Source of the DNA: Candidatus Puniceispirillum sp.
GTDB taxonomy: Bacteria; Pseudomonadota; Alphaproteobacteria; Puniceispirillales; Puniceispirillaceae
Assembly: GCA_028382965.1 (NCBI GenBank)
Contig: JAOEUK010000006.1
Location: 79,527-139,093, forward strand
Direction of reading: 5' to 3'
Length of the DNA stretch: 59,567 nt
The first letter of the stretch is position 1. Every line of letters starts with the position of its first letter. The notes below the pieces were generated by a model, which worked only from the letters and a program-made list of their open reading frames with translations, did no database searches and was not told the origin of the DNA. The translations under genes were made by a program, and so were the position numbers. Shown here piece by piece: positions 1-59,567 of the stretch.

Positions 1-833
1 TACGTCACATTAACCGGTTAATTGAACCAACTGAGGGTGAAGTAATTGTTGATAATGAGGATGTGCTCGCAATGTCATCTGATGGCTTGCGGGACTTTAG
101 GCGTCATAAAGCTTCCATGGTATTTCAACGTTTTGGCCTTCTGCCGCACCGCACCGTGGTGCAGAATGTTGCGTATGGATTGAGTATTCAAGGCGTAAGT
201 CAGGCTGAGTCGAGTGAGAGAAGTCAGCGCTGGATTGACCGAGTTGGCTTGGCTGGATTTGAACAGCATTTTCCAGCTCAGCTCTCGGGAGGAATGCAAC
301 AACGTGTTGGCCTTGCACGTGCTTTGGCAACAGATGCGGAAATTCTCTTAATGGATGAGGCATTCTCAGCGCTTGACCCGTTAATTCGGACAGATATGCA
401 AAATATTCTACTTGATCTTCAAGAAGAGTTACATAAGACCATTGTTTTTATTACCCATGATTTGGACGAAGCGCTTCGGATTGGTGATGAAATTTCAATC
501 CTGCGTGACGGTGAAGTTATTCAAGATGGCGACCCGCAATCAATTATTATGCGACCAGCAGATGATTACATTGCTGACTTTATAAAGGACATCAATCGTG
601 GCCGAGTACTCGAAGTGCGCTCGATTATGAAAAAATCGTCACGTGCAACAGGCCCAAAGATGGTTTTAAAAACACCACTTGAGGATGCATTGCAACAACT
701 CGTGAACGCAGGTAAGGACAGTGGTGCTGTAACTAGTGATGACGGTAAAGTTATTGGTAAGATCAGTCTGAAAAATGCAATTTCTGCTATGGCACGCCCA
801 GGGCGTGACAAGAAAGGTCCAAGGTACAAGTGA
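1..833 (+). CDS. proV: Glycine betaine/proline-type ABC transporter ATP-binding protein (ProV-like), 5' truncated
   Basis: The reading frame is open from base 3, so the gene begins outside the window and its Walker A is missing. The visible part has the Q-loop (VFQRFGLLPH), the ABC signature LSGGMQQRVGLARAL, Walker B (ILLMDEAFSALDP) and the H-loop (ITHD). DEAFSALDPLIR and the later DEALRIGD are typical of the ProV/OpuAA quaternary-amine importers. After the ATPase there is a C-terminal CBS-like segment of about 60 residues, also typical of ProV. It energises uptake of betaine or proline-like solutes at the inner membrane. The stop codon overlaps the next start (GTGA), so the two genes are co-translated. 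The exact substrate cannot be read from this subunit. Confidence 0.85.
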   Translation, partial: RHINRLIEPTEGEVIVDNEDVLAMSSDGLRDFRRHKASMVFQRFGLLPHRTVVQNVAYGLSIQGVSQAESSERSQRWIDRVGLAGFEQHFPAQLSGGMQQRVGLARALATDAEILLMDEAFSALDPLIRTDMQNILLDLQEELHKTIVFITHDLDEALRIGDEISILRDGEVIQDGDPQSIIMRPADDYIADFIKDINRGRVLEVRSIMKKSSRATGPKMVLKTPLEDALQQLVNAGKDSGAVTSDDGKVIGKISLKNAISAMARPGRDKKGPRYK

Positions 834-1825
834 GCATAAAAGAACTCAGTCTTGAAGCAATACGCGATCTTGCTAAAAATGTTATGGTTGCAAATGGTTG
901 TGATGCTGCAAATGCAGAGGCGCTTGCTGATATCATTTATCGTGCAGAACGTGATGGATCCCATTCGCATGGATTATTCCGTGTACCAGGGTATGTTAAG
1001 GCGCTCCGTAGCGGCAAGGTGGATGGAAAGGCAAAGCCAACAATTAAATATTTAACTCCAGCAATCATTCAAGTTGATGGACACGGTTGTTTTGCTCCGC
1101 TGGCACAGGCGGTTGGTTTGCCAGCCCTTGCTGAGGCGACTGAAAAAATTGGCATTGCTGCTTTATCACTTATTGGCGTCCATCATTTTGCTGCACTTTG
1201 GCCTGAAACTGAGTTCCTTGCGGATCGCGGGTTGGTCGGCATCGCTTGCACTGCCTACATGCCATCGGTGGCTCCGGCAGGTGCTACTGAGGCGCTGTTT
1301 GGGACAAACCCACTATCGTTTGCGTGGCCACGTCCTGGTCATAATCCAGTTGTTTATGATATGGCAACAGCGTCCATGGCAATGGGTGACGTGCAAATTG
1401 CTGCGCGTGATGGCCGTGATGTGCCTTTGGGCACGGGCCTTGATGCCGATGGCAAACTAACAACTGATCCTGCTGCGATTGCGAAAGGTGTACTACTGCC
1501 ATTTGGCGGCTACAAGGGGTCAGCGATTGCTTTGATGGTAGAGTTGTTGGCTGCGGGTATGACTGGTGAACAGTTTAGCTTTGAGGCACGTGAAAACGAC
1601 AATAAGGATGGTGGTCCACCCCGGGGTGGTGAAATGATTATTGGCATGTCGCCAGCATTGATTGCTGGTGACGGATGGCAGGATCATGTGGAAGGATTTA
1701 TGCAAAAAATGACCAAGATAGATGGAGTGCGAATGCCAGGTGAGAGGCGTCATAAGAACCGATTAGATAAAGGCCCAAGGCAAATTAACGTTGAACTAAT
1801 TGAAACAATTAACGGCTTACTATAG
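830..1825 (+). CDS. Ldh2/YlbC-family NAD(P)H-dependent oxidoreductase, possibly a delta1-pyrroline-2-carboxylate reductase
   Basis: This 331-residue protein has the hallmarks of the malate/L-lactate dehydrogenase 2 fold: an N-terminal helical region, SHSHGLFRVPGY near residue 45, the VHHF segment near 117, the GTNPLSFAWP motif near 158 and a C-terminal LPFGGYKGSAI. The family includes ureidoglycolate, malate, sulfolactate and delta1-pyrroline-2-carboxylate/delta1-piperideine-2-carboxylate dehydrogenases or reductases, and sequence alone does not settle the substrate. The start is GTG at 830, overlapping the upstream ProV stop by four bases. Coupling to a betaine/proline-type importer makes an imino-acid reductase for proline or hydroxyproline breakdown a reasonable inference. 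Ureidoglycolate dehydrogenase is less likely despite the purine genes 5 kb away, because it is coupled to ProV instead. Confidence 0.75.
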   Translation: MSIKELSLEAIRDLAKNVMVANGCDAANAEALADIIYRAERDGSHSHGLFRVPGYVKALRSGKVDGKAKPTIKYLTPAIIQVDGHGCFAPLAQAVGLPALAEATEKIGIAALSLIGVHHFAALWPETEFLADRGLVGIACTAYMPSVAPAGATEALFGTNPLSFAWPRPGHNPVVYDMATASMAMGDVQIAARDGRDVPLGTGLDADGKLTTDPAAIAKGVLLPFGGYKGSAIALMVELLAAGMTGEQFSFEARENDNKDGGPPRGGEMIIGMSPALIAGDGWQDHVEGFMQKMTKIDGVRMPGERRHKNRLDKGPRQINVELIETINGLL

Positions 1826-1897
1826 CCGGCATGGTCGATTGATTGGGTTTTACAATTTAATGTAGAGAGCTAGTTTCTTGTCTCTCATTTTAGAGCT

Positions 1898-3499
1898 CTA
1901 GCGAAGTTGGGGCCCTGCTGCAACAAGTGATCTGCCCGTATTTGTATCTGTAAACTTTTTAAAATTTTCTATAAATAAAGATCCGAGATGTTGAGCACGC
2001 CTTTCCCATTCTTCTGGGTCAGCATAGCTTGATCTTGGGTCTAGAATTGACTCGTCTAAACCTACCAATGTCTTTGGCATTTTCAGGTTAAATATAGGTA
2101 ATATATCAGTCTCAACATCATCAATTTTTCCATCAAAGATAGCGTTGATGAGGGCGCGCGTGTTTGTCAATGAAATGCGTTTTCCCTGACCATTCCAACC
2201 AGTATTGATAAGGTAGGCTTTCGTGCCGGCCTGTTGCATGCGATTGTTAAGAACTTCAGCGTAAACGGTCGGGTGAAGTGTTAAAAAAGCAGCTCCGAAG
2301 CAGGCTGAGAACGTTGGCTGATGCTCGGTCATACCCCGCTCCATGCCAGCCATTTTTGCTGTAAAGCCAGACAGAAAATGATATTGAGTTGTTGCGTTGT
2401 CCAGAATTGAAACTGCTGGAAGAACACCAAATGCATCTGCGGTCAGGAAAAGCACATGCTTTGCGTGACCAGCTTTTGATATTGGGTGAACAATTTTGTC
2501 TATATGATAAATCGGATATGACACACGTGTATTAGGCGTCAGGCTAGTATCGTTGAAATTGATTTTACCAGCATTATTAGCAGTTACATTTTCAAGGAGT
2601 GCGTCCCGGCGAATTGCACGATATATTTCTGGCTCACTTTTCTCACTTAGGTCGCTAGTTTTTGCGTAGCAGCCACCCTCAAAGTTAAAAACACCATCAT
2701 CATCCCAGCCATGTTCATCATCACCAATCAGGCTTCGGTTTGATGATGCTGATAACGTTGTTTTGCCGGTCCCCGATAAACCGAAGAACAGTGCGACATC
2801 ACCACCGATTCCTTCGTTTGCTGAGCAATGCATAGACGCGATGCCTTTTTGAGGCAGCAGATAGTTCATGACTGAAAACAAGCCTTTTTTCATTTCCCCG
2901 CCGTACCAAGTGCCGCCAATCAATTGCATCCGTTCTGTAAGATTGAAGGCTACAAAGGTTGAGGAATTCATGCCGTGGCGTTCCCAATCAGGGTTTGTTG
3001 CCATGGATGCGTTGACAACTGTAAAGTCTGGGACAAAGTCTGTTAGTTCGTCATCGCTTGGCCGGATAAACATGTTTTTTACAAAATGCGCTTGCCAGGC
3101 TATTTCCATAACGAAGCGCACCTTCAAGCACGTATCTTTGTTGGCCCCGCAAAAGCCATCGATAACATAAAGTTTTTTTCCACTTAGTTGTTGGCCAGCA
3201 AGGGCCTTCAATTCACTCCAGACATTATTATCAATAGGCTTATTATCATTTTTGGTCCCATTTCCGTTCCACCAGTAGTTGTCACGGGTAGTATCGTCTT
3301 TGACGATGAACTTATCTTTTGGTGACCGTCCAGTATATTCTCCAGTCAGAACATTAACAGCGCCAAGCTCTGTTAAGTATCCACGAGCAAATCCGTCAAG
3401 GCCTGGTTGAAGCTCTGCTGAATAGAGTTGGTCATAGGAAGGATTATAAACAACTTCTTTGACGTCAGAAATACCAATGGAAGATAAAAAGTTTTTCAC
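1898..3499 (-). CDS. pckA: Phosphoenolpyruvate carboxykinase (ATP)
   Basis: This 533-residue protein converts oxaloacetate plus ATP to PEP and CO2, the first step of gluconeogenesis, in the cytoplasm. It carries the PEPCK substrate-binding region ([16 protein letters not shown]), the kinase-1a P-loop [12 protein letters not shown], the metal-binding [17 protein letters not shown] stretch and NTRVSYPI. These define the ATP-dependent bacterial form, and the length is normal. The start is a GTG (3497-3499). No in-frame ATG lies close upstream, and the ribosome-binding site is weak. It is transcribed alone; the 167 bases upstream, towards the DMT gene, must hold its promoter, but I do not see a clear regulatory site. 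Identity is very secure. Confidence 0.97.
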
Positions 3500-3666
3500 T
3501 TGATTCGCGCTCTTATTTTGTTGAAAAGGTGTCGTCAGTGGCCAATTTTATTAAGCGTCATGGACATCAACAATCAAATAAAAATAATTATTACGGTTGA
3601 GGATTGTTATTGTCAATCAGCAAGGTAGAGGAAATTTTCATGAGTTAAATATGGCATAATGATGAA

Positions 3667-4569
3667 CTAGTCTAGTAGTACCATTATAATCGATAATGCA
3701 AGAATTCCCATTGCTACTAGTTCGCGATTACTAACGCGTTCTTTGAAGTAGAGAATGGAGAATGCAACGCTGAATAATAGCTCAATTTGTCCAACTGCTC
3801 GCACTGGCGCTACTCCGTGGTTTAAAAAAGCAGCAAACCAACATATGCTGCAAAGTGAAGCCCAAACACCGGCCATGCTAGCGCTACGCCATTCAACAAA
3901 ACTAGCAATAAACTCTTTTCGTTTGGCAACATATAGATATGCTCCAAAACAAAATGCTTGAATTGTTACCCCAATGGCTGCTGCATAGATTGCATTGTTT
4001 AACAAGCTTCCACCTGTCATGTTTTGCATTGCTGCCCCATAAGCAACTGTGCAAAAGCCAAGAAATGCCCCGGCAGAAAGCCCAATAGCCATTTGCCGGC
4101 TCACCAAACTTTGCCAGACGTTTGAAATAGAAAAGTTCGTTTTTACAAAAGCCAGCATCACTGTTGCAAACACGCCAATCGCAATTGCCACTCCCGTTTG
4201 AACGGTAACTACAACCCCAAGAATTAAAGCTTCAAAAATGGCTGTTTGAAGGACTTCTGTCTTTGAAAAAGCAACGGCGGCTGCAAATGATCGATGGCTA
4301 AAAAGCTGCACAAGAAGAATGGTAAAAATAACTTGTGTTAAAGCGGCAATGTTAATCCATGCCCAAAAAAAAACGGGGAGACCTGCTGGTTTTTCACCTG
4401 TTATACTAAAATACAAAAGAAAGCACAGCCATGCTACGGGGCAGGCGTAAGAAAATCGAATATAGGCAGCGCCATAGCTGCCGAGTGATAAAACCATACG
4501 GCGCTGAACTGCTGTTCGAAGTGCTTGCGTTGCGGCGGCTGAAACTGCAAATAAAACCCAAACGTCCAT
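3667..4569 (-). CDS. DMT-superfamily (EamA-like) transporter
   Basis: The 300-residue product is almost entirely hydrophobic with about ten predicted membrane segments in two repeated halves, as in EamA/RhaT drug-metabolite transporters. Characteristic features are the N-terminal hydrophobic run with TQALRTAVQRR, and the second-half end with GQIELLFSVAFSILYFKERVSNRELVAMG, the usual ending of the EamA repeat where the FKER loop precedes the last helix. Substrate is unknown; the family exports or imports amino acids, sugars and other small metabolites. It is divergent from the mmsA gene with a 211-base gap to its preferred start, so a shared control region is possible but nothing in the sequence proves it. 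Confidence 0.8.
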   Translation of the reverse strand: MDVWVLFAVSAAATQALRTAVQRRMVLSLGSYGAAYIRFSYACPVAWLCFLLYFSITGEKPAGLPVFFWAWINIAALTQVIFTILLVQLFSHRSFAAAVAFSKTEVLQTAIFEALILGVVVTVQTGVAIAIGVFATVMLAFVKTNFSISNVWQSLVSRQMAIGLSAGAFLGFCTVAYGAAMQNMTGGSLLNNAIYAAAIGVTIQAFCFGAYLYVAKRKEFIASFVEWRSASMAGVWASLCSICWFAAFLNHGVAPVRAVGQIELLFSVAFSILYFKERVSNRELVAMGILALSIIMVLLD

Positions 4570-4780
4570 AATGCTTTATACATCCAAAATTACGAAGGCC
4601 AAGTGTTGTTTCTCCAAAAAGATAAAATTGTTTGCTTTAGATGGCCTACACTTTAATTCAAAGAGATGACAGTTTACGTGTCTTGCACTTGCAAAAAAAA
4701 CCGTTAATGTTGCCAGTAGAATTTAGAATTAATCAACAATGAAACGCGGCCCTTTTGGGCAAAGGTTGAGTGAGGCACTT

Positions 4781-6283
4781 ATGACAAGTATGCATTTTAT
4801 TAACGGATCAAAATCTGAGGGTAACAGTGGTCGTCTGCAGGATATCTGCAACCCAGCTACTGGGGCAGTCGTTGGTTCAGTGCCTTTAGCAAGTGTGTCT
4901 GAGGTTAATTCAGCTGTTTCAGCAGCAGCAGCAGCATTACCGGGATGGGCCAAAACTCCGCCTGCAAAACGCGCGCAAGTTATGTTTAATTTTCGTGATC
5001 TTATTATTAAAAACTTGGATAAGATTGCCGAAAATATTTCCCGCCAACATGGTAAAACACTTGATGACGCTAAGGGCGAAGTGGCCCGTGGTTTGGAAGT
5101 GGTCGAATTTGCATGCGGTATTCCGCATTTGCTGAAAGGTGAGTATTCATTACAGGTTGCTGGTGCAGTTGACAGTTATTCCCTTCGTCAGCCAGTTGGT
5201 GTTGTGGCAGGAATTACCCCCTTTAATTTCCCTGCTATGGTGCCAATGTGGATGTTTCCCATGGCTCTTGCATGTGGCAACACGTTTATCTTAAAACCAT
5301 CCGAACGTGACCCTGCAGCCCCACTTTATTTGGCGGAGCTTTTGAGTGAGGCAGGATTGCCTGATGGCTGTATGAACGTTGTAAATGGTGACAAGGAAGC
5401 TGTTGATGCTCTTCTTGATCACCCGGATGTGGCGGCGATTAGTTTTGTTGGTTCAACCGCTATTGGTAAATATATTTATAGTCGTGGATGTGCCAATGGC
5501 AAGCGTGTTCAAGCGCTTTGTGGTGCAAAAAATCATATGATCATTATGCCTGATGCTGATATGAATCAAGTTGTTGATGCGGCTATGGGCGCGGCATATG
5601 GATCAGCAGGTGAGCGTTGTATGGCAGTGTCTGCAGTGCTTGCGGTGGGTGATGAAACAGCAGATCGGTTTGTTGACGCGCTAGCTCCCAAGGTTCGTGC
5701 CTTGAAAATTGGCCAGTATGATGAGCCCGGCGTAGAAATGGGCCCAGTCATAACCCGCGAGTCGAAAGATCGTATTCTTGATTACATTAATCAAGGGGAA
5801 GCTGATGGCGCGAGCGTTGTTGTTGATGGTCGTGGATTGTCGTTGCAAGGGTATGAAGATGGTTTTTTTGTTGGCGGCACGCTGCTTGACCATGTAACGT
5901 CTGATATGTCGGTTTATCGTGATGAAATTTTTGGTCCGGTGTTGTCTGTTTTGCGGCCTAAAACCTATGAGGAAGCAGTTGATCTGGTGATGACACATGA
6001 ATATGGAAATGGCACTGCCATTTTTACTCGTGATGGTGATACGGCCCGCGAATTTGCAAGCAATGTAAATGTCGGAATGGTTGGAGTGAACGTTCCTATT
6101 CCTGTTCCAGTTGCGTATCACAGCTTTGGTGGTTGGAAGGGATCTATGTTTGGGGATCACTCAATGCATGGAATGGAAGGCGTTCGCTTTTATACTAAAT
6201 TGAAAACAGTCACTGCTCGTTGGCCAAGTGGTGTCAAAGATGGAGCAGTATTTAACTTCCATTCAGGGAGCGATACAAAGTAA
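4781..6283 (+). CDS. mmsA: Methylmalonate-semialdehyde dehydrogenase (CoA-acylating)
   Basis: This aldehyde dehydrogenase (500 residues from the start used) oxidises methylmalonate or malonate semialdehyde to propionyl- or acetyl-CoA in valine, inositol, beta-alanine or thymine catabolism. Visible motifs are the cofactor-binding GVVAGITPFNFPAMVP, the FVGSTAIGKYIY loop, and the catalytic cysteine at residue 280 in AGERCMAVS; the ERCMA context is typical of MmsA. An ATG at 4739 is in frame, but it lacks a ribosome-binding site, whereas 4781 has GAGG five bases upstream and gives the usual family length. A T-rich hairpin follows the stop. It stands between the DMT transporter and the purine genes and belongs clearly to neither. 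Confidence 0.93.
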   Translation: MTSMHFINGSKSEGNSGRLQDICNPATGAVVGSVPLASVSEVNSAVSAAAAALPGWAKTPPAKRAQVMFNFRDLIIKNLDKIAENISRQHGKTLDDAKGEVARGLEVVEFACGIPHLLKGEYSLQVAGAVDSYSLRQPVGVVAGITPFNFPAMVPMWMFPMALACGNTFILKPSERDPAAPLYLAELLSEAGLPDGCMNVVNGDKEAVDALLDHPDVAAISFVGSTAIGKYIYSRGCANGKRVQALCGAKNHMIIMPDADMNQVVDAAMGAAYGSAGERCMAVSAVLAVGDETADRFVDALAPKVRALKIGQYDEPGVEMGPVITRESKDRILDYINQGEADGASVVVDGRGLSLQGYEDGFFVGGTLLDHVTSDMSVYRDEIFGPVLSVLRPKTYEEAVDLVMTHEYGNGTAIFTRDGDTAREFASNVNVGMVGVNVPIPVPVAYHSFGGWKGSMFGDHSMHGMEGVRFYTKLKTVTARWPSGVKDGAVFNFHSGSDTK

Positions 6284-6289
6284 GGAGAG

Positions 6290-6325
6290 TAAGCTAAATA
6301 TTTTTTATAATTTGGCTTATTTTAT
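6290..6325 (+). terminator. Rho-independent terminator of mmsA
   Basis: A ten-base stem (TAAGCTAAAT pairing with ATTTGGCTTA, one G-U) with a ten-base AT loop is followed by TTTTAT. It sits between the convergent mmsA and uraD genes, just past the mmsA stop. The stem is AT-rich, so termination strength is uncertain. Confidence 0.55.
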
Positions 6326-6844
6326 TTACTGTATGGCAAGCTGATCTAATCGTAATTGCGCGATTTTATGCACTTCTGCAAGGGCGATACTAAATTCAAC
6401 ATCTGGAGAATTTTTAACACGATTTCGGAATGCTGAAAGAATTTTTTTCCGATCAAGGTTTCGAACTGCGATAATAAATGGATGGCTAAACATTTCCTGA
6501 TAACGTTTATTTAAGGCCTGAAATTCAGCAAATTCTTCTGTGCTACATTGATCAAGTTGAGCGCTGGCCTGTTCGGCCGCAGACTCGGCTGTTAAGGATT
6601 TAGCAACAGCTAGCTTTCCAGCTAGTTCAGGGTGTGCACACAAAAGTAAAGTCTGCTGGGCAGTCCCCGCTGAATCAACAATTGCACACATACGTTTAGT
6701 TATTATTATAGGATTTGCGTCGCCTGGGTCCAATCCTTGATCATAAAGTGTTTCTGCAACCCAAGGGGAATGTTCGTAAATGCCGCCAAAGGTTGCAATA
6801 AATTCCGCTCGATTCAATGTGTGAGGTGCTGGTTTTATTTTCAT
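6326..6844 (-). CDS. uraD: 2-oxo-4-hydroxy-4-carboxy-5-ureidoimidazoline (OHCU) decarboxylase
   Basis: UraD catalyses the third step of urate oxidation, decarboxylating OHCU to S-(+)-allantoin in the cytoplasm. The 172-residue length fits the stand-alone enzyme. Diagnostic motifs are FGGIYEHSPWVAE near the N-terminus, the AHPELAGK box near residue 90, the FQALNKRYQEMFSHPFIIAV block near 125-145 and the conserved FRNRVKNSPDVE near the end. It is divergent from uraH, with 117 bases between the two starts, so the urate-to-allantoin enzymes flank one promoter region. The ATG at 6844 is kept because MKIKPAPHTLNRAEF gives a normal N-terminus. Confidence 0.93.
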   Translation of the reverse strand: MKIKPAPHTLNRAEFIATFGGIYEHSPWVAETLYDQGLDPGDANPIIITKRMCAIVDSAGTAQQTLLLCAHPELAGKLAVAKSLTAESAAEQASAQLDQCSTEEFAEFQALNKRYQEMFSHPFIIAVRNLDRKKILSAFRNRVKNSPDVEFSIALAEVHKIAQLRLDQLAIQ

Positions 6845-6961
6845 TTAAGCCCACTTGTTATTTGTCAATGATAATTCATTTGTTTTGCAATATTTGCGCG
6901 TAAATGTCATCGTTTATCAATTAAAGAAAGTCATAAAACTCTAACTCAAGGATAAGGTTGA

Positions 6962-7324
6962 ATGAGCCGTTTAACAACTCACGTTTTGGATACAGCGCGA
7001 GGCTGTCCAGCATCTGGATTAGCGATTGATCTTTTTCGTTTTACTGCAGGCAATGGGGATCGCCAGACCTTGATTGTTTCAGCGAAAACTAATGGTGATG
7101 GCAGGTGTGATGAACCGTTGCTTGATGGAGATGCGTTTCAAAGAGGTCGGTACCAATTGAAATTTAAAGTGGCTGAATATTTACGTCGTAGTGGAGATGA
7201 TTTACCTGACATTCCGTTCCTTGATGACGTTGTCATTAACTTTGGTGTTGAAGATCCAGCGCAGCATTACCACGTGCCTTTGTTGTTATCTGCCTACGGT
7301 TACTCAACCTATCGTGGCAGCTAG
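6962..7324 (+). CDS. uraH: 5-hydroxyisourate hydrolase (transthyretin-like)
   Basis: UraH (PucM/HIUase) hydrolyses 5-hydroxyisourate to OHCU, between the urate hydroxylase and UraD. The 120 residues begin with the family signature LTTHVLDTARGCPASGLAI and end with YRGS, the invariant C-terminal tetrapeptide of HIU hydrolases that separates them from vertebrate transthyretin. The central LSAYGYSTYRGS block is also typical. No periplasmic signal peptide is seen. AAGG lies close upstream of the ATG at 6962. It is the first gene of the rightward purine operon, with xdhA starting 13 bases after its stop. Confidence 0.95.
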   Translation: MSRLTTHVLDTARGCPASGLAIDLFRFTAGNGDRQTLIVSAKTNGDGRCDEPLLDGDAFQRGRYQLKFKVAEYLRRSGDDLPDIPFLDDVVINFGVEDPAQHYHVPLLLSAYGYSTYRGS

Positions 7325-7337
7325 ACGCGGAGGTTTG

Positions 7338-8801
7338 ATGCAACGCAAAATTTGTTTTGTTTTAAATGGTAAAGTTCATCGCGTAAGCGATTGTGCTGGT
7401 GATTTGACCTTGCTTGATTGGCTTCGTGGCCAGCCTCATTTGCGCGGCACTAAGCAAGGCTGTGGTGAGGGTGATTGTGGGGCCTGCACCGTTTCTATGG
7501 CACGTCCAGATGCGAAGGGAAAGTTGATGTATCGCCCGGTCAATGCGTGTATTTTGTTTATGGGCATGGTTAATGGCGCTGCTATCCGTACGGTTGAAGG
7601 GCTTGCCAATGATGGCAATCAACTGCACCCGGTACAGGCAGCGATGGTAAAAAATGATGCGTCGCAATGTGGATTTTGTACTCCAGGCTTTGTGATGACG
7701 CTATATACCGCTTGGCAAAATGGCAGCGGGCTTGGACCTGATGATGTGGATGATACGATCGCGGGTAATCTTTGCCGCTGTACTGGTTACCGGCCGATTA
7801 TAGCCGCCGCCGCATCGCTTGATGTCAAAAATCTTAGCGATGACATTCATAATAATGATGCGGGCCTTTTGAAGAGTTTTGAGAGTGGGCATGATGTTTG
7901 TTGCGATAATGGGGGCAGCCAGTTCATGGCGCCTGCAAATAGTGCAAGCTTTGCCAAGCTATATGCTGAACATCCTGAAGCAACGATTGTTGGCGGGGCA
8001 ACTGATGTTGGGCTTTGGGTCACAAAACAGCACCGAAAGCTGGATAAGATGATATGGACAGGTGGCGTTGCCGGTTTTGACGCGATTATTGATGATGGTG
8101 ATGTCAAGCGCATCATGCCAGCGGTCACGCATCAGCAATTCCTATTGCATATTGCGGATGATTTGCCAGAATGCGCAGAATTACTCCGCCGGTTTGGGGC
8201 CTTGCAGGTACGTAGCAGCGGTACGGTTTGTGGCAATATTGCTAATGCTTCGCCTATTGGTGATTTGCCGCCGGTCTTGATCAGTCTTGATAGCGCAGTT
8301 GAATTAACCAAAGGTAGCAAAAGCCGTGAGGTTAATCTGGAAGATTTCTTTCTTGATTACGGCAAGCAGGATCGCAAAGCTGGAGAATTTGTTTCGGCGT
8401 TGCTGATGCCCAAAGGCAAGAAGCCAAATCTGCGCTGCTATAAAATATCCAAACGATTTGATCAGGATATTTCGGCGGTAATGCTAGCGGCTAATCTTGA
8501 CATCACAGATGGGGTGATAGATGCGGTGCGGCTTGCCTTTGGCGGCATGGCGGGAATACCAAAACGGGCTGTTTACGCCGAATGGGAGCTTGCTGGAAAA
8601 GCACTTGATATAGCGTATTTTAAAAAAGCGGCAGCGGCTTTGGCGGAAGATTTCACGCCATTGTCAGATATGCGGGGATCGGCTGAATACCGGCTTTTGA
8701 CAGCGCAAAACCTAATTGTCAAGTATGGGCTGGAACTTATCTCTGGTAAACAGATGCGACTTGCCGGACAGGGGCTTACGGCCAGTCTGGAGGGTTGGTG
8801 A
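7338..8801 (+). CDS. xdhA: Xanthine dehydrogenase small subunit (2Fe-2S and FAD)
   Basis: XdhA carries the electron-transfer cofactors of the molybdenum hydroxylase that converts hypoxanthine and xanthine to urate. The N-terminal domain has both 2Fe-2S clusters: GCGEGDCGACTV near residue 43, then CGFCTPGFVMTLY and NLCRCTGYRPI at about 110-150. The FAD domain follows (TIVGGATDVGLWV near 220; GNIANASPIGDLPP near 300) and the CO-dehydrogenase flavoprotein C-terminal domain ends it. The 487-residue length is typical. An upstream in-frame ATG at 7191 lies inside uraH and is rejected: 7338 has GGAGG at the right distance and gives the standard QRKICFVLNG start. The stop overlaps the xdhB ATG by one base. 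Confidence 0.96.
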   Translation: MQRKICFVLNGKVHRVSDCAGDLTLLDWLRGQPHLRGTKQGCGEGDCGACTVSMARPDAKGKLMYRPVNACILFMGMVNGAAIRTVEGLANDGNQLHPVQAAMVKNDASQCGFCTPGFVMTLYTAWQNGSGLGPDDVDDTIAGNLCRCTGYRPIIAAAASLDVKNLSDDIHNNDAGLLKSFESGHDVCCDNGGSQFMAPANSASFAKLYAEHPEATIVGGATDVGLWVTKQHRKLDKMIWTGGVAGFDAIIDDGDVKRIMPAVTHQQFLLHIADDLPECAELLRRFGALQVRSSGTVCGNIANASPIGDLPPVLISLDSAVELTKGSKSREVNLEDFFLDYGKQDRKAGEFVSALLMPKGKKPNLRCYKISKRFDQDISAVMLAANLDITDGVIDAVRLAFGGMAGIPKRAVYAEWELAGKALDIAYFKKAAAALAEDFTPLSDMRGSAEYRLLTAQNLIVKYGLELISGKQMRLAGQGLTASLEGW

Positions 8802-11122
8802 TGGCTGCCAAATCCGGTATCAAGGGTGATATTCGTACAAGCCAGCATCATGATAGTGCTACCAAGCATGTTTCAGGACGAGCTGTCTATGTTGACGATA
8901 TTGCCACGCCGGCAAATTGCTTGACAGTGCTGATTGGCCAAAGCCAGCATGCGCATGCGCGGATTCGGGCTATGGATTTATCAGCGGTTGCTGCCGCGCC
9001 TGGCGTGGTGGCGGTGATGTCGGCATCCGATATTCCGGGGGTCAATGATTGCGGGCCGATGTTCCATGATGACCCGATTTTTGCGGTGAATGAAGTTTGC
9101 TATTTCGGTCAGTCAGTCTTTGCGGTGGCAGCAGTTGATGTTGCATCGGCGCGCTTAGCAATTGGACTTGCAATAATTGATTATGAACCATTGCCAGCAA
9201 TCCTGACAATTGATGCTGCGATGGATGCCCTCTCTTTACTGGCGCCTCCAAGTGAAATGACCAAAGGGGATTCGAAAACAGCCCTTGCTGAGGCCCCAAA
9301 TCAGATCATTGGCCAACTTTATGCTGGCGGGCAAGAGCATTTTTATCTTGAAGGTCAGGCCGCCCTCGCTATTCCTGGAGAGGATGGCGATATACAGTTA
9401 TTTTGTTCAACCCAACATCCGAGTGAAATTCAGCATAAGACAGCTGAAATGCTTGGGAGTGCTAATAATGGTGTAACGGTTGAGACGCGACGTATGGGTG
9501 GAGCATTTGGTGGCAAAGAAAGTCAGGGTAATTTACCTGCTATGACAGCCGCATTGGCAGCGCACCTGACTGGCCAGCCAGCAAAGACCATCTATGATCG
9601 AGATGATGATTTCATGATCACTGGCAAGCGCCATGATTGCCGTATTGATTACCACGCTGGGTTTGATGATATGGGGCGCATTCTTGTGGTTGAATTTGAT
9701 CAGGCGTTGCGTTGCGGCATGTCATGGGATTTATCGGCTGGAATTGCGGCGCGGGCAATGTGCCATGCTGATAATGCCTATGATATTGCGCATATGAAAA
9801 TCACCAACTATTGTTGTAAAACTCATACCCAATCCAATACAGCGTTTCGTGGTTTTGGTGGGCCACAGGGGATGCTTGGGATTGAACGTGTTATGGATGA
9901 GGTGGCGCATCATCTTGGGCTTGATCCGTTACAGGTGCGGCGGTTGAATTTCTATCCGGAAAAAAATGCCAGTGTGTTTGGGGTCACCCCTTATGGGCAA
10001 TTGGTTGAGGATTGCGTGATCCAGCCGATTATTGATGAGCTGGTTAAAACATCTGATTATGAGGCGCGCCGCATTGCCATTGCCGCATTTAATGCTGCCA
10101 ATGAACATGTAAAACGTGGGATCGCTCTGACACCGGTAAAATTTGGCATTTCTTTTAACACAACCTTTCTGAATCAGGCTGGATCATTGGTCCATGTCTA
10201 TAATGATGGGTCGGTGCACCTTAATCATGGTGGCACCGAAATGGGGCAGGGTCTTTACACAAAAGTGGCGCAAATTGTTGCTCATGAATTCCAGATTGAC
10301 GTGGCGATGGTAAAAATTACCGCAACCACAACGGGCAAGGTGCCAAACACATCAGCAACGGCGGCATCATCGGGGACGGATCTGAACGGCATGGCCTCTA
10401 TGCTTGCAGCGCGGACGATTAAGGACCGAATTGTTGCCTTTCTTGCAACGGAATTTCAAGCAGATAAGTCTCATGTAGTTTTTGCCAATGGGCAGGTTCA
10501 TATAGGGTCCGAGACAATGGAATTTGCTGAAGCTGTCAAACGTGCTTATTTGGGGCGTGTTTCCCTATCGGCAACTGGCTTCTATGCGACGCCAAAATTG
10601 AGCTGGGACAAAGACCAAATGCATGGCCGTCCTTTTTATTATTTTGCTTATGGTGCAGCTGTCTCTGAGGTGATTGTTGATTTACTAACGGGTGAAAACA
10701 GACTTGTGCGCGCAGATTTACTGCATGATGTTGGTAAGTCGCTGAATCCAGCAATTGATATGGGACAGATTGAGGGTGGCTTTATTCAAGGTGTTGGCTG
10801 GCTGACCACTGAAGAACTGGTCTGGAACAAAGATGGGCGGCTAACAACGCATGCGCCATCAACCTATAAAATCCCTACCAGTGCTGACCGGCCAGTTGAT
10901 TGGCGTGTTGCTTTTTACGCGGATGGCGAAAATAATGAAGAGACAATTCACAAATCAAAAGCGGTTGGGGAGCCGCCATTGATGCTGGCAATTAGTACAT
11001 GGCTTGCGCTATCTGATGCGCTGGCAGGTATCGATGGGGCGGCTTATCCTGGGCTTGACGCCCCTGCCACACCAGAACGGATTTTACTATGTGCAAATCG
11101 GCTTGGGGCCCGTTTTGTCTAA
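8801..11122 (+). CDS. xdhB: Xanthine dehydrogenase large subunit (molybdopterin-binding)
   Basis: XdhB (773 residues) is the catalytic molybdenum-cofactor subunit pairing with XdhA. It has an aldehyde oxidase/xanthine dehydrogenase a/b hammerhead domain at residues 20-130 (GRAVYVDDI) and the Mo-binding domain after it: RMGGAFGGKESQ, NTAFRGFGGPQGM, LNHGGTEMGQGLYTK, TSATAASSGTDLNG, and the catalytic glutamate in KAVGEPPLMLAIS near residue 735. FRGFGGPQ with that glutamate favours xanthine dehydrogenase rather than CO dehydrogenase. ATG 8801 has GGAGGG just upstream; a TTG six bases earlier is possible but unnecessary. XdhC follows after ten bases. Confidence 0.96.
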   Translation: MAAKSGIKGDIRTSQHHDSATKHVSGRAVYVDDIATPANCLTVLIGQSQHAHARIRAMDLSAVAAAPGVVAVMSASDIPGVNDCGPMFHDDPIFAVNEVCYFGQSVFAVAAVDVASARLAIGLAIIDYEPLPAILTIDAAMDALSLLAPPSEMTKGDSKTALAEAPNQIIGQLYAGGQEHFYLEGQAALAIPGEDGDIQLFCSTQHPSEIQHKTAEMLGSANNGVTVETRRMGGAFGGKESQGNLPAMTAALAAHLTGQPAKTIYDRDDDFMITGKRHDCRIDYHAGFDDMGRILVVEFDQALRCGMSWDLSAGIAARAMCHADNAYDIAHMKITNYCCKTHTQSNTAFRGFGGPQGMLGIERVMDEVAHHLGLDPLQVRRLNFYPEKNASVFGVTPYGQLVEDCVIQPIIDELVKTSDYEARRIAIAAFNAANEHVKRGIALTPVKFGISFNTTFLNQAGSLVHVYNDGSVHLNHGGTEMGQGLYTKVAQIVAHEFQIDVAMVKITATTTGKVPNTSATAASSGTDLNGMASMLAARTIKDRIVAFLATEFQADKSHVVFANGQVHIGSETMEFAEAVKRAYLGRVSLSATGFYATPKLSWDKDQMHGRPFYYFAYGAAVSEVIVDLLTGENRLVRADLLHDVGKSLNPAIDMGQIEGGFIQGVGWLTTEELVWNKDGRLTTHAPSTYKIPTSADRPVDWRVAFYADGENNEETIHKSKAVGEPPLMLAISTWLALSDALAGIDGAAYPGLDAPATPERILLCANRLGARFV

Positions 11123-11132
11123 GGTCGGATCT

Positions 11133-12086
11133 ATGGGGGCCTTGCGCAATAGCTGGTTTGAAAAGGTGCTGTCTGAACTGGCAGACGGAAGTGATATTGT
11201 GCTTGTTACTGTGACCGCAACAAAGGGGTCATCGCCTCGTAATGCTGGTGCGCGTATGCTGATTACTGCGATGGATAGCTGGAAAACAATTGGCGGTGGT
11301 GCGGTAGAATTTGATATTATGGCGCGGGCACGAAACATGCTTGCAAGAGGGAATGAAGGTTGGGAGCGTCAGCATCTGACATTCGTGCTTGGCCCTGATA
11401 TGGGGCAATGCTGTGGCGGCCAAATGTCCATTCTATTGGAAAAATTCTCTTCAAGCCATGAAAGTGATCTTTTGGCTTTGAGTGCAAAGGTAACGTGCAA
11501 AACGATTTTGTCGCATCCATTGCATTCTGGCCCGCCACTATTGGTAGAAACTGCATCCGAAGTGCCGTCATTTTCAGTGCAAATCATGTCAACTCAAACT
11601 CCATTATTTATTTATGGGGCTGGGCATGTTAGCCGGGCACTTCTGCCGCGTCTGGAGGGGTTGGGTTTTGAGATTTTTCTTGTCGACATTGATGATTCCC
11701 GGTTTCCAGCTGATCTGGAAGACAGAGCGGAAAAGCTGCTTGCCAAAGCGCCTGAAAACATTGCCAGCCGTGCCCCGTTTGGAGCTGCGCATCTGGTGAT
11801 GACTCATTCGCACAGCCTTGATGAGGCAATCTGTCTTGAGTTGTTGACGCGGGGTGGCTTTGCTTATCTGGGGCTGATTGGGTCTAAGAGCAAACGTGCA
11901 CGCTTTGCCAAAAGGCTGTTGGCAGCAGGTGTTACGGAATCAATGCTGAATTTGTTGGTGTGCCCGATCGGCATTGATGAAATTACAGGGAAAAGTCCAG
12001 CATATGTTGCATTGTCAATCGCGGCTCAACTTGCTGTCTGGCGAGGTTTAAATGACGATTACAATGATGCTTCATTTGGCTATTGA
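11133..12086 (+). CDS. xdhC: XdhC-type molybdenum cofactor insertion/maturation protein
   Basis: XdhC binds sulfurated molybdenum cofactor and delivers it to the xanthine dehydrogenase subunit XdhB. The 317 residues show an N-terminal XdhC/CoxI domain with VTVTATKGSSPRNAGARML, the IGGGAVEFDI motif and the GPDMGQCCGGQ cysteine motif near residue 95. The C-terminal half is a Rossmann-like XdhC domain (LFIYGAGHVSRALLP, MTHSHSLDE, YLGLIGSKSKRARF). The frame is open far upstream inside xdhB, but the ATG at 11133 has AAGG eight bases before it and starts at the normal family position. It is the last xdh gene; puuD begins 46 bases later. Confidence 0.93.
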   Translation: MGALRNSWFEKVLSELADGSDIVLVTVTATKGSSPRNAGARMLITAMDSWKTIGGGAVEFDIMARARNMLARGNEGWERQHLTFVLGPDMGQCCGGQMSILLEKFSSSHESDLLALSAKVTCKTILSHPLHSGPPLLVETASEVPSFSVQIMSTQTPLFIYGAGHVSRALLPRLEGLGFEIFLVDIDDSRFPADLEDRAEKLLAKAPENIASRAPFGAAHLVMTHSHSLDEAICLELLTRGGFAYLGLIGSKSKRARFAKRLLAAGVTESMLNLLVCPIGIDEITGKSPAYVALSIAAQLAVWRGLNDDYNDASFGY

Positions 12087-12132
12087 CGATACTGTTTTTT
12101 AATACAAGAGAGGGTTAAAGTGAGGGGTTTTC

Positions 12133-13353
12133 ATGGTTGACTATCTTTGGATGTGGTCTGAACTTGTTGTTCGGTGGGTTCATGTTATTGCCGGTATAGC
12201 CTGGATTGGGTCTTCATTCTATTTCATTGCATTAGACCTTAGCTTAAGACCGGGCAAAGAACTGCCTGATGAGGCGCATGGTCAGGCGTGGCAGGTGCAT
12301 GGTGGTGGCTTTTACAACATGGTGAAATATCTTGTTGCGCCGGCAAAAATGCCAGATGAGCTGACATGGTTTAAATGGGAGGCCTATGGCACCTGGGTTT
12401 CTGGCATTGCGCTGATGAGCCTTGTTTATTATGGCGCGGCAAGCCTTTATATGATCGATTTGGAAATATTGGATATTACCGAAACACAAGCGGTGATGAT
12501 AAGCCTTGTTGGTATTGTAATTGGCTGGGTTTTTTATGATGGCATGTGTAGGAGCCCGCTTAGTAAAAGTGATTTGCGGCTTGCTTTGGCTGGTTTTGTG
12601 TTTCTTGTTCTCTTGGCCTACGGTTATGGCCTGATCTTTTCAGCCCGTGGTGCCTTTATGCAAATGGGAGTTACCATTGGCACCATGATGGTGGCCAATG
12701 TTTTGATGGTTATCATTCCGGGGCAAACCAAGGTTGTTACCGCACTAAAGGCCGGTGAACAGCCTGATCCACGTTATGGTGCGCGTGGTAAGCAGCGTTC
12801 GCTGCATAATAATTATTTAACACTACCGGTTATTTTTGTGATGATTGGTGGGCATTATCCGGCTGTATTTGCAACCGATTATGCATGGGCTATTCTGGCA
12901 CTTATTCTTGTTATTGGGGCGGTAATTCGGCATTTCTTTAACACAAAACATAAAGGCCTTGCCCCGCCATGGTGGACCTGGATAGTTGCTGGGTTGTTAA
13001 CAGGATGTGCGATTATGCTATCGCAGCTTGGTGCTCCTAACGCTGTTTATGACAGGACTTCCCATGCCAGTCCTGAGGCTCTTAACAGCGCATCAATTGA
13101 GCTAGTGATCGAGCGTTGTAGTAGTTGCCATGCGCGAGAGCCAGTTTGGGATGGGCTGGCTTTTGCCCCAAAGGGTATTTACCTTGAGAGTGAGGGGGAT
13201 GTGCTTCGCCATACCAATGATATTTTTTGGCAGGTGGCTGCCTCGCATGCCATGCCACCTGGTCAGGTAATCTGGATTGAAGATGAAGAGCGAGCAATGC
13301 TTGCCGTGTGGCGTGATATGGTCAATCATGGATTGGTGGGCCGCAACAAATAG
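12133..13353 (+). CDS. puuD: Urate hydroxylase PuuD, membrane protein with C-terminal cytochrome c domain
   Basis: PuuD replaces soluble uricase and converts urate to 5-hydroxyisourate at the inner membrane, passing electrons to the respiratory chain instead of making hydrogen peroxide. The 406-residue protein has about eight membrane segments; the N-terminal part (WVHVIAGIAWIGSSFYFI, GGGFYNMVKYLVAP) is the urate oxidase N-terminal (DUF989) domain. A c-type heme site, CSSCH, lies at residues 329-333, with a probable Met ligand in ASHAMPPG near residue 370. That domain should face the periplasm. GAGGGG precedes the ATG by five bases. Its place between xdhC and puuE, next to uraH and uraD, fits the pathway order. 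Confidence 0.95.
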   Translation: MVDYLWMWSELVVRWVHVIAGIAWIGSSFYFIALDLSLRPGKELPDEAHGQAWQVHGGGFYNMVKYLVAPAKMPDELTWFKWEAYGTWVSGIALMSLVYYGAASLYMIDLEILDITETQAVMISLVGIVIGWVFYDGMCRSPLSKSDLRLALAGFVFLVLLAYGYGLIFSARGAFMQMGVTIGTMMVANVLMVIIPGQTKVVTALKAGEQPDPRYGARGKQRSLHNNYLTLPVIFVMIGGHYPAVFATDYAWAILALILVIGAVIRHFFNTKHKGLAPPWWTWIVAGLLTGCAIMLSQLGAPNAVYDRTSHASPEALNSASIELVIERCSSCHAREPVWDGLAFAPKGIYLESEGDVLRHTNDIFWQVAASHAMPPGQVIWIEDEERAMLAVWRDMVNHGLVGRNK

Positions 13354-13402
13354 GTTTTGCTGTGTCTATTGTGATGATTTGACCTATAATGAAAGATGAG
13401 TG

Positions 13403-14320
13403 ATGCAGAATTATCCTCGCGATTTAGTTGGGTATGGTGCAATGCCGCCGCAAGCCCGGTGGCCTAATGAAGCGCGAATTGCCATACAATTTGTGTTGAA
13501 TTACGAAGAAGGTGGTGAAAATAGTGTGCTTCACGGTGATTCATCATCTGAAGCTTTCTTGTCTGAAATTATAGGGGCAACGGCGTTCAGTGGTGCGCGC
13601 CATATGGCGATGGAGTCAATTTATGAATATGGGTCACGGGCAGGCGTGTGGCGTATTCTGGATCTGTTTCGTCAACGACGGTTACCGCTAACAATATTTG
13701 CCGTGGCCATGGCAGCAGCGCGTCATCCAAAAGTTATTGAAACGGCCCTTGCTGATGGCCACGAAATTGCCGCGCATGGCTATCGTTGGATCGATTATCA
13801 TGGTGTGCCCATCGACGAAGAGCGCTTGCATATGCAAAAAGCGATTTCAATCCTTACAGACATATGTGGTTCGCGTCCTCTTGGATGGTATACGGGACGA
13901 ACTTCCGAAAATACGCGGGGGCTTGTGGCAGAAGAAGGCGGCTTCATCTATGATGCGGATGATTATTCGGATGATTTGCCTTTCTGGTCCAATGAGGTGA
14001 AAACATCACATCTGGTGGTTCCTTATACGCTTGATACGAATGATATGCGATTTGCCACCGCGCAAGGGTTTCATAATGCGAATCAATTTGCCCGCTATCT
14101 GATTGACGCGTTTGATGTGCTTTATGCAGAAGGAGCCAAAGCGCCCAAGATGTTATCAATAGGTCTGCATTGCCGATTGATTGGACGGCCGGCAAGGTTT
14201 GCAGGGCTGGTAAAATTTCTGGATCACATAATGTCGCATGACAAGGTGTGGGTCGCTCGTCGAATTGATATTGCTAATCATTGGATCGCGATGCACCCGT
14301 TTAAAGGAGTTGGTCAGTGA
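13403..14320 (+). CDS. puuE: Allantoinase PuuE (polysaccharide-deacetylase-like)
   Basis: PuuE is the metal-independent allantoinase that opens allantoin to allantoate; it is unrelated to the AllB amidohydrolase. The 305 residues carry the NodB-like fold: IAIQFVLNYEEGGENS near the N-terminus, ESIYEYGSRAGVWRILDLF, EIAAHGYRWIDYHG, the GWYTGRTSENTR block, DADDYSDDLPFW and the late LHCRLIGRPARF. The ATG at 13403 has an adjacent in-frame GTG at 13400; the purine-rich GAAAGATGAG just upstream can serve either. Its TGA overlaps the allA GTG, so the two are translationally coupled. The S-(+)-allantoin made by UraD is its substrate. Confidence 0.95.
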   Translation: MQNYPRDLVGYGAMPPQARWPNEARIAIQFVLNYEEGGENSVLHGDSSSEAFLSEIIGATAFSGARHMAMESIYEYGSRAGVWRILDLFRQRRLPLTIFAVAMAAARHPKVIETALADGHEIAAHGYRWIDYHGVPIDEERLHMQKAISILTDICGSRPLGWYTGRTSENTRGLVAEEGGFIYDADDYSDDLPFWSNEVKTSHLVVPYTLDTNDMRFATAQGFHNANQFARYLIDAFDVLYAEGAKAPKMLSIGLHCRLIGRPARFAGLVKFLDHIMSHDKVWVARRIDIANHWIAMHPFKGVGQ

Positions 14321-14835
14321 TAATGCCGCATGTCTTAACCCTTGAAATTCAGCCTCTAACCAAAGCAGCGTTTTCACCCTTTGGAACGGTTATTGAAACT
14401 GATGGTGCGAAGCAGATCAGTATCAATCAAGGCACAACTACACGCTTTGATGCGATGTCCAATGTTGATGTGAATGAGGCTGGTGGTCGTCCCATTATAT
14501 CGCTATTTCGAGGCAAACGCCGTCCTGATCCAATTGAAATTAGCCTTCTTGAGCGCCACCCAATTGGTTCGCAAGCATTTGTCCCGTTAAGTCAGCATGA
14601 CTGGCTCGTTGTTGTGGCGCATGGCAATGTGACCGGTGATGCGCCTGATTTTTCTAAGCTCAACTGTTTTATTGCATCGGGCGTGCAGGGCGTAAGCTAT
14701 GATCGTGGCACATGGCATCATCCACTTTTAACCTTGGAGGCAATGCAGGACTTTCTTGTCATTGACCGGCAAGGTGACGGGCATAATCTGGATGAAGTGT
14801 GGCATGACGGGCCTGCGGCGGTTATTCAGCCTTAG
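14317..14835 (+). CDS. allA: Ureidoglycolate lyase
   Basis: AllA splits (S)-ureidoglycolate into glyoxylate and urea, the end of the allantoin route. The 172-residue cupin shows IQPLTKAAFSPFGTVIE, the FRGKRRPDPIEISLLERHPIGSQAFVPLS region, and the C-terminal GTWHHPLLTL and FLVIDRQG typical of AllA. The GTG at 14317 has AAGGAG seven bases upstream and overlaps the puuE stop; the ATG at 14323 is too far from that site. It ends nine bases before the convergent deaminase gene, with no terminator between. The preceding enzyme, which makes ureidoglycolate from allantoate (AllC or Alc), is not in the window. Confidence 0.93.
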   Translation: MIMPHVLTLEIQPLTKAAFSPFGTVIETDGAKQISINQGTTTRFDAMSNVDVNEAGGRPIISLFRGKRRPDPIEISLLERHPIGSQAFVPLSQHDWLVVVAHGNVTGDAPDFSKLNCFIASGVQGVSYDRGTWHHPLLTLEAMQDFLVIDRQGDGHNLDEVWHDGPAAVIQP

Positions 14836-14844
14836 ATAATGGCA

Positions 14845-16266
14845 TTATGCCAGCCGTGCCTTTTGCATTAGATCAGTCATCATCGCGTGATGGTTTTCAA
14901 GTAATTTTGGCATGTCCATTGTCATAAGCTGCCCTTGATCAACAATGATTTTACCATTGATAATGGTATAGCTGGTCTTTGTGGAACCACAAAACAACAA
15001 TCCGGCAAGTAAATCCCATGCGGCTCCAGCAAAATCAATGCCGCGGCAATTAAAAGCAGCAATATCGGCAGCATAGCCCGGTGTCAATTGGCCAATATCA
15101 TCACGGCCCAATACAGCCGCCCCGCCCCGCGTGGCGACAGCTAAGGATTGGCGCGCAGTCAGTGAATCACTGGTTTTCATTACCCTTTGCAACAGCATGG
15201 CTTGGCGTGCTTCATTTAGCATATGACCGCTATCATTTGATGCTGATCCGTCAACACCAAGACCAACTTTGACACCGGCATCAAGCATTTCACGCACTGG
15301 TGCAATACCACTGGCAAGCCGCATGTTTGAACAAGGGCAATGAGAAATGCCGGTGCCCGTACGTGCAAATAGATCAATTTCGTCCTTATCGAGCTGCACA
15401 CAATGGGCATGCCACACATCATGCCCAACCCATTCAACAGCGTCGATATATTCGCCTGGCCGCATGCCAAAACTGGCAAGACTATAGTCAATATCTTCTA
15501 CATTTTCGGCAAGATGAGTATGCAATCCCACCTTATATTCGCGTGCCATTTTAGCGGTTTCGCGCATAAGATTCATGCTAACTGAAAAGGGCGAACATGG
15601 AGCCAGTGCTACACGCTGCATCGCATGTCGTTTGGCATTATGGTACGTTTCTATAACACGCTGACAATCTTCCAGTATGCTTGGCTCATCCTCGGTCAGG
15701 CGATCAGGTGGCAGCCCGCCTTTTGACTCACCTATGCTCATTGACCCGCGTGTGCCGTGAAAGCGCATCCCAATATCGCTTGCAGCTGCAAATGAATCAT
15801 CAAGCCGCGCCCCGTTGGGATAAAGATAGAGATGGTCTGATGATGTGGTGCAACCGGTTAACGCTAATTCGGCCATACCAAGGGCATTTGACCAGTAAAT
15901 ATGTTCAGGACCAAGATGGCACCAGATAGGATATAAGGTCTGCAGCCAACCAAATAAGGGAGCATTTTGTGCTGCTGGAACGGCGCGCGTGAGGTTTTGA
16001 AACATATGGTGATGCGTGTTAATCATGCCCGGAATGACCACATGACCTGTCATGTCGATCACTCTATCAGCGGTGCTAGGCAAATCTTTTGTCTCTCCAA
16101 CGGTCTCAATAACCCCGTTTTGCGCGAATAGGCCGCCATTTTTGATTTCGGCGCCACAATGATCGCCAATTTGTCCAGCAATGTTGGCAGGCGGGCCCTT
16201 CTCGGCATCCATCGCCATTGTGCACAGCAGATCAGCATTTTTAATCAATAATGTTTCATTGGTCAT
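14845..16266 (-). CDS. 8-oxoguanine deaminase-type amidohydrolase
   Basis: This 473-residue cytosolic amidohydrolase belongs to the group of PA0142-like 8-oxoguanine deaminases, close to TrzA/AtzB s-triazine hydrolases. Zinc ligands and catalytic residues are visible: NTHHMFQNLTR (HxH, near residue 85), GLHTHLAE near 247, HAHCVQL, and GLGVDGSASND for the metal-bound Asp. APCSPFSVS and SNMRLASGIAPVREM match the 8-oxoguanine deaminases I recall. The reaction makes urate directly from 8-oxoguanine, which would feed PuuD in this cluster. Guanine deaminase or isoxanthopterin deaminase are alternatives. It lies downstream of the NCS2 permease on the same strand and is convergent with allA. Confidence 0.82.
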   Translation of the reverse strand: MTNETLLIKNADLLCTMAMDAEKGPPANIAGQIGDHCGAEIKNGGLFAQNGVIETVGETKDLPSTADRVIDMTGHVVIPGMINTHHHMFQNLTRAVPAAQNAPLFGWLQTLYPIWCHLGPEHIYWSNALGMAELALTGCTTSSDHLYLYPNGARLDDSFAAASDIGMRFHGTRGSMSIGESKGGLPPDRLTEDEPSILEDCQRVIETYHNAKRHAMQRVALAPCSPFSVSMNLMRETAKMAREYKVGLHTHLAENVEDIDYSLASFGMRPGEYIDAVEWVGHDVWHAHCVQLDKDEIDLFARTGTGISHCPCSNMRLASGIAPVREMLDAGVKVGLGVDGSASNDSGHMLNEARQAMLLQRVMKTSDSLTARQSLAVATRGGAAVLGRDDIGQLTPGYAADIAAFNCRGIDFAGAAWDLLAGLLFCGSTKTSYTIINGKIIVDQGQLMTMDMPKLLENHHAMMTDLMQKARLA

Positions 16267-16291
16267 TGTACTGTAGCCTTAGCATGACTAT

Positions 16292-16374
16292 GCCGCCGAA
16301 CTGAAAAGTTCCGACGGCATGTTAATGTTTTTTATATGATGGGCTTGTGAGGGTTTCCTCCACAAGCCCTTTTT
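16292..16374. terminator. Two hairpins between the NCS2 permease and the deaminase genes
   Basis: Hairpin one (16292-16318) pairs GCCGCCGAAC with GTTCCGACGGC imperfectly around a short A-rich loop. Hairpin two (16341-16369) pairs GGGCTTGTG with CACAAGCCC, with extra pairs towards the loop. TTTTT follows hairpin two only on the plus strand, so in the minus-strand direction, which the genes use, these would not be canonical intrinsic terminators. They may reduce read-through, protect the permease transcript end, or block antisense transcription. Confidence 0.45.
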
Positions 16375-16376
16375 AA

Positions 16377-17708
16377 TTAGTCAATTTCTGCTGGGATCAG
16401 CAGGTTTAACACGACGGCAATAGCCGCAACGGGAAGCAATCCTGATACCATCAGCATTTCAAGTGAGTCGGGAAGATGCTGCATTGATTTTGGGACAGCC
16501 TGAAGGCCAAGGCCGACTGACAAAGACATTGCCAGAATAATCATGTTTCGGCGGTTCCAATTCACATCAGATAGCATACTAATGCCGGCACTAACAACCA
16601 TTCCAAACATAACGATCACACCACCGCCAAGCACTGAAATTGGCATGGCTGCAACAACTGCACCGACCTTTGGAATAAGACCGCAAGCAACAAGGAACAA
16701 TGCGCCTAATGTTACTACTGAGCGGCTCATCACACCAGTCATTGAAATCAGCCCCACGTTCTGGCTGAAAGATGTGTTTGGCAGACCGCCAAATAAACCG
16801 GCAATAAAACTACCAAAACCATCAGCATAGGTGCCTCCAGCCAGCTCCTTGTCTGTTGCCTCGCGGTTTGCGCCCCCTTTTGCAATGCCCGAGATATCAC
16901 CAACGGTTTCAATGGCACTAACAATCGACATCAGACACATGCCAATAATGGCATAGGCACTAAATTCTATCCCATATTTAAAGGGCTGTGGAATAGCAAA
17001 CCATGCAGCTTTAGAAACACCGCCTAAATTAACCGCACCTGTCAGATACCCAACAATATATCCGACAATCAAACCGATAAGAATAGCGGAAGACGACATT
17101 GTCCCACGGGTAAAGAACTTCACCCCAAGCGATACGAAAATCACAACAAGGGCGAGGCTCCACTTGCTGAAATCCCCCCATTCAGGCGCGTTCATTTGAA
17201 AGGCTGCTGCCCCACCCGCCGCATACTTAATGCCAACAGGCAGCAAGTAAAGACCAATAGCGGTGATAACCGTGCCGGTTACCAATGGGGGAAACCAGTG
17301 GCGAATACGGCCAATAACACTGCCAAGGCATGCATGAAAGAGGCCAGCAACAATTACAGCCCCAAACAGGGCGGCCATACCGCTTGTTTTTACTATGCCA
17401 ATCATGATGGGCACAAATGCAAAGCTGGTACCCTGCATTACTGGCAGACGTGCGCCAATGGGGCCAAGCCCTATCGTTTGGAATAAGGTGGCAATACCAG
17501 CAAATAACATTGCCATCTGGACTAAGAATACCATGTCTGCGCCGCCAAAAGCAAAGCCAGCAGCGCCAGCAATGATAATAGCTGGCGTTACATTACTAGC
17601 AAACATTGCCAAAACATGTTGAATGCCGAGTACTGTGCGTGGAACCAGAGGTATTTCATAGTCAGGATCTTTGAGTTGATCAGATGTGCCTATTGATTGA
17701 TCAGTCAT
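16377..17708 (-). CDS. NCS2-family purine (xanthine/urate) permease
   Basis: The 443-residue protein is a nucleobase:cation symporter-2 with about 14 membrane segments. It shows the family hallmarks QGTSFAFVPIM (near residue 95), the SAIETVGDISGIAKGG segment (TM8, substrate-binding acidic residue), and the signature QNVGLISMTGVMSR, whose Q-N-x-G pattern defines the family. The xanthine/urate branch is the best guess because it neighbours a full urate pathway; a uracil permease is less likely here. It would import purines from outside for the cluster. It precedes the deaminase gene, about 110 bases away, on the same strand; the hairpins in between leave co-transcription uncertain. Confidence 0.9.
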   Translation of the reverse strand: MTDQSIGTSDQLKDPDYEIPLVPRTVLGIQHVLAMFASNVTPAIIIAGAAGFAFGGADMVFLVQMAMLFAGIATLFQTIGLGPIGARLPVMQGTSFAFVPIMIGIVKTSGMAALFGAVIVAGLFHACLGSVIGRIRHWFPPLVTGTVITAIGLYLLPVGIKYAAGGAAAFQMNAPEWGDFSKWSLALVVIFVSLGVKFFTRGTMSSSAILIGLIVGYIVGYLTGAVNLGGVSKAAWFAIPQPFKYGIEFSAYAIIGMCLMSIVSAIETVGDISGIAKGGANREATDKELAGGTYADGFGSFIAGLFGGLPNTSFSQNVGLISMTGVMSRSVVTLGALFLVACGLIPKVGAVVAAMPISVLGGGVIVMFGMVVSAGISMLSDVNWNRRNMIILAMSLSVGLGLQAVPKSMQHLPDSLEMLMVSGLLPVAAIAVVLNLLIPAEID

Positions 17709-18015
17709 TTTAAGTTCCCCTTTTCAGTTGTTCTATTATTTAACCCTAAGATAATATTACCGGACTGCAAGTGCAATCTGATTCAAATCGACATTTATAA
17801 AAAATAAAATATTCTAAAACAACAACTTAAGTTAAGTTAAGCTTATAAAAATTTGTGGTTAACTGTCTGTTTAGTTAGACAAGGGGCGACTATTTTCAAG
17901 CAAATGATGAAAAGTTAAAAATGCTAGTCATTTGTTCTGCAAAGAGCCTAACATATGAAAATTGATATTAGTTAGGCTAATGGAATATTTAATTGTTAAT
18001 TAAAGGAGATTTACA
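17709..18015. other. Intergenic control region between divergent NCS2 permease and quinone oxidoreductase
   Basis: These 307 bases hold no gene. They are AT-rich, contain short TTAAG tandem repeats around 17823-17841 and a perfect 8-base inverted repeat at 17945-17978. The rightward gene has an AAGGAG site just before its ATG. I looked for a purine-type riboswitch on the permease side and saw none. Confidence 0.6.
17945..17978. promoter_or_regulatory. Inverted repeat upstream of the quinone oxidoreductase
   Basis: AGCCTAAC (17945-17952) is repeated in reverse complement as GTTAGGCT (17971-17978) with an 18-base AT-rich spacer, whose ends (ATAT/ATAT) can extend the pairing. It lies 37 bases before the ATG at 18016. 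It could be an operator or a 5' UTR hairpin; no regulator gene is adjacent. Confidence 0.35.
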
Positions 18016-18990
18016 ATGCGCTACGCAATGGCAGCTGCCAAACCAGGGGGGGCTGAAGTCCTTCGAAAAATTGTACTTGGCGATTTGGCGCCGGGCAATG
18101 ACGAGGCGCTAATCCGGCATGAGGCGATTGGTATTAATTTCCTTGATATTTATATCCGTAACGGGGCATATCCATGGGCAGTTGAGAGCGACCTAATACT
18201 AGGGTCTGAAGGCGCTGGTATCGTTGAAGCTGTTGGTAAGGACGTTCATGGGCTAGCTGTGGGTGATCGCGTTGGCTACACGCTTGCCAACGGAGCCTAT
18301 GCGACACACCGCTTAATTGACGCGGCATACGTGGTCAAATTACCAGATAATATAAGCAGTGATTTAGCCGCGTCTATTATGCTTAAGGGCTTGACCGTAG
18401 CTTACCTTATTCATGATAGCTTCGCCGTTAAGCCAGGTGACACGGTGCTATTTCATGCAGCAGCAGGCGGTGTTGGTCTGATAGCGGGCCAGTGGCTAAA
18501 GGCAATTGGGGCAAACACCATTGGTACGGCTGGTGGTGCTGAAAAATGTGCTCTAGCCATGGCAAATGGATATGATCATGTGATCGATTACACCAGCGTT
18601 GATTTTGACGCTGAAGTGATGCGTTTGACCAATGGAAATGGCGTTGATGTGGCGTATGACTCAGTTGGCAAGGACACGATGGCACGGACCCTCACTGCAA
18701 CGAAACGACACGGTACAATTATCGCTTTTGGCCAGTCATCAGGGCCATACGTGGATTTTAAAATTACAGATCTTGCCAAAGGGTCCTATTATCTCAGCCG
18801 TCCTACTTTATTTCATTTTGTTGGAGAGCGGTCATGGTTAGACGCGGCTTCGGTAAAATTATTTAAAGTGGTTTCGGATGGGACTGTAGACGTATCGATT
18901 AATCAATGTTTTCCACTTGAAGATGTTGCTAAGGCGCACGAGGCATTGACTGGCCGTGCCACCACGGGCTGCACAATTTTGACGCCATAG
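18016..18990 (+). CDS. qor: NADPH:quinone oxidoreductase (zeta-crystallin family)
   Basis: A zinc-free medium-chain dehydrogenase/reductase of 324 residues. It reduces quinones or enones with NADPH, usually by one electron, in the cytoplasm. The family pattern is clear: an N-terminal GroES-like domain with NFLDIYIRNGAYP near residue 40, GSEGAGIVEAVGKDVHGLAVGDRVGY, and the Rossmann nucleotide-binding motif HAAAGGVGLIAGQWLK near residue 150. The YDSVGKDTMARTL and the RPTLFHFVGER region further point to quinone reductases. The zinc ligands of alcohol dehydrogenases are missing, as expected. AAGGAG is positioned well before the ATG, and a strong hairpin terminator follows the stop, so it is a single-gene unit. 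Confidence 0.92.
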   Translation: MRYAMAAAKPGGAEVLRKIVLGDLAPGNDEALIRHEAIGINFLDIYIRNGAYPWAVESDLILGSEGAGIVEAVGKDVHGLAVGDRVGYTLANGAYATHRLIDAAYVVKLPDNISSDLAASIMLKGLTVAYLIHDSFAVKPGDTVLFHAAAGGVGLIAGQWLKAIGANTIGTAGGAEKCALAMANGYDHVIDYTSVDFDAEVMRLTNGNGVDVAYDSVGKDTMARTLTATKRHGTIIAFGQSSGPYVDFKITDLAKGSYYLSRPTLFHFVGERSWLDAASVKLFKVVSDGTVDVSINQCFPLEDVAKAHEALTGRATTGCTILTP

Positions 18991-19016
18991 AAGCTAAGAA
19001 TTAGAATTAAGATATA

Positions 19017-19043
19017 AGAAAGACCGCTAATAGCGGTCTTTCT
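19017..19043 (+). terminator. Rho-independent terminator after qor
   Basis: A 13-base inverted repeat (AGAAAGACCGCTA and its complement TAGCGGTCTTTCT) with a minimal centre forms a long stem that ends in a T-rich stretch. It also serves the convergent xsc gene, which ends about 32 bases later. The symmetric A/T flanks suggest bidirectional use. Confidence 0.8.
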
Positions 19044-19074
19044 CTGTTAGCGTAAAGCATCAAAGTTGACTTAA

Positions 19075-20853
19075 TTAGGCGCTTTGCTGTGGCCTCATAT
19101 CGCTGAGGCTAATGCCTGCAACTGATACTGGCTTTTTCATTGCATCACGGCGGAAGGGCTCACCAAGCTCTTGATTTAGCATCACTTCAATAAAGGTGGT
19201 TATGCCGTCCTTCATCTGGGCGTCAACTGCTTTTGCCAGCGCATCGCGAAGGTCATCCATGGAATAGACTGCTACACCTTCAACGCCGCACGCTTTTGCA
19301 ATATTAGCGTAAGATACCTGCTCATCAAGTTCGGTGCCAACAAAATTATCTTCGAACCATAATGTTGTATTGCGCTTTTCTGCGCCCCACTGGTAATTGC
19401 GGAAAATCACCATGGTTATGGCGGGCCATTCTTCACGACCAATGGCTGACATTTCATTCATGGAAATACCAAAGGCACCATCGCCAGCAAACCCAATAAC
19501 TGGCAAATCAGTCCGACCAATTTTTGCTCCCATAATTGATGGCAAACCATATCCGCAGGGTCCAAATAGACCTGGTGCAAGATATTTCCGTCCTTCTTCA
19601 AATGTTGGGTAAGCGTTGCCAATTGCGCAGTTGTTTCCGATGTCAGAGGAAATGATAGCATTTTCTGGAAGGGCGGACTGAATTGCACGCCAAGCCATGC
19701 GAGGTGACATTTTTGCCGGCTCACGGTTTCGTGCACGCTCGTTCCAAGTCGTGCCTGGATCATCATCCTCATGGTCAAGCGAGGTTAGTTCCTGTGCCCA
19801 GGCAGATTTGGTTTTAGCCACCAATTCTTTGCGGATGTTGCGGCCACTATCACCTGCAGTACTTGAAAGTTTTTCAAGAATACTTGTTGCAACTTTCTTT
19901 GCGTCACCGACAATGCCAATGCTAACCTTTTTTGTCAGGCCGATGCGATCCGGGTTGATGTCAACTTGAATAATTTTTGCATCTTTTGGCCAATAATCAA
20001 TGCCATAGCCGGGCAAAGTTGAAAATGGGTTTAGACGGGAGCCTAGAGCCAAAACAACATCGGCCTTAGCAATCAGTTCCATGCCGGCTTTTGATCCGTT
20101 GTAGCCAAGGGGGCCAGCAAATAATGGGTGTGATCCAGGAAACGCGTCATTGTGCTGATAGCCACAACAAACTGGAGAATCAAGGCGCTCAGCAAGCTTT
20201 ATTGAGGCTTCGATTGCGCCGCCAATAACAACGCCAGCACCGTTTAAGAGGACGGGGAATTCTGCCTTCGATAACAAATCAGCGGCTTTGGCGATGGCGT
20301 CTTCACCACCTGATGGACGCTCAAACTCAACAATAGCTGGAAGCTCAATATCTATTACTTGTGTCCAGAAATCGCGTGGAATATTAACCTGCGCTGGCGC
20401 TGAAGCACGTTTTGCCTGTAATATCACGCGATTTAAGGTTTCAGCAATTCGTGACGGATCACGAACTTCTTCCTGATAGGCAACCATGTCCTCAAAAAGT
20501 GCCATTTGTTCAACTTCCTGAAAGCCACCCTGACCGAGTGTTTTGTTAGCTGCTTGAGGAGTTACCAGCAATAATGGCGTGTGATTCCAGTAAGCTGTTT
20601 TTACCGGCGTTACAAAATTGGTAATTCCAGGACCGTTCTGAGCTACCATCATGGACATTTTGCCTGTAGCACGAGTAAAGCCGTCTGCCATCATGCCTGC
20701 ATTACATTCATGGGCAGCGTCCCAGAAGGTGATGCCAGCCTGAGGAAAGAGGTCGGATATGGGCATCATTGCAGAGCCAATAATACCAAAAGCGTTTTCA
20801 ATGCCATGCATTTGCAAGACTTTTACAAATGCTTCTTCAGTTGTCATTTTCAT
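19075..20853 (-). CDS. xsc: Sulfoacetaldehyde acetyltransferase
   Basis: Xsc is the thiamine-diphosphate enzyme that turns sulfoacetaldehyde and phosphate into acetyl phosphate and sulfite, the desulfonation step of taurine, isethionate and related C2 sulfonates. The 592-residue protein starts MKMTTEEAFVKVLQ and has IGSAMMPISDLFP, HECNAGMMADGF (catalytic Glu), NGPGITNFVTPVKTAYWNHTPLL, and the TPP-binding GFAGDGAFGISMNEM near residue 460. The motifs NGPGITNFVT and AYWNHTPLL separate it from acetolactate synthases. AAGGTGAG precedes the ATG. Neither phosphate acetyltransferase nor a sulfoacetaldehyde-producing enzyme is next to it. It diverges from the tauD-like gene by 381 bases. Confidence 0.95.
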   Translation of the reverse strand: MKMTTEEAFVKVLQMHGIENAFGIIGSAMMPISDLFPQAGITFWDAAHECNAGMMADGFTRATGKMSMMVAQNGPGITNFVTPVKTAYWNHTPLLLVTPQAANKTLGQGGFQEVEQMALFEDMVAYQEEVRDPSRIAETLNRVILQAKRASAPAQVNIPRDFWTQVIDIELPAIVEFERPSGGEDAIAKAADLLSKAEFPVLLNGAGVVIGGAIEASIKLAERLDSPVCCGYQHNDAFPGSHPLFAGPLGYNGSKAGMELIAKADVVLALGSRLNPFSTLPGYGIDYWPKDAKIIQVDINPDRIGLTKKVSIGIVGDAKKVATSILEKLSSTAGDSGRNIRKELVAKTKSAWAQELTSLDHEDDDPGTTWNERARNREPAKMSPRMAWRAIQSALPENAIISSDIGNNCAIGNAYPTFEEGRKYLAPGLFGPCGYGLPSIMGAKIGRTDLPVIGFAGDGAFGISMNEMSAIGREEWPAITMVIFRNYQWGAEKRNTTLWFEDNFVGTELDEQVSYANIAKACGVEGVAVYSMDDLRDALAKAVDAQMKDGITTFIEVMLNQELGEPFRRDAMKKPVSVAGISLSDMRPQQSA

Positions 20854-21234
20854 GAGTTCTCACCTTGTATTTTGGTAAAAGTTGGTGTTATTAAAATTCT
20901 TTTTTCATAGCGTTTAAACCGTCTAACTTAAACTTTACGGTTGCCAAATCAGTGGAAATTTCTTTCAAGCCCAATTTAAAGAGTTTGTCCGCAAACAATA
21001 ATTTGATTTTGTACTATTATTTTTGCATGTTGCCAAGTACACATTGGTGCCAGTTTTGGTTAAAATTATTCACAGTAGATCTGTTTTACTTTTTCAAAAT
21101 TCTGGTTGAAGCTGATACCAGCTATTCAAACGCTTATCAATTTTACCAAAGAACCAGATTTTTAACGTATAAGGCATAATGGATAAACGTTAATTAATAG
21201 TTTTTTTGATGTGAAATAGACACATGAGGTTGGA
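20854..21234. other. Divergent intergenic region between xsc and the tauD-like gene
   Basis: No gene is seen in these 381 AT-rich bases. Two promoters must fire outward. Candidate signals are weak: two TTGCCAA copies (20941 and 21041 area) and an AACGT/ACGTT dyad flanking a CATAAT element near 21165-21190. No regulator gene lies nearby, so the sulfonate sensor is elsewhere. Confidence 0.5.
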
Positions 21235-22059
21235 ATGAAAATAACAGCATTAGCTCCAGCAATGGGAGCTGAGGTGCATGGCATTGATTTAAGTGCGTCC
21301 CTTGATCATGGTTTAATTGCAGATTTGCGTTCAATTTGGCTCGAACATCAGATGATTGTAATTAGAGGCCAAGACTTGACGCCAGCAGCGCAATTAGCTT
21401 TTGCTAAAGCAATTGGTGAACCGGATATCTATCCATTTTTGACTGGCATCGATGGTTTCCCGATGATCACAGAAGTGCTGAAAAAGGAAGACGAAAAAAT
21501 TAATTTTGGTGGAATTTGGCACTCAGACACAACTTATCAAAAGCGCCCACCAATGGCGACGTTACTCTACGCAAAGCAACTGCCTTCCCTTGGTGGAGAT
21601 ACTTTATTCGCTAATCAATATAAAGCTTATGAACAATTATCTGAGGCACTGCGTGTATTGCTGGATGGGCTTTGGGCAATAAATTCTGCAAGTAAGAAGA
21701 GGGTAGCGTCCACTCGCAGTGACAGGGTAAAAGACTCAGGCAGCGGCGTTAACCCGGATGATTTGGCTGGGATACATCCAGTTGTGCGAACACACCCTGA
21801 GACAAATCGAAAAGCTCTATATGTTAATGCAGCCCACACCATCGCGTTTGATGGTTGGACTGAAGAGGAAAGCCGGGGGCTTCTAGACTACCTTTTTGCA
21901 CACCAAATTTTGCCAGAATTTCAGTGTCGCCTCCAATGGCAAGTTGGTGATGTGGCATTTTGGGATAATCGCTGCGTCCAACATTATCCGCTAAATGATT
22001 ATCACGGGCACCGCCGACTGCTGCACCGAATCACTTTGAAAGGGGATGTGCCACAATAG
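21235..22059 (+). CDS. TauD/TfdA-family Fe(II)/2-oxoglutarate dioxygenase
   Basis: This 274-residue protein belongs to the taurine-dioxygenase family. Iron ligands are visible: His96 and Asp98 in WHSDTTYQ, and the distal His250 in QHYPLNDYHG, with the 2-oxoglutarate arginine in the following HRRLLHRITLKGD. GGDTLFANQYKAYEQL and HPVVRTHPETNRKALYVN are typical TauD blocks. TauD releases sulfite from taurine, leaving aminoacetaldehyde. The stretch before the HxD motif reads NFGGIWHSD, unlike the NDNWHTD of E. coli TauD, so the sulfonate-contacting Asn is not conserved and the substrate may differ. GAGG precedes the ATG. The neighbouring xsc supports a sulfonate role. Confidence 0.83.
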   Translation: MKITALAPAMGAEVHGIDLSASLDHGLIADLRSIWLEHQMIVIRGQDLTPAAQLAFAKAIGEPDIYPFLTGIDGFPMITEVLKKEDEKINFGGIWHSDTTYQKRPPMATLLYAKQLPSLGGDTLFANQYKAYEQLSEALRVLLDGLWAINSASKKRVASTRSDRVKDSGSGVNPDDLAGIHPVVRTHPETNRKALYVNAAHTIAFDGWTEEESRGLLDYLFAHQILPEFQCRLQWQVGDVAFWDNRCVQHYPLNDYHGHRRLLHRITLKGDVPQ

Positions 22060-22243
22060 ACGCACACTGTTTTTTTGTAATTAGAATGCACAAGTGTTTT
22101 GTGCCCTTTATGTCTGAAAAAGAAACAGTTTGGTTCTTATTTGGAAATTTTTTACTTTAATGCTGGATTCTTGCTTGGCGACTTATTAAGAAGTGTTTAA
22201 CGTATTTAACAATAACGCTGTTCAATTCTGGGAGGAATTAAGA

Positions 22244-23473
22244 ATGTTCAAAAAGTATTCGATAGCCGCAGGCGCTGTCCTCGCTGTTGGTCTCGCTGGC
22301 ATAGCCGCACCTGCTGTGGCAAAAGTGGAGGGCGACACAATTATTTTGGGGTCGGCAATCTCGTTGTCTGGCAAGTACTCAACTAACGGTCTTCACACGC
22401 AGCGCGGCTATGATTTTGCTGTTGACCGCATCAATGAAAAGGGCGGCGTTAAAGTTGGTGGCAAAAGCTACAAGCTGAAAGTTAAGTATTATGATGATGA
22501 GTCCACACCAGCTCGCGCAACACAGCTGGCTGAGCGTTTGATTCAACAGGATGGCATTGAGTTCATGCTTGGCCCATATGGTACCGGCCTAACTAAGGCG
22601 GTTGCCCCTGTGACTGAAAAATTTGGTGTGCCAATGGTTGAGGCTGAAGGCGCTTCGCGGTCGTTGTTTACTCAAGGCTACAAATACATGTTTGCTGTGC
22701 TCTCAACTTCTGAGTATTACTTAGCTCCTGTGCTGGATATTATTGCAGCAAAAGCTAAGGCAGAAGGTAAAGATCCATCAAAAATGCGAATTGGCATGGC
22801 TTTTGAAAATGACGGTTTCTCACTTGATGTTCGTGCTGGTGTAGTTGACACGGCTAAGAAGCTCGGCATGAAAATTGTTATTGATGATAAATTACCAGCT
22901 GATTTGTCTGACATGTCAGCAACGCTAACTAAGTTCAAAGCACTTAAGCCGGACATTCTTTTGGTTTCTGGTCATTCAAAAGGCGCTGCCACTGCAGCTC
23001 GTCAAGTTGAAGAAATGAGAATACAAGCTCCTGTGATTGCGATAACTCATTGTGAAGCTGCTAAAGTACATGAAAAATTCCCTAAGTTTGCTAATGGAGT
23101 GATGTGTCCAACACAGTGGTTGTCGAACTTGCCAAAGAAAGACTCATATTTTGGTTCAGCAGCTGACTGGAATCGTGATTTCAAGAAAATTCACACTAGC
23201 TATACAGAAGTGCCGTATCAAACAGCTCAGGCATCTGCTGCTGTTTTAGTGTTCAAAGATGCTTTTGAGCGTGCAAATACCTTCGATCAGAAAAAGGTCC
23301 GTGACGCTTTAGCAGCAACTGATATGGAAACTTTTTATGGAGACATCAGATTTGCACCTGAAGGTAACAATATTGCAAAACCAATGTTTTATCGTCAAAT
23401 CACTGCTGATGGGATGTATACGCCAATTATTACGCAGGCAGATATGACATTTCCTCGTAAGGCTAATTACTAA
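22244..23473 (+). CDS. Liv-type ABC transporter substrate-binding protein
   Basis: A periplasmic binding protein (409 residues) of the branched-chain amino-acid/amide (HAAT, LivJ-like) family. The start at 22244 has GGGAGGA ahead and gives a signal peptide, MFKKYSIAAGAVLAVG with an APAVA cleavage site. The mature protein begins with ILGSAISLSGKYSTNG, followed by GYDFAVDRINEKGG and YDDESTPARATQLAERLI, all typical for this fold. Nearby permeases and ATPases complete the importer. Ligand is not readable; leucine-type amino acids and aromatic amides are common, but the position beside xsc and a TauD-like gene allows a sulfonate or betaine. The in-frame extension back to 22193 is not needed. Confidence 0.9.
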   Translation: MFKKYSIAAGAVLAVGLAGIAAPAVAKVEGDTIILGSAISLSGKYSTNGLHTQRGYDFAVDRINEKGGVKVGGKSYKLKVKYYDDESTPARATQLAERLIQQDGIEFMLGPYGTGLTKAVAPVTEKFGVPMVEAEGASRSLFTQGYKYMFAVLSTSEYYLAPVLDIIAAKAKAEGKDPSKMRIGMAFENDGFSLDVRAGVVDTAKKLGMKIVIDDKLPADLSDMSATLTKFKALKPDILLVSGHSKGAATAARQVEEMRIQAPVIAITHCEAAKVHEKFPKFANGVMCPTQWLSNLPKKDSYFGSAADWNRDFKKIHTSYTEVPYQTAQASAAVLVFKDAFERANTFDQKKVRDALAATDMETFYGDIRFAPEGNNIAKPMFYRQITADGMYTPIITQADMTFPRKANY

Positions 23474-23492
23474 TCTATACAATGAACTTTGT

Positions 23493-23514
23493 AGGAAGCC
23501 TGAGAGGGCTTCCT
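23493..23514 (+). terminator. Intercistronic hairpin after the binding-protein gene
   Basis: AGGAAGCC and GGCTTCCT form a perfect 8-base stem with a 6-base loop, followed by a weak T-rich tract. Such hairpins after binding-protein genes often act as partial terminators or 3' stabilisers, giving more binding protein than permease. The permease gene follows 45 bases later. Confidence 0.6.
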
Positions 23515-23559
23515 ATTCCTTTTGCAGTTCATTTTTATAAAGTCCGAACTGGAGGATAA

Positions 23560-24465
23560 ATGTTAGACAATCTTCAATTGCTGTTTGTATATGCGCCCAT
23601 AATGAATGTTCAGATGATTTTAGATGGCATTTTTGTAGGTGCAGTTTTTGCACTTATAGCCTATGGATTAGCGCTTGTATGGGGTGTGATGAACGTAAAG
23701 AATATCTGTCAAGGTGATATGGTCATCATGGGAGGGTATATTGCCTTTACGCTATATCAGCTTGGTGTTCATCCTATTTTTGCTATCCCTATTGTGGCAG
23801 CGGTCATGTTTATTTATGGCTGGATAATTTACGTTATGATCATCAGACGTGTGATTGACAATGATATGTTCGTCTCTCTTCTTGCAACATTTGGCCTTTC
23901 ACTTTTAATGACGCAGGTTATGAACCTTATCTACGGACCAGAGGTTCAAACGATTGATTCGCATTTTCCAATAGCCATGATGTTTGATGATTTTGTAACC
24001 ATTCCTATGGTCAAAATTGTTTCACTAGCTCTGGCAATGTTATTGGCAGCAGCTGTTGTGATATTTATGAAAAAATCACGCATGGGCCAGGCTATTCGAG
24101 CTACGGCGCAAGATGCTCGTGCCGCCAGAGTTTTGGGTATTAATACTGATAATATTTTTGCATTTACCTATTCGCTAAATGCTGCAATTTGCGGTGTAGC
24201 TGGTGTTTTGGTTTCAATGATCTGGGTTCTGCAGCCATTCTATGGCATTATTTATACACTTCGCACATTTGCTATTGTGACAGCAGCGGGTCTTGGTAAT
24301 TTGCCGGGTGTCATAAGCATGAGCTTTGTTCTTGGCTGGGTCGAACAGTATGCAGGCATTGTAGCTGGTGCAGAGTGGCAAGTTGCGGCTTCAGTCTTAA
24401 TGTTGCTCGCTGTTCTTATGTGGAGGCAAGTTCAAATGCGGCGTCAGCGGCAGGTGGTACGGTAA
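23560..24465 (+). CDS. Liv-type ABC permease (LivH-like)
   Basis: The 301-residue membrane protein has about eight hydrophobic segments and the LivH hallmarks: GAVFALIAYGLALVWGVMNV with NICQGDMVIMGGYIAF near residue 50, RRVIDNDMFVSLLATFGLSLL, and the conserved cytoplasmic loop MGQAIRATAQDARAARVLGIN, the site that contacts the ATPase. It forms half of the transmembrane pore with the next gene. GGAGG lies before ATG 23560. Its stop overlaps the next start (TAATG), so expression is coupled. The transported substrate follows the binding protein and is not known. Confidence 0.92.
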   Translation: MLDNLQLLFVYAPIMNVQMILDGIFVGAVFALIAYGLALVWGVMNVKNICQGDMVIMGGYIAFTLYQLGVHPIFAIPIVAAVMFIYGWIIYVMIIRRVIDNDMFVSLLATFGLSLLMTQVMNLIYGPEVQTIDSHFPIAMMFDDFVTIPMVKIVSLALAMLLAAAVVIFMKKSRMGQAIRATAQDARAARVLGINTDNIFAFTYSLNAAICGVAGVLVSMIWVLQPFYGIIYTLRTFAIVTAAGLGNLPGVISMSFVLGWVEQYAGIVAGAEWQVAASVLMLLAVLMWRQVQMRRQRQVVR

Positions 24466-25508
24466 TGACTAGAAATCAAATTCTACTTTATCTTGTGATT
24501 GCAGTGTCTGGAGTTTTGGGGCCAATAATGTTTCCCAATTATACTCAGCAGATGGCAGTTATGTGGGTTATGGTCATAATGGCCTCGACTTGGGATATTA
24601 CCGGCGGCCAAATGGGATATAATTCGCTTGGCAACATAACTTTTTTTGGTGTTGGCATGTATGTGTCTGCAGTTATTCAAGTTTCAATGTTTTATGATAT
24701 TTCCCTCTATACCGCGTCTTATGGTGCGATAAAGCCAGTATTTACTGACCAGCAATACTTTGTCGGCTTGTTCGCAGGTATTTTAGCTGCTGGGGTTTCC
24801 TGTGTGATTTTAGCACGGCTGCTTGGCATGGTAGTGTTTGGCCTTCGAGGCCCTTACTTTGCTATTGGCACACTTGGTGTAGCAATTGCAGCGGGCCAAA
24901 TAGCTGGAACAATGGACACCATCGGCGGTGGTGCCGGTATTTCAATGCCATTTTTCCCTTGGGATATTCAACTTCGATCTGCTTTTTTCTACATAATTTG
25001 CTTTACGCTAGCTGTAGCATCTCATTTCACCATTCGTTGGCTATTTTCAACACAGTTTGGTTTGGCTGCAAATGCAATTCGAGATGATGAAGACAAAGCT
25101 GAGGCAATGGGAATACCGACCCAAAAATATAAGCAGTTTGGTTGGGGTATTGCAGCGTTTTATATGGGCTGTATTGGCGCAGTGTTTGGCAATATGGTTG
25201 GTTATATAGAGCCAGTTGAGGTTGCTTTCCCAGCACCCACTTTTGGTATTTTTATGGTAGCTATGGCTCTTTTAGGAGGCAAGGGAACGTTGTGGGGACC
25301 TGTATTGGGTGCTGTTCTTTTCCATGTAGTTAAAGAAACCACTTGGACTTATCTTCTAGGCTGGCAGTGGGTTGCTCTTGGCTTCATTTTGATAGTCAAT
25401 ATTGTATATTTCCAACAAGGTATTATGGGATGGTTGCAAACCAAATACCCTGAGAAATTTGGAATTATTGTAGATCAGTCAAATGTACAAGCGAAAGAGG
25501 AAGCTTAA
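24465..25508 (+). CDS. Liv-type ABC permease (LivM-like)
   Basis: This 347-residue permease pairs with the LivH-like subunit. It shows STWDITGGQMGYNSLGNITFFGVGMY near residue 35, LGMVVFGLRGPYFAIGTLGVAIAAGQ, and the ATPase-contact loop NAIRDDEDKAEAMGIPTQKYK near residue 205, the standard LivM signature. The frame continues upstream into livH (to 24375), but the ATG at 24465 overlaps the livH stop and matches the family N-terminus. The C-terminal tail of about 25 charged residues is unremarkable. About nine membrane segments are predicted. Ends one base before the LivG-like ATG. Confidence 0.92.
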   Translation: MTRNQILLYLVIAVSGVLGPIMFPNYTQQMAVMWVMVIMASTWDITGGQMGYNSLGNITFFGVGMYVSAVIQVSMFYDISLYTASYGAIKPVFTDQQYFVGLFAGILAAGVSCVILARLLGMVVFGLRGPYFAIGTLGVAIAAGQIAGTMDTIGGGAGISMPFFPWDIQLRSAFFYIICFTLAVASHFTIRWLFSTQFGLAANAIRDDEDKAEAMGIPTQKYKQFGWGIAAFYMGCIGAVFGNMVGYIEPVEVAFPAPTFGIFMVAMALLGGKGTLWGPVLGAVLFHVVKETTWTYLLGWQWVALGFILIVNIVYFQQGIMGWLQTKYPEKFGIIVDQSNVQAKEEA

Positions 25509-25509
25509 G

Positions 25510-26256
25510 ATGGCCGATCCAATCATTAAAGTTAATGACGTCTCTAAATCATATGGTGGTGTGAAGGCCAACATAGACATTTCTATGACGGTTGAGCGTG
25601 GTTCCATTACCGGAATTATAGGCCCAAACGGATGTGGCAAGACAACATTGTTTAATTCAATTGTTGGCTACCATCCAATTGATAGTGGTTCAATTCAATT
25701 TGATAATACTGAAATATCAAAGCTTAGGGTTGGCGATATTGCTCGCATGGGAATGCTGCGGACTTTTCAGCAAACCCGTATATATGGGAAAATGGACTGT
25801 GTTGATAATATGCAAATTTCAGTATCTCAGCGAGAAGGTTCAAAGAATGCAATGTTTGCTTCCCGCAAAGGCGAAATTCGTTCACGAGCTGAACACTTAC
25901 TTGAATTTGTGGGGCTTTACTCGAAACGGAACTTAATTTCTGGCGACCTGTCTTTTGGCCAACAAAAACTTTTGGAATTTGCTATGGCGCTTATGAATGA
26001 GCCAAAAGTCCTGCTTCTTGACGAGCCTACTGCAGGTATTAACCCAACTTTAATCAACGGTTTGATAGACCGGTTGCGTCGTGCAAATGAAGAGCTTGGA
26101 ATTACACTTTGCGTTATTGAACATAATATGCGGGTGATTATGAATCTGGCTTCACATATCTATTGTCTTTCAAATGGCAAGATGCTGGCAAGCGGAAAAC
26201 CTGAATCATTGCAGAATGACCCACGTGTTATTGATGCGTATCTTGGAGGCCATTGA
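25510..26256 (+). CDS. Liv-type ABC transporter ATP-binding protein (LivG-like)
   Basis: A 248-residue ABC ATPase. Walker A is GPNGCGKTTL near residue 38; the Q-loop is FQQTRIYGKMD, the signature reads LSFGQQKLLEFAMAL in the LivG manner, and Walker B is KVLLLDEPTAGINP, with the switch histidine in CVIEHNMRVIM. The extended insert before the signature is typical of LivG as opposed to LivF. The start is ATG 25510, with GAGGAAG upstream; the upstream in-frame ATG at 25483 lies in livM. The stop TGA overlaps the next ATG by one base. Confidence 0.93.
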   Translation: MADPIIKVNDVSKSYGGVKANIDISMTVERGSITGIIGPNGCGKTTLFNSIVGYHPIDSGSIQFDNTEISKLRVGDIARMGMLRTFQQTRIYGKMDCVDNMQISVSQREGSKNAMFASRKGEIRSRAEHLLEFVGLYSKRNLISGDLSFGQQKLLEFAMALMNEPKVLLLDEPTAGINPTLINGLIDRLRRANEELGITLCVIEHNMRVIMNLASHIYCLSNGKMLASGKPESLQNDPRVIDAYLGGH

Positions 26257-27227
26257 TGGCTAAAGAACCAGTAAAGAAGACCGCTAAGAAGCCGGTGGTG
26301 AAAAAAGCTGTTGCTAAGAAGCCGGTGGTGAAAAAAGCTGTTGCTAAGAAGCGAATAATTCCCGCCCGCAAAGGGGCAAGGAAAAGTGTCAGTGGTTACG
26401 GAAGCGGCAGTGTCGATGTAGTAATGTCAGTAGATCAGGTAGCCCGTGAAGCCGCGTCTATGTCTTCAAGTGCGCCGAAGCTTTCTAAGCTAGAAAAACT
26501 GACCAAGAATGATCATTACCTGGAAATTAATGACCTGAAGGCCGGTTATGGTAAGATGGAAATCTTGCATAACTTTAATTTGCGGGTAGGTCGTGGGCAG
26601 TCGCTTTGTCTTATAGGCCCTAACGGTGCTGGTAAGTCGACTGTTTTGCACTCGATCTTCGGGTTTACCAACATTTTTTCTGGATCAATTATTGTCGAAG
26701 GAAAAGATGTTACTGCCTTGACGCCATCACAAAAACTGTCCGAGGCGGGTATTGCTTATATTCTTCAGGACAAGTCTGTGTTTCCACAGATGACGGTTGA
26801 AGAAAATTTGTTGATGGGCGGTTTTTTGAAAAATCGTCCGGCTGAAGCTAAAGCTGCTGCTGAGATGGTGTTTGATAAATATAGTCGTCTTGCAGATCGC
26901 CGTGATAAACCTGCAGGAGTTCTTTCTGGCGGTGAGCGTCGCCTTTTGGAAATTTCACGCGCTCTTGTCATGCAACCCCAGGTGTTGTTGGTGGATGAAC
27001 CATCAATTGGTCTTGAGCCGCGCTTTATCGACATGGTTTTTGAAATCTTAGATGATTTACAAAAGAAAGATGGCAAAACTATTATCATGGTTGAACAGAA
27101 TGCTAAGAAAGGCCTCGCTTTTGCCGATATTGGTTATGTTCTTGTTTCCGGTGAGACAGCGATTGCTGACTCAGGGAATATTCTTTTAGAGAATCCAGAT
27201 GTTGGCCGTTTGTTTTTAGGTGGATAA
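26256..27227 (+). CDS. Liv-type ABC ATP-binding protein (LivF-like) with basic lysine/alanine-rich N-terminal extension
   Basis: The C-terminal two-thirds is a standard LivF ATPase: Walker A GPNGAGKST around residue 125, AYILQDKSVFPQMTVEENL, signature LSGGERRLLEISRAL, Walker B VLLVDEPSIGLEP and the H-switch VEQNAKKGL. The first 85 or so residues are unusual for LivF. Residues 1-45 are dense in lysine, alanine, proline and valine, built on two exact AKKPVVKKAV decads, like histone H1 tails or AlgP. A serine-rich linker (SVSGYGSGSVDVVMS) then leads into the ATPase. TTGGAGG precedes ATG 26256. The extension is in frame with a well-spaced start, so it is probably translated. Fourth gene of the importer operon; the substrate is unknown. 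Confidence 0.9.
   Translation: MAKEPVKKTAKKPVVKKAVAKKPVVKKAVAKKRIIPARKGARKSVSGYGSGSVDVVMSVDQVAREAASMSSSAPKLSKLEKLTKNDHYLEINDLKAGYGKMEILHNFNLRVGRGQSLCLIGPNGAGKSTVLHSIFGFTNIFSGSIIVEGKDVTALTPSQKLSEAGIAYILQDKSVFPQMTVEENLLMGGFLKNRPAEAKAAAEMVFDKYSRLADRRDKPAGVLSGGERRLLEISRALVMQPQVLLVDEPSIGLEPRFIDMVFEILDDLQKKDGKTIIMVEQNAKKGLAFADIGYVLVSGETAIADSGNILLENPDVGRLFLGG
26283..26351 (+). repeat. Two exact 30-base tandem repeats coding for AKKPVVKKAV
   Basis: Units 26283-26312 and 26313-26342 are identical at the DNA level, followed by nine bases of a third copy. Exact DNA identity indicates recent slippage or strong homogenisation inside the LivF extension, and is a possible site of length variation. Confidence 0.85.
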
Positions 27228-27420
27228 ATCCGTATACGGAAAGCTGAAAGATACCTTATAGTTTCAGACGGTGTTTTTAAGCTAGTAAGATAACAGCCTG
27301 CCACTTCTTCCTATGCATGATCGAAATGTTTATTCGAAAAGGCCTTCTTAGGCGGCGCCGGTCTCTTCCTGAGTGCGTGAAAGCTATTGATTAAATGTTT
27401 TGTTTAATGGGTGGTAATTA

Positions 27421-28641
27421 ATGATATCTAGCGACCACCCAAAGCGCCTTATCGCCCTAGTCAGTTTTTCTGGTATTTTAGCTATGCTGAGTTTTGCGAT
27501 TTGGCCAGTGTTCCTAATCAAATTGGGTCCCGAATGGAAGCTTAATAATACAGATATCGGGTGGGTTAGCGGTGCTTATTTTCTTGGCTATCTTGTTGCG
27601 ACACCGGTACTCGTTGGACTAACTGACCGAGTGGATGCCCGACTTATTTTTCTTGGTGGATGTGCGTTCAGTTTTATTGGCTGTTTATTTTTTGCTCTGA
27701 CAGCTGTTGATTTCTGGTCTGCTGCATTGGCTTTGACGTTAGTTGGCGCTGGTCTTGCTGGAACGTATATGCCGGGTTTGCAAATCTTGAATGCTCGACT
27801 TGATAATGCCGTCCGGGTGCGAGCAGTGCCGTGGTATACAGCTTGCTTTGGAATTGGCACGGGCGGGTCATTTGCCTTGATGGGTATTTTTTTGGCGTAT
27901 GCTGATTATAGGCTTGCCGCCTTAATATGCTGTGGCGGTGTATTTTTAGCTGGCATGTTTGTTTTGTGTTTGGTGCCGCCAATCATCATTAAGCCGCTAT
28001 CTAAAACTCAAAAGAAACGTCACCCTTTGGATTTGCGCCCAGCCTTTTATAAACCAGAAGCGTTGGGTTATATTTTTGCCTATGCTGCGCATACTTATGA
28101 ATTATTTGCTTATCGAACATGGAGTTTTGCGTTACTTCTGTTTTTGGTAGGTCGTGCGGATGAGAATTTTGGTATTGGAGGTGTAACAGTAATTGTTAGC
28201 CTCATCACCGTAACGGGTTTGTTGGCATCATTGTTGGGCGCAAAAATTTGCCTCACCCTAGGCCGTCACCGTGTTATCGCCTTGATTGGGGCAGCAACAG
28301 TCCTTGTAAGTTTTCTGGCAGCTCTGAGTCTTGATGGCCCAATTTGGATGGCGATTGCCGGCCTGTGGATCTATAACGTCTTTATCATGCTTGACTCTGG
28401 CGCGCTAACTACTGGGACTGTCGAAGCAGGTGATGAGCACGATCGCGGAGCCTTATTGGCGGTGCATTCAATGATAGGTTTTGGCGGGGGGGCTTTAGGT
28501 GGTCCAGTTATAGGTTATGTTCTTGATTGGAAAGGCGGAGCAGCTACGATTGACACATGGTTCTATGCGATATTGGCGATGGGAGTTGGCTCTGCAATTG
28601 TATTTTTTGTGCAGCGATATTTTTGGCGCAATAAATCTTAA
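27421..28641 (+). CDS. MFS transporter
   Basis: The 406-residue protein has about twelve hydrophobic segments in the major-facilitator arrangement, with the motif-A-like loop GLTDRVDARLIFLGG between TM2 and TM3 (residues 64-80) and a matching loop in the second half after LTVTGLLASLLGAK. GAGLAGTYMPGLQILNARL in TM4 is seen in several nitrate/CynX-type families. Substrate is unclear; a sulfite or organic-acid exporter would suit the sulfonate cluster, but this is only positional. It begins 193 bases after livF, which contains weak hairpins, so it may not be in that operon. Its stop is 67 bases from the convergent helicase gene. Confidence 0.75.
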   Translation: MISSDHPKRLIALVSFSGILAMLSFAIWPVFLIKLGPEWKLNNTDIGWVSGAYFLGYLVATPVLVGLTDRVDARLIFLGGCAFSFIGCLFFALTAVDFWSAALALTLVGAGLAGTYMPGLQILNARLDNAVRVRAVPWYTACFGIGTGGSFALMGIFLAYADYRLAALICCGGVFLAGMFVLCLVPPIIIKPLSKTQKKRHPLDLRPAFYKPEALGYIFAYAAHTYELFAYRTWSFALLLFLVGRADENFGIGGVTVIVSLITVTGLLASLLGAKICLTLGRHRVIALIGAATVLVSFLAALSLDGPIWMAIAGLWIYNVFIMLDSGALTTGTVEAGDEHDRGALLAVHSMIGFGGGALGGPVIGYVLDWKGGAATIDTWFYAILAMGVGSAIVFFVQRYFWRNKS

Positions 28642-28708
28642 AAACACCCTTCAAGATAGATTTGAGTGTACCTTGCATTAAGCACAAAACATGAAATGCA
28701 TTAGTTAA

Positions 28709-30673
28709 TTAGCGTCGCCGCTTAAGCGTGCCTTGTCCACCTTGCGGTGTAGCATTGCTTTTCTGATTGCTGCGCTTTTTTAGGACGGTAGAACGCGGCG
28801 AGGAACTGTTTTTCCCTGTGTCCGTATCAGACTTTACTTTGGATGATTTGTCTCCAAAATTTGGTCGTTTGTTAAAGCTTGGCTTACTACCAAAAGGTTT
28901 TTTACTTTTCGTTGTTGGCCTGCCAGGCTTTGCTTTGTCACCAAATGATTTTGCACTTGCTTCAGTCCTGCTTTCAAAGGGCTTTTTACTGCGTGATGGT
29001 TTGTTATTGAATGGTTTATTGTCTTTAACGGACTTGTCATCACGTGTGGACCACTCATTAGAAGTGCGCTGTGGCTTCACGCCTTTACTGTTTTGATTGG
29101 TGTTGTGATTTTCGCGCTTACCATTTTTGCGTGATCGATCATCACGGTTTGGTCGATCATCACGGTTTGGTCGATCATCACGGTTTGGTCGTTCATCACG
29201 GTTTGGTCGTTCATTACGATTTGGTCGTTCATCACGATTTGGTCGATCATCACGATTTGGTCGTTCATCACGATTTGGTCGAAATGAACGTTCAGGTTTT
29301 GAGCCCGTTGGTTTTTTGGTGCGTGTTGGATTACCCGCTGCTCGCCCACGACCAGCCATTGGTCGACTGTCACTACGATTGCTTTTTGCCCGTTCGCTAC
29401 CGCCAACGTTTGGCCGGCCAGAAGGCCGCCGCTCCCCTTGTGGTGAGCGGCGACGGCTGCGAGAAGGTGCGCTTCCAGATTTGAAATCAGAAACAGGGGT
29501 GCCATCTAGTTCAAAAAGTTCAACTCGAGGGCCCACCATCGAGATGATTGCGCCCAACTTGTGCCTCTCATCTGGTGCGCAAAAGGATATGGCTAAACCA
29601 CCGAGGCCTGCGCGACCAGTTCGCCCAATTCGATGGACATATGATTCTGGCGTGTCAGTAAGATCAAAATTGATCACATGACTGAGGCCAGCCACATCAA
29701 TGCCACGTGCGGCAACATCCGTTGCAATCAGCGCGCGCAATTCACCACTTCGAAAATTCCGAAGGACTTTTTGCCTTAAAGTCTGCCGCATATCTCCGTG
29801 TAAAGCATCAACCTTAAAGCCACGAACGCTCATGAATTTTGCTAGTGCATCAGCGCGGCGTTTTGTACGCACAAAGATAAGAGTCTGTCCTGTATCCTTT
29901 TCATTTAAAATATCACAAAGTCTATCTCGCTTATCGCTTTCTGCCATTAGTGTGACACGTTGTGTGACCTTGTCAGCAGTAATGCCGGTTTGTGGGGCTT
30001 TGACATTGACTGGATCAGTCAGGAATTCATTAGCTAGTTTTTCAATTGCAGGTGGCATAGTTGCAGAGAACAACATTGTTTGCCGGTTGCGAGGTATGCT
30101 GGAAGCAATACGTTTAATTGGTGGATAAAAACCCAGGTCAAGCATGTGATCTGCTTCATCAAGAACAAAGTGGGTAATGCCGCTAGGATCAAAAGCACCG
30201 CGGTCCATTAAATCCTCTAGACGGCCAGGTGTGGCAACTACAATATCAACTCCGCGTCGCAAGCCTTTGATTTGCGCATCGTAACGTGCTCCCCCGAATA
30301 TGGCTAAATGGCGGATGTTGAGATCTGCTGACAGCTTGCTAACGCTCTGATCGAGCTGGTTTGCTAATTCCCGGGTTGGGGCAAGGATCAATGCCTTTGG
30401 GGGATGTCCCGCTCGTACCGCTGCGCTGTAGCCAAGGTGGGTCATTAAGGGTAGTAAAAAAGCAGCAGTTTTGCCGGTGCCAGTTTGTGCAAGTCCAATT
30501 AAATCTTTGCCCGAAAGCAATAAGGGGATCGACATGGCTTGAATTGGTGTTGGTGCTGTTAGCCCCTCGCGCGCTAGAGTCGCAAGCATGAGTTCGGGCA
30601 ATCCAAAGCTGTCAAAACCAACGGCAGAGTTTGAGGCCGAGCTTTCGGCAGGGTCGTTGTTTGTATTTGACAT
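28709..30673 (-). CDS. DEAD-box RNA helicase with long basic repeat-containing tail
   Basis: Residues 1-380 are a full DEAD-box ATPase: Q-motif (TPIQAMSIPLLL), motif I QTGTGKT, Ia PTRELANQ, II DEAD, III SAT, V ATDVAARGIDVAG and VI HRIGRTGRAG. The RhlE-like branch is likely. After about residue 395 the protein is low-complexity, rich in arginine, asparagine, lysine, glycine and serine, including eight RPNRD(D/E)-type hexapeptides (DNA 29138-29281), then SKKPFGSKP-like segments. Such tails bind RNA and promote condensates or cold tolerance in related helicases. The ATP-dependent unwinding role is certain; the target RNA is not. It stands alone, with convergent and divergent neighbours. Confidence 0.93.
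   Translation of the reverse strand: MSNTNNDPAESSASNSAVGFDSFGLPELMLATLAREGLTAPTPIQAMSIPLLLSGKDLIGLAQTGTGKTAAFLLPLMTHLGYSAAVRAGHPPKALILAPTRELANQLDQSVSKLSADLNIRHLAIFGGARYDAQIKGLRRGVDIVVATPGRLEDLMDRGAFDPSGITHFVLDEADHMLDLGFYPPIKRIASSIPRNRQTMLFSATMPPAIEKLANEFLTDPVNVKAPQTGITADKVTQRVTLMAESDKRDRLCDILNEKDTGQTLIFVRTKRRADALAKFMSVRGFKVDALHGDMRQTLRQKVLRNFRSGELRALIATDVAARGIDVAGLSHVINFDLTDTPESYVHRIGRTGRAGLGGLAISFCAPDERHKLGAIISMVGPRVELFELDGTPVSDFKSGSAPSRSRRRSPQGERRPSGRPNVGGSERAKSNRSDSRPMAGRGRAAGNPTRTKKPTGSKPERSFRPNRDERPNRDDRPNRDERPNRNERPNRDERPNRDDRPNRDDRPNRDDRSRKNGKRENHNTNQNSKGVKPQRTSNEWSTRDDKSVKDNKPFNNKPSRSKKPFESRTEASAKSFGDKAKPGRPTTKSKKPFGSKPSFNKRPNFGDKSSKVKSDTDTGKNSSSPRSTVLKKRSNQKSNATPQGGQGTLKRRR
29138..29281 (-). 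repeat. Eight 18-base tandem repeats in the helicase tail
   Basis: Eight consecutive 18-base units each encode RPNRDD, RPNRDE or RPNRNE. Copies differ mostly at the wobble position and by GAT/GAA, so the array expanded a while ago and has partly diverged. Open frames on the opposite strand here are by-products of the repeat. Confidence 0.95.
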
Positions 30674-31055
30674 TGATTTATTTTCTAGCGCATGGCTTTT
30701 TGCGAGGGTAGCATCGCCCCGAGCGCGCCACTTCTATCGGCGGGTTATGCGCCCTAGTGTAGCTTTTGTCAATGAATGGTAAAATTGTATGGCGCTAAAC
30801 CCTGAACAAAATGTATTGGTGGGCTTGTCCAGGATTATTAAAAGTTCACAAAATCAGTTGGACTAGTATTTCATGATGCTTTCAGGCAGGGGAGGGTCTC
30901 GATCCGGTGGCTCATTAGAATAGAGCAAGAGATTTCTCATAGGGGTTTCAAACAAATTGGCGATAATAATTTTCATAAAAAGATATATTAGATCAAATGA
31001 ACAATTCAATAAAACATAAGTGAATATCATTAATATTAATTTTGATAATTAGTAG
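30674..31055. other. Gene-free spacer between the helicase and tRNA-Arg
   Basis: These 382 bases contain no coding frame with a sensible start and no recognisable RNA or repeat. The left part carries the helicase promoter; the part next to the tRNA 3' end is AT-rich, with no integrase gene or obvious attachment site. Confidence 0.55.
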
Positions 31056-31360
31056 TGGTGATCTCGACAAGACTCGAACTTGTTACCCCCAGATTCATCA
31101 CACTACAGTTTTCACTGCCATTCCAAGTGGAATGTTTGTGCGCTGGACTTTCTCTTTACCATTGAAACAAAAAAATTTTATTTCATTCCGGTAGGTACTG
31201 CCTGTTAAGTCTCTACACGTTTCCCTGTGTTGGGACTTCGCTCGGGATTGCCATTCTAAAGGTTTCCCCGAATTTAAGCAGTTCTACATTCACCGTTTCC
31301 AGTGATGCACCCAATCTCTTACTAGGAATCTGGTGCTCTATCCAGATGAGCTACGAGACC
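31056..31360 (-). tRNA. tRNA-Arg(CCU) interrupted by a group I intron
   Basis: Read on the minus strand from 31360, the exons give a full cloverleaf. The acceptor stem pairs GGTCTCG with CGAGATC (one G-U), then comes the D-arm GCTC/GAGC. The anticodon stem is CCAGA/TCTGG, with a seven-base loop TTCCTAA (anticodon CCT). The T-arm is ACAAG-TTCGAGT-CTTGT, followed by discriminator A and an encoded CCA. The 5' exon is 37 nt (31324-31360) and the 3' exon 40 nt (31056-31095). The intron sits after U36, in the anticodon loop, as in the Agrobacterium tRNA-Arg(CCU) and Azoarcus tRNA-Ile(CAU) genes. It reads AGG codons. Confidence 0.95.
31096..31323 (-). ncRNA. Group I (IC3-type) self-splicing intron in tRNA-Arg(CCU)
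   Basis: The 228-base insertion between the anticodon-loop exons follows group I rules. The 5' exon ends in U36, pairing as CCU with an internal guide GGG in ATTGGGTGC to form P1, and the intron ends in G. The core blocks match the Azoarcus intron: AAATTCGGGGAAACC, GGCAATCCCGAGC, GTGTAGAGACTTAACAGGCAGTACCTACC, AAGTCCAG, with a closing AAAGAGAAAGTCCAGCGCAC. There is no open reading frame or homing endonuclease, so it should be a small ribozyme that must splice to give functional tRNA-Arg. Confidence 0.93.
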
Positions 31361-31482
31361 ATCCACTACGGATACTAATTAACATATAACTAATAAATAA
31401 TGAAGTCCTGTTTATCTTTCACCAATGTATACAATGTTCTAAACGCATCTCTGTAGAGGTTTCCGATATATAGGCTTTCTTT

Positions 31483-32021
31483 ATGTGGTTTGGCATGGTC
31501 TTAGCCATGATGTTGCTAAGCTTGCTCCCGCGCTTTAATGCAAGAGTTTATAAGATTTAAGTGTTTCTGGGGTTTATGGACGGTTAATTTACGGTTAGGG
31601 CTCTCCACTGCTGCATTGGTGTGGTTATGCAGTGGGGGGGCTCAACTGAACTTTTGGATGAAAGCACGGTGCTTAGCGCTAAGTGGCTTTCATCAGGAAT
31701 CTTCTTTACTATTGCGATAATGAAATTCGCCAGTTCTAAATCAGATATATGTGGACAACTCACAAAATTTTTTATTGAAACAGAAATGAATCATTTGTCT
31801 ATCAAAACGGATTGGTCTTCTGGCATAAAATATGGATTAATTTGTGTTAGAGCTTGTGCCCTTTGACAGTGACAATGTTTGTGTTTGGCTTGATGAACAT
31901 TGTGGCGATGATAGGGCTAACCTGCTTGATGTTTATTGAGGCCAATGTTTCCAGAGTTCAATTTAAGAAAAACCTTGTTGGAGGACTAGCTTTCGGTGTT
32001 GGCTTTTTGTACTTTTTTTGA
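31483..32021 (+). pseudogene. Decayed DUF2182 (putative metal-binding membrane protein) gene
   Basis: Three frame-shifted fragments together look like a DUF2182 inner-membrane protein. Fragment one (from 31483) reads MWFGMVLAMMLLSLLPRFNA, like the family's MWxxMMxAMMLPS helix, and ends in a stop. Fragment two (31538-31866, two overlapping frames) has GLSTAALVWLCSGG, then LLDESTVLSAKWLSSGIFF and GIKYGLICVRACAL. Fragment three (31863-32021), after a shift at CTTTGA, gives MFVFGLMNIVAMIGLTCLMFIEA, a close fit to the conserved FGVMNLxxM...EK block. The family's cysteine-rich CVGCC motif is reduced to CVRAC. In-frame stops and shifts make it non-functional unless sequencing errors are present. No partner DUF1326 gene is next to it. 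Confidence 0.6.
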
Positions 32022-32238
32022 CAATGTATCTGCTATTATAAGGTGTAGATTTTTGCTGGAGCAAAGTAAAATGTGCATTCAATTAGAGTTTGAGTTTTGC
32101 ACTAATTTTAATGGTTTTTTGAGAACGAGCACTGAGAAAAACACCAACTAAAGCAGATGATAAAAAGTATAGTGTTTCACTGGTGATGTCGATATTTTAG
32201 AGGCTAATATACAAATATATGTTAGCTAGGAGGAAGTT
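32022..32238. promoter_or_regulatory. Upstream region of adhC
   Basis: The 217 bases before adhC are AT-rich, with AGGAGG ending six bases before the ATG at 32239. No other gene or strong palindrome is seen. Confidence 0.4.
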
Positions 32239-33348
32239 ATGAAGACACGAGCAGCAGTAGCAGTTGAGGCCGGAAAGCCATTAGAAATAATGGAAGTGGA
32301 TCTTGGTGGTCCACGTCAGGGCGAAGTGCTGGTTGAAATCATGGCAACCGGAATCTGTCACACAGATGAATTCACCTTATCTGGTGCTGACCCTGAAGGT
32401 ATGTTTCCAGCCATTCTTGGCCATGAGGGTGCTGGCATTGTTCGTGAGATGGGCCCGGGTGTCACCAGCGTTGAAGTGGGGGATCATGTAATCCCCCTTT
32501 ATACACCTGAGTGTCGTGAATGTGATTATTGCCTGCATCCAAAAACAAATCTATGTCAGGCAATTCGAACCACACAAGGCCAGGGGGTTATGCCAGATGG
32601 TACAAGCCGTTTCTCAATAAAGGGAAAGCCTGTTTTGCATTATATGGGAACTTCAACATTCTCTAATTTCACGGTTGTGCCTGAGATTGCACTTGCGAAA
32701 GTAGCCAAGGCCGCGCCGTTTGATAAGATTTGTTATATTGGTTGCGGTGTGACGACGGGTATTGGCGCCGTGATTAACACAGCCAAAGCTGAGCCGGGTT
32801 GTGTTGGGGTGGTCTTTGGTCTTGGTGGCATTGGCCTTAATGTTGTCCAAGGTTTGCGCATGATTGGTGCAGGAATGATTGTTGGCGTTGATATGAATGA
32901 CGATAAAAAATCCTGGGGTGAACAGTTTGGAATGACCCATTTTGTCAATCCATCCAAGATCAAGGGTGACCTTGTTGGCCATCTTGTCGAATTAACAGGT
33001 GGAGGAGCCGATTATTCATTTGAGTGCATAGGCAATGTGAATGTAATGCGCCAGGCACTGGAGTGTGCGCATAAGGGATGGGGTGAGTCTATTATCATCG
33101 GTGTGGCTGGTGCTGGCCAAGAAATTAGTACTCGTCCATTCCAACTGGTGACTGGCCGTAGTTGGCGTGGCACAGCTTTTGGTGGAGCACGTGGTAGAAC
33201 AGATGTACCGAAGATTGTCGATTGGTACATGGATGGAAAGATTGATATTGATCCAATGATTACCCATACCTTGTCATTGGATGAAATCAATAAAGGTTTT
33301 GATCTGATGCATGCTGGTGAATCCATTCGCTCGGTTGTGGTCTATTGA
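32239..33348 (+). CDS. adhC: S-(hydroxymethyl)glutathione dehydrogenase / class III alcohol dehydrogenase
   Basis: This NAD-dependent zinc dehydrogenase (369 residues) oxidises the formaldehyde-glutathione adduct to S-formylglutathione, and can also reduce S-nitrosoglutathione. Evidence is the catalytic-zinc region [17 protein letters not shown] with [15 protein letters not shown], the structural-zinc cysteine cluster [15 protein letters not shown] near residues 95-110, and the Rossmann [16 protein letters not shown] near 195. [19 protein letters not shown] is distinctive of class III enzymes. AGGAGG precedes the ATG. The stop overlaps the fghA ATG by one base, making a two-gene formaldehyde operon. 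Cellular source of formaldehyde is not shown here. Confidence 0.96.
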
Positions 33349-34175
33349 TGGAAGTAATTTCCAAAAATAACTCACATGGCGGAGTTCAAGGCGTTTACAG
33401 ACATGCTTCTGACATCACTATGTGTGAAATGACTTTTGCTCTTTTTTTGCCGCCGTTGGGATTAACACCTCCACCGGTTCTTTGGTATTTGTCGGGCCTG
33501 ACTTGTAATCACTCCAATGTAATGGAAAAGGGTGAATATAGGCGGTTAGCAGCTGAGCTAGGTATTGCCATTGTTTGCCCTGATACAAGCCCAAGGGGAG
33601 AAAATGTGCCAGATGAGGCTGACAATTGGCAATTTGGTTCAGGCGCGGGATTTTATCTAGACGCTACGGAAGCTCCTTTTTCGACGAATTATAAAATGTA
33701 TTCATATATTTTAAATGAATTAACAGATTTGGTTGCTGAAAATTTTTCTGTTGATATGACCCGTCAGGGGGTCTTTGGTCACTCTATGGGCGGGCATGGG
33801 GCACTTGTTATGGCAATAAGACAACCAGGCCGCTTTAAAAGCTGTTCAGCTTTTGCACCAATTGTTCAGCCGATGACTGCAGATTGGTCAAGTTCAGCAT
33901 TTGCTAAATATCTTGGTGAAGAGAAAGAAACATGGCGGGCTTACGATGCTGTTGCCTTGATTGAGGATGGGTATAGGTTCCCAAGTATCCTTGTAGACCA
34001 AGGTGAGGCGGACAGCTTTCTTGAAAGTGGATTGCGGCCGTGGCTACTTGAAAAAGCATGTAAAGATGCTGGTATGAAATTGGATTTACGAATACATCCT
34101 GGATTTGATCATTCTTATTTTTTTATTTCGACTTTTATGGAGGATCATTTAAGGTGGCACAGTTCTAGTCTTTGA
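33348..34175 (+). CDS. fghA: S-formylglutathione hydrolase
   Basis: A 275-residue alpha/beta-hydrolase (esterase D family) that cleaves S-formylglutathione to formate and glutathione. The nucleophile Ser146 lies in GHSMGGHGAL; the catalytic Asp is in LVDQGEADSFL and the His in HPGFDHSYFF. YLSGLTCNHSNVMEKGEYRR, CPDTSPRGENVPDE and NWQFGSGAGFYLDAT are classic blocks. The ATG at 33348 overlaps the adhC stop; the TTG three bases upstream is an alternative. Together with AdhC it completes glutathione-dependent formaldehyde detoxification. No formate dehydrogenase is adjacent. Confidence 0.96.
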   Translation: MEVISKNNSHGGVQGVYRHASDITMCEMTFALFLPPLGLTPPPVLWYLSGLTCNHSNVMEKGEYRRLAAELGIAIVCPDTSPRGENVPDEADNWQFGSGAGFYLDATEAPFSTNYKMYSYILNELTDLVAENFSVDMTRQGVFGHSMGGHGALVMAIRQPGRFKSCSAFAPIVQPMTADWSSSAFAKYLGEEKETWRAYDAVALIEDGYRFPSILVDQGEADSFLESGLRPWLLEKACKDAGMKLDLRIHPGFDHSYFFISTFMEDHLRWHSSSL

Positions 34176-34346
34176 TGGTTTTATGCAACTTAGTCTCTTC
34201 ACAAATTCATCCAATTATTTCTTGCTTGTTTTGATGCTTATGTCGGGAACCCGTTGCTGTTGAGCAATTAAAGATAAGCTGTTGTACTTTTTTGAATTAG
34301 CGAGTGCCATTAACATGGTGAGCTAAAAATTAGAAGGAGCAACCTA

Positions 34347-35141
34347 TTGGACATGAATGAAGTTGTGCAAAATAAGATTGATTATTTATTACTCGCCAAA
34401 CAGTTAATTCCGGCTGTGCGTAAAGCTGGCAATGTTATTATTGATATTTATCAGCGTGGTGCTGTTGCCCAGCTAAAGCCTGATGGCAGTCCGGTCAGTG
34501 ATGCTGATATGGCGGCAGAGGCGATTTTGTTGCCAGCAATAAAGGCTGCTGCGCCATTCATCCCGATAGTTTCAGAAGAGAATTCAGCAAGTCATAACCT
34601 TGTCGATGCAGAACAGTTTTTCTTGGTTGACCCGCTGGATGGTACTAAGGAATTTTTAAAGTCAGATGGTAGTGGAGCTTTTACTGTGAACATTGGCCTT
34701 ATTGAAAATAAAATTCCAGTGATGGGAATTGTGTATGCGCCAGCTCTCGATAGATTATTTTTTTCCGGCCTTAACGCTGGTGCCTTTGAAATGACTAATG
34801 AAAGAAGTTTTAAGATCGGTGTCCGGTCACTGCCATTTAACGGCAGTGTTGCGGTTGCGAGTGCGTCACACATGGACAGTAAAACAGATCAATGGCTGAA
34901 CGCTCGAGGCATTGTTCAAACCGTGTCTATAGGATCGTCGTTAAAATTCTGTTTGATTGCTGCCGGTGAAGCTGATGTTTATCCTCGCTATGGCCCAACA
35001 ATGGAGTGGGATACAGCTGCTGGTGATGCAATTTTAAGGGCAGCAGGTGGGCGTGTTGAAGGTGAGGATGGAAAGACTTTCTACTATGGAAAGCCGCAGT
35101 ATCTTAATACAGCATTTTTTGCTTTTGGAAGTTTGATATAA
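34347..35141 (+). CDS. cysQ: 3'(2'),5'-bisphosphate nucleotidase (CysQ)
   Basis: The 264-residue member of the inositol-monophosphatase fold removes the 3' phosphate of PAP (or PAPS), a by-product of sulfate assimilation. It shows the substrate/metal motif SDADMAAEAIL near residue 50, the acidic VSEEN segment, DPLDGTKEFLKSDGSGAFTVNIGLIE (DPLDGT/KEF, near residue 95-115) and the late YGPTMEWDTAAGDAILRAAGG, all typical of CysQ. A TTG start at 34347 fits an AGAAGGAG seven bases upstream better than the ATG at 34353. It stands alone between the formaldehyde operon and the convergent gmhA-like gene. Confidence 0.92.
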   Translation: MDMNEVVQNKIDYLLLAKQLIPAVRKAGNVIIDIYQRGAVAQLKPDGSPVSDADMAAEAILLPAIKAAAPFIPIVSEENSASHNLVDAEQFFLVDPLDGTKEFLKSDGSGAFTVNIGLIENKIPVMGIVYAPALDRLFFSGLNAGAFEMTNERSFKIGVRSLPFNGSVAVASASHMDSKTDQWLNARGIVQTVSIGSSLKFCLIAAGEADVYPRYGPTMEWDTAAGDAILRAAGGRVEGEDGKTFYYGKPQYLNTAFFAFGSLI

Positions 35142-35294
35142 GCACCGTAGCAAGCTGCAACGGTAGTTGGAACCGAAAGTATCATCCTCTACTCGAAGAA
35201 ATTCAGAGCCTCTGTGACTATAAGAATCATATTTGATAAAAATCAATATTTGACACTAGGCGCTATGCATTTTTGTGCAAGGTTTAGAGGCCAA

Positions 35295-35912
35295 TTATTT
35301 AGTAAAATAGTGAGCTTCGATGCTCCGACAAATTTCATGATAAATTGGTAAATGTAACTCTTGTACTGTTGCTACGTTATTAGATTGGACATTAATCAAT
35401 ACATCACATAGCAGCGCTAGCTGACCACCACTTCGGCCAGTTAAGCCAATTACTGTAATTTCTTTTGCACGGGCAACCTTTGCAGCGAGCAAAACATTTT
35501 GGGAATTACCAGATGTGGATATGGTAAGTAATACGTCGCCAGCTTTGCCAATCCCCCATACTTGCTGAGCAAAAATCATGTCACCATCTATATCATTAGC
35601 AATTGCAGTGATCAGGGATGAATGACTGACAAGTGATAGTGCTGGCAAACCATATTGAAGCTTTTCACCAAGAAATTTTGCATCATCACCACATGTTTTT
35701 GTCAATTGATTCCGGTCGGCAGATGACAATGATCGGGGCAAACAAAAGCCTTTCATCAATTCGCCAACAATATGTTCACAATCTGCTGCGCTGCCGCCAT
35801 TCCCACAAATAAGCAATTTACCTCCAGCATCATAGCTGTTAGTCAGCCTCGCAATAGCTGTATCAATACTAGCCCGCAGAACGTGATTTCTGGCATCTTC
35901 TTGTTGGCTCAT
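35295..35912 (-). CDS. gmhA: SIS-domain sugar isomerase, probable sedoheptulose 7-phosphate isomerase
   Basis: The 205-residue protein has the SIS phosphosugar fold with a strongly GmhA-like core: LLICGNGGSAADCEHIVGELMKGF near residues 32-55, then MIFAQQVWGIGKAGDVLLTISTSGNSQNVLLAA and ITVIGLTGRSGGQLALLCD, and the C-terminal VQELHLPIYHEICRSIE. GmhA makes D-glycero-manno-heptose 7-phosphate for LPS core; DiaA-like regulators have a similar sequence. QELHLPIYHEI near the end supports isomerase function, with the ATG at 35912 preceded by AAGGAG. Other heptose genes are not adjacent. Confidence 0.88.
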   Translation of the reverse strand: MSQQEDARNHVLRASIDTAIARLTNSYDAGGKLLICGNGGSAADCEHIVGELMKGFCLPRSLSSADRNQLTKTCGDDAKFLGEKLQYGLPALSLVSHSSLITAIANDIDGDMIFAQQVWGIGKAGDVLLTISTSGNSQNVLLAAKVARAKEITVIGLTGRSGGQLALLCDVLINVQSNNVATVQELHLPIYHEICRSIEAHYFTK

Positions 35913-36005
35913 CTAAGTCTCCTTGCTGCCATTTGGGGCGAATTAATCCCATTCAAGCGCTATTAGCAGTTTATTGTATTAAAAGAGCAAATGATAGCCT
36001 GGCTT

Positions 36006-36839
36006 CTAAAGAGCGCAATTATCAATTAGTCTGGTTGATCCAAGCCATATGGCGGTAAAAACTCGGCTATTTTCTGTGGGTCGATTACAAGGCTGCAAAT
36101 CATCTAGCTGGCGAAGATCATAATAGTCAATCTTATCAAACCCAGCACTATGAAGCTTTTCTTTGGCCTGTTTGAGAGCTATACTGGCCTCCACTCCTTT
36201 CTTGAGAAGAGCCGTAGTCTCTTGCATTTGTTTGTAAATTTTTGGAGCAAGACGGCGTTCTTTGGTGGATAGATAATAATTGCGTGATGATAGGGCTAAC
36301 CCATCTGCCTCGCGGATTGTTGGATGTGCCAGAATATGAATATTTATATCAAGGTCTTTTACCATCTGACGAATGACAGCAAGCTGTTGAAAATCTTTTT
36401 CACCAAAAATAGCAAAGTCAGCTGGAATATGGACAAATAGCTTGAACACAACAGTTGCAACGCCAGTGAAAAAATGTGGCCGTAACTGGCCTTCCATTGG
36501 CAAGGCTACCCCGCTTGGTGTAATGCTAGTGGCATGCATGGCTTCATACATGCTGACTGGAGCATAGATGGCATCGCAGCCACCACCAGCTGCGATCGCC
36601 GCGCAATCATCATTCAGCGTACGTGGATAGCTGTCAAAATCTTCACCAGTCCCAAATTGTGCTGGATTGACATAGATGCTGACAACAACACGGTTTGCAC
36701 TTTTGCGTGCTTTTGAGATTAGAGCTAGGTGGCCTTGATGAATATTGCCCATCGTTGGAACAAGGCATACTGTTTCGCCTTCACTTTGCCACGCTTTTGT
36801 AGCATCAATAATGTCAGCCTTTCTATGCAGAATTTTCAT
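36006..36839 (-). CDS. panC: Pantothenate synthetase
   Basis: PanC joins pantoate and beta-alanine with ATP to make pantothenate, the precursor of coenzyme A. The 277-residue protein shows VPTMGNIHQGHLALI near residue 28 (the HxGH nucleotidyltransferase motif), NPAQFGTGEDFDSYPR, GEKDFQQLAVIRQMV and ADGLALSSRNYYLS. A ribosome-binding site AGGG lies ahead. It follows panB on the same strand, separated by about 33 bases, forming a panBC unit that makes both final steps. Its beta-alanine donor panD is not in the window. Confidence 0.96.
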   Translation of the reverse strand: MKILHRKADIIDATKAWQSEGETVCLVPTMGNIHQGHLALISKARKSANRVVVSIYVNPAQFGTGEDFDSYPRTLNDDCAAIAAGGGCDAIYAPVSMYEAMHATSITPSGVALPMEGQLRPHFFTGVATVVFKLFVHIPADFAIFGEKDFQQLAVIRQMVKDLDINIHILAHPTIREADGLALSSRNYYLSTKERRLAPKIYKQMQETTALLKKGVEASIALKQAKEKLHSAGFDKIDYYDLRQLDDLQPCNRPTENSRVFTAIWLGSTRLIDNCAL

Positions 36840-36872
36840 GCGGGTACCCTGCTGATTGTAGGTCTTCTCTGA

Positions 36873-37667
36873 CTAAAAAAGATGATCTTTCGTTGGAAAA
36901 CTACCATCAATTACGGCATTGCGATAGTCTGTTGCGGCGGCTGCGATTTCCTCTTGAAGATTGGCGAATTTACGAACAAATTTCGGGGTAAATGCATCGT
37001 AAAGGCCAAGTATGTCATCGGTCACAAGAATTTGCCCATCACAAGCGGCTGATGCTCCAATGCCAATAGTTGGTACATTACAAGACTGGGCAATCGACGT
37101 TGCAACGGGTTCAATAATGCCTTCCATAACAATACCAAAAACGCCGGCAGAAACTAAGGCATCAGCATCGGCATGCAATTGGCTGGCTTCAGTGGCATGG
37201 CGGCCAGCAATACGAAAAGAATTACCAGCGGCTACGTGCTGTGGCAGCAACCCAATATGCCCAAGAACTGGGATGCCGTTATCAACAAGAAACCTTACTT
37301 GGGGGGCAAGGTTAGCGCCACCTTCAAGTTTAACAGCATCAGCTCCTGTTTTAACAATGATTTCATTTGCACTCGCCAGTGCTTGTTCCAGACTTTCCTC
37401 ATAGCTGCCCTCTGGCAAATCAATCACAACAAGCGCTGATTGACGCCGCCGCATAACAGCCTGGCCGTGTTGTATCATCATATTAAGATTAGCATCTTGT
37501 GTTGTATCCATACCATAAACAACCATGGCTACTGAGTCCCCAACAAGAAGTAGGTCGCAATGCGGATCAAGTGCTTGCGCCATGGGTGCACTATAGGCAG
37601 TTAGACAAACAATCTTGCGTTTGCCTTTTAGAGCAACAAAATTACTGATGGTGGGTTTTGTGGACAT
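36873..37667 (-). CDS. panB: 3-methyl-2-oxobutanoate hydroxymethyltransferase
   Basis: PanB transfers a hydroxymethyl group from methylene-tetrahydrofolate to 2-oxoisovalerate, giving ketopantoate. The 264-residue barrel carries the metal/substrate-binding LLLVGDSVAMVVYGMDTT near residue 40, VKLEGG near 115, PVLGHIGLLPQH, the VPTIGIGASAACDGQILVTDDILGLY block near 200-220, and an ending with FVRKFANL. AGGAG is 9 bases upstream of the ATG at 37667. It is upstream of panC and both are on the minus strand, so likely a two-gene operon. Confidence 0.96.
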   Translation of the reverse strand: MSTKPTISNFVALKGKRKIVCLTAYSAPMAQALDPHCDLLLVGDSVAMVVYGMDTTQDANLNMMIQHGQAVMRRRQSALVVIDLPEGSYEESLEQALASANEIIVKTGADAVKLEGGANLAPQVRFLVDNGIPVLGHIGLLPQHVAAGNSFRIAGRHATEASQLHADADALVSAGVFGIVMEGIIEPVATSIAQSCNVPTIGIGASAACDGQILVTDDILGLYDAFTPKFVRKFANLQEEIAAAATDYRNAVIDGSFPTKDHLF

Positions 37668-37862
37668 TTAGTCAGGCTCCTGTTTGGAGGGGGTTAGAAT
37701 ATATCCCAATACTGGGTGATAGTTTATTATTGACCCAGGGAAAGGTCTTGTCTATTGACCTGCACTTTGCTGATGATAGCATAAACAAAACAACTTAATG
37801 CACGTTGAAGTCTACGATATGTTTTTACAGTTTGAATTTCCATTTACTTCATAAGGACCATT

Positions 37863-38669
37863 ATGACCAAGCCAACGATTATTATGGCGGCACCAAACGG
37901 GGCACGTAAAGTTAAAACTGACCACCCCGCTATGCCTGTTACAATTTCAGAAACTATCGCGTCGGCCAAGGAATGCCATGCTGCTGGAGCTAGCATTCTG
38001 CACGCCCATGTCCGTGATGATAACGGCGAGCATTTATTGGATGCAGGGCGTTATCAAAGATTGCTTGACGGGCTGCGCGCCGAAGTTCCAACCATGCTAG
38101 TACAAATCACGACCGAGGCAGTTGGTGTTTACACTCCGAAGCAGCAAGCAGATCTAGTTTTTGATTTGAAGCCTGATTTTGTATCAGTGGGGTTTAGGGA
38201 AATGATTGGTGATAACGGCCAAGAGGCACGCAATCATGCCGAACATTTTTATCATCAAAGTTTTACCAATCAAATTCATGTTCAGCATATTCTTTATGAT
38301 ATTGAGGATTTAGTTCAGTTCCGGCAAGCGATCGCAGATGGCGTTTTGCCGCCTGCGCGCCCACATGTGCTGTTAGTGCTAGGCCGCTATAGTGGCAACT
38401 TCCAATCCGAGCCAGAAGAAATGGCGCCGTTTATCGCTGATGGGCTAACTGATGTGGCAAGCTGGTCAATTTGTGCGTTTGGGTACCGTGAATTTGACGT
38501 TATGATTGAAGCCATTGAAAATGGAGGTCATTGCCGTGTTGGGTTTGAAAATAATCTTTACCTCAAAGATAGAACTTTGGCTCCAACAAATTCAGCACTT
38601 ATCTGCCAGCTGGCAGAAAGCTGTAAACCAGCAACAAGAGAAGAGACGCTGGACTTGTTTGCTCTTTAA
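37863..38669 (+). CDS. BKACE-family beta-keto acid cleavage enzyme (DUF849)
   Basis: This 268-residue TIM-barrel protein belongs to the BKACE family (Kce-like), zinc enzymes that cleave a beta-keto acid with acetyl-CoA to give an acyl-CoA and acetoacetate. Seen are the family start IMAAPNGARKVKTDHPAMPVT, AGASILHAHVRDDNGEH (zinc ligands HxH near residue 46-48), LVQITTEAVGVYT near 75, and the late GHCRVGFENNLYL loop with its conserved glutamate. Specific substrates vary widely; carnitine and lysine degradation are known cases. It stands alone with AAGGA six bases upstream of the ATG, and neighbours give no clue. Function beyond the family chemistry is unknown. Confidence 0.85.
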   Translation: MTKPTIIMAAPNGARKVKTDHPAMPVTISETIASAKECHAAGASILHAHVRDDNGEHLLDAGRYQRLLDGLRAEVPTMLVQITTEAVGVYTPKQQADLVFDLKPDFVSVGFREMIGDNGQEARNHAEHFYHQSFTNQIHVQHILYDIEDLVQFRQAIADGVLPPARPHVLLVLGRYSGNFQSEPEEMAPFIADGLTDVASWSICAFGYREFDVMIEAIENGGHCRVGFENNLYLKDRTLAPTNSALICQLAESCKPATREETLDLFAL

Positions 38670-38854
38670 ACTTTGTTTTGAAAAATCATAATGGAACCTG
38701 TTTTATTGCGCTTTATAAGCAGAGGAGTAAAATGGTTTGGAGAAAATAAAAAGGACTAGGTAGTATCCTTGAGAAAGCTATTGCTTATGCTCATATACTA
38801 AGAGTAGTTGTTTCCCTATTTTCCTTTCTATTGACAGAAAAGCGAATCTTTAAA

Positions 38855-40633
38855 ATGCCTGAATCTTGTCCAATTTGGAATCTGAGTGACCTTTATGATG
38901 GGGTTGATTCAACAGCTTTAAAAACAGACATCGCGATGTGTCTTAAATTGTCAATCGAGCTTGAACAGAGCTGGCAGGGAAAATTGGCAACATCATCTTC
39001 AAGTCAGCTTGTTGATGTGATAGCTGGTTATGAGGCAATTCTGGAACATCTTGGTAAGGTGCAAACCCATGCGCAGCTGTTATTTGCTGCTAATACCAAT
39101 GATCCGGCAATTGCAAAGCATCATCAATCGATCCGCGAAGTCAGTGCCAAAGTTGGCGCCAGCCTTTTGTTTGTTGAACTTGAACTGGCTCGGATGGATG
39201 AGCAACGTCTTATTGATTTGATGAAAGACTCTGCGCTGACACGTTTTGCGCCATGGCTGAGAAGAGTTCGGGCTATGGCGCCATATCAGCTTTCTGATGA
39301 AATTGAAAAAATGATTGCTGAGCGCTCACCTACTGGAAGTGGTGCGTGGGTTCGACTGTTTGATGAAACGACAACCGCAATGAGGTTTGATTTTGAAGGA
39401 TCAGATGTTACCGAGGCGGAAATTCTTGATGCTTTATCGAGTAAAGATGCAGCCAAACGAAAAGAGGCGGGGCAATCACTTTCGACAACATTAAAGGCCC
39501 ATCAAAGGTTATTATCATTGGTTATTAATACAATTGCTAAGGACAAACAAATTGAAGACGGGTGGCGTGGTTTCGCCAGACCTGTATCCTCCCGAAATCT
39601 GGCCAATGACGTTGATGATAATGTGGTCGATGCTCTTGTTAAGGCAGTAAATGATCGTAATGCAGATTTATCGCACAGATACTATGCTTTAAAAGCTGGG
39701 TGGATGGGTAAAAAACAGCTTGATTGGTGGGATAGGAATGCTCCTTTACCAGGAGATGCGAACCGTCAATATAGCTGGTCTGAAGCCAAGGGCATAGTGG
39801 TAGAGGCGTTTGAGAGGTTTGATCCAGAAATGTCCAAGATAGCTATGCCTTTCTTTGACAAAAATTGGATTGATGCTGCACCACGGGCTGGCAAAAGTTC
39901 TGGAGCATTCTCGCATCCGGCTGTCCCATCAGTGCATCCCTATATTTTGATGAATTTTTCTGGAAAATCACGTGATGTTATGACACTGGCTCATGAAATG
40001 GGGCACGGCATTCATCAGGTGCTCGCCGCCAATCAGGGTTATTTGATGTCGGATACTCCGCTTACTCTTGCAGAGACTGCGTCTGTTTTTGCTGAAATGC
40101 TTGCATTCAGACAGCTTGTTGACAACGAAAGCAATGCCAACGCTCGTAGATTTTTATTGGCTGGCAAGGTTGAAGATATGCTAAATACGGTAGTCCGGCA
40201 GATTGCTTTTCATAATTTTGAAACCAAATTACATGACTGCCGCGCAAAGGGTGAATTAACTGCTGAAGAAATCTCTGACATTTGGATGGAGACTCAACAT
40301 GCCGCGTTGGGGCCAGCAATTAAAACTGGCGATGATTACCGGTCTATTTGGAGTTATGTTCCACATTTCATTCATACGCCGTTCTATGTTTACGCATATG
40401 CGTTTGGCGACTGTTTAGTCAATGCGCTATGGCAAAAATATCAGTTGGCGCAAGCTAATAAGACTGATGCAAGGTTCATTCAGAATTATAAAGTCTTGTT
40501 GAAAGCAGGTGGAACAGAGCGGTATGATGGGGCGTTAAAACGCTTTGATCTGGATCCAGGAAAACCGGCTTTCTGGTCACTTGGCTTGGATATGATTAGT
40601 AGCATGATTGATGAGTTAGAGGGGCTAGCATAA
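38855..40633 (+). CDS. pepF: Oligoendopeptidase F (M3 metallopeptidase)
   Basis: A 592-residue zinc peptidase of the PepF/PZ-peptidase family that degrades short peptides in the cytoplasm. The zinc-binding HEMGH is at residues 380-384 (TLAHEMGHGIHQVL), the downstream glutamate in LTLAETASVFAEM, and the late WSYVPHFIHTPFYVYAYAFGDCL and KAGGTERYDGALKRF blocks are family hallmarks. The N-terminal alpha-helical PepF domain is present. The start is uncertain: TTG at 38831 and ATG at 38855 are both in frame, and neither has a strong ribosome-binding site; ATG is chosen. The stop overlaps the next ATG by one base. Confidence 0.94.
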   Translation: MPESCPIWNLSDLYDGVDSTALKTDIAMCLKLSIELEQSWQGKLATSSSSQLVDVIAGYEAILEHLGKVQTHAQLLFAANTNDPAIAKHHQSIREVSAKVGASLLFVELELARMDEQRLIDLMKDSALTRFAPWLRRVRAMAPYQLSDEIEKMIAERSPTGSGAWVRLFDETTTAMRFDFEGSDVTEAEILDALSSKDAAKRKEAGQSLSTTLKAHQRLLSLVINTIAKDKQIEDGWRGFARPVSSRNLANDVDDNVVDALVKAVNDRNADLSHRYYALKAGWMGKKQLDWWDRNAPLPGDANRQYSWSEAKGIVVEAFERFDPEMSKIAMPFFDKNWIDAAPRAGKSSGAFSHPAVPSVHPYILMNFSGKSRDVMTLAHEMGHGIHQVLAANQGYLMSDTPLTLAETASVFAEMLAFRQLVDNESNANARRFLLAGKVEDMLNTVVRQIAFHNFETKLHDCRAKGELTAEEISDIWMETQHAALGPAIKTGDDYRSIWSYVPHFIHTPFYVYAYAFGDCLVNALWQKYQLAQANKTDARFIQNYKVLLKAGGTERYDGALKRFDLDPGKPAFWSLGLDMISSMIDELEGLA

Positions 40634-42021
40634 TGGCTAAAATAAATGAACCTGATGCGGCTAGTGACAAACCATTTGGGGGGCGTATCCGTCGTTACGC
40701 AAAAGTAACGTCAACAATGGGTGGGCTGGCAGCGAGAGTTGCCGGTGAGCGCTACCTTGGTTGGGATATTAATCGTGAAAAACATGCGGCAGATCTAAGA
40801 CAGGCATTAGGTGGACTTAAAGGTCCAATTATGAAGGTAGCACAAATCTTATCAACTATTCCCGATGCTTTGCCACCTGAATATGCCCAAGAACTTGCCG
40901 GCTTGCAGGCAGATGCGCCTGCCATGGGGTGGTTGTTTACGAAACGTCGTATGGCCGCAGAATTGGGAGCGGAATGGCAGGAAAAATTTAGCAGCTTTAG
41001 TCGTGATGCGGTCTCAGCTGCATCACTTGGGCAGGTACATCAGGCAGTTGGACATGATAAAACTTCACTTGCGGTAAAATTGCAGTACCCCGACATGCAC
41101 TCGGCAATCGAGGCTGACTTGAAACAATTGAAGTTACTCTTTCAGCTTTATGAGCGTTATGATTCAGCGATTTCAACCTCTGATATTTATGATGAGTTGT
41201 CTGATAGGCTTTTGGAAGAGCTTGACTACCGTCGTGAAGCAATGAACATGCAGCTATATCAGCATATGCTTGCCGAAGAAAAAAAAGTGCAAGTGCCTAG
41301 CTCTATTCCTGAATTGTCTACAAACCGTTTGCTAACAATGAACTGGCTTGAAGGTAAAAAGCTGATGCCATTTCTTGAGACTAATCCAGACCAGCAAAGC
41401 CGAAATGAACTTGCTAAAACCATGTTTCGTGTGTGGTATGTCCCGTTTTATTATTATGGCGTGATTCATGGCGATCCCCATCTTGGCAATTACTCGATTT
41501 CAAAAGACCATAGTATTAATCTTATGGATTTTGGATCAATACGGCTCTTCCGTCCACAATTCGTCGCAGGTGTGATAGAGCTTTATAAAGCATTGCGTGA
41601 CAATAATCGTGATCAAGCAGTTGATGCTTATGAACGATGGGGATTTGTTGGTTTAGATAATGAGGCGGTAGATGTTTTAAATATGTGGGCCGAATTTATC
41701 TACGCGCCCCTTCTTGAAGACAGAGTTCGCCCCATTCAGCAAATGCGAGGTGGCAGTGCTGGCCGTGAGCTAGCTGGCAAGGTCCATACTGAATTAAAGC
41801 GGATTGGCGGTATTAAGCCACCACGGGAATTTGTTTTGATGGACCGTGCTGCGGTTGGGCTTGGTTCAGTCTTTATGCACCTCGGCGCTGAGGTCAATTG
41901 GCATGAGTTGTTTCACGATTTGATTGATGACTTTTCACTTGATACACTCACTACCCGTCAAGCGGAAGCAGCAATTAAAGTTGGGCTGCCTAAAAGTCTA
42001 ATTGCCACACCGCCTCTCTAA
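40633..42021 (+). CDS. ABC1/UbiB/AarF-family atypical kinase
   Basis: The 462-residue protein belongs to the ABC1/ADCK (AarF) group, atypical kinases or ATPases involved in ubiquinone biosynthesis or lipid metabolism. The KxGQ-like N-terminal region reads IMKVAQILSTIPDALPPEYAQELAGLQADAP; the ATP-binding loop includes SAASLGQVHQAV and the nucleotide lysine in AVKLQYPDM; HGDPHLGNYSIS and NLMDFGSIR are the catalytic and metal-binding motifs. Because the tail lacks the two C-terminal membrane helices of UbiB, it is a soluble ABC1 member. It overlaps pepF by one base, so the two are coupled. Confidence 0.87.
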   Translation: MAKINEPDAASDKPFGGRIRRYAKVTSTMGGLAARVAGERYLGWDINREKHAADLRQALGGLKGPIMKVAQILSTIPDALPPEYAQELAGLQADAPAMGWLFTKRRMAAELGAEWQEKFSSFSRDAVSAASLGQVHQAVGHDKTSLAVKLQYPDMHSAIEADLKQLKLLFQLYERYDSAISTSDIYDELSDRLLEELDYRREAMNMQLYQHMLAEEKKVQVPSSIPELSTNRLLTMNWLEGKKLMPFLETNPDQQSRNELAKTMFRVWYVPFYYYGVIHGDPHLGNYSISKDHSINLMDFGSIRLFRPQFVAGVIELYKALRDNNRDQAVDAYERWGFVGLDNEAVDVLNMWAEFIYAPLLEDRVRPIQQMRGGSAGRELAGKVHTELKRIGGIKPPREFVLMDRAAVGLGSVFMHLGAEVNWHELFHDLIDDFSLDTLTTRQAEAAIKVGLPKSLIATPPL

Positions 42022-42051
42022 GTTTAGATATCTTGAGGGGCTGAAGTGCTG

Positions 42052-42078
42052 AAAAAAGGCGGCAAAAAGCGCGGCTTT
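42052..42078. terminator. Probable hairpin terminator between convergent ABC1 and pntB genes
   Basis: Six to seven A bases face seven T bases around an imperfect GC-rich core (AAAAAAGGCGGC against GCGCGGCTTTTTTT). T-runs lie on both strands, which suits termination of both convergent genes. The GC part pairs imperfectly. Confidence 0.4.
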
Positions 42079-42106
42079 TTTTATCACCTCTCTTCTTATA
42101 ATTGGA

Positions 42107-43546
42107 TTACTTATTTTGAATAATGGTCAAAAGTTGATCAAGTGAGGCCTTAGCATCACCATAAAACATACGAGTATTTTCTTTAAAGAATAGCGGATTT
42201 TCAATGCCTGAATACCCTGTGCCTTGCCCACGCTTGGAAACAAAGACTTGTTTTGATTTCCAGCACTCTAATACTGGCATGCCAGCAATCGGGCTGTTTG
42301 GGTCATCCTGGGCTGCAGGATTTACGATGTCATTTGACCCGATTACTATCGCAACATCTGTTTCAGGAAAATCATCATTTATCTCGTCCATTTCTAAAAC
42401 GATGTCATAAGGTACTTTAGCTTCAGCTAATAGTACATTCATGTGGCCAGGAAGCCGTCCGGCTACTGGATGGATTGCAAACCTAACCACTTTGCCTTTG
42501 GCCTGCAGCCTCCTTGTTAATTCTGCAATATTTTGCTGAGCTTGAGCAACAGCCATGCCGTAACCAGGTATTATCACAATACTCTCGGCATCTTCTAGGG
42601 CAGTTGCAACCCCGTCTGCATCGATCGCAACCTGCTCACCTTCAACCTCCATCTGAGGTCCGGATGTGCCGCCAAAACCGCCAAGAATAACGCTTACGAA
42701 TGAACGGTTCATTGCCTTGCACATAATATAAGATAGAATTGCACCAGATGACCCAACTAAAGCACCAACAACGATCAAAAGGTCATTCCCAAGACTGAAA
42801 CCAATTGCAGCCGCTGCCCAACCAGAATATGAGTTCAGCATGGAAACAACTACTGGCATGTCAGCACCACCGATACCCATTATCAGATGATAGCCGATGA
42901 AGAGAGCCATGATTGTTAATATGACTAGGGGTAAAAGCTCACCAAAGGTCATATACCAAATTAATGACGAGATGGATGCAAAAGCTGAAGCCGCATTCAG
43001 AATGTGACCACCTGGCAATTTAGTTGCCGCCGAAGTAACTCGTCCAGATAACTTGCCGTAAGCAATTATTGATCCGGTAAATGTCACCGCCCCAATCCAA
43101 ATGCCTAGAGAAGCTTCAACACGCAGGATGTTTATTTCGGACCCTGATTTTTTGGCAAGTAACGCTGCAAACCCCTCCAGAGCTCCTTTGGCTAAATCAT
43201 CCATTGCCGTAACGTTGACAAGCTCAAAGTGAGCATTGAAACCTACGAACACAGCTGCAAGCCCAACAAGAGCGTGCATGCCTGCTACAAGCTCCGGCAT
43301 CTGGGTCATTGCGACTTTTGAGGCGAGCTGGTAACCAATCAAGCCACCAGCAGCAATTAAAATAATTGAAAGCCAAGATAATCCTGCTCCTGGTCCAATG
43401 AGCGTGGCAAAAACTGCCAGCGCCATACCAATGATCCCATACCATACGGCTCGTTTTGCGCTTTCCTGACCTGACAATCCTCCAAGGGATAGAATAAAAA
43501 GAATAGCCGCCACAACATAAACGGCAGTAGTGAAACCCAATTCCAT
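42107..43546 (-). CDS. pntB: NAD(P) transhydrogenase subunit beta
   Basis: PntB (479 residues) is the membrane and NADP-binding subunit of the proton-translocating transhydrogenase, which makes NADPH from NADH using the proton gradient. The N-terminal half has nine or so membrane helices ([52 protein letters not shown]); the C-terminal domain III binds NADP, with [14 protein letters not shown] and [32 protein letters not shown]. The frame extends 12 codons upstream, but ATG 43546 has AGGAGGTC before it and matches the family start. It lies 13 bases after pntA. Confidence 0.96.
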
Positions 43547-43559
43547 TGTTCCGACCTCC

Positions 43560-45131
43560 TTAAGATTTTTGGAACATGGCAAGCATGCGCCGTGTTACGA
43601 GAAAGCCGCCAAAGATATTAATTGCTGCGAAGAATACAGAAAGTGCAGCAAGTACGATCACAAGAATACCACTGGATCCAATCTGCAGCACGGCACCCAG
43701 AATGATAATTGACGAAATCGCATTAGTTATGGCCATCAGTGGAGTGTGTAGCGAGTGGCTGACGTTCCAGATCACCTGAAAACCAATAAATACAGATAGA
43801 ACAAAAACTATGAAGTGTTGCATGAAGCTGGCAGGTGCATAAGCTCCAACCAGGAGTATCAGTGCGCCGCCTACAGCCAACAAAGTAACTTGGTTCTTAG
43901 TTTGTTGTTTGAAAGTTTCGACTTCTTCGGCGCGGAGTTCTGCTGGTGTTTTTTCTTGGACAGCTTCCTTCGGCTTGGCTGCAATTGCCTGCACTTTGGG
44001 TGGTGGTGGTGGGAAAGTGACAGCACCCGCATGGACTGCAGTGACACCACGGATTACATCATCTTCCATATTATGGAATATCTGACCATTTTTTTCTGGC
44101 GTTAGGTCAGTCACCATATGCCGAATGTTTGTGGAGTATAAGGTGGAGGACTGTGCCGCCATACGACTTGGAAAATCAGTGTAGCCGACAACTGTCACAC
44201 CGTTTTTACTGACAATTTTTTGGTCTGGCACAGTCAAATCACAATTACCACCGCGTTCTGCTGCCAGATCAATCACAACTGAACCTGGCTTCATTGCTGC
44301 AACCATATCTGCTAGCCAAAGTTTTGGGGCATCGCGACCTGGAATTAAAGCTGTTGTAATTACTATGTCAACTTCAGGGGCTAATTCGCGAAACTTCTCC
44401 AATTGTTTTTCACGAAACTCTGGACTGGACGGAGCTGCATAGCCACCTGTTTTTGCACCATCTTGTTGAGCCTCTTCAAAATCCAGATAAACAAATTTAG
44501 CCCCCATTGACTCAATTTGTTCTGCCACTTCTGGCCGCACATCAAAGGCATATGTAATGGCTCCTAAAGAGGTTGCGGTGCCAATTGCCGCCAAACCAGC
44601 GACACCGGCGCCAACTACTAGCACTTTCGCTGGTGGAACTTTGCCAGCCGCTGTGATCTGCCCTGTAAAGAAGCGGCCAAAATTGTTTCCAGCTTCAATT
44701 ACAGATCTATAACCAGCGATGTTTGCCATTGAACTAAGCGCATCCATTTTTTGCGCTCGACTAATGCGTGGAACCATATCCATTGCGATTACACTGGCAC
44801 CATTTTTGGCAAGAAATTCCATTTGTCCAGTATTTTGTGATGGATAAAAAAATGAGATCAGCAATTTATTACTGGTTAGTCGCTTAGACTCTTTGGTGTT
44901 TGGAGGCTGCACTTTTGTAACAATATGGGCTGCTTTCCAAAGAGCTGCGGCCGTTTTTACAATTGTCACGCCTACGCTTTTGTAGGCGTGATCAGAAAAG
45001 CCAGCGGTTTGTCCAGCGCCACTTTCAATCACGCACTCATAACCAAGTTTTTGCAGTTGTACAGCGCTGTCTGGCGTCATTGCAACGCGGCTCTCACCAG
45101 CGAGCGTCTCTTTTGGGGCACCAATTATCAT
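43560..45131 (-). CDS. pntA: NAD(P) transhydrogenase subunit alpha (fused domain I and membrane domain)
   Basis: The 523-residue PntA binds NAD(H) and carries the first membrane helices. Domain I (residues 1-380) shows [59 protein letters not shown] and the [22 protein letters not shown] Rossmann motif. A linker with a proline-rich run (TFPPPPPK) leads to the C-terminal four-helix membrane part ([42 protein letters not shown]). In many alphaproteobacteria these parts are separate PntAA and PntAB proteins; here they are one chain, as in E. coli. It precedes pntB in a two-gene operon. Confidence 0.96.
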
Positions 45132-45257
45132 GCTAAAAACCCATCCAATAACTTTTACAATATTACACTTCTTTGTTTTGGCTGATCAGTTCAGACTATG
45201 CAAGTCAAAACCGTGACTATCAAAAATAGCTGTAATTCTTAATAATGAGGTCCAATT

Positions 45258-45288
45258 TTAAAAAACCGCCAAATTGTTGGCGGTTTTA
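45258..45288 (-). terminator. Rho-independent terminator of rpsU
   Basis: An 11-base perfect stem (AAAACCGCCAA with TTGGCGGTTTT, plus strand 45262-45287) has a 4-base loop. On the minus strand it is followed by a T-rich run and lies just past the rpsU stop, making it a strong terminator there. Confidence 0.85.
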
Positions 45289-45320
45289 ATGTTGTGAAAG
45301 CTTATTATTGATAATCAGGG

Positions 45321-45524
45321 TTAATAGCCTTCGCGTTCCAAACGTTTGCGCATTAGCTTGCGCACCCGGCGGGTTGATTCGGCCGTTTCGCGCGCGCGGC
45401 GCTCAGATGGCTTTTCATAGGCCCGGCGGTTTTTCATTTCCCGGAACACACCCTCGCGCTGCATTTTCTTTTTAAGAACACGCAGTGCCTGATCAACATT
45501 ATTGTCTCTAACGGTGACGTACAC
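45321..45524 (-). CDS. rpsU: 30S ribosomal protein S21
   Basis: S21 helps 30S subunits bind mRNA. The product (67 residues) reads [37 protein letters not shown]..., with basic C-terminal [11 protein letters not shown], a textbook alphaproteobacterial S21. The frame continues upstream to 45587, but those extra 21 residues are not S21-like; the GTG at 45522-45524 gives the usual length and has AAGGG upstream. Another GTG (45531-45533) would add three residues. It is transcribed divergently from the COQ9-like gene and has a strong terminator after it. Confidence 0.93.
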
Positions 45525-45734
45525 GTCATTCACATCCCTTCTAAAGATTGCTGGTAATCCGCTTTGAGTAGATCGTGGGTTTATCACAGCAAATCGGAAG
45601 TTGCAAACATTAAACCGTTGATCACAGATTGTAGGGGTGATATTCTTCTAATGGATTGTTTTTTGTTAAAAAAGTCCAATTGTGTTCAATCAAGCACTCT
45701 GGTCAAGACGCACTGCAACATAGGAGATAGTCTA

Positions 45735-46397
45735 TTGAGTGAAGAAAGCCCCTATTTTGATCCAATAGCTGTTGAGATCTTGCGCGCTTCAGTGCTGCAT
45801 GTGCCGTTTGATGGCTGGGGTGATGTTGCTCTCTTGTCTGGTGCTAGTGATTGTGGTTATGAAGCTGAGGCAGTTAGTGCTGCTTTTCCGCGCGGTGCAG
45901 TTGATGCTATCACCCTTTATTCACGGCTGGCAAACCAATCAATGGTTGAGATGTTCTTTGCGCTGCCCAAAAGTCCAGATAAGGTGCATTTGAAAATCCG
46001 TGCGTTAGTGCTTCTCCGTCTTGAGGTTGCACAGCCTAACAAAGATGCAGTGCGTCGTGCCTTGAGCATTCTTGCTATGCCAGCCCATGCAAAATTATCA
46101 GCCAAGTTATTATATGAAACAGTAGATACAATGTGGCGTACAGCGGGTCAGCAAGACACTAGCTTTTCATTTTACACAAAACGCGGTATTTTAGCTGCAG
46201 TTTACAGTGCCACAGTGCTAGCATGGCTCGCCGATAATAGTGGTAATTTGGATGGAACGACTGCATTTTTGGATCGGCGTCTTGTCGATGTATCGCGTAT
46301 TCCGAAATTAACTCAACCAATGAAAACAGTTGTGTCAGTCGGTGAACGTTTTGCTGGCACACTTATGCAAAGGTTTACAAAAAGATATTCACGGTAG
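45735..46397 (+). CDS. COQ9-family protein (RpsU-divergently transcribed)
   Basis: A 220-residue helical protein of the COQ9 family, a lipid-binding TetR-like fold needed for ubiquinone biosynthesis in mitochondria and named in alphaproteobacteria as rpsU-divergently transcribed protein. Matching features are ILRASVLHVPFDGWGDVAL, a central acidic-hydrophobic helix region (ALPKSPDKVHLKIRALVLLRLE), YETVDTMWRTAGQQDTSFSFYTKRGILAAVYSATVLAW and a C-terminal FLDRRLVDVSRIPK. The TTG at 45735 follows a good TAGGAG; a frame reaching back to 45564 looks non-coding. The conserved arrangement with rpsU strengthens the call. Confidence 0.87.
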   Translation: MSEESPYFDPIAVEILRASVLHVPFDGWGDVALLSGASDCGYEAEAVSAAFPRGAVDAITLYSRLANQSMVEMFFALPKSPDKVHLKIRALVLLRLEVAQPNKDAVRRALSILAMPAHAKLSAKLLYETVDTMWRTAGQQDTSFSFYTKRGILAAVYSATVLAWLADNSGNLDGTTAFLDRRLVDVSRIPKLTQPMKTVVSVGERFAGTLMQRFTKRYSR

Positions 46398-46572
46398 TTG
46401 ATATGGTTTAATCCATTTGTTTTAGTGTATTTCTGACTTTGCCGATTGAGTGCCCGCCGTGCTCAAATTAGACTTTACGCCAAAAATATTTACGACATAA
46501 TTTTGAAGCAAATCATTGATTTTGCAAGATTTTGAGACAATAAACTAATTTGGCTATCTGTAAGGGGGCACT

Positions 46573-47490
46573 ATGCCGATCAAGGTACCTGATAATTTGC
46601 CAGCGCTTGAAGCTCTACATGCCGAATCTGTCGATATTATGCCGCAACAGGAAGCTTCTAGCCAAGATATACGTCCATTGCGCTTGCTACTGTTGAACTT
46701 AATGCCAAAAAAGCGGGATACAGAAATTCAGTTCGCAAGGCTCTTTGGTAATACGCCTCTGCAGGTAGAAATGATTTTGATGACAACGGCTAGTTATACG
46801 CCACGTAATACTGAGTCTGGCTATTTGCGCCGCTTTTATCGTCAACTTGATGATGTGCGCAAAGATTATTTTGATGCTTTAATTTTAACTGGAGCACCTG
46901 TTGAAACCTTACCGTTCGAAAATGTGACATACTGGTCAGAGTTGACAGAAATCATGGAGTGGTCGCGAACGCACTGTTTTCGACGTTTAGGCATTTGCTG
47001 GGGTGCACAAGCACTTTTGTGGCATTTTCACAAGGTGAAAAAGTATGAACTTGAATCTAAGCTATTTGGAATATTTGAGCACCAGCTAAGTAACGTGTCG
47101 GGCCGGCTGATGAATGGATTCACTGATAGGTTTCCAATGCCAGCATCACGCCACACGATGAATAGAAGTGACGATTTGGCCGCTGCTGGCCTTAATGTTT
47201 TAGCTGAAGGTGGCGTTTGTGGTGCGGGTATGGCTCGGGACCCAGCGACCGGTGATTTATTTTTGTTTAATCATCTTGAATACGATGCAACAACGCTTGG
47301 CGATGAATACCAGCGTGATGCCGCGGCTGGAGTGAATACGGCATTGCCGCAGAACTACTTTCCCTCTGATGATCCTGCACTGCCCCCAATCAATCATTGG
47401 CGGCCCTTTGCTTTTTTGCTAATAGCAAACTGGATTAATGACCTTTACCAGGCAACGCCATTTGATTTAACGGAAATTGGCAAAAAATAA
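46573..47490 (+). CDS. metA: Homoserine O-acyltransferase (MetA family, predicted acetyltransferase)
   Basis: MetA activates homoserine for methionine synthesis. The 305-residue protein has LNLMPKKRDTEIQFARLFGNTPLQVEMILM near residue 40, the glutamate in TGAPVETLPFENVTYW at residue 111, the nucleophile Cys142 in GICWGAQALLW, and GVCGAGMARDPATGDLFLFNHLEYDATTLGDEY with the catalytic His/Glu pair. Glu at 111, instead of Gly of the E. coli enzyme, is reported to switch the donor from succinyl-CoA to acetyl-CoA, so acetylhomoserine is the likely product. GGGGGC before the ATG is a reasonable ribosome-binding site. The 175-base leader may be regulatory. Confidence 0.94.
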   Translation: MPIKVPDNLPALEALHAESVDIMPQQEASSQDIRPLRLLLLNLMPKKRDTEIQFARLFGNTPLQVEMILMTTASYTPRNTESGYLRRFYRQLDDVRKDYFDALILTGAPVETLPFENVTYWSELTEIMEWSRTHCFRRLGICWGAQALLWHFHKVKKYELESKLFGIFEHQLSNVSGRLMNGFTDRFPMPASRHTMNRSDDLAAAGLNVLAEGGVCGAGMARDPATGDLFLFNHLEYDATTLGDEYQRDAAAGVNTALPQNYFPSDDPALPPINHWRPFAFLLIANWINDLYQATPFDLTEIGKK

Positions 47491-47519
47491 CCTTTGCCTT
47501 GAAGCGTATTCAGTTTTAT

Positions 47520-48590
47520 TTACTTAAGGCTGATTTGGCGGTTTGTATGCCCCATTTTCCGGCCAATTTTTATCTCTGTCTTACCGTAAAGGTGGAGGTG
47601 AACTTCAGGTGTATTGCTAAGCTCTCCAAGTCTAGTCATATCTTCACCAAGCAGGTTATCCATTTGCCATTTGCCATAGCAATGAGTGCTACCTAATGGC
47701 ATGCCAGCTACAGCACGGATTAACTGAGTAAATTGACTGCAAGCACATCCTTCAATAGTCCAGTGAAAAGAGTTGTGTGGTCGTGGTGCAATTTCATTGA
47801 ATAACAGTTGGTTATCATCAGTAACAAAGGTCTCCAGGGCTAATAAACCCACAACATCTAGCGCGTTGGCGAGATCGTGAACGGCAGTTTGTCCAGAGTT
47901 TAGCAGTGCGTCTGATAGGTCTGCTGGAGCAATTGAACGCGCTAGAATACCATTGTTATGGTAATTCAAACTTGGTGGGAATAGGGAGACAGTTCCATCA
48001 GTGCTCCGGGCGGCTAGAAAACTTGCTTCGGCACAAAACGGCACCATCTCTTCTAAAATAGCATCATTTGTCTGTAGTGATTTAAAAATGACATCAAGAT
48101 CATCGCCGCTCGAGATCTTTGCTTGTCCTTTGCCGTCGTATCCAAGTTGGCAAGTTTTCAAAATACCATTGCCATTAAGTTCAGTCATTGCCGCATGTAA
48201 ATCAGCGACATTAGCAATATGCCAGAATGCTGGTGTTTTAATACCAAGCTTTTGAGCCAGCTTTTTTTCACGAATGCGATGTTGTGCAGTATGAAGAGCT
48301 GCTTGTCCTGGGCTCACAAGGCAATGCTGACTGAGAAACGCCATCGTGCTTGCAGGAACATTTTCAAATTCACTTGTAACAGCATCGATATTGTTTGCGA
48401 ATAACGCAAGAGACTTTCGATCATCATAGTTGGCCTGAGTACTTTCATGAGCAATATCACCGGCTGGGCTATTACTGGCATCGGGCGCATAAACATGGGT
48501 GCGAAGCCCCAATTGACTTGCAGCAATTACAAGCATCCTGCCAAGCTGTCCACTGCCTAGAATGCCAATGGTTTTTTGAGGTGTGAACAT
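47520..48590 (-). CDS. purK: 5-(carboxyamino)imidazole ribonucleotide synthase
   Basis: PurK makes N5-CAIR from AIR, bicarbonate and ATP in purine biosynthesis. The ATP-grasp protein (356 residues) begins TPQKTIGILGSGQLGRML, continues with VTSEFENVPASTMAFL, the grasp loop LKTCQLGYDGKGQ near residue 145 and LFNEIAPRPHNSFHWTIEGC near 275, all typical. An ATG at 48620 is also in frame but would overlap purE by 23 bases and has no ribosome-binding site; 48590 gives the usual length. It lies 7 bases after the purE stop, so the purEK operon is standard. Confidence 0.92.
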   Translation of the reverse strand: MFTPQKTIGILGSGQLGRMLVIAASQLGLRTHVYAPDASNSPAGDIAHESTQANYDDRKSLALFANNIDAVTSEFENVPASTMAFLSQHCLVSPGQAALHTAQHRIREKKLAQKLGIKTPAFWHIANVADLHAAMTELNGNGILKTCQLGYDGKGQAKISSGDDLDVIFKSLQTNDAILEEMVPFCAEASFLAARSTDGTVSLFPPSLNYHNNGILARSIAPADLSDALLNSGQTAVHDLANALDVVGLLALETFVTDDNQLLFNEIAPRPHNSFHWTIEGCACSQFTQLIRAVAGMPLGSTHCYGKWQMDNLLGEDMTRLGELSNTPEVHLHLYGKTEIKIGRKMGHTNRQISLK

Positions 48591-48597
48591 CGACAGG

Positions 48598-49092
48598 TTA
48601 TTCTGGGATTTCTGGGACATTGCTAGTTTGACTTTTTCGCCAAGTAATTATTTTTTTACGAAGTTCAGCATCTGATAAAGCAAGAATTTGAATGGATAGC
48701 AAGGCAGCATTCTTTGCTCCAGAGACACCAATGGCAAGAGTGCCAACTGGAACTCCGGCAGGCATTTGTACAATTGACAATAGCGAATCCATACCATTGA
48801 GTGAAGCTGACTCAACTGGCACACCAAGAACGGGAAGGTGAGTATGAGCGGCAATCATTCCTGGCAAATGGGCCGCGCCTCCGGCGCCAGCAATGATAAT
48901 TTCAAAACCGTTGTCATGTGCGGTTTCGGAAAAGCTGGCAAGGCGCGCTGGTGTTCGATGTGCAGAAATTATTTTTACATCATGTGCTAAGCCGAATTGG
49001 CTAATAATATTGGCAGCTTCTTTCATAGTTGACCAGTCAGATTGGCTGCCCATGCAGATGGCGATACGTGATTGCAATGATTTTGTCGTCAT
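48598..49092 (-). CDS. purE: 5-(carboxyamino)imidazole ribonucleotide mutase
   Basis: PurE (class I) isomerises N5-CAIR to CAIR. The 164-residue protein has the family motif [21 protein letters not shown] at the start, [12 protein letters not shown] near residue 45, [19 protein letters not shown] near 70, and [12 protein letters not shown] near 110. It is the first gene of purEK on the minus strand. The ATG at 49092 is preceded by a modest purine stretch. Very secure. Confidence 0.97.
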
Positions 49093-49188
49093 AGAATTCT
49101 CAATTTACACTTTTTGATATCCCAACAGGCCAGCCTAATTTAGGAAAAACAATGATTTATTACTGTTAGATTGTAATGCTTACCAACG

Positions 49189-49404
49189 TCAAGCAATGAT
49201 ATTTGGTAAAATACGGCTACGAAGTTTGGTTATTTCATCTTTTAATGCAAGCTTACGTTTTTTTAGTCTTTGTAGCTTTAGTTGATCAAATGGTAAGTCT
49301 TCACCGAGTCGTTCAATCACTGCATCAAGATCGTGATGCTCACTTTCCAAAGTAGCAATCTGATGCAGAACCTTATCTTTCGTTTCAACGGATTCGACGT
49401 TCAA
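49189..49404 (-). CDS. DUF465 (YdcH-like) protein
   Basis: The 71-residue protein is a short helical hairpin with the DUF465 core: LESEHHDLDAVIERL at residues 18-32 and DQLKLQRLKKRKLALKDEITKLRSRI at residues 40-65. The family is widespread in alphaproteobacteria and other proteobacteria, its role is undefined. It shares the strand and region with purEK and the DUF1013 gene, being 28 bases downstream of the latter. Confidence 0.9.
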   Translation of the reverse strand: MNVESVETKDKVLHQIATLESEHHDLDAVIERLGEDLPFDQLKLQRLKKRKLALKDEITKLRSRILPNIIA

Positions 49405-49432
49405 CTAAGGCTCCTCTGCGGCGCATGTCTGT

Positions 49433-49996
49433 TTATGGCAATTCAGATATATTTGACACTTGTTCTTCAGTTTGGGTAGAGCCTCCAGCTTTCTCAATAG
49501 CGGCATTCAGATCATCCTGCCGGCAAAGTCCTAACATAGCTGGATGTTTTGCGGTAATATTAGCAATATTCCAATGTGATCGTTCACGGATTTTTGTAAT
49601 TGTTTCTTTGGTTGTTCCAATTAGTTTGATGATTTGGGAGTCTTTTAATTCTTGGTGGTGTTTCACAAGCCACATGATTGCATCTGGCTTATCGCCACGC
49701 CTAGCCACTGGCACATAGCGTGGGCCCTTTGTACGCCTATTGGGTGTCGGTAAATGTGAAGTAGCCAAAACCATTACAGCAGTTGCATCTGCTTCGCAGC
49801 GATCAAGCTCAGAGCGGGTAATCTGCGCGTTTAAAATAGGATCATAGCCTTGAATGCCGATTCCTGCCTCTCCGTCGGCAATTGATTGAACTTCAAGCGG
49901 GTGCAGGTTGCAAAAGGTGCCAATCTGCTCAAAAGACAGTGAAGTATTGTCAATCAGCCAAACTGCGGTGGCTTTGGGCATCAAAATTTGTGTCAT
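49433..49996 (-). CDS. DUF1013 / TrcR-like cell-cycle transcriptional regulator
   Basis: This 187-residue protein is a clear DUF1013 member, an alphaproteobacteria-restricted family; the Caulobacter-group member TrcR binds DNA and RNA polymerase in the cell-cycle network. The invariant start MTQILMPKATAVWLIDNT, then EVQSIADGEAGIGIQGYDPI, and the helix-turn-helix-like DAIMWLVKHHQELKDSQIIKLIGTTKETITKIRERSHWN support this. The C-terminal Gln-rich GGSTQTEEQVSNI tail is lineage-specific. Upstream region 49997-50201 is AT-rich and without a gene. Confidence 0.9.
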   Translation of the reverse strand: MTQILMPKATAVWLIDNTSLSFEQIGTFCNLHPLEVQSIADGEAGIGIQGYDPILNAQITRSELDRCEADATAVMVLATSHLPTPNRRTKGPRYVPVARRGDKPDAIMWLVKHHQELKDSQIIKLIGTTKETITKIRERSHWNIANITAKHPAMLGLCRQDDLNAAIEKAGGSTQTEEQVSNISELP

Positions 49997-50201
49997 TTAT
50001 TTTACCTGCTGCCGCCCCAGCCCCCTTCAGTATTAAGTGTGTGAGCCAGGTGCGTTTTGTTCATTAGGATTAAAGGAAACTCAACTTCTTATAAGCAGGA
50101 TTTAAACGTATTGCAAAGACTGCCTTTGCTGAGGCCGTGAAAAAGTGCAAATTAAGTTTTAGAAATCCTTTGGTAAATGCATAAAAATGTGGAAGGAAAT
50201 C

Positions 50202-50351
50202 ATGGATGATGAGTTGAAGCACTTAAAAACTGGACTGCTGGTTGATATACAATGTTGGAATATTAATGATCTATAATACTATGTTGGAATTATGCAAACT
50301 GAGATTGAGCGTGTTGAAAAGTTAATCGGTAAAAAAACAAAATACAGTTAA
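50202..50351 (+). pseudogene. Small DUF1192-like ORF broken by an in-frame stop
   Basis: ATG 50202 has GAAGGA seven bases upstream. The frame reads MDDELKHLKTGLLVD...NINDL, hits TAA at 50274-50276, then continues YYVGIMQTEIERVEKLIGKK to a stop at 50349. The two halves together match the length (about 49 codons) and layout of DUF1192 proteins: a DDEL-type acidic start, a S/NVEEL-like turn, then a coiled EIxRxExxIxKK helix. TAA would be one base from GAA, so a single nonsense change is enough. Either a recent pseudogene or an error in the sequence. Confidence 0.45.
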
Positions 50352-50403
50352 CTGCAAATGTTTTCTTTGTTTCCAGCATTGATTATATTCCATACTCAAA
50401 AAG

Positions 50404-51339
50404 CTAATTTTTGGTCGGGTGTGGCAGTGGCGTCATCCATTCTGGCACAGCAAGTGTTGCAGCCTTGCCACCAACTTTTAAGCCGCCATTAGTGCTCTCA
50501 AGGATGGAATTAATATCGGTAATTTTTAACAGCGCAAGACAAATTGCTGATATATCCTTTGGATTGCCTGTGGTGTTGAACGGAGCGGTGGATTTACTGT
50601 TGCCAATTATTTTTTCATTCCAGACGATTCCACTGTCTATTATTGGCGGTTCACCCTCTACTACTAAAGGTACAAGACGACGTTTGACAAGCCCACGGTA
50701 GTGCATGCGTGCAGTAACTTCTTGGCCAACATAGCATCCCTTTTCAAAGTCCACAGCACCTAATTGGTCAAGTCCAGCTTCCAGCATCAATGCACGTTCA
50801 GGAATTAAATCAATAGAGCCCTCGGGAATCCCAGCAGCAATACGACTTTTGTGCCAGGCAATTATGTCCCCGTTAGTCGCTGGCATTTGGCTGTCGTGAA
50901 CAATGACATGGATACCCAATGCATTGCTACGTGGGTCAATACACGACATTATGGTTGTTATCCCATCTAGCATATCACTATTTATTTTACTGCTGGAATT
51001 ATGGTTTTGTATTAATAGGTACAGTTGAAAATTTGGTTCCAATGACAATTCAATTGGTCGGCGAAGGCGATATCGGCGAAGTCGTGTGAAAAGGTCATCG
51101 CAACGAGCCGCATCACTTCGCAAAATAAAATGACTCTGTTTAGGTCGGTATACCATAATGTCAATTAAAATTCGGCCTTGCGCCGTTAGTAATGCGCAAG
51201 GGCAGCATGATCCAACACGAAGGGTTTCAACATTCGCTGTTATGATGGATTGTAAAAAAGCGCAAGCCTCCTCACCATCAACCGAAATGAACCCAGTGTC
51301 GGGATGGTGGACCAGGGTTGCATGATTTTTTGGTGTCAT
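50404..51339 (-). CDS. ygfZ: YgfZ/GcvT-family folate-dependent iron-sulfur cluster maintenance protein
   Basis: This 311-residue tetrahydrofolate-binding GcvT-like protein helps repair or assemble Fe-S clusters. It shows LTAQGRILIDIMVYR near residue 55, the diagnostic DFEKGCYVGQEVTARMHYRG motif at about residues 200-220 (the K-G-C-Y-x-G-Q-E box), and a barrel-shaped C-terminal segment with RRLVPLVVEG. The absence of the T-protein aminomethyl chemistry residues separates it from GcvT. It is a lone minus-strand gene; the next ATG-sharing neighbour is 37 bases away. Confidence 0.92.
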   Translation of the reverse strand: MTPKNHATLVHHPDTGFISVDGEEACAFLQSIITANVETLRVGSCCPCALLTAQGRILIDIMVYRPKQSHFILRSDAARCDDLFTRLRRYRLRRPIELSLEPNFQLYLLIQNHNSSSKINSDMLDGITTIMSCIDPRSNALGIHVIVHDSQMPATNGDIIAWHKSRIAAGIPEGSIDLIPERALMLEAGLDQLGAVDFEKGCYVGQEVTARMHYRGLVKRRLVPLVVEGEPPIIDSGIVWNEKIIGNSKSTAPFNTTGNPKDISAICLALLKITDINSILESTNGGLKVGGKAATLAVPEWMTPLPHPTKN

Positions 51340-51376
51340 GAAGTGCTCTCATCTTATCAAAATGGTGGTGATATGT

Positions 51377-51895
51377 TTATTTAACAATGGTTACCTTGCC
51401 CTTGTATGGGGCGATATAAAATCGGCGTTTTCCAGCCCAAAAGCAGCGTTTCTTATCCGGCCATATCTCTCGATAAGCTCCGGTGTCTTCAAAATAAAAA
51501 ATTTGCGTGCAGCCAAAATAACTAACTTTAAATTGCTTTTTGCCAAGCGTTAGTTTGCCTCGGTCAGTGCGTGAAATATTCACAGTGGGTTCGCTTGATG
51601 AAAAGCATTGTCCTACTTTACTTCCTCTGCAAGCTGTCTCAGTTGAGCCAATCATGCGGATATAACGCAATCGACCCTCGGCTAACTGGAATCCTTCGTC
51701 ATCAAACATTTTGCAATCATCATCTGGTGCAACTTGGCTCCGGGCAAACTCGCAACTGAACCAAAAACCTGGCCATTCCTCCCCATTCACAGAAAAATCA
51801 CTCGTGTCTGCCTGTGCAGAAAGAGGAATGATGATTGACCCAATGAGACCTATGAAAATATTTAAAACAGAATGATACATTAGAGTATCATTCAC
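51377..51895 (-). CDS. Hypothetical secreted small protein
   Basis: The 172-residue product is not recognised. Its N-terminus (MNDTLMYHSVLNIFIGLIGSI plus IPLSAQA) is a likely signal peptide, cutting before DTSDF. The mature part has six cysteines, in SCEFAR, DDCKMF, ACRGS, QCFSS, GCTQIF and RCFWAG, so three disulfides are possible in the periplasm. Trp and Tyr are frequent and it ends KGKVTIVK. Its start ATG overlaps the MFS stop (ATGA), suggesting co-translation. The second ATG (MYHSV) is an alternative start. A partner of the upstream transporter is possible but unsupported. Confidence 0.6.
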   Translation of the reverse strand: MNDTLMYHSVLNIFIGLIGSIIIPLSAQADTSDFSVNGEEWPGFWFSCEFARSQVAPDDDCKMFDDEGFQLAEGRLRYIRMIGSTETACRGSKVGQCFSSSEPTVNISRTDRGKLTLGKKQFKVSYFGCTQIFYFEDTGAYREIWPDKKRCFWAGKRRFYIAPYKGKVTIVK

Positions 51896-53175
51896 AAAGG
51901 TTTGCGATAATGCAAGACAAGCATTGCCATTATTTGCGCTACAACGGCAAGTGCACTATTCATTCCCAAAAGTGCGCCTAGCCCAAAACCAGCATCAATC
52001 ATCCATCCCATAATCATTGGTGATAAGGCTGAGGCAAAAACAGCCACTGGCAAAAAAAGAGCTTTGATTTCACCAATATAGCGTGTGCCATATACTTCAG
52101 CTGTTAGTGCGGCATTGGTGGAGTGAGGTATGCCGATTGCTAGGCCGAACAACACAAAGAACAATGGAACACCAACTTCAGTTGACCCAAGCCAAAGAGC
52201 AAGACAGGCAAGGCTATTTGGAAGAAGCGTGTGAGCAGCAACACGGCGAGCGGAAAATCTGTCAATGAGTTGGCCGACAGTTAAACTGCCCACAACAGCA
52301 AATATTGCATAGAGAACGTAGCTTGCCGTCCACGTAGATAATTCAACACCCTTGGCTTCAGCAAGATAGATTTGGTGGAATAAGAGCCCAGTTAGAACAA
52401 ATGATGGGACTGCTGCAAGCCAAATAAAAGCTAGCCAAAATGCCGGATCACGAAGCACTTCCGACCGTCTCCATTGTTTCTGGGTGTCAAATTTTTCCCC
52501 GAGCTGTGGCTGCTTTTCTGCAAGGCGGCTAAGTCCTTCTCCATCCTGTAAGCGTGTTCGTTGAGTAAGATGGCGCAGAAAGGGCGCAACTGTGAAAAAA
52601 GCAACAATTGGCAGGCCAATCCACAATGCTCGCCAGTCAAACAAGGCTTGAAGAGCAATAATGCTCGCTGGGCCAATTGATTCTGCTAATGTTTGTCCTA
52701 ATTGAGCTATTGAAATAGCACGTCCTCGAGCTGAGACATACCGGCGAGCCATCGCTGTTGTGTAGACATGCGTCATCATGCCTTGTCCAAACATTCGTAA
52801 AAGATAAATGCCGCCAACAAGCATCCATAGTGATGATACCTGGCTAAATAAAATCGCTGCTAAGCAAAGACTAATGAGAGTAAATAAGGCTAATTTTTCT
52901 AGGCGAATTGTATCTGCAAGTTTGCCAAGCCAGACAAGGCTGATGGCACTTGCAGTTGTAGCAAGCGCGTAATATGTACCAAAATCGCCATGACTCAAAT
53001 TTAGAGTTGTGCGAATTTGTGTGGAGAAAAGTGAGATAAAAAAGGTTTGGCCTAAAGATGACCAAAAGGCCATTAACAACCCAAAGACAAGAAAGCGCCA
53101 TTCTGTTTTGATAAATGCTTTATTACCTACCTGCATAGTTGAAATGGATGAAGAAGGTTTGATTTTTGAGGGCAT
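51892..53175 (-). CDS. MFS transporter
   Basis: A 427-residue twelve-helix major-facilitator protein. Helix 2-3 loop reads VWLGKLADTIRLEKLALFT (motif A-like, residues 60-78), and the central part carries YLLRMFGQGMMTHVYTTAMARRYVSARGRAISIAQLGQT, typical of the oxalate/formate and monocarboxylate group. GLSRLAEKQPQLGEKF is a soluble central loop. The best relatives are unknown solute exporters. It overlaps the secreted small protein by 4 bases, and 300 bases of regulatory DNA separate its start from clpB. Confidence 0.8.
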   Translation of the reverse strand: MPSKIKPSSSISTMQVGNKAFIKTEWRFLVFGLLMAFWSSLGQTFFISLFSTQIRTTLNLSHGDFGTYYALATTASAISLVWLGKLADTIRLEKLALFTLISLCLAAILFSQVSSLWMLVGGIYLLRMFGQGMMTHVYTTAMARRYVSARGRAISIAQLGQTLAESIGPASIIALQALFDWRALWIGLPIVAFFTVAPFLRHLTQRTRLQDGEGLSRLAEKQPQLGEKFDTQKQWRRSEVLRDPAFWLAFIWLAAVPSFVLTGLLFHQIYLAEAKGVELSTWTASYVLYAIFAVVGSLTVGQLIDRFSARRVAAHTLLPNSLACLALWLGSTEVGVPLFFVLFGLAIGIPHSTNAALTAEVYGTRYIGEIKALFLPVAVFASALSPMIMGWMIDAGFGLGALLGMNSALAVVAQIMAMLVLHYRKPL

Positions 53176-53475
53176 AGTTTAGTTCACCATGCAAAACATC
53201 TACTGGCAAGTGACAAGACTTTCAGGAGGTTTTTTGTTATAGGTTTTTGATTCCAAAACTTGAAAAAACTAGTCACTATGCCCATATCTATAATCATACG
53301 TTAGCTCTGAAATTATTGACTAGATCAGTGATCCCAGTGTCCTTTATTCCCTTTGGGGCTTGGCTCTTGCTCGAGTGGATACGTAGAAATAAATCATGAA
53401 AATAATCAATGATGTTATAGAAATCATTGAGGTCAAGCGAGATGGTTAGGTGATTTAATGTTGTAAAGGAGCGAT
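53176..53475. other. Divergent region between MFS gene and clpB
   Basis: No gene here. It contains the sigma-32-like promoter at 53259-53287 for clpB and a plain stretch after it. A weak hairpin is possible but nothing convincing. Confidence 0.5.
53259..53287 (+). promoter_or_regulatory. Sigma-32 (RpoH) promoter of clpB
   Basis: CTTGAA (53259-53264) and CCCATAT (53281-53287) are separated by 16 bases, matching the heat-shock consensus CTTGAA, N13-17, CCCATNT. It lies about 190 bases upstream of clpB and in the right orientation. Confidence 0.75.
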
Positions 53476-56082
53476 ATGATGCAAATTGATAAATTTACTG
53501 CATTGGCGCGAAATGCAATTGGTGCAGCGCAAACGGCAGCCTTGGCTGCTAACAATCAAAAGCTTATGGCTGAACACCTTTTAGCGGCACTGCTGAAAGA
53601 TAATAATATGACGGTCAAAGTGCTGCTTGCAAAAGCAGGTGGTGACACTGCAGCATTGTCGGCGGAATTAAAGATAGCTCTTGATAAATTGCCGCAAGTG
53701 ACTGGAAGTGGGGCTGGTCAATTACAGTTGGACGCAGATCTTGCGAAGATCTTCTCGGCTGTTGAAAAAGAGGCAAAGGTTCGTAATGACCAATTTTTTG
53801 CTGTGGATTTACTTCTCCTTGAAATGGTTAAATCCAAAGGCTCAATTGGAAAGCTTTTGAAATCTGTGGGTGCTGAAACCAACTCTTTAAATGATGCGAT
53901 TGGAGATATGCGTAAGGGCCGTAGGGCGGACAGTGACACGGCTGAAGATAGTTATGATGCCTTATCACGCTATACAAGCGATTTAACCGAAGCTGCTCGT
54001 AATGGAAAGTTGGATCCAGTGATTGGGCGGGATGCTGAAGTGCGGCGCACAATTCAAATACTTGCTCGGCGAACAAAAAATAACCCAGTTCTAATTGGAC
54101 AGCCTGGCGTTGGGAAGACTGCAATTGCTGAAGGGCTGGCTCAACGCATTATAAGTTCTGATGTGCCTGAGGCGTTGGCAAATAAAACTTTGCTTTCGTT
54201 GGACATGGGAGCGCTTGTTGCTGGGGCAAAATACAGAGGTGAGTTTGAAGAACGTCTAAAGTCCGTTCTAAAAGAAGTGCAAGATCGTAACGGAGAAATT
54301 GTTCTTTTCATCGATGAGATGCATCAGCTAGTTGGGGCGGGAAAGGCCGATGGAGCTATGGATGCTTCAAATCTTTTAAAACCTGCGCTGGCTCGCGGTG
54401 AATTGCGCTGTATTGGAGCAACAACTCTCGATGAATATAGGCAGTATGTTGAAAAAGATGCCGCCTTAACTCGAAGGTTTCAACCGGTTTTTGTTGATGA
54501 GCCAAGTGTTGATGATACGATTTTTATCTTGAGGGGGTTGAAAGAAAAATATGAGCTTCATCATGGCGTGAGAGTCACTGATGAGGCGCTTGTTGCAGCG
54601 GCGCGCCTATCTCATCGTTACATTAATGAACGGTTTCTACCAGACAAAGCTATAGACGTTATGGACGAGGCCTCAAGTCATTTACGCATTGAAGCAGATA
54701 GCAAGCCGGCCGATTTAGATCGGACTGACAGGCAAATTATGCAGTTGCGGATTGAGCAAGCAGCATTACAGAAAGACACGCAGAAACCTGATACTAAAAG
54801 GCTGAATGCAATCGCCAAAGAGCTAACCAGTTTAGAAAATCAGTCGGAAACACTTGGTGCCGCTTGGCACGCAATTAAAGCGAAAACGCAAGAAGTAGTG
54901 CGTTTGCAGCAAGCCATAGAAGATACCCGTCATGCGCTTGATGTTGCACAACGAGAGGGTAATCTTGAAGCTGCGGCTGAGTTAACATATGGCAAACTAC
55001 CGACCTTAAGCCAAGAACTAGCCACTGCCAAAGATGCAGTCACTGCGTCAGAACTGGTAAGTGAGGAGGTGACCGGTCAGCATATTGCTATCGTGATTAG
55101 CAACTGGACCGGTGTTCCTGTTGACAGGATTCTAGAGGGTGAGCGGGAAAAACTTTTGGCAATGGAAAATTATATTGGTCAACGCATCATTGGCCAAAGT
55201 TTTGCTGTTAAAGCTGTTGCTGATGCAACTCGCCGTGCACGCGCTGGCATTGCTGACCCCAATCAGCCAATGGGCAGCTTCTTAATGCTTGGCCCTACCG
55301 GCGTTGGTAAAACAGAACTTGCCAAAGCGCTGGCTGAATTCTTGTTTGATGATGATGCGGCAGTTTTGCGGATTGATATGTCTGAATACATGGAGAAGCA
55401 TTCAGTCGCGCGCCTAATTGGAGCGCCACCGGGATATGTTGGCTATGAAGAAGGTGGGGCTTTAACTGAGGCAGTTCGTAGAAGGCCCTATCAGGTTATC
55501 CTATTTGATGAAATAGAGAAGGCACATCCGGACCTTTTTAATATTCTGCTTCAGGTTCTAGATGAAGGGCGTTTGACTGATGGGAAAGGACGACATGTTG
55601 ATTTTCGTAATTCAATGATCCTTTTGACTTCAAATATTGGAGCAGATCATTTACTTGCTTTGGATGATGAGGCGCCAGCTGAAGCTGCTCGTGATAAGAT
55701 TATGTTAGAAATGAATCAGGTTTTTCGCCCTGAATTTTTGAACCGGCTCGACGAAGTTCTGTTGTTTCGACGGCTGTCGCGAGTTGATATGGGGGCCATA
55801 GTTAAGATTCAAATTGGTCAATTGCAAAAGCGACTGGTTGATCGGGGCATTAAGCTTAATTTTGATGTTGCCGCACTGAATTGGCTGGCAGCGCAAGGTT
55901 ACGACCCACAATTTGGTGCGAGACCGCTAAAACGAGTGATACAAAATAAAGTTCAAAATCCGCTTGCTGAAGCTCTGTTAAATGGAAAATTTGATGATGG
56001 GGATGAAATTACCGCTATGCTAGACAATAGCACTAATGAAATTGTCTTAGGTGAAGTTTCTTCTTTGGCTGATTCTAAATAG
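53476..56082 (+). CDS. clpB: Chaperone ClpB (ATP-dependent disaggregase)
   Basis: ClpB (868 residues) resolubilises aggregated protein with DnaK after heat stress. The N-terminal Clp repeat domain (residues 1-150) is followed by nucleotide-binding domain 1 with Walker [15 protein letters not shown] near residue 210 and Walker [11 protein letters not shown], then the long coiled middle domain ([19 protein letters not shown] region), and domain 2 with [14 protein letters not shown] near 610 and [13 protein letters not shown], ending with the C-terminal small domain. Its AAGGAG is 4 bases before ATG 53476 and 7 before the second ATG 53479, so the latter may be the true start. Expression is likely from the sigma-32 promoter. 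Confidence 0.97.
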
Positions 56083-56259
56083 AAGACAGTCTTTAATTGG
56101 ACCATGATATCAATCATTGCAGTAACTTTTAGGCTCTAGGGTATTTTTATAAGCTGTTTAGTTAACGCTATGGTTAAGTCTGTTTATCTACTATTTGCAG
56201 AATTTGTTGTTTTTTGATGTGCCTGATGACCTAGAGGGTATTATGGGGATTGATAATAA

Positions 56260-56715
56260 ATGAATCTATCTAATTCATTTGTCCTAAGAAGACTGCAAGA
56301 AAATGATTTTCAAGGTTGGGAAGCTCTTTGGCGTGGCTATTTAGAGTTTTATGCAACAGCGGTTGAGGATCTTGTCTATAAGACAACCTTTGAACGTTTG
56401 ATTTCAAATAAAAACCAGTCACAAAATGCAGTTGTTGCCGAACAGAGTGGTTCTCTTGTTGGTTTGGTTCATTATATCTTTCATCCCCACAATTGGAAAA
56501 TTGAGGATGTTTGCTACCTTCAGGATTTATATGTGTTACCTGAATTACGCGGTTGTGGTATAGGTCGTGGTTTGATAGAGGCGGTTTATTCAGCCTCAGA
56601 TGATGCAGGGGCTTCCAATGTTTACTGGCTAACTCAGGACTTTAATGAGCAGGCTCGGAGGCTTTATGATAACATCGCTTTAGTGACGCCGTTCATTAAA
56701 TATAACCGTTTTTAG
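56260..56715 (+). CDS. GNAT-family N-acetyltransferase
   Basis: The 151-residue protein shows the GNAT fold: VGLVHYIFHPHNW for strand 4, the acetyl-CoA pyrophosphate loop LPELRGCGIGRGLIEAV (R/Q-x-x-G-x-G/A pattern near residue 97) and the strand-7 WLTQDFNEQARRLYDNI. The substrate is unknown; YLEFYATAV near residue 28 resembles small-molecule acetyltransferases. The upstream site is weak. It precedes a DMT gene by 34 bases, so the two may be co-transcribed; an amine/amino-acid acetylase with an exporter partner is a plausible pairing, unproven. Confidence 0.85.
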   Translation: MNLSNSFVLRRLQENDFQGWEALWRGYLEFYATAVEDLVYKTTFERLISNKNQSQNAVVAEQSGSLVGLVHYIFHPHNWKIEDVCYLQDLYVLPELRGCGIGRGLIEAVYSASDDAGASNVYWLTQDFNEQARRLYDNIALVTPFIKYNRF

Positions 56716-56749
56716 ATTTTTCTGAGGGGGTGGAATAGGAAGAATTATT

Positions 56750-57682
56750 TTGACATGGTTGACAAATGTTTCACCAGCGAGCCGAGGCTCAATACTTCTA
56801 GTTGTTGGTATTTCCATTTTTGGGTTCTCTGACAATCTTACCTTGTTAGTTTCGGACGAAGTTGGTGTTGGGCAGTTTCACTTCAGCCGATCCTTGATTG
56901 CTGTTTTCATGGTTGTGCTTCTTGGAAGGGTCTTTGGCCTTTCCGTCGTGCCAACGCAATGGAAGCCAGTTTTGGCTAGAACATTTTTTATGGTTTTTGC
57001 TATATTTCTGTATTTCAGTGTAATGCCAATGATGCCAATTGCAGAGGCTGGAGCTGGACTTTTTTCCTCGCCAATTTTTGTGCTGTTATTTTCAGTTGTT
57101 GTTTATAAGGAACGCATTGGGTGGCGCCGTATATTTGCTGTGATTGTTGGAAGCACTGGTGTGCTTTTGGTTTTGCAGCCGGGTAGAGAAGGCTTTTCAT
57201 TTTTCCACATGTTGCCAGTTTTATCTGGAGCTTCTTATGCTGTTGGGTCGATCATAACTTTTAGACTCCTTCAAAACGAGAGTTCTTTTGCAATATTAAT
57301 GAGTTTCATTGTAAGCATCGGTTTGTGTGGTGCGGCTGTAGCTTCTGGATTAACAATCTTCCCGGCCTCGCTAGATTTACTAAAACAGGCGCCATTCCTG
57401 TTTAGGGGTTGGCAGAATGTTGATGGACAGTTCTGGATTTGGATGGCAATAATTGCTGCAAGTGCTTCCTTGGCGCTTTCCATGATGACAAGAGCCTATC
57501 AATTAATAAAAACTAGTTATGCAGCAATATATGAATATGCCTATATAATTTCAGTGGGGTTTTTTAGTTGGTTTTTTTGGGGTGAGGTTCCTGGAATGTT
57601 GAGTGCTATTGGCATTTTATTGATCATTATGTCTGGAATTATTATTGTTGTTGCACAGCAGAAGATGAAAGAACTCCCTTGA
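56750..57682 (+). CDS. DMT-superfamily (EamA) transporter
   Basis: A 310-residue, ten-helix EamA-family protein with the two-repeat pattern. The first half ends VVVYKERIGWRRIFAVIVGSTGVLLVLQPG (EamA glycine motif), and the second half ends with TSYAAIYEYAYIISVGFFSWFFWGEVPGMLSAIGILLIIMSGIIIV, the classical closing pair of helices. Substrate is not predictable. It starts with TTG at 56750, having AGGA about nine bases upstream. It follows the GNAT gene by 34 bases and ends before two unrecognised genes. Confidence 0.82.
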   Translation: MTWLTNVSPASRGSILLVVGISIFGFSDNLTLLVSDEVGVGQFHFSRSLIAVFMVVLLGRVFGLSVVPTQWKPVLARTFFMVFAIFLYFSVMPMMPIAEAGAGLFSSPIFVLLFSVVVYKERIGWRRIFAVIVGSTGVLLVLQPGREGFSFFHMLPVLSGASYAVGSIITFRLLQNESSFAILMSFIVSIGLCGAAVASGLTIFPASLDLLKQAPFLFRGWQNVDGQFWIWMAIIAASASLALSMMTRAYQLIKTSYAAIYEYAYIISVGFFSWFFWGEVPGMLSAIGILLIIMSGIIIVVAQQKMKELP

Positions 57683-57769
57683 GCAAGAGAAGAAAACAAG
57701 GCTCTGAAGCTAGTCTTCGCATCTTCTTTCAATAAGCTAAAAGATGAGTTTAACGCGAAGGAAACTCGA

Positions 57770-58231
57770 ATGAATGAACTAGACCTTAATGAGCTTAACA
57801 AAGATTTTTCTATTTATTTTCCCGTTGAGGAACTTGGTGTTTTTATGCAAGAATTTGATTTTGATTCTAAGGCGCTACCAGATTTGAATAGTCGCCTATC
57901 AATGTTTGGGTTGCCGCTATCAAAAACGCCCGAGAGTATTGTTTTCAGAAGCCGCCATATAGAGTCTGGTCACCCACCAGACCAAACTATTAGTTTGTTG
58001 CAAATAAAGAGACTTAATCCGGGCGTGGACTTTAGTAAGCTTGAAAAGTTATATCAAAAAAATATTTTACTAAAGTTTCTTTGGGTAGAGCCTTTTCTAG
58101 CTGACGAACTCAGTTGGAAAAATTTGTTGAATTTATGTAATAAGTTAGTGGAGCGTTCGGGAACAGAAGATGATGTGTTTCTCCGTTTTTCTGTTATGGA
58201 GCCCGGTGTATTAGAGTTGATCACGAATTAG
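57770..58231 (+). CDS. Hypothetical acidic protein
   Basis: The 153-residue product is not recognised. It is acidic and hydrophilic, with LNELNKDFSIYFPVEELG near the start, a central SRHIESGHPPDQTISLLQIKRL, and leucine-rich helices near the end; no signal peptide or membrane helix. AAGGAAA precedes the ATG by about eight bases, so it is probably translated. It and the following small gene share the strand and AT-rich context. A toxin-immunity or contact-inhibition relation is conceivable but nothing in the sequence shows it. Confidence 0.55.
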   Translation: MNELDLNELNKDFSIYFPVEELGVFMQEFDFDSKALPDLNSRLSMFGLPLSKTPESIVFRSRHIESGHPPDQTISLLQIKRLNPGVDFSKLEKLYQKNILLKFLWVEPFLADELSWKNLLNLCNKLVERSGTEDDVFLRFSVMEPGVLELITN

Positions 58232-58273
58232 TACGATTTTAAATTTTGAAAAGCCTTCGAAGGCCGCTTACCG

Positions 58274-58594
58274 ATGATTATTTCACCAAAATACAAAAAA
58301 TGTTTAGTTGAAGTTGGAGAATATAAAGGTCAACTTCATACTACTGTTTGGAGGATGGGTGAGTTTGTTGTTGAAGAATTTCCTGAGATGGAAAGTGATG
58401 GATCCCTGACTTTGAACCCATCGTCTCTAGTTGGCTGTTGGGACGAGTGGGAAACTACAATTCCAACTGAGTTAAGAAAATGGGACTTTGATAAACAGCC
58501 CATATTGGAAGAGGACTTTAGAAAAAATTATAAAATTCTCCATTATAAAATTATAGACGGATTTGAAGTAAATGGAGTTAAGTTTATTCAGTAA
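58274..58594 (+). CDS. Hypothetical small protein
   Basis: This 106-residue product is not recognised. It is rich in Trp, Glu and Lys (TVWRMGEFVVEEFPEME, VGCWDEWETTIPTELRKW, GFEVNGVKFIQ) with a beta-strand feel at the start and end and no signal peptide. A short palindrome, GCCTTCGAAGGC at 58253-58264, lies 9 bases before the start, whose ribosome site is weak. It follows the previous gene by 42 bases. No function can be assigned. Confidence 0.5.
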   Translation: MIISPKYKKCLVEVGEYKGQLHTTVWRMGEFVVEEFPEMESDGSLTLNPSSLVGCWDEWETTIPTELRKWDFDKQPILEEDFRKNYKILHYKIIDGFEVNGVKFIQ

Positions 58595-58751
58595 ATATGC
58601 GGTCAAATCTGAAGTGTTGTTCGAAGTTTCTTTTACTGTGATTCTGCTGATAAAAATGCTCTCCAATAACCAGTTGTTGTCTGTGCGCACGCAATTTCAT
58701 TAAAGGGGTTTTGGTGTTTAATTAGGCGGCTAATATTTTAAAGGTTACAAA

Positions 58752-59432
58752 ATGCTAAACAAAAGCCTAATGACGAATTTAACTGCACTTGGAATAATAG
58801 TTGTAGGCTATTTTTCACCTGAATATAGTGAAATAATTTATATGACTGGTTTATTTGCGCTCTCAGGAGGCGTTACTAACTGGCTTGCTATCCATATGCT
58901 TTTTGAAAAAGTCCCATTTTTCTATGGGTCCGGTGTGATTCAAAATCAATTTGGGGAATTTAAAGCTGGCATTAAGAAGCTGGTGATGAGTGAGTTTTTC
59001 ACTCCAGAACATATTGAAAAATTCATGGGACAAAACGTTGAAATGTTTACAACAGACATTAATGACTTGATAGATTTTGACCGTGTATTTGATGGGTTGG
59101 TTGAAGCGATAGAAGGCTCTTCCATGGGAAGTATGTTAGGCATGCTTGGCGGTAGAAAAGCTTTGCAACCCCTTAAAGAACCAATCACTCTAAAACTTCA
59201 AGAAATCATATCAGAAATTAAAGAGGTGCAATCTCCAGCAATTACGAATGAAGGCTTGACAGAAACGTTGCTGCATCAGATCGAGCAAGTAATTGATCGG
59301 CGGCTTGAGGAGCTTACGCCAGAGCAGGTCAAAGATATTATAAAGGAAATGATAAGCAAACACCTTGGATGGCTGGTGGTTTGGGGAGGCGCGGTAGGCG
59401 GTTTGATAGGTCTGGGGTTTTCTTTGGCTTAA
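58752..59432 (+). CDS. DUF445-family membrane protein
   Basis: The 226-residue protein has hydrophobic segments at residues 10-45 and a C-terminal LVVWGGAVGGLIGLGF helix. The DUF445 signature ALSGGVTNWLAIHMLFEKVPFFYGSGVIQNQFGEFKAGIKK (residues 36-76) is clear, and the soluble part between contains the helix-rich LLHQIEQVIDRRLEELTPEQVKDIIKEM. The family is membrane-associated with unknown function. AAGG seven bases before ATG gives a sound start. It is the last complete gene; the final 135 bases hold no feature. Confidence 0.85.
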   Translation: MLNKSLMTNLTALGIIVVGYFSPEYSEIIYMTGLFALSGGVTNWLAIHMLFEKVPFFYGSGVIQNQFGEFKAGIKKLVMSEFFTPEHIEKFMGQNVEMFTTDINDLIDFDRVFDGLVEAIEGSSMGSMLGMLGGRKALQPLKEPITLKLQEIISEIKEVQSPAITNEGLTETLLHQIEQVIDRRLEELTPEQVKDIIKEMISKHLGWLVVWGGAVGGLIGLGFSLA

Positions 59433-59567
59433 TGGATATTGTCCAAGCGCGTTGTTAACACCCCTGGTTCAGTTTTACACTAATGAACATTTAAAAATCT
59501 GAAGGGAAGAATTTCAGTTTCCTATATTTTTATTGATACTAAAAATGGTGTTGCCAGCGAGTAGGTC

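Follow-up and report, generated by a model that had tools for sequence, protein, structure and literature searches.

The tRNA gene content of a 59,567-base stretch of DNA (hereafter, the window) was evaluated using ARAGORN. With introns allowed, the sole gene found was a tRNA-Arg(cct) on the complement of 31056-31360, with a 228-nt intron and the junction ttcct/aatct; without introns, zero tRNA genes were called across the 59,567 bases. The exons form a complete cloverleaf with an encoded CCA, and the 228-base insert follows exon U36 and ends in G, just as the initial annotation had read them. The features of the locus are listed in Table 1, in which gene names beyond the Pfam matches are loose labels. 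The helicase gene carries a long C-terminal tail with NRDERPNRDD-type repeats, which produces overlapping false open frames. At 32239-34175, the window holds zinc alcohol dehydrogenase and esterase genes with the look of formaldehyde detoxification, and the congeners examined hold other cargo in this slot.

Table 1. Features of the tRNA-Arg(CCU) locus in the window.
Feature	Position	Strand	Basis
DEAD-box helicase gene	28709..30673	-	Pfam PF00270, PF00271; synteny: adjoins the native tRNA locus of congeners
Relic 5' half, decayed, of the native intronless tRNA-Arg(CCU), placed and oriented as the native gene	30903..30941	+	31/39 identical to the intact G020 half
Spacer, relic half to tRNA	30942..31055	.	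Unbroken alignment with the G020 element end; weakest part of the alignment
3' exon of tRNA-Arg(CCU), 40 nt, start AATCTGG, encoded CCA at end	31056..31095	-	ARAGORN
Group I intron, 228 nt, start AGTAAGAG, end GTGATG	31096..31323	-	ARAGORN, Rfam RF00028, model R1, covariation
Internal guide start, GATTGGG	31309..31315 (GATTGGG at 31316-31310)	-	Read from the sequence
5' exon of tRNA-Arg(CCU), 37 nt, ending ..GATTCCT (U36)	31324..31360	-	ARAGORN
Inositol-monophosphatase-family gene	34347..35141	+	Pfam PF00459; synteny: far border of the variable slot in several of the congeners

The group I identity of the insert was confirmed by ARAGORN, Rfam and covariation, which agree on it. The Rfam model RF00028 matched at 31333-31121, end to end over model positions 1-253, with 52.6 bits (E 1.5e-10) against a gathering score of 50; this was the lone Rfam match in the window at the gathering threshold, and no second RF00028 match was found anywhere in the window's genome. 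Because the margin over the cut-off is small, a further model (R1) was built from four related introns, and it matched at 31315-31144. The fold energy lay 3.9 sd below that of shuffled sequences, with 0 of 200 shuffles as good. Furthermore, a 44-pair group I structure, to which the P7 pseudoknot was added by hand, was evaluated on 13 related introns, distant ones in other orders included. Standard pairs made up 97.9% of cells and both sides had changed in 28 of the 44 pairs, in an alignment that was fitted to the model and so leans towards it; none of 500 shuffles and none of six slid versions reached these values. The four P7 pairs are uninformative because they never vary, and the least well paired helices were helix 1 (95.3%) and helix 9 (92.9%). 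Together, the RF00028 match and the 44-pair structure, with its invariant P7, define a conserved P3-P8 core with a P3/P7 pseudoknot. The insert is thus a group I intron that interrupts a complete tRNA-Arg(CCU) in its anticodon loop; it is a candidate member of subgroup IC3, that of the Azoarcus and cyanobacterial tRNA introns, Rfam having one general group I model. Upstream of the gene, one promoter was found against 4.7 expected, and neither this number nor that of terminators near the gene was above chance.

The splice sites are those of a group I intron, with U36 opposite the guide G in the Rfam alignment and GATG at the intron end, and the identical site after U36 is used in 11 intact intron-bearing tRNA-Arg(CCU) genes. 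The P1 part of the Rfam alignment contains two mismatched pairs. As read from the sequence, GGG of the guide may base-pair with CCU of the 5' exon, which puts a U.G pair at the splice site, and GATT with AATC of the 3' exon (P10). In the predicted reaction, the pre-tRNA would fold into a ribozyme whose guide, GAUUGGG, could hold both exon ends; guanosine would attack after U36 (CCU/AGUA), the freed CCU would attack after the terminal intron G (GAUG/AAUC), and the joined exons would give a normal tRNA with the anticodon CCU. The ribozyme kind itself is already known, and the new part is the route by which the gene arrived.

The native state of the locus is visible in the genus, where eight of 16 genomes (G001, G005, G008, G009, G010, G013, G014 and G015) carry an intact intronless tRNA-Arg(CCU) there. 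This native gene adjoins the helicase gene, is divergent from it and is encoded on the other strand from the window's intron-bearing gene. The locus is disrupted in four of the 16 genomes: the window's own, G004, which contains an element, G006, which retains the native 5' half at 87% together with two foreign-type copies, and G002, which has the native 3' half alone, at a contig end. A native copy was not found in G003, G007, G011 and G012, some of which are incomplete genomes. In G006 (L068:4304-6779), the relic 5' half is followed by the two tRNA-Arg(CCU) copies, the second of them diverged, around an asparagine-synthase-like gene.

Between the helicase gene and the intron-bearing gene, the window retains a decayed native 5' half. 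This relic scored 46, compared with 25 for the best of 1000 shuffles, and against the half of a congener it scored 44, compared with 30 for the best of 304 other window blocks. Moreover, the relic, the spacer and the inverted intron-bearing tRNA (window 30903-31406) align in one piece with the genome G020 (73% over 525 columns, E 1e-79), a similarity that lies mostly in the tRNA and intron and is the basis of both halves of the claim developed below, and a 36-nt flank at 30739-30774 also aligns to G020. No integrase was found in the window, where 21 element proteins used as queries gave no match, and an integrase profile at E 1e-20 gave no match in the window's genome. The native 3' half was likewise not found in the window (best score 27, as high in 28 of 1000 shuffles); the segment 34152-34172 was dropped as a candidate for it, since 28 of 1000 shuffles reach it. 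Because no integrase, other element protein or native 3' half is left, the putative element of the window is recognized from one end only. That one end remains, whereas a tRNA-targeting island would show an integrase gene and a second target fragment.

The same arrangement is intact in G020, a single contig, in which the sequences, positions and orientations, the element ends and the integrase gene can be read directly. The native gene lies there in two pieces 16.4 kb apart, bases 33-77 at 1496944-1496988 and bases 1-40 at 1513379-1513418, identical to the congener gene at 45/45 positions in the 3' half and 40/40 in the 5' half. The halves overlap in an 8-bp core, TTCCTAAT, which is the anticodon loop. 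A resolvase and a tyrosine integrase (L209:3215-4450, Pfam PF00589) adjoin the native 3' half, and the intron-bearing tRNA-Arg(CCU) lies inside the element, inverted, 127 nt from the native 5' half. The cargo comprises an Hsp70-like protein, a TerB domain, an M48 peptidase, two methyltransferases, a T5orf172 protein and an HNH-HIT protein. As in tRNA-targeting islands, the integrase lies at one end and the target is directly repeated; in place of a fragment restoring the split tRNA, the element carries a whole intron-bearing one. No CCU tRNA was found elsewhere in G020 among the 31 typed of its 34 RF00005 places; the remaining three are 84-89 nt, as Leu and Ser tRNAs are. In the same element, the T5orf172-domain protein (L209:14807-15409) matches the PADLOC candidate defence family PDC-S57 (E 3e-67).

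Elements at the same core were also found in G004 (9.4 kb) and G016 (9.1 kb). Within each of them lies a complete tRNA-Arg(CCU) that is foreign, intronless and in native orientation, and in both genomes the 3' piece reaches base 20 at 93%. Judged from the end sequences, neither element end restores the native gene in G020, G004 or G016. The integrases of G004 and G016 are 79% identical, and those of G016 and G020 share 36% over 395 residues. An integrase profile (E 1e-20) detected relatives in 17 of the order's 136 genomes, and several of these relatives adjoin other tRNA genes or tRNA pieces. An integrase alignment search of genome_contigs and viral_contigs, sets from which G020 itself is possibly absent, confirmed no relative, and tblastn with the G020 integrase gave no match in the phage collection.

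These observations point to replacement of the gene. Most probably, the sole CCU gene found here is an intron-bearing substitute: an integrase element would have split the native gene, supplied a tRNA of its own and then decayed. A native intronless tRNA-Arg(CCU) would have stood at the locus on the other strand, and a tyrosine-integrase element would have entered that gene through the 8-bp core of the anticodon loop, orphaning both halves. Just inside its end, the element would have supplied a whole, inverted, intron-bearing tRNA-Arg(CCU). The window's element would then have decayed to the native 5' half, the spacer and the replacement tRNA, its relative in G020 staying intact, and the replacement would have been left behind, by then the only CCU gene. 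Splicing, transfer and integration by the G020 integrase are steps that we infer from sequence. The initial annotation had noted that an intron in this lineage, which is the SAR116 cluster, would bear on vertical or lateral inheritance. Part of that question now has a probable answer, namely that at this locus an element-borne, intron-bearing copy replaced a native intronless gene, a replacement which that reading had missed.

We weighed this origin against acquisition of the intron in place, in which the native gene would have acquired the intron through homing or reverse splicing, or retained an ancestral one since lost by relatives, before a later local inversion, with the relic as a by-product of the inversion or of an old tRNA duplication. 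The R1 model matched 5 of the 61 family genomes, 9 of the 136 order genomes and 49 of 385 genomes sampled from the class; where more than 40 genomes were searched, the filters were strict and lose weak matches. Within SAR116, ARAGORN typing places the intron in tRNA-Arg(CCU) in the window, G020, G065 and G047 and in a decayed copy in G006. In favour of acquisition in place, G047, a member of a different family within the order, has its intron-bearing gene in the native place and orientation, and its congeners G038 and G044 are intronless there. Because of this arrangement, the intron can evidently also be gained or lost in place, and the notion that it always arrives with an element was discarded. 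In other orders of the class, where 28 of the 47 genomes with an R1 match were typed, seven of the 28 typed loci are in tRNA-Arg(CCU). Around nine other intron-bearing tRNA-Arg(CCU) loci, no relic half was seen within 1.5 kb. However, had the native gene been inverted, its own 5' half would not have stayed behind in native orientation, and the same arrangement in G020 is plainly one end of an integrase element that preserves both native halves. We consequently regard acquisition in place as unlikely for the window.

Replacement by an element is further supported by G065, where the spacer and the inverted intron-bearing tRNA occur at another locus with 84.5% similarity to G020 over 427 nt. The gene is inverted there relative to that of the congener G031, which is intronless; the G065 relic has no significance on its own, though it lines up in the multiple alignment. 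The intron sites in the SAR116 order outside tRNA-Arg(CCU) are in tRNA-Thr (three), in a gene labelled Gln (one) and at a place with no called tRNA (G038). The first four are group I introns at L160, L161, L163 and L158 (G044, G041, G047 and G073), three in tRNA-Thr(GGU) and one in the ARAGORN 'Gln'.

The descent of the intron was assessed with a structure-guided tree of 42 introns. All typed tRNA-Arg(CCU) introns fell into one clade (UFBoot 99), together with one locus typed His; within it, the window intron grouped with that of G047 (UFBoot 88) and not with those of G020 and G065. A larger tree placed all five SAR116 introns together (0.905). In that larger tree, to which viral introns had been added, the tRNA-Arg(CCU) clade was not recovered and two separate groups appeared. 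A search of genome_contigs for the intron pattern gave three stretches: two SAR116 single cells (AG-343-K16 and AG-895-F06), already in the genome set, and an archaeal MAG, which was rejected as a chance match without tRNA or intron core.

The need for the gene was assessed in the window's genome, G000, that of a marine SAR116 bacterium (39 contigs, 99.63% complete). RF00005 found 34 further tRNA places, 30 + 4 of them typed by ARAGORN, with the arginine anticodons ACG, CCG, TCG (twice) and TCT. A second tRNA-Arg(CCU) was not found among these 34 further places of the 99.6%-complete genome. Across 40 open frames in the window, 54 of the 761 arginine codons are AGG. The initial annotation had held that the ribozyme must act before AGG codons can be read. 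This is too strong, because a tRNA-Arg(UCU) is present (G000:C17:7567), and such a tRNA is expected to read AGG by wobble. It is also conceivable that the window gene is inactive, like the decayed intron-bearing copy of G006, which has position 33 changed and acceptor arms no longer complementary and lies beside intronless genes, and that AGG is read by tRNA-Arg(UCU) alone. The presence of tRNA-Arg(UCU) in the window's genome fits such a state, yet the window gene keeps a complete cloverleaf with CCA and an intact intron core, AGG is in use and no second CCU gene was found, which makes an inactive copy highly improbable. The tRNA-Arg(CCU) of the window is presumably essential to the host.

The position of the intron raises the question of its role. 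The intron site lies inside TTCCTAAT, so that the core is split in the DNA, which suggests shielding: the intron between U36 and A37 might hide the replacement from the element's integrase, and splicing would restore the core in the RNA. The core that contains this site is common to the three intact elements, and the window DNA reads TTCCTAGT in its place. Moreover, the inverted replacements (window, G020 and G065) are the intron-bearing ones, and an intact core in that orientation could let the integrase flip the segment. Shielding is not general, however, as the intronless G016 replacement keeps the core with its flanking stem and that of G006 keeps the core, which also rules out that the core is always broken in replacements; furthermore, the same intron site is used in lineages where no such element was seen. 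We consider shielding doubtful on balance. An equally tentative extension is that SAR116 elements seize an essential tRNA slot: they would cut the resident tRNA-Arg(CCU) and install their own tRNA, the host would become dependent once the halves decay, and in one branch an intron would shield the substitute.

Discussion of bacterial tRNA introns has treated them as relics of vertical descent or as movers from allele to allele, and alphaproteobacteria such as Agrobacterium carry group I introns in tRNA-Arg(CCU). The window intron shares with the Agrobacterium-type introns the tRNA, the site after U36 and the core; it differs in its host gene, an inverted replacement beside a native relic, whereas no relic was seen near the nine other intron loci. 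Lateral movement of a tRNA gene together with its intron has a possible counterpart in cyanobacteria, for which Rudi in 2002 reportedly described, to go by the title, recombination of the whole intron-bearing tRNA-Leu(UAA) locus. Recombination would be the means there, whereas here an integrase element would first have split the resident gene.

Among mobile elements, those of G020, G004 and G016 resemble the Islander islands in the tyrosine integrase near one end, the crossover in the anticodon loop and the direct repeat of part of the tRNA (PMC4383910). Under the Islander rule, the split gene is made whole again by a tRNA fragment that the island carries; in the three elements described here, neither end does so, both halves are orphaned and a whole separate tRNA is carried (PMC4383910). 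Tycheposons are described as cargo-carrying elements, found in marine bacteria, that have a tyrosine recombinase and are bordered by a tRNA gene (PMC10872708), and by this description the SAR116 elements are like them in both the border tRNA and the recombinase; the word 'intron' has 0 occurrences in that paper (PMC10872708). An element that swaps a tRNA for a whole intron-bearing one was not found described in the open-access literature, including passages of PMC4383910, PMC10872708, PMC11476347, PMC3984707, PMC6125680 and PMC10580990, which is weak evidence of novelty, as most subscription literature lies outside it.

What appears new is an intron-bearing tRNA as cargo, used by a mobile element to replace the tRNA gene resident in the host. 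If true, this would be a direct route for the lateral spread of tRNA introns, and it would explain patchy intron occurrence in a genus in which the intact intronless gene is present in every second genome. In addition, the intact element of G020 and the decayed one of the window would form a natural case in which to ask if a self-splicing intron can protect a gene from site-specific integration.

Phages were also considered as a source of the intron. A P2-P3 DNA pattern found 0 stretches in viral_contigs, and the pattern CCTAN{4,14}ATTGGGTGCATC found 69 stretches in the same set, which on individual inspection contained no such intron. A phage origin was rejected: among the 121 pattern matches listed (in 120 viral stretches), 77 lie in tRNA genes and 0 in Arg(CCU). 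The 77 are group I introns of the same kind (L248-L367, for example L266, L281, L333 and L346), in genes that often lie among other tRNA genes. RF00028 passes L266 (66.5 bits) and fails L333, and the ARAGORN labels of the viral loci are partly wrong, L270 being called 'Tyr' with Leu-like exons. The viral tRNA-gene introns listed here contrast with the statement, in a 2014 paper, that all phage introns then known were in protein-coding genes (PMC3984707).

Three further relatives were observed on phage and plasmid records. A 735-kb uncultured phage record (LR756501, L062:2943-3233) carries a tRNA-Leu(UAA) with a 205-nt intron that is 77.5% similar to the window intron over 109 nt. In a marine Autographiviridae phage (KT997847), two intron-model matches (L063:19253-19396 and 19964-20105) flank a capsid-annotated CDS with a second capsid-named CDS adjacent, possibly an intron-split capsid gene. 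Finally, a Bradyrhizobium conjugative plasmid (NZ_CP094524, L064:5933-6222) carries a tRNA-Leu(UAA) with a 204-nt group I intron, with a short hypothetical gene on one side and the trb operon on the other.
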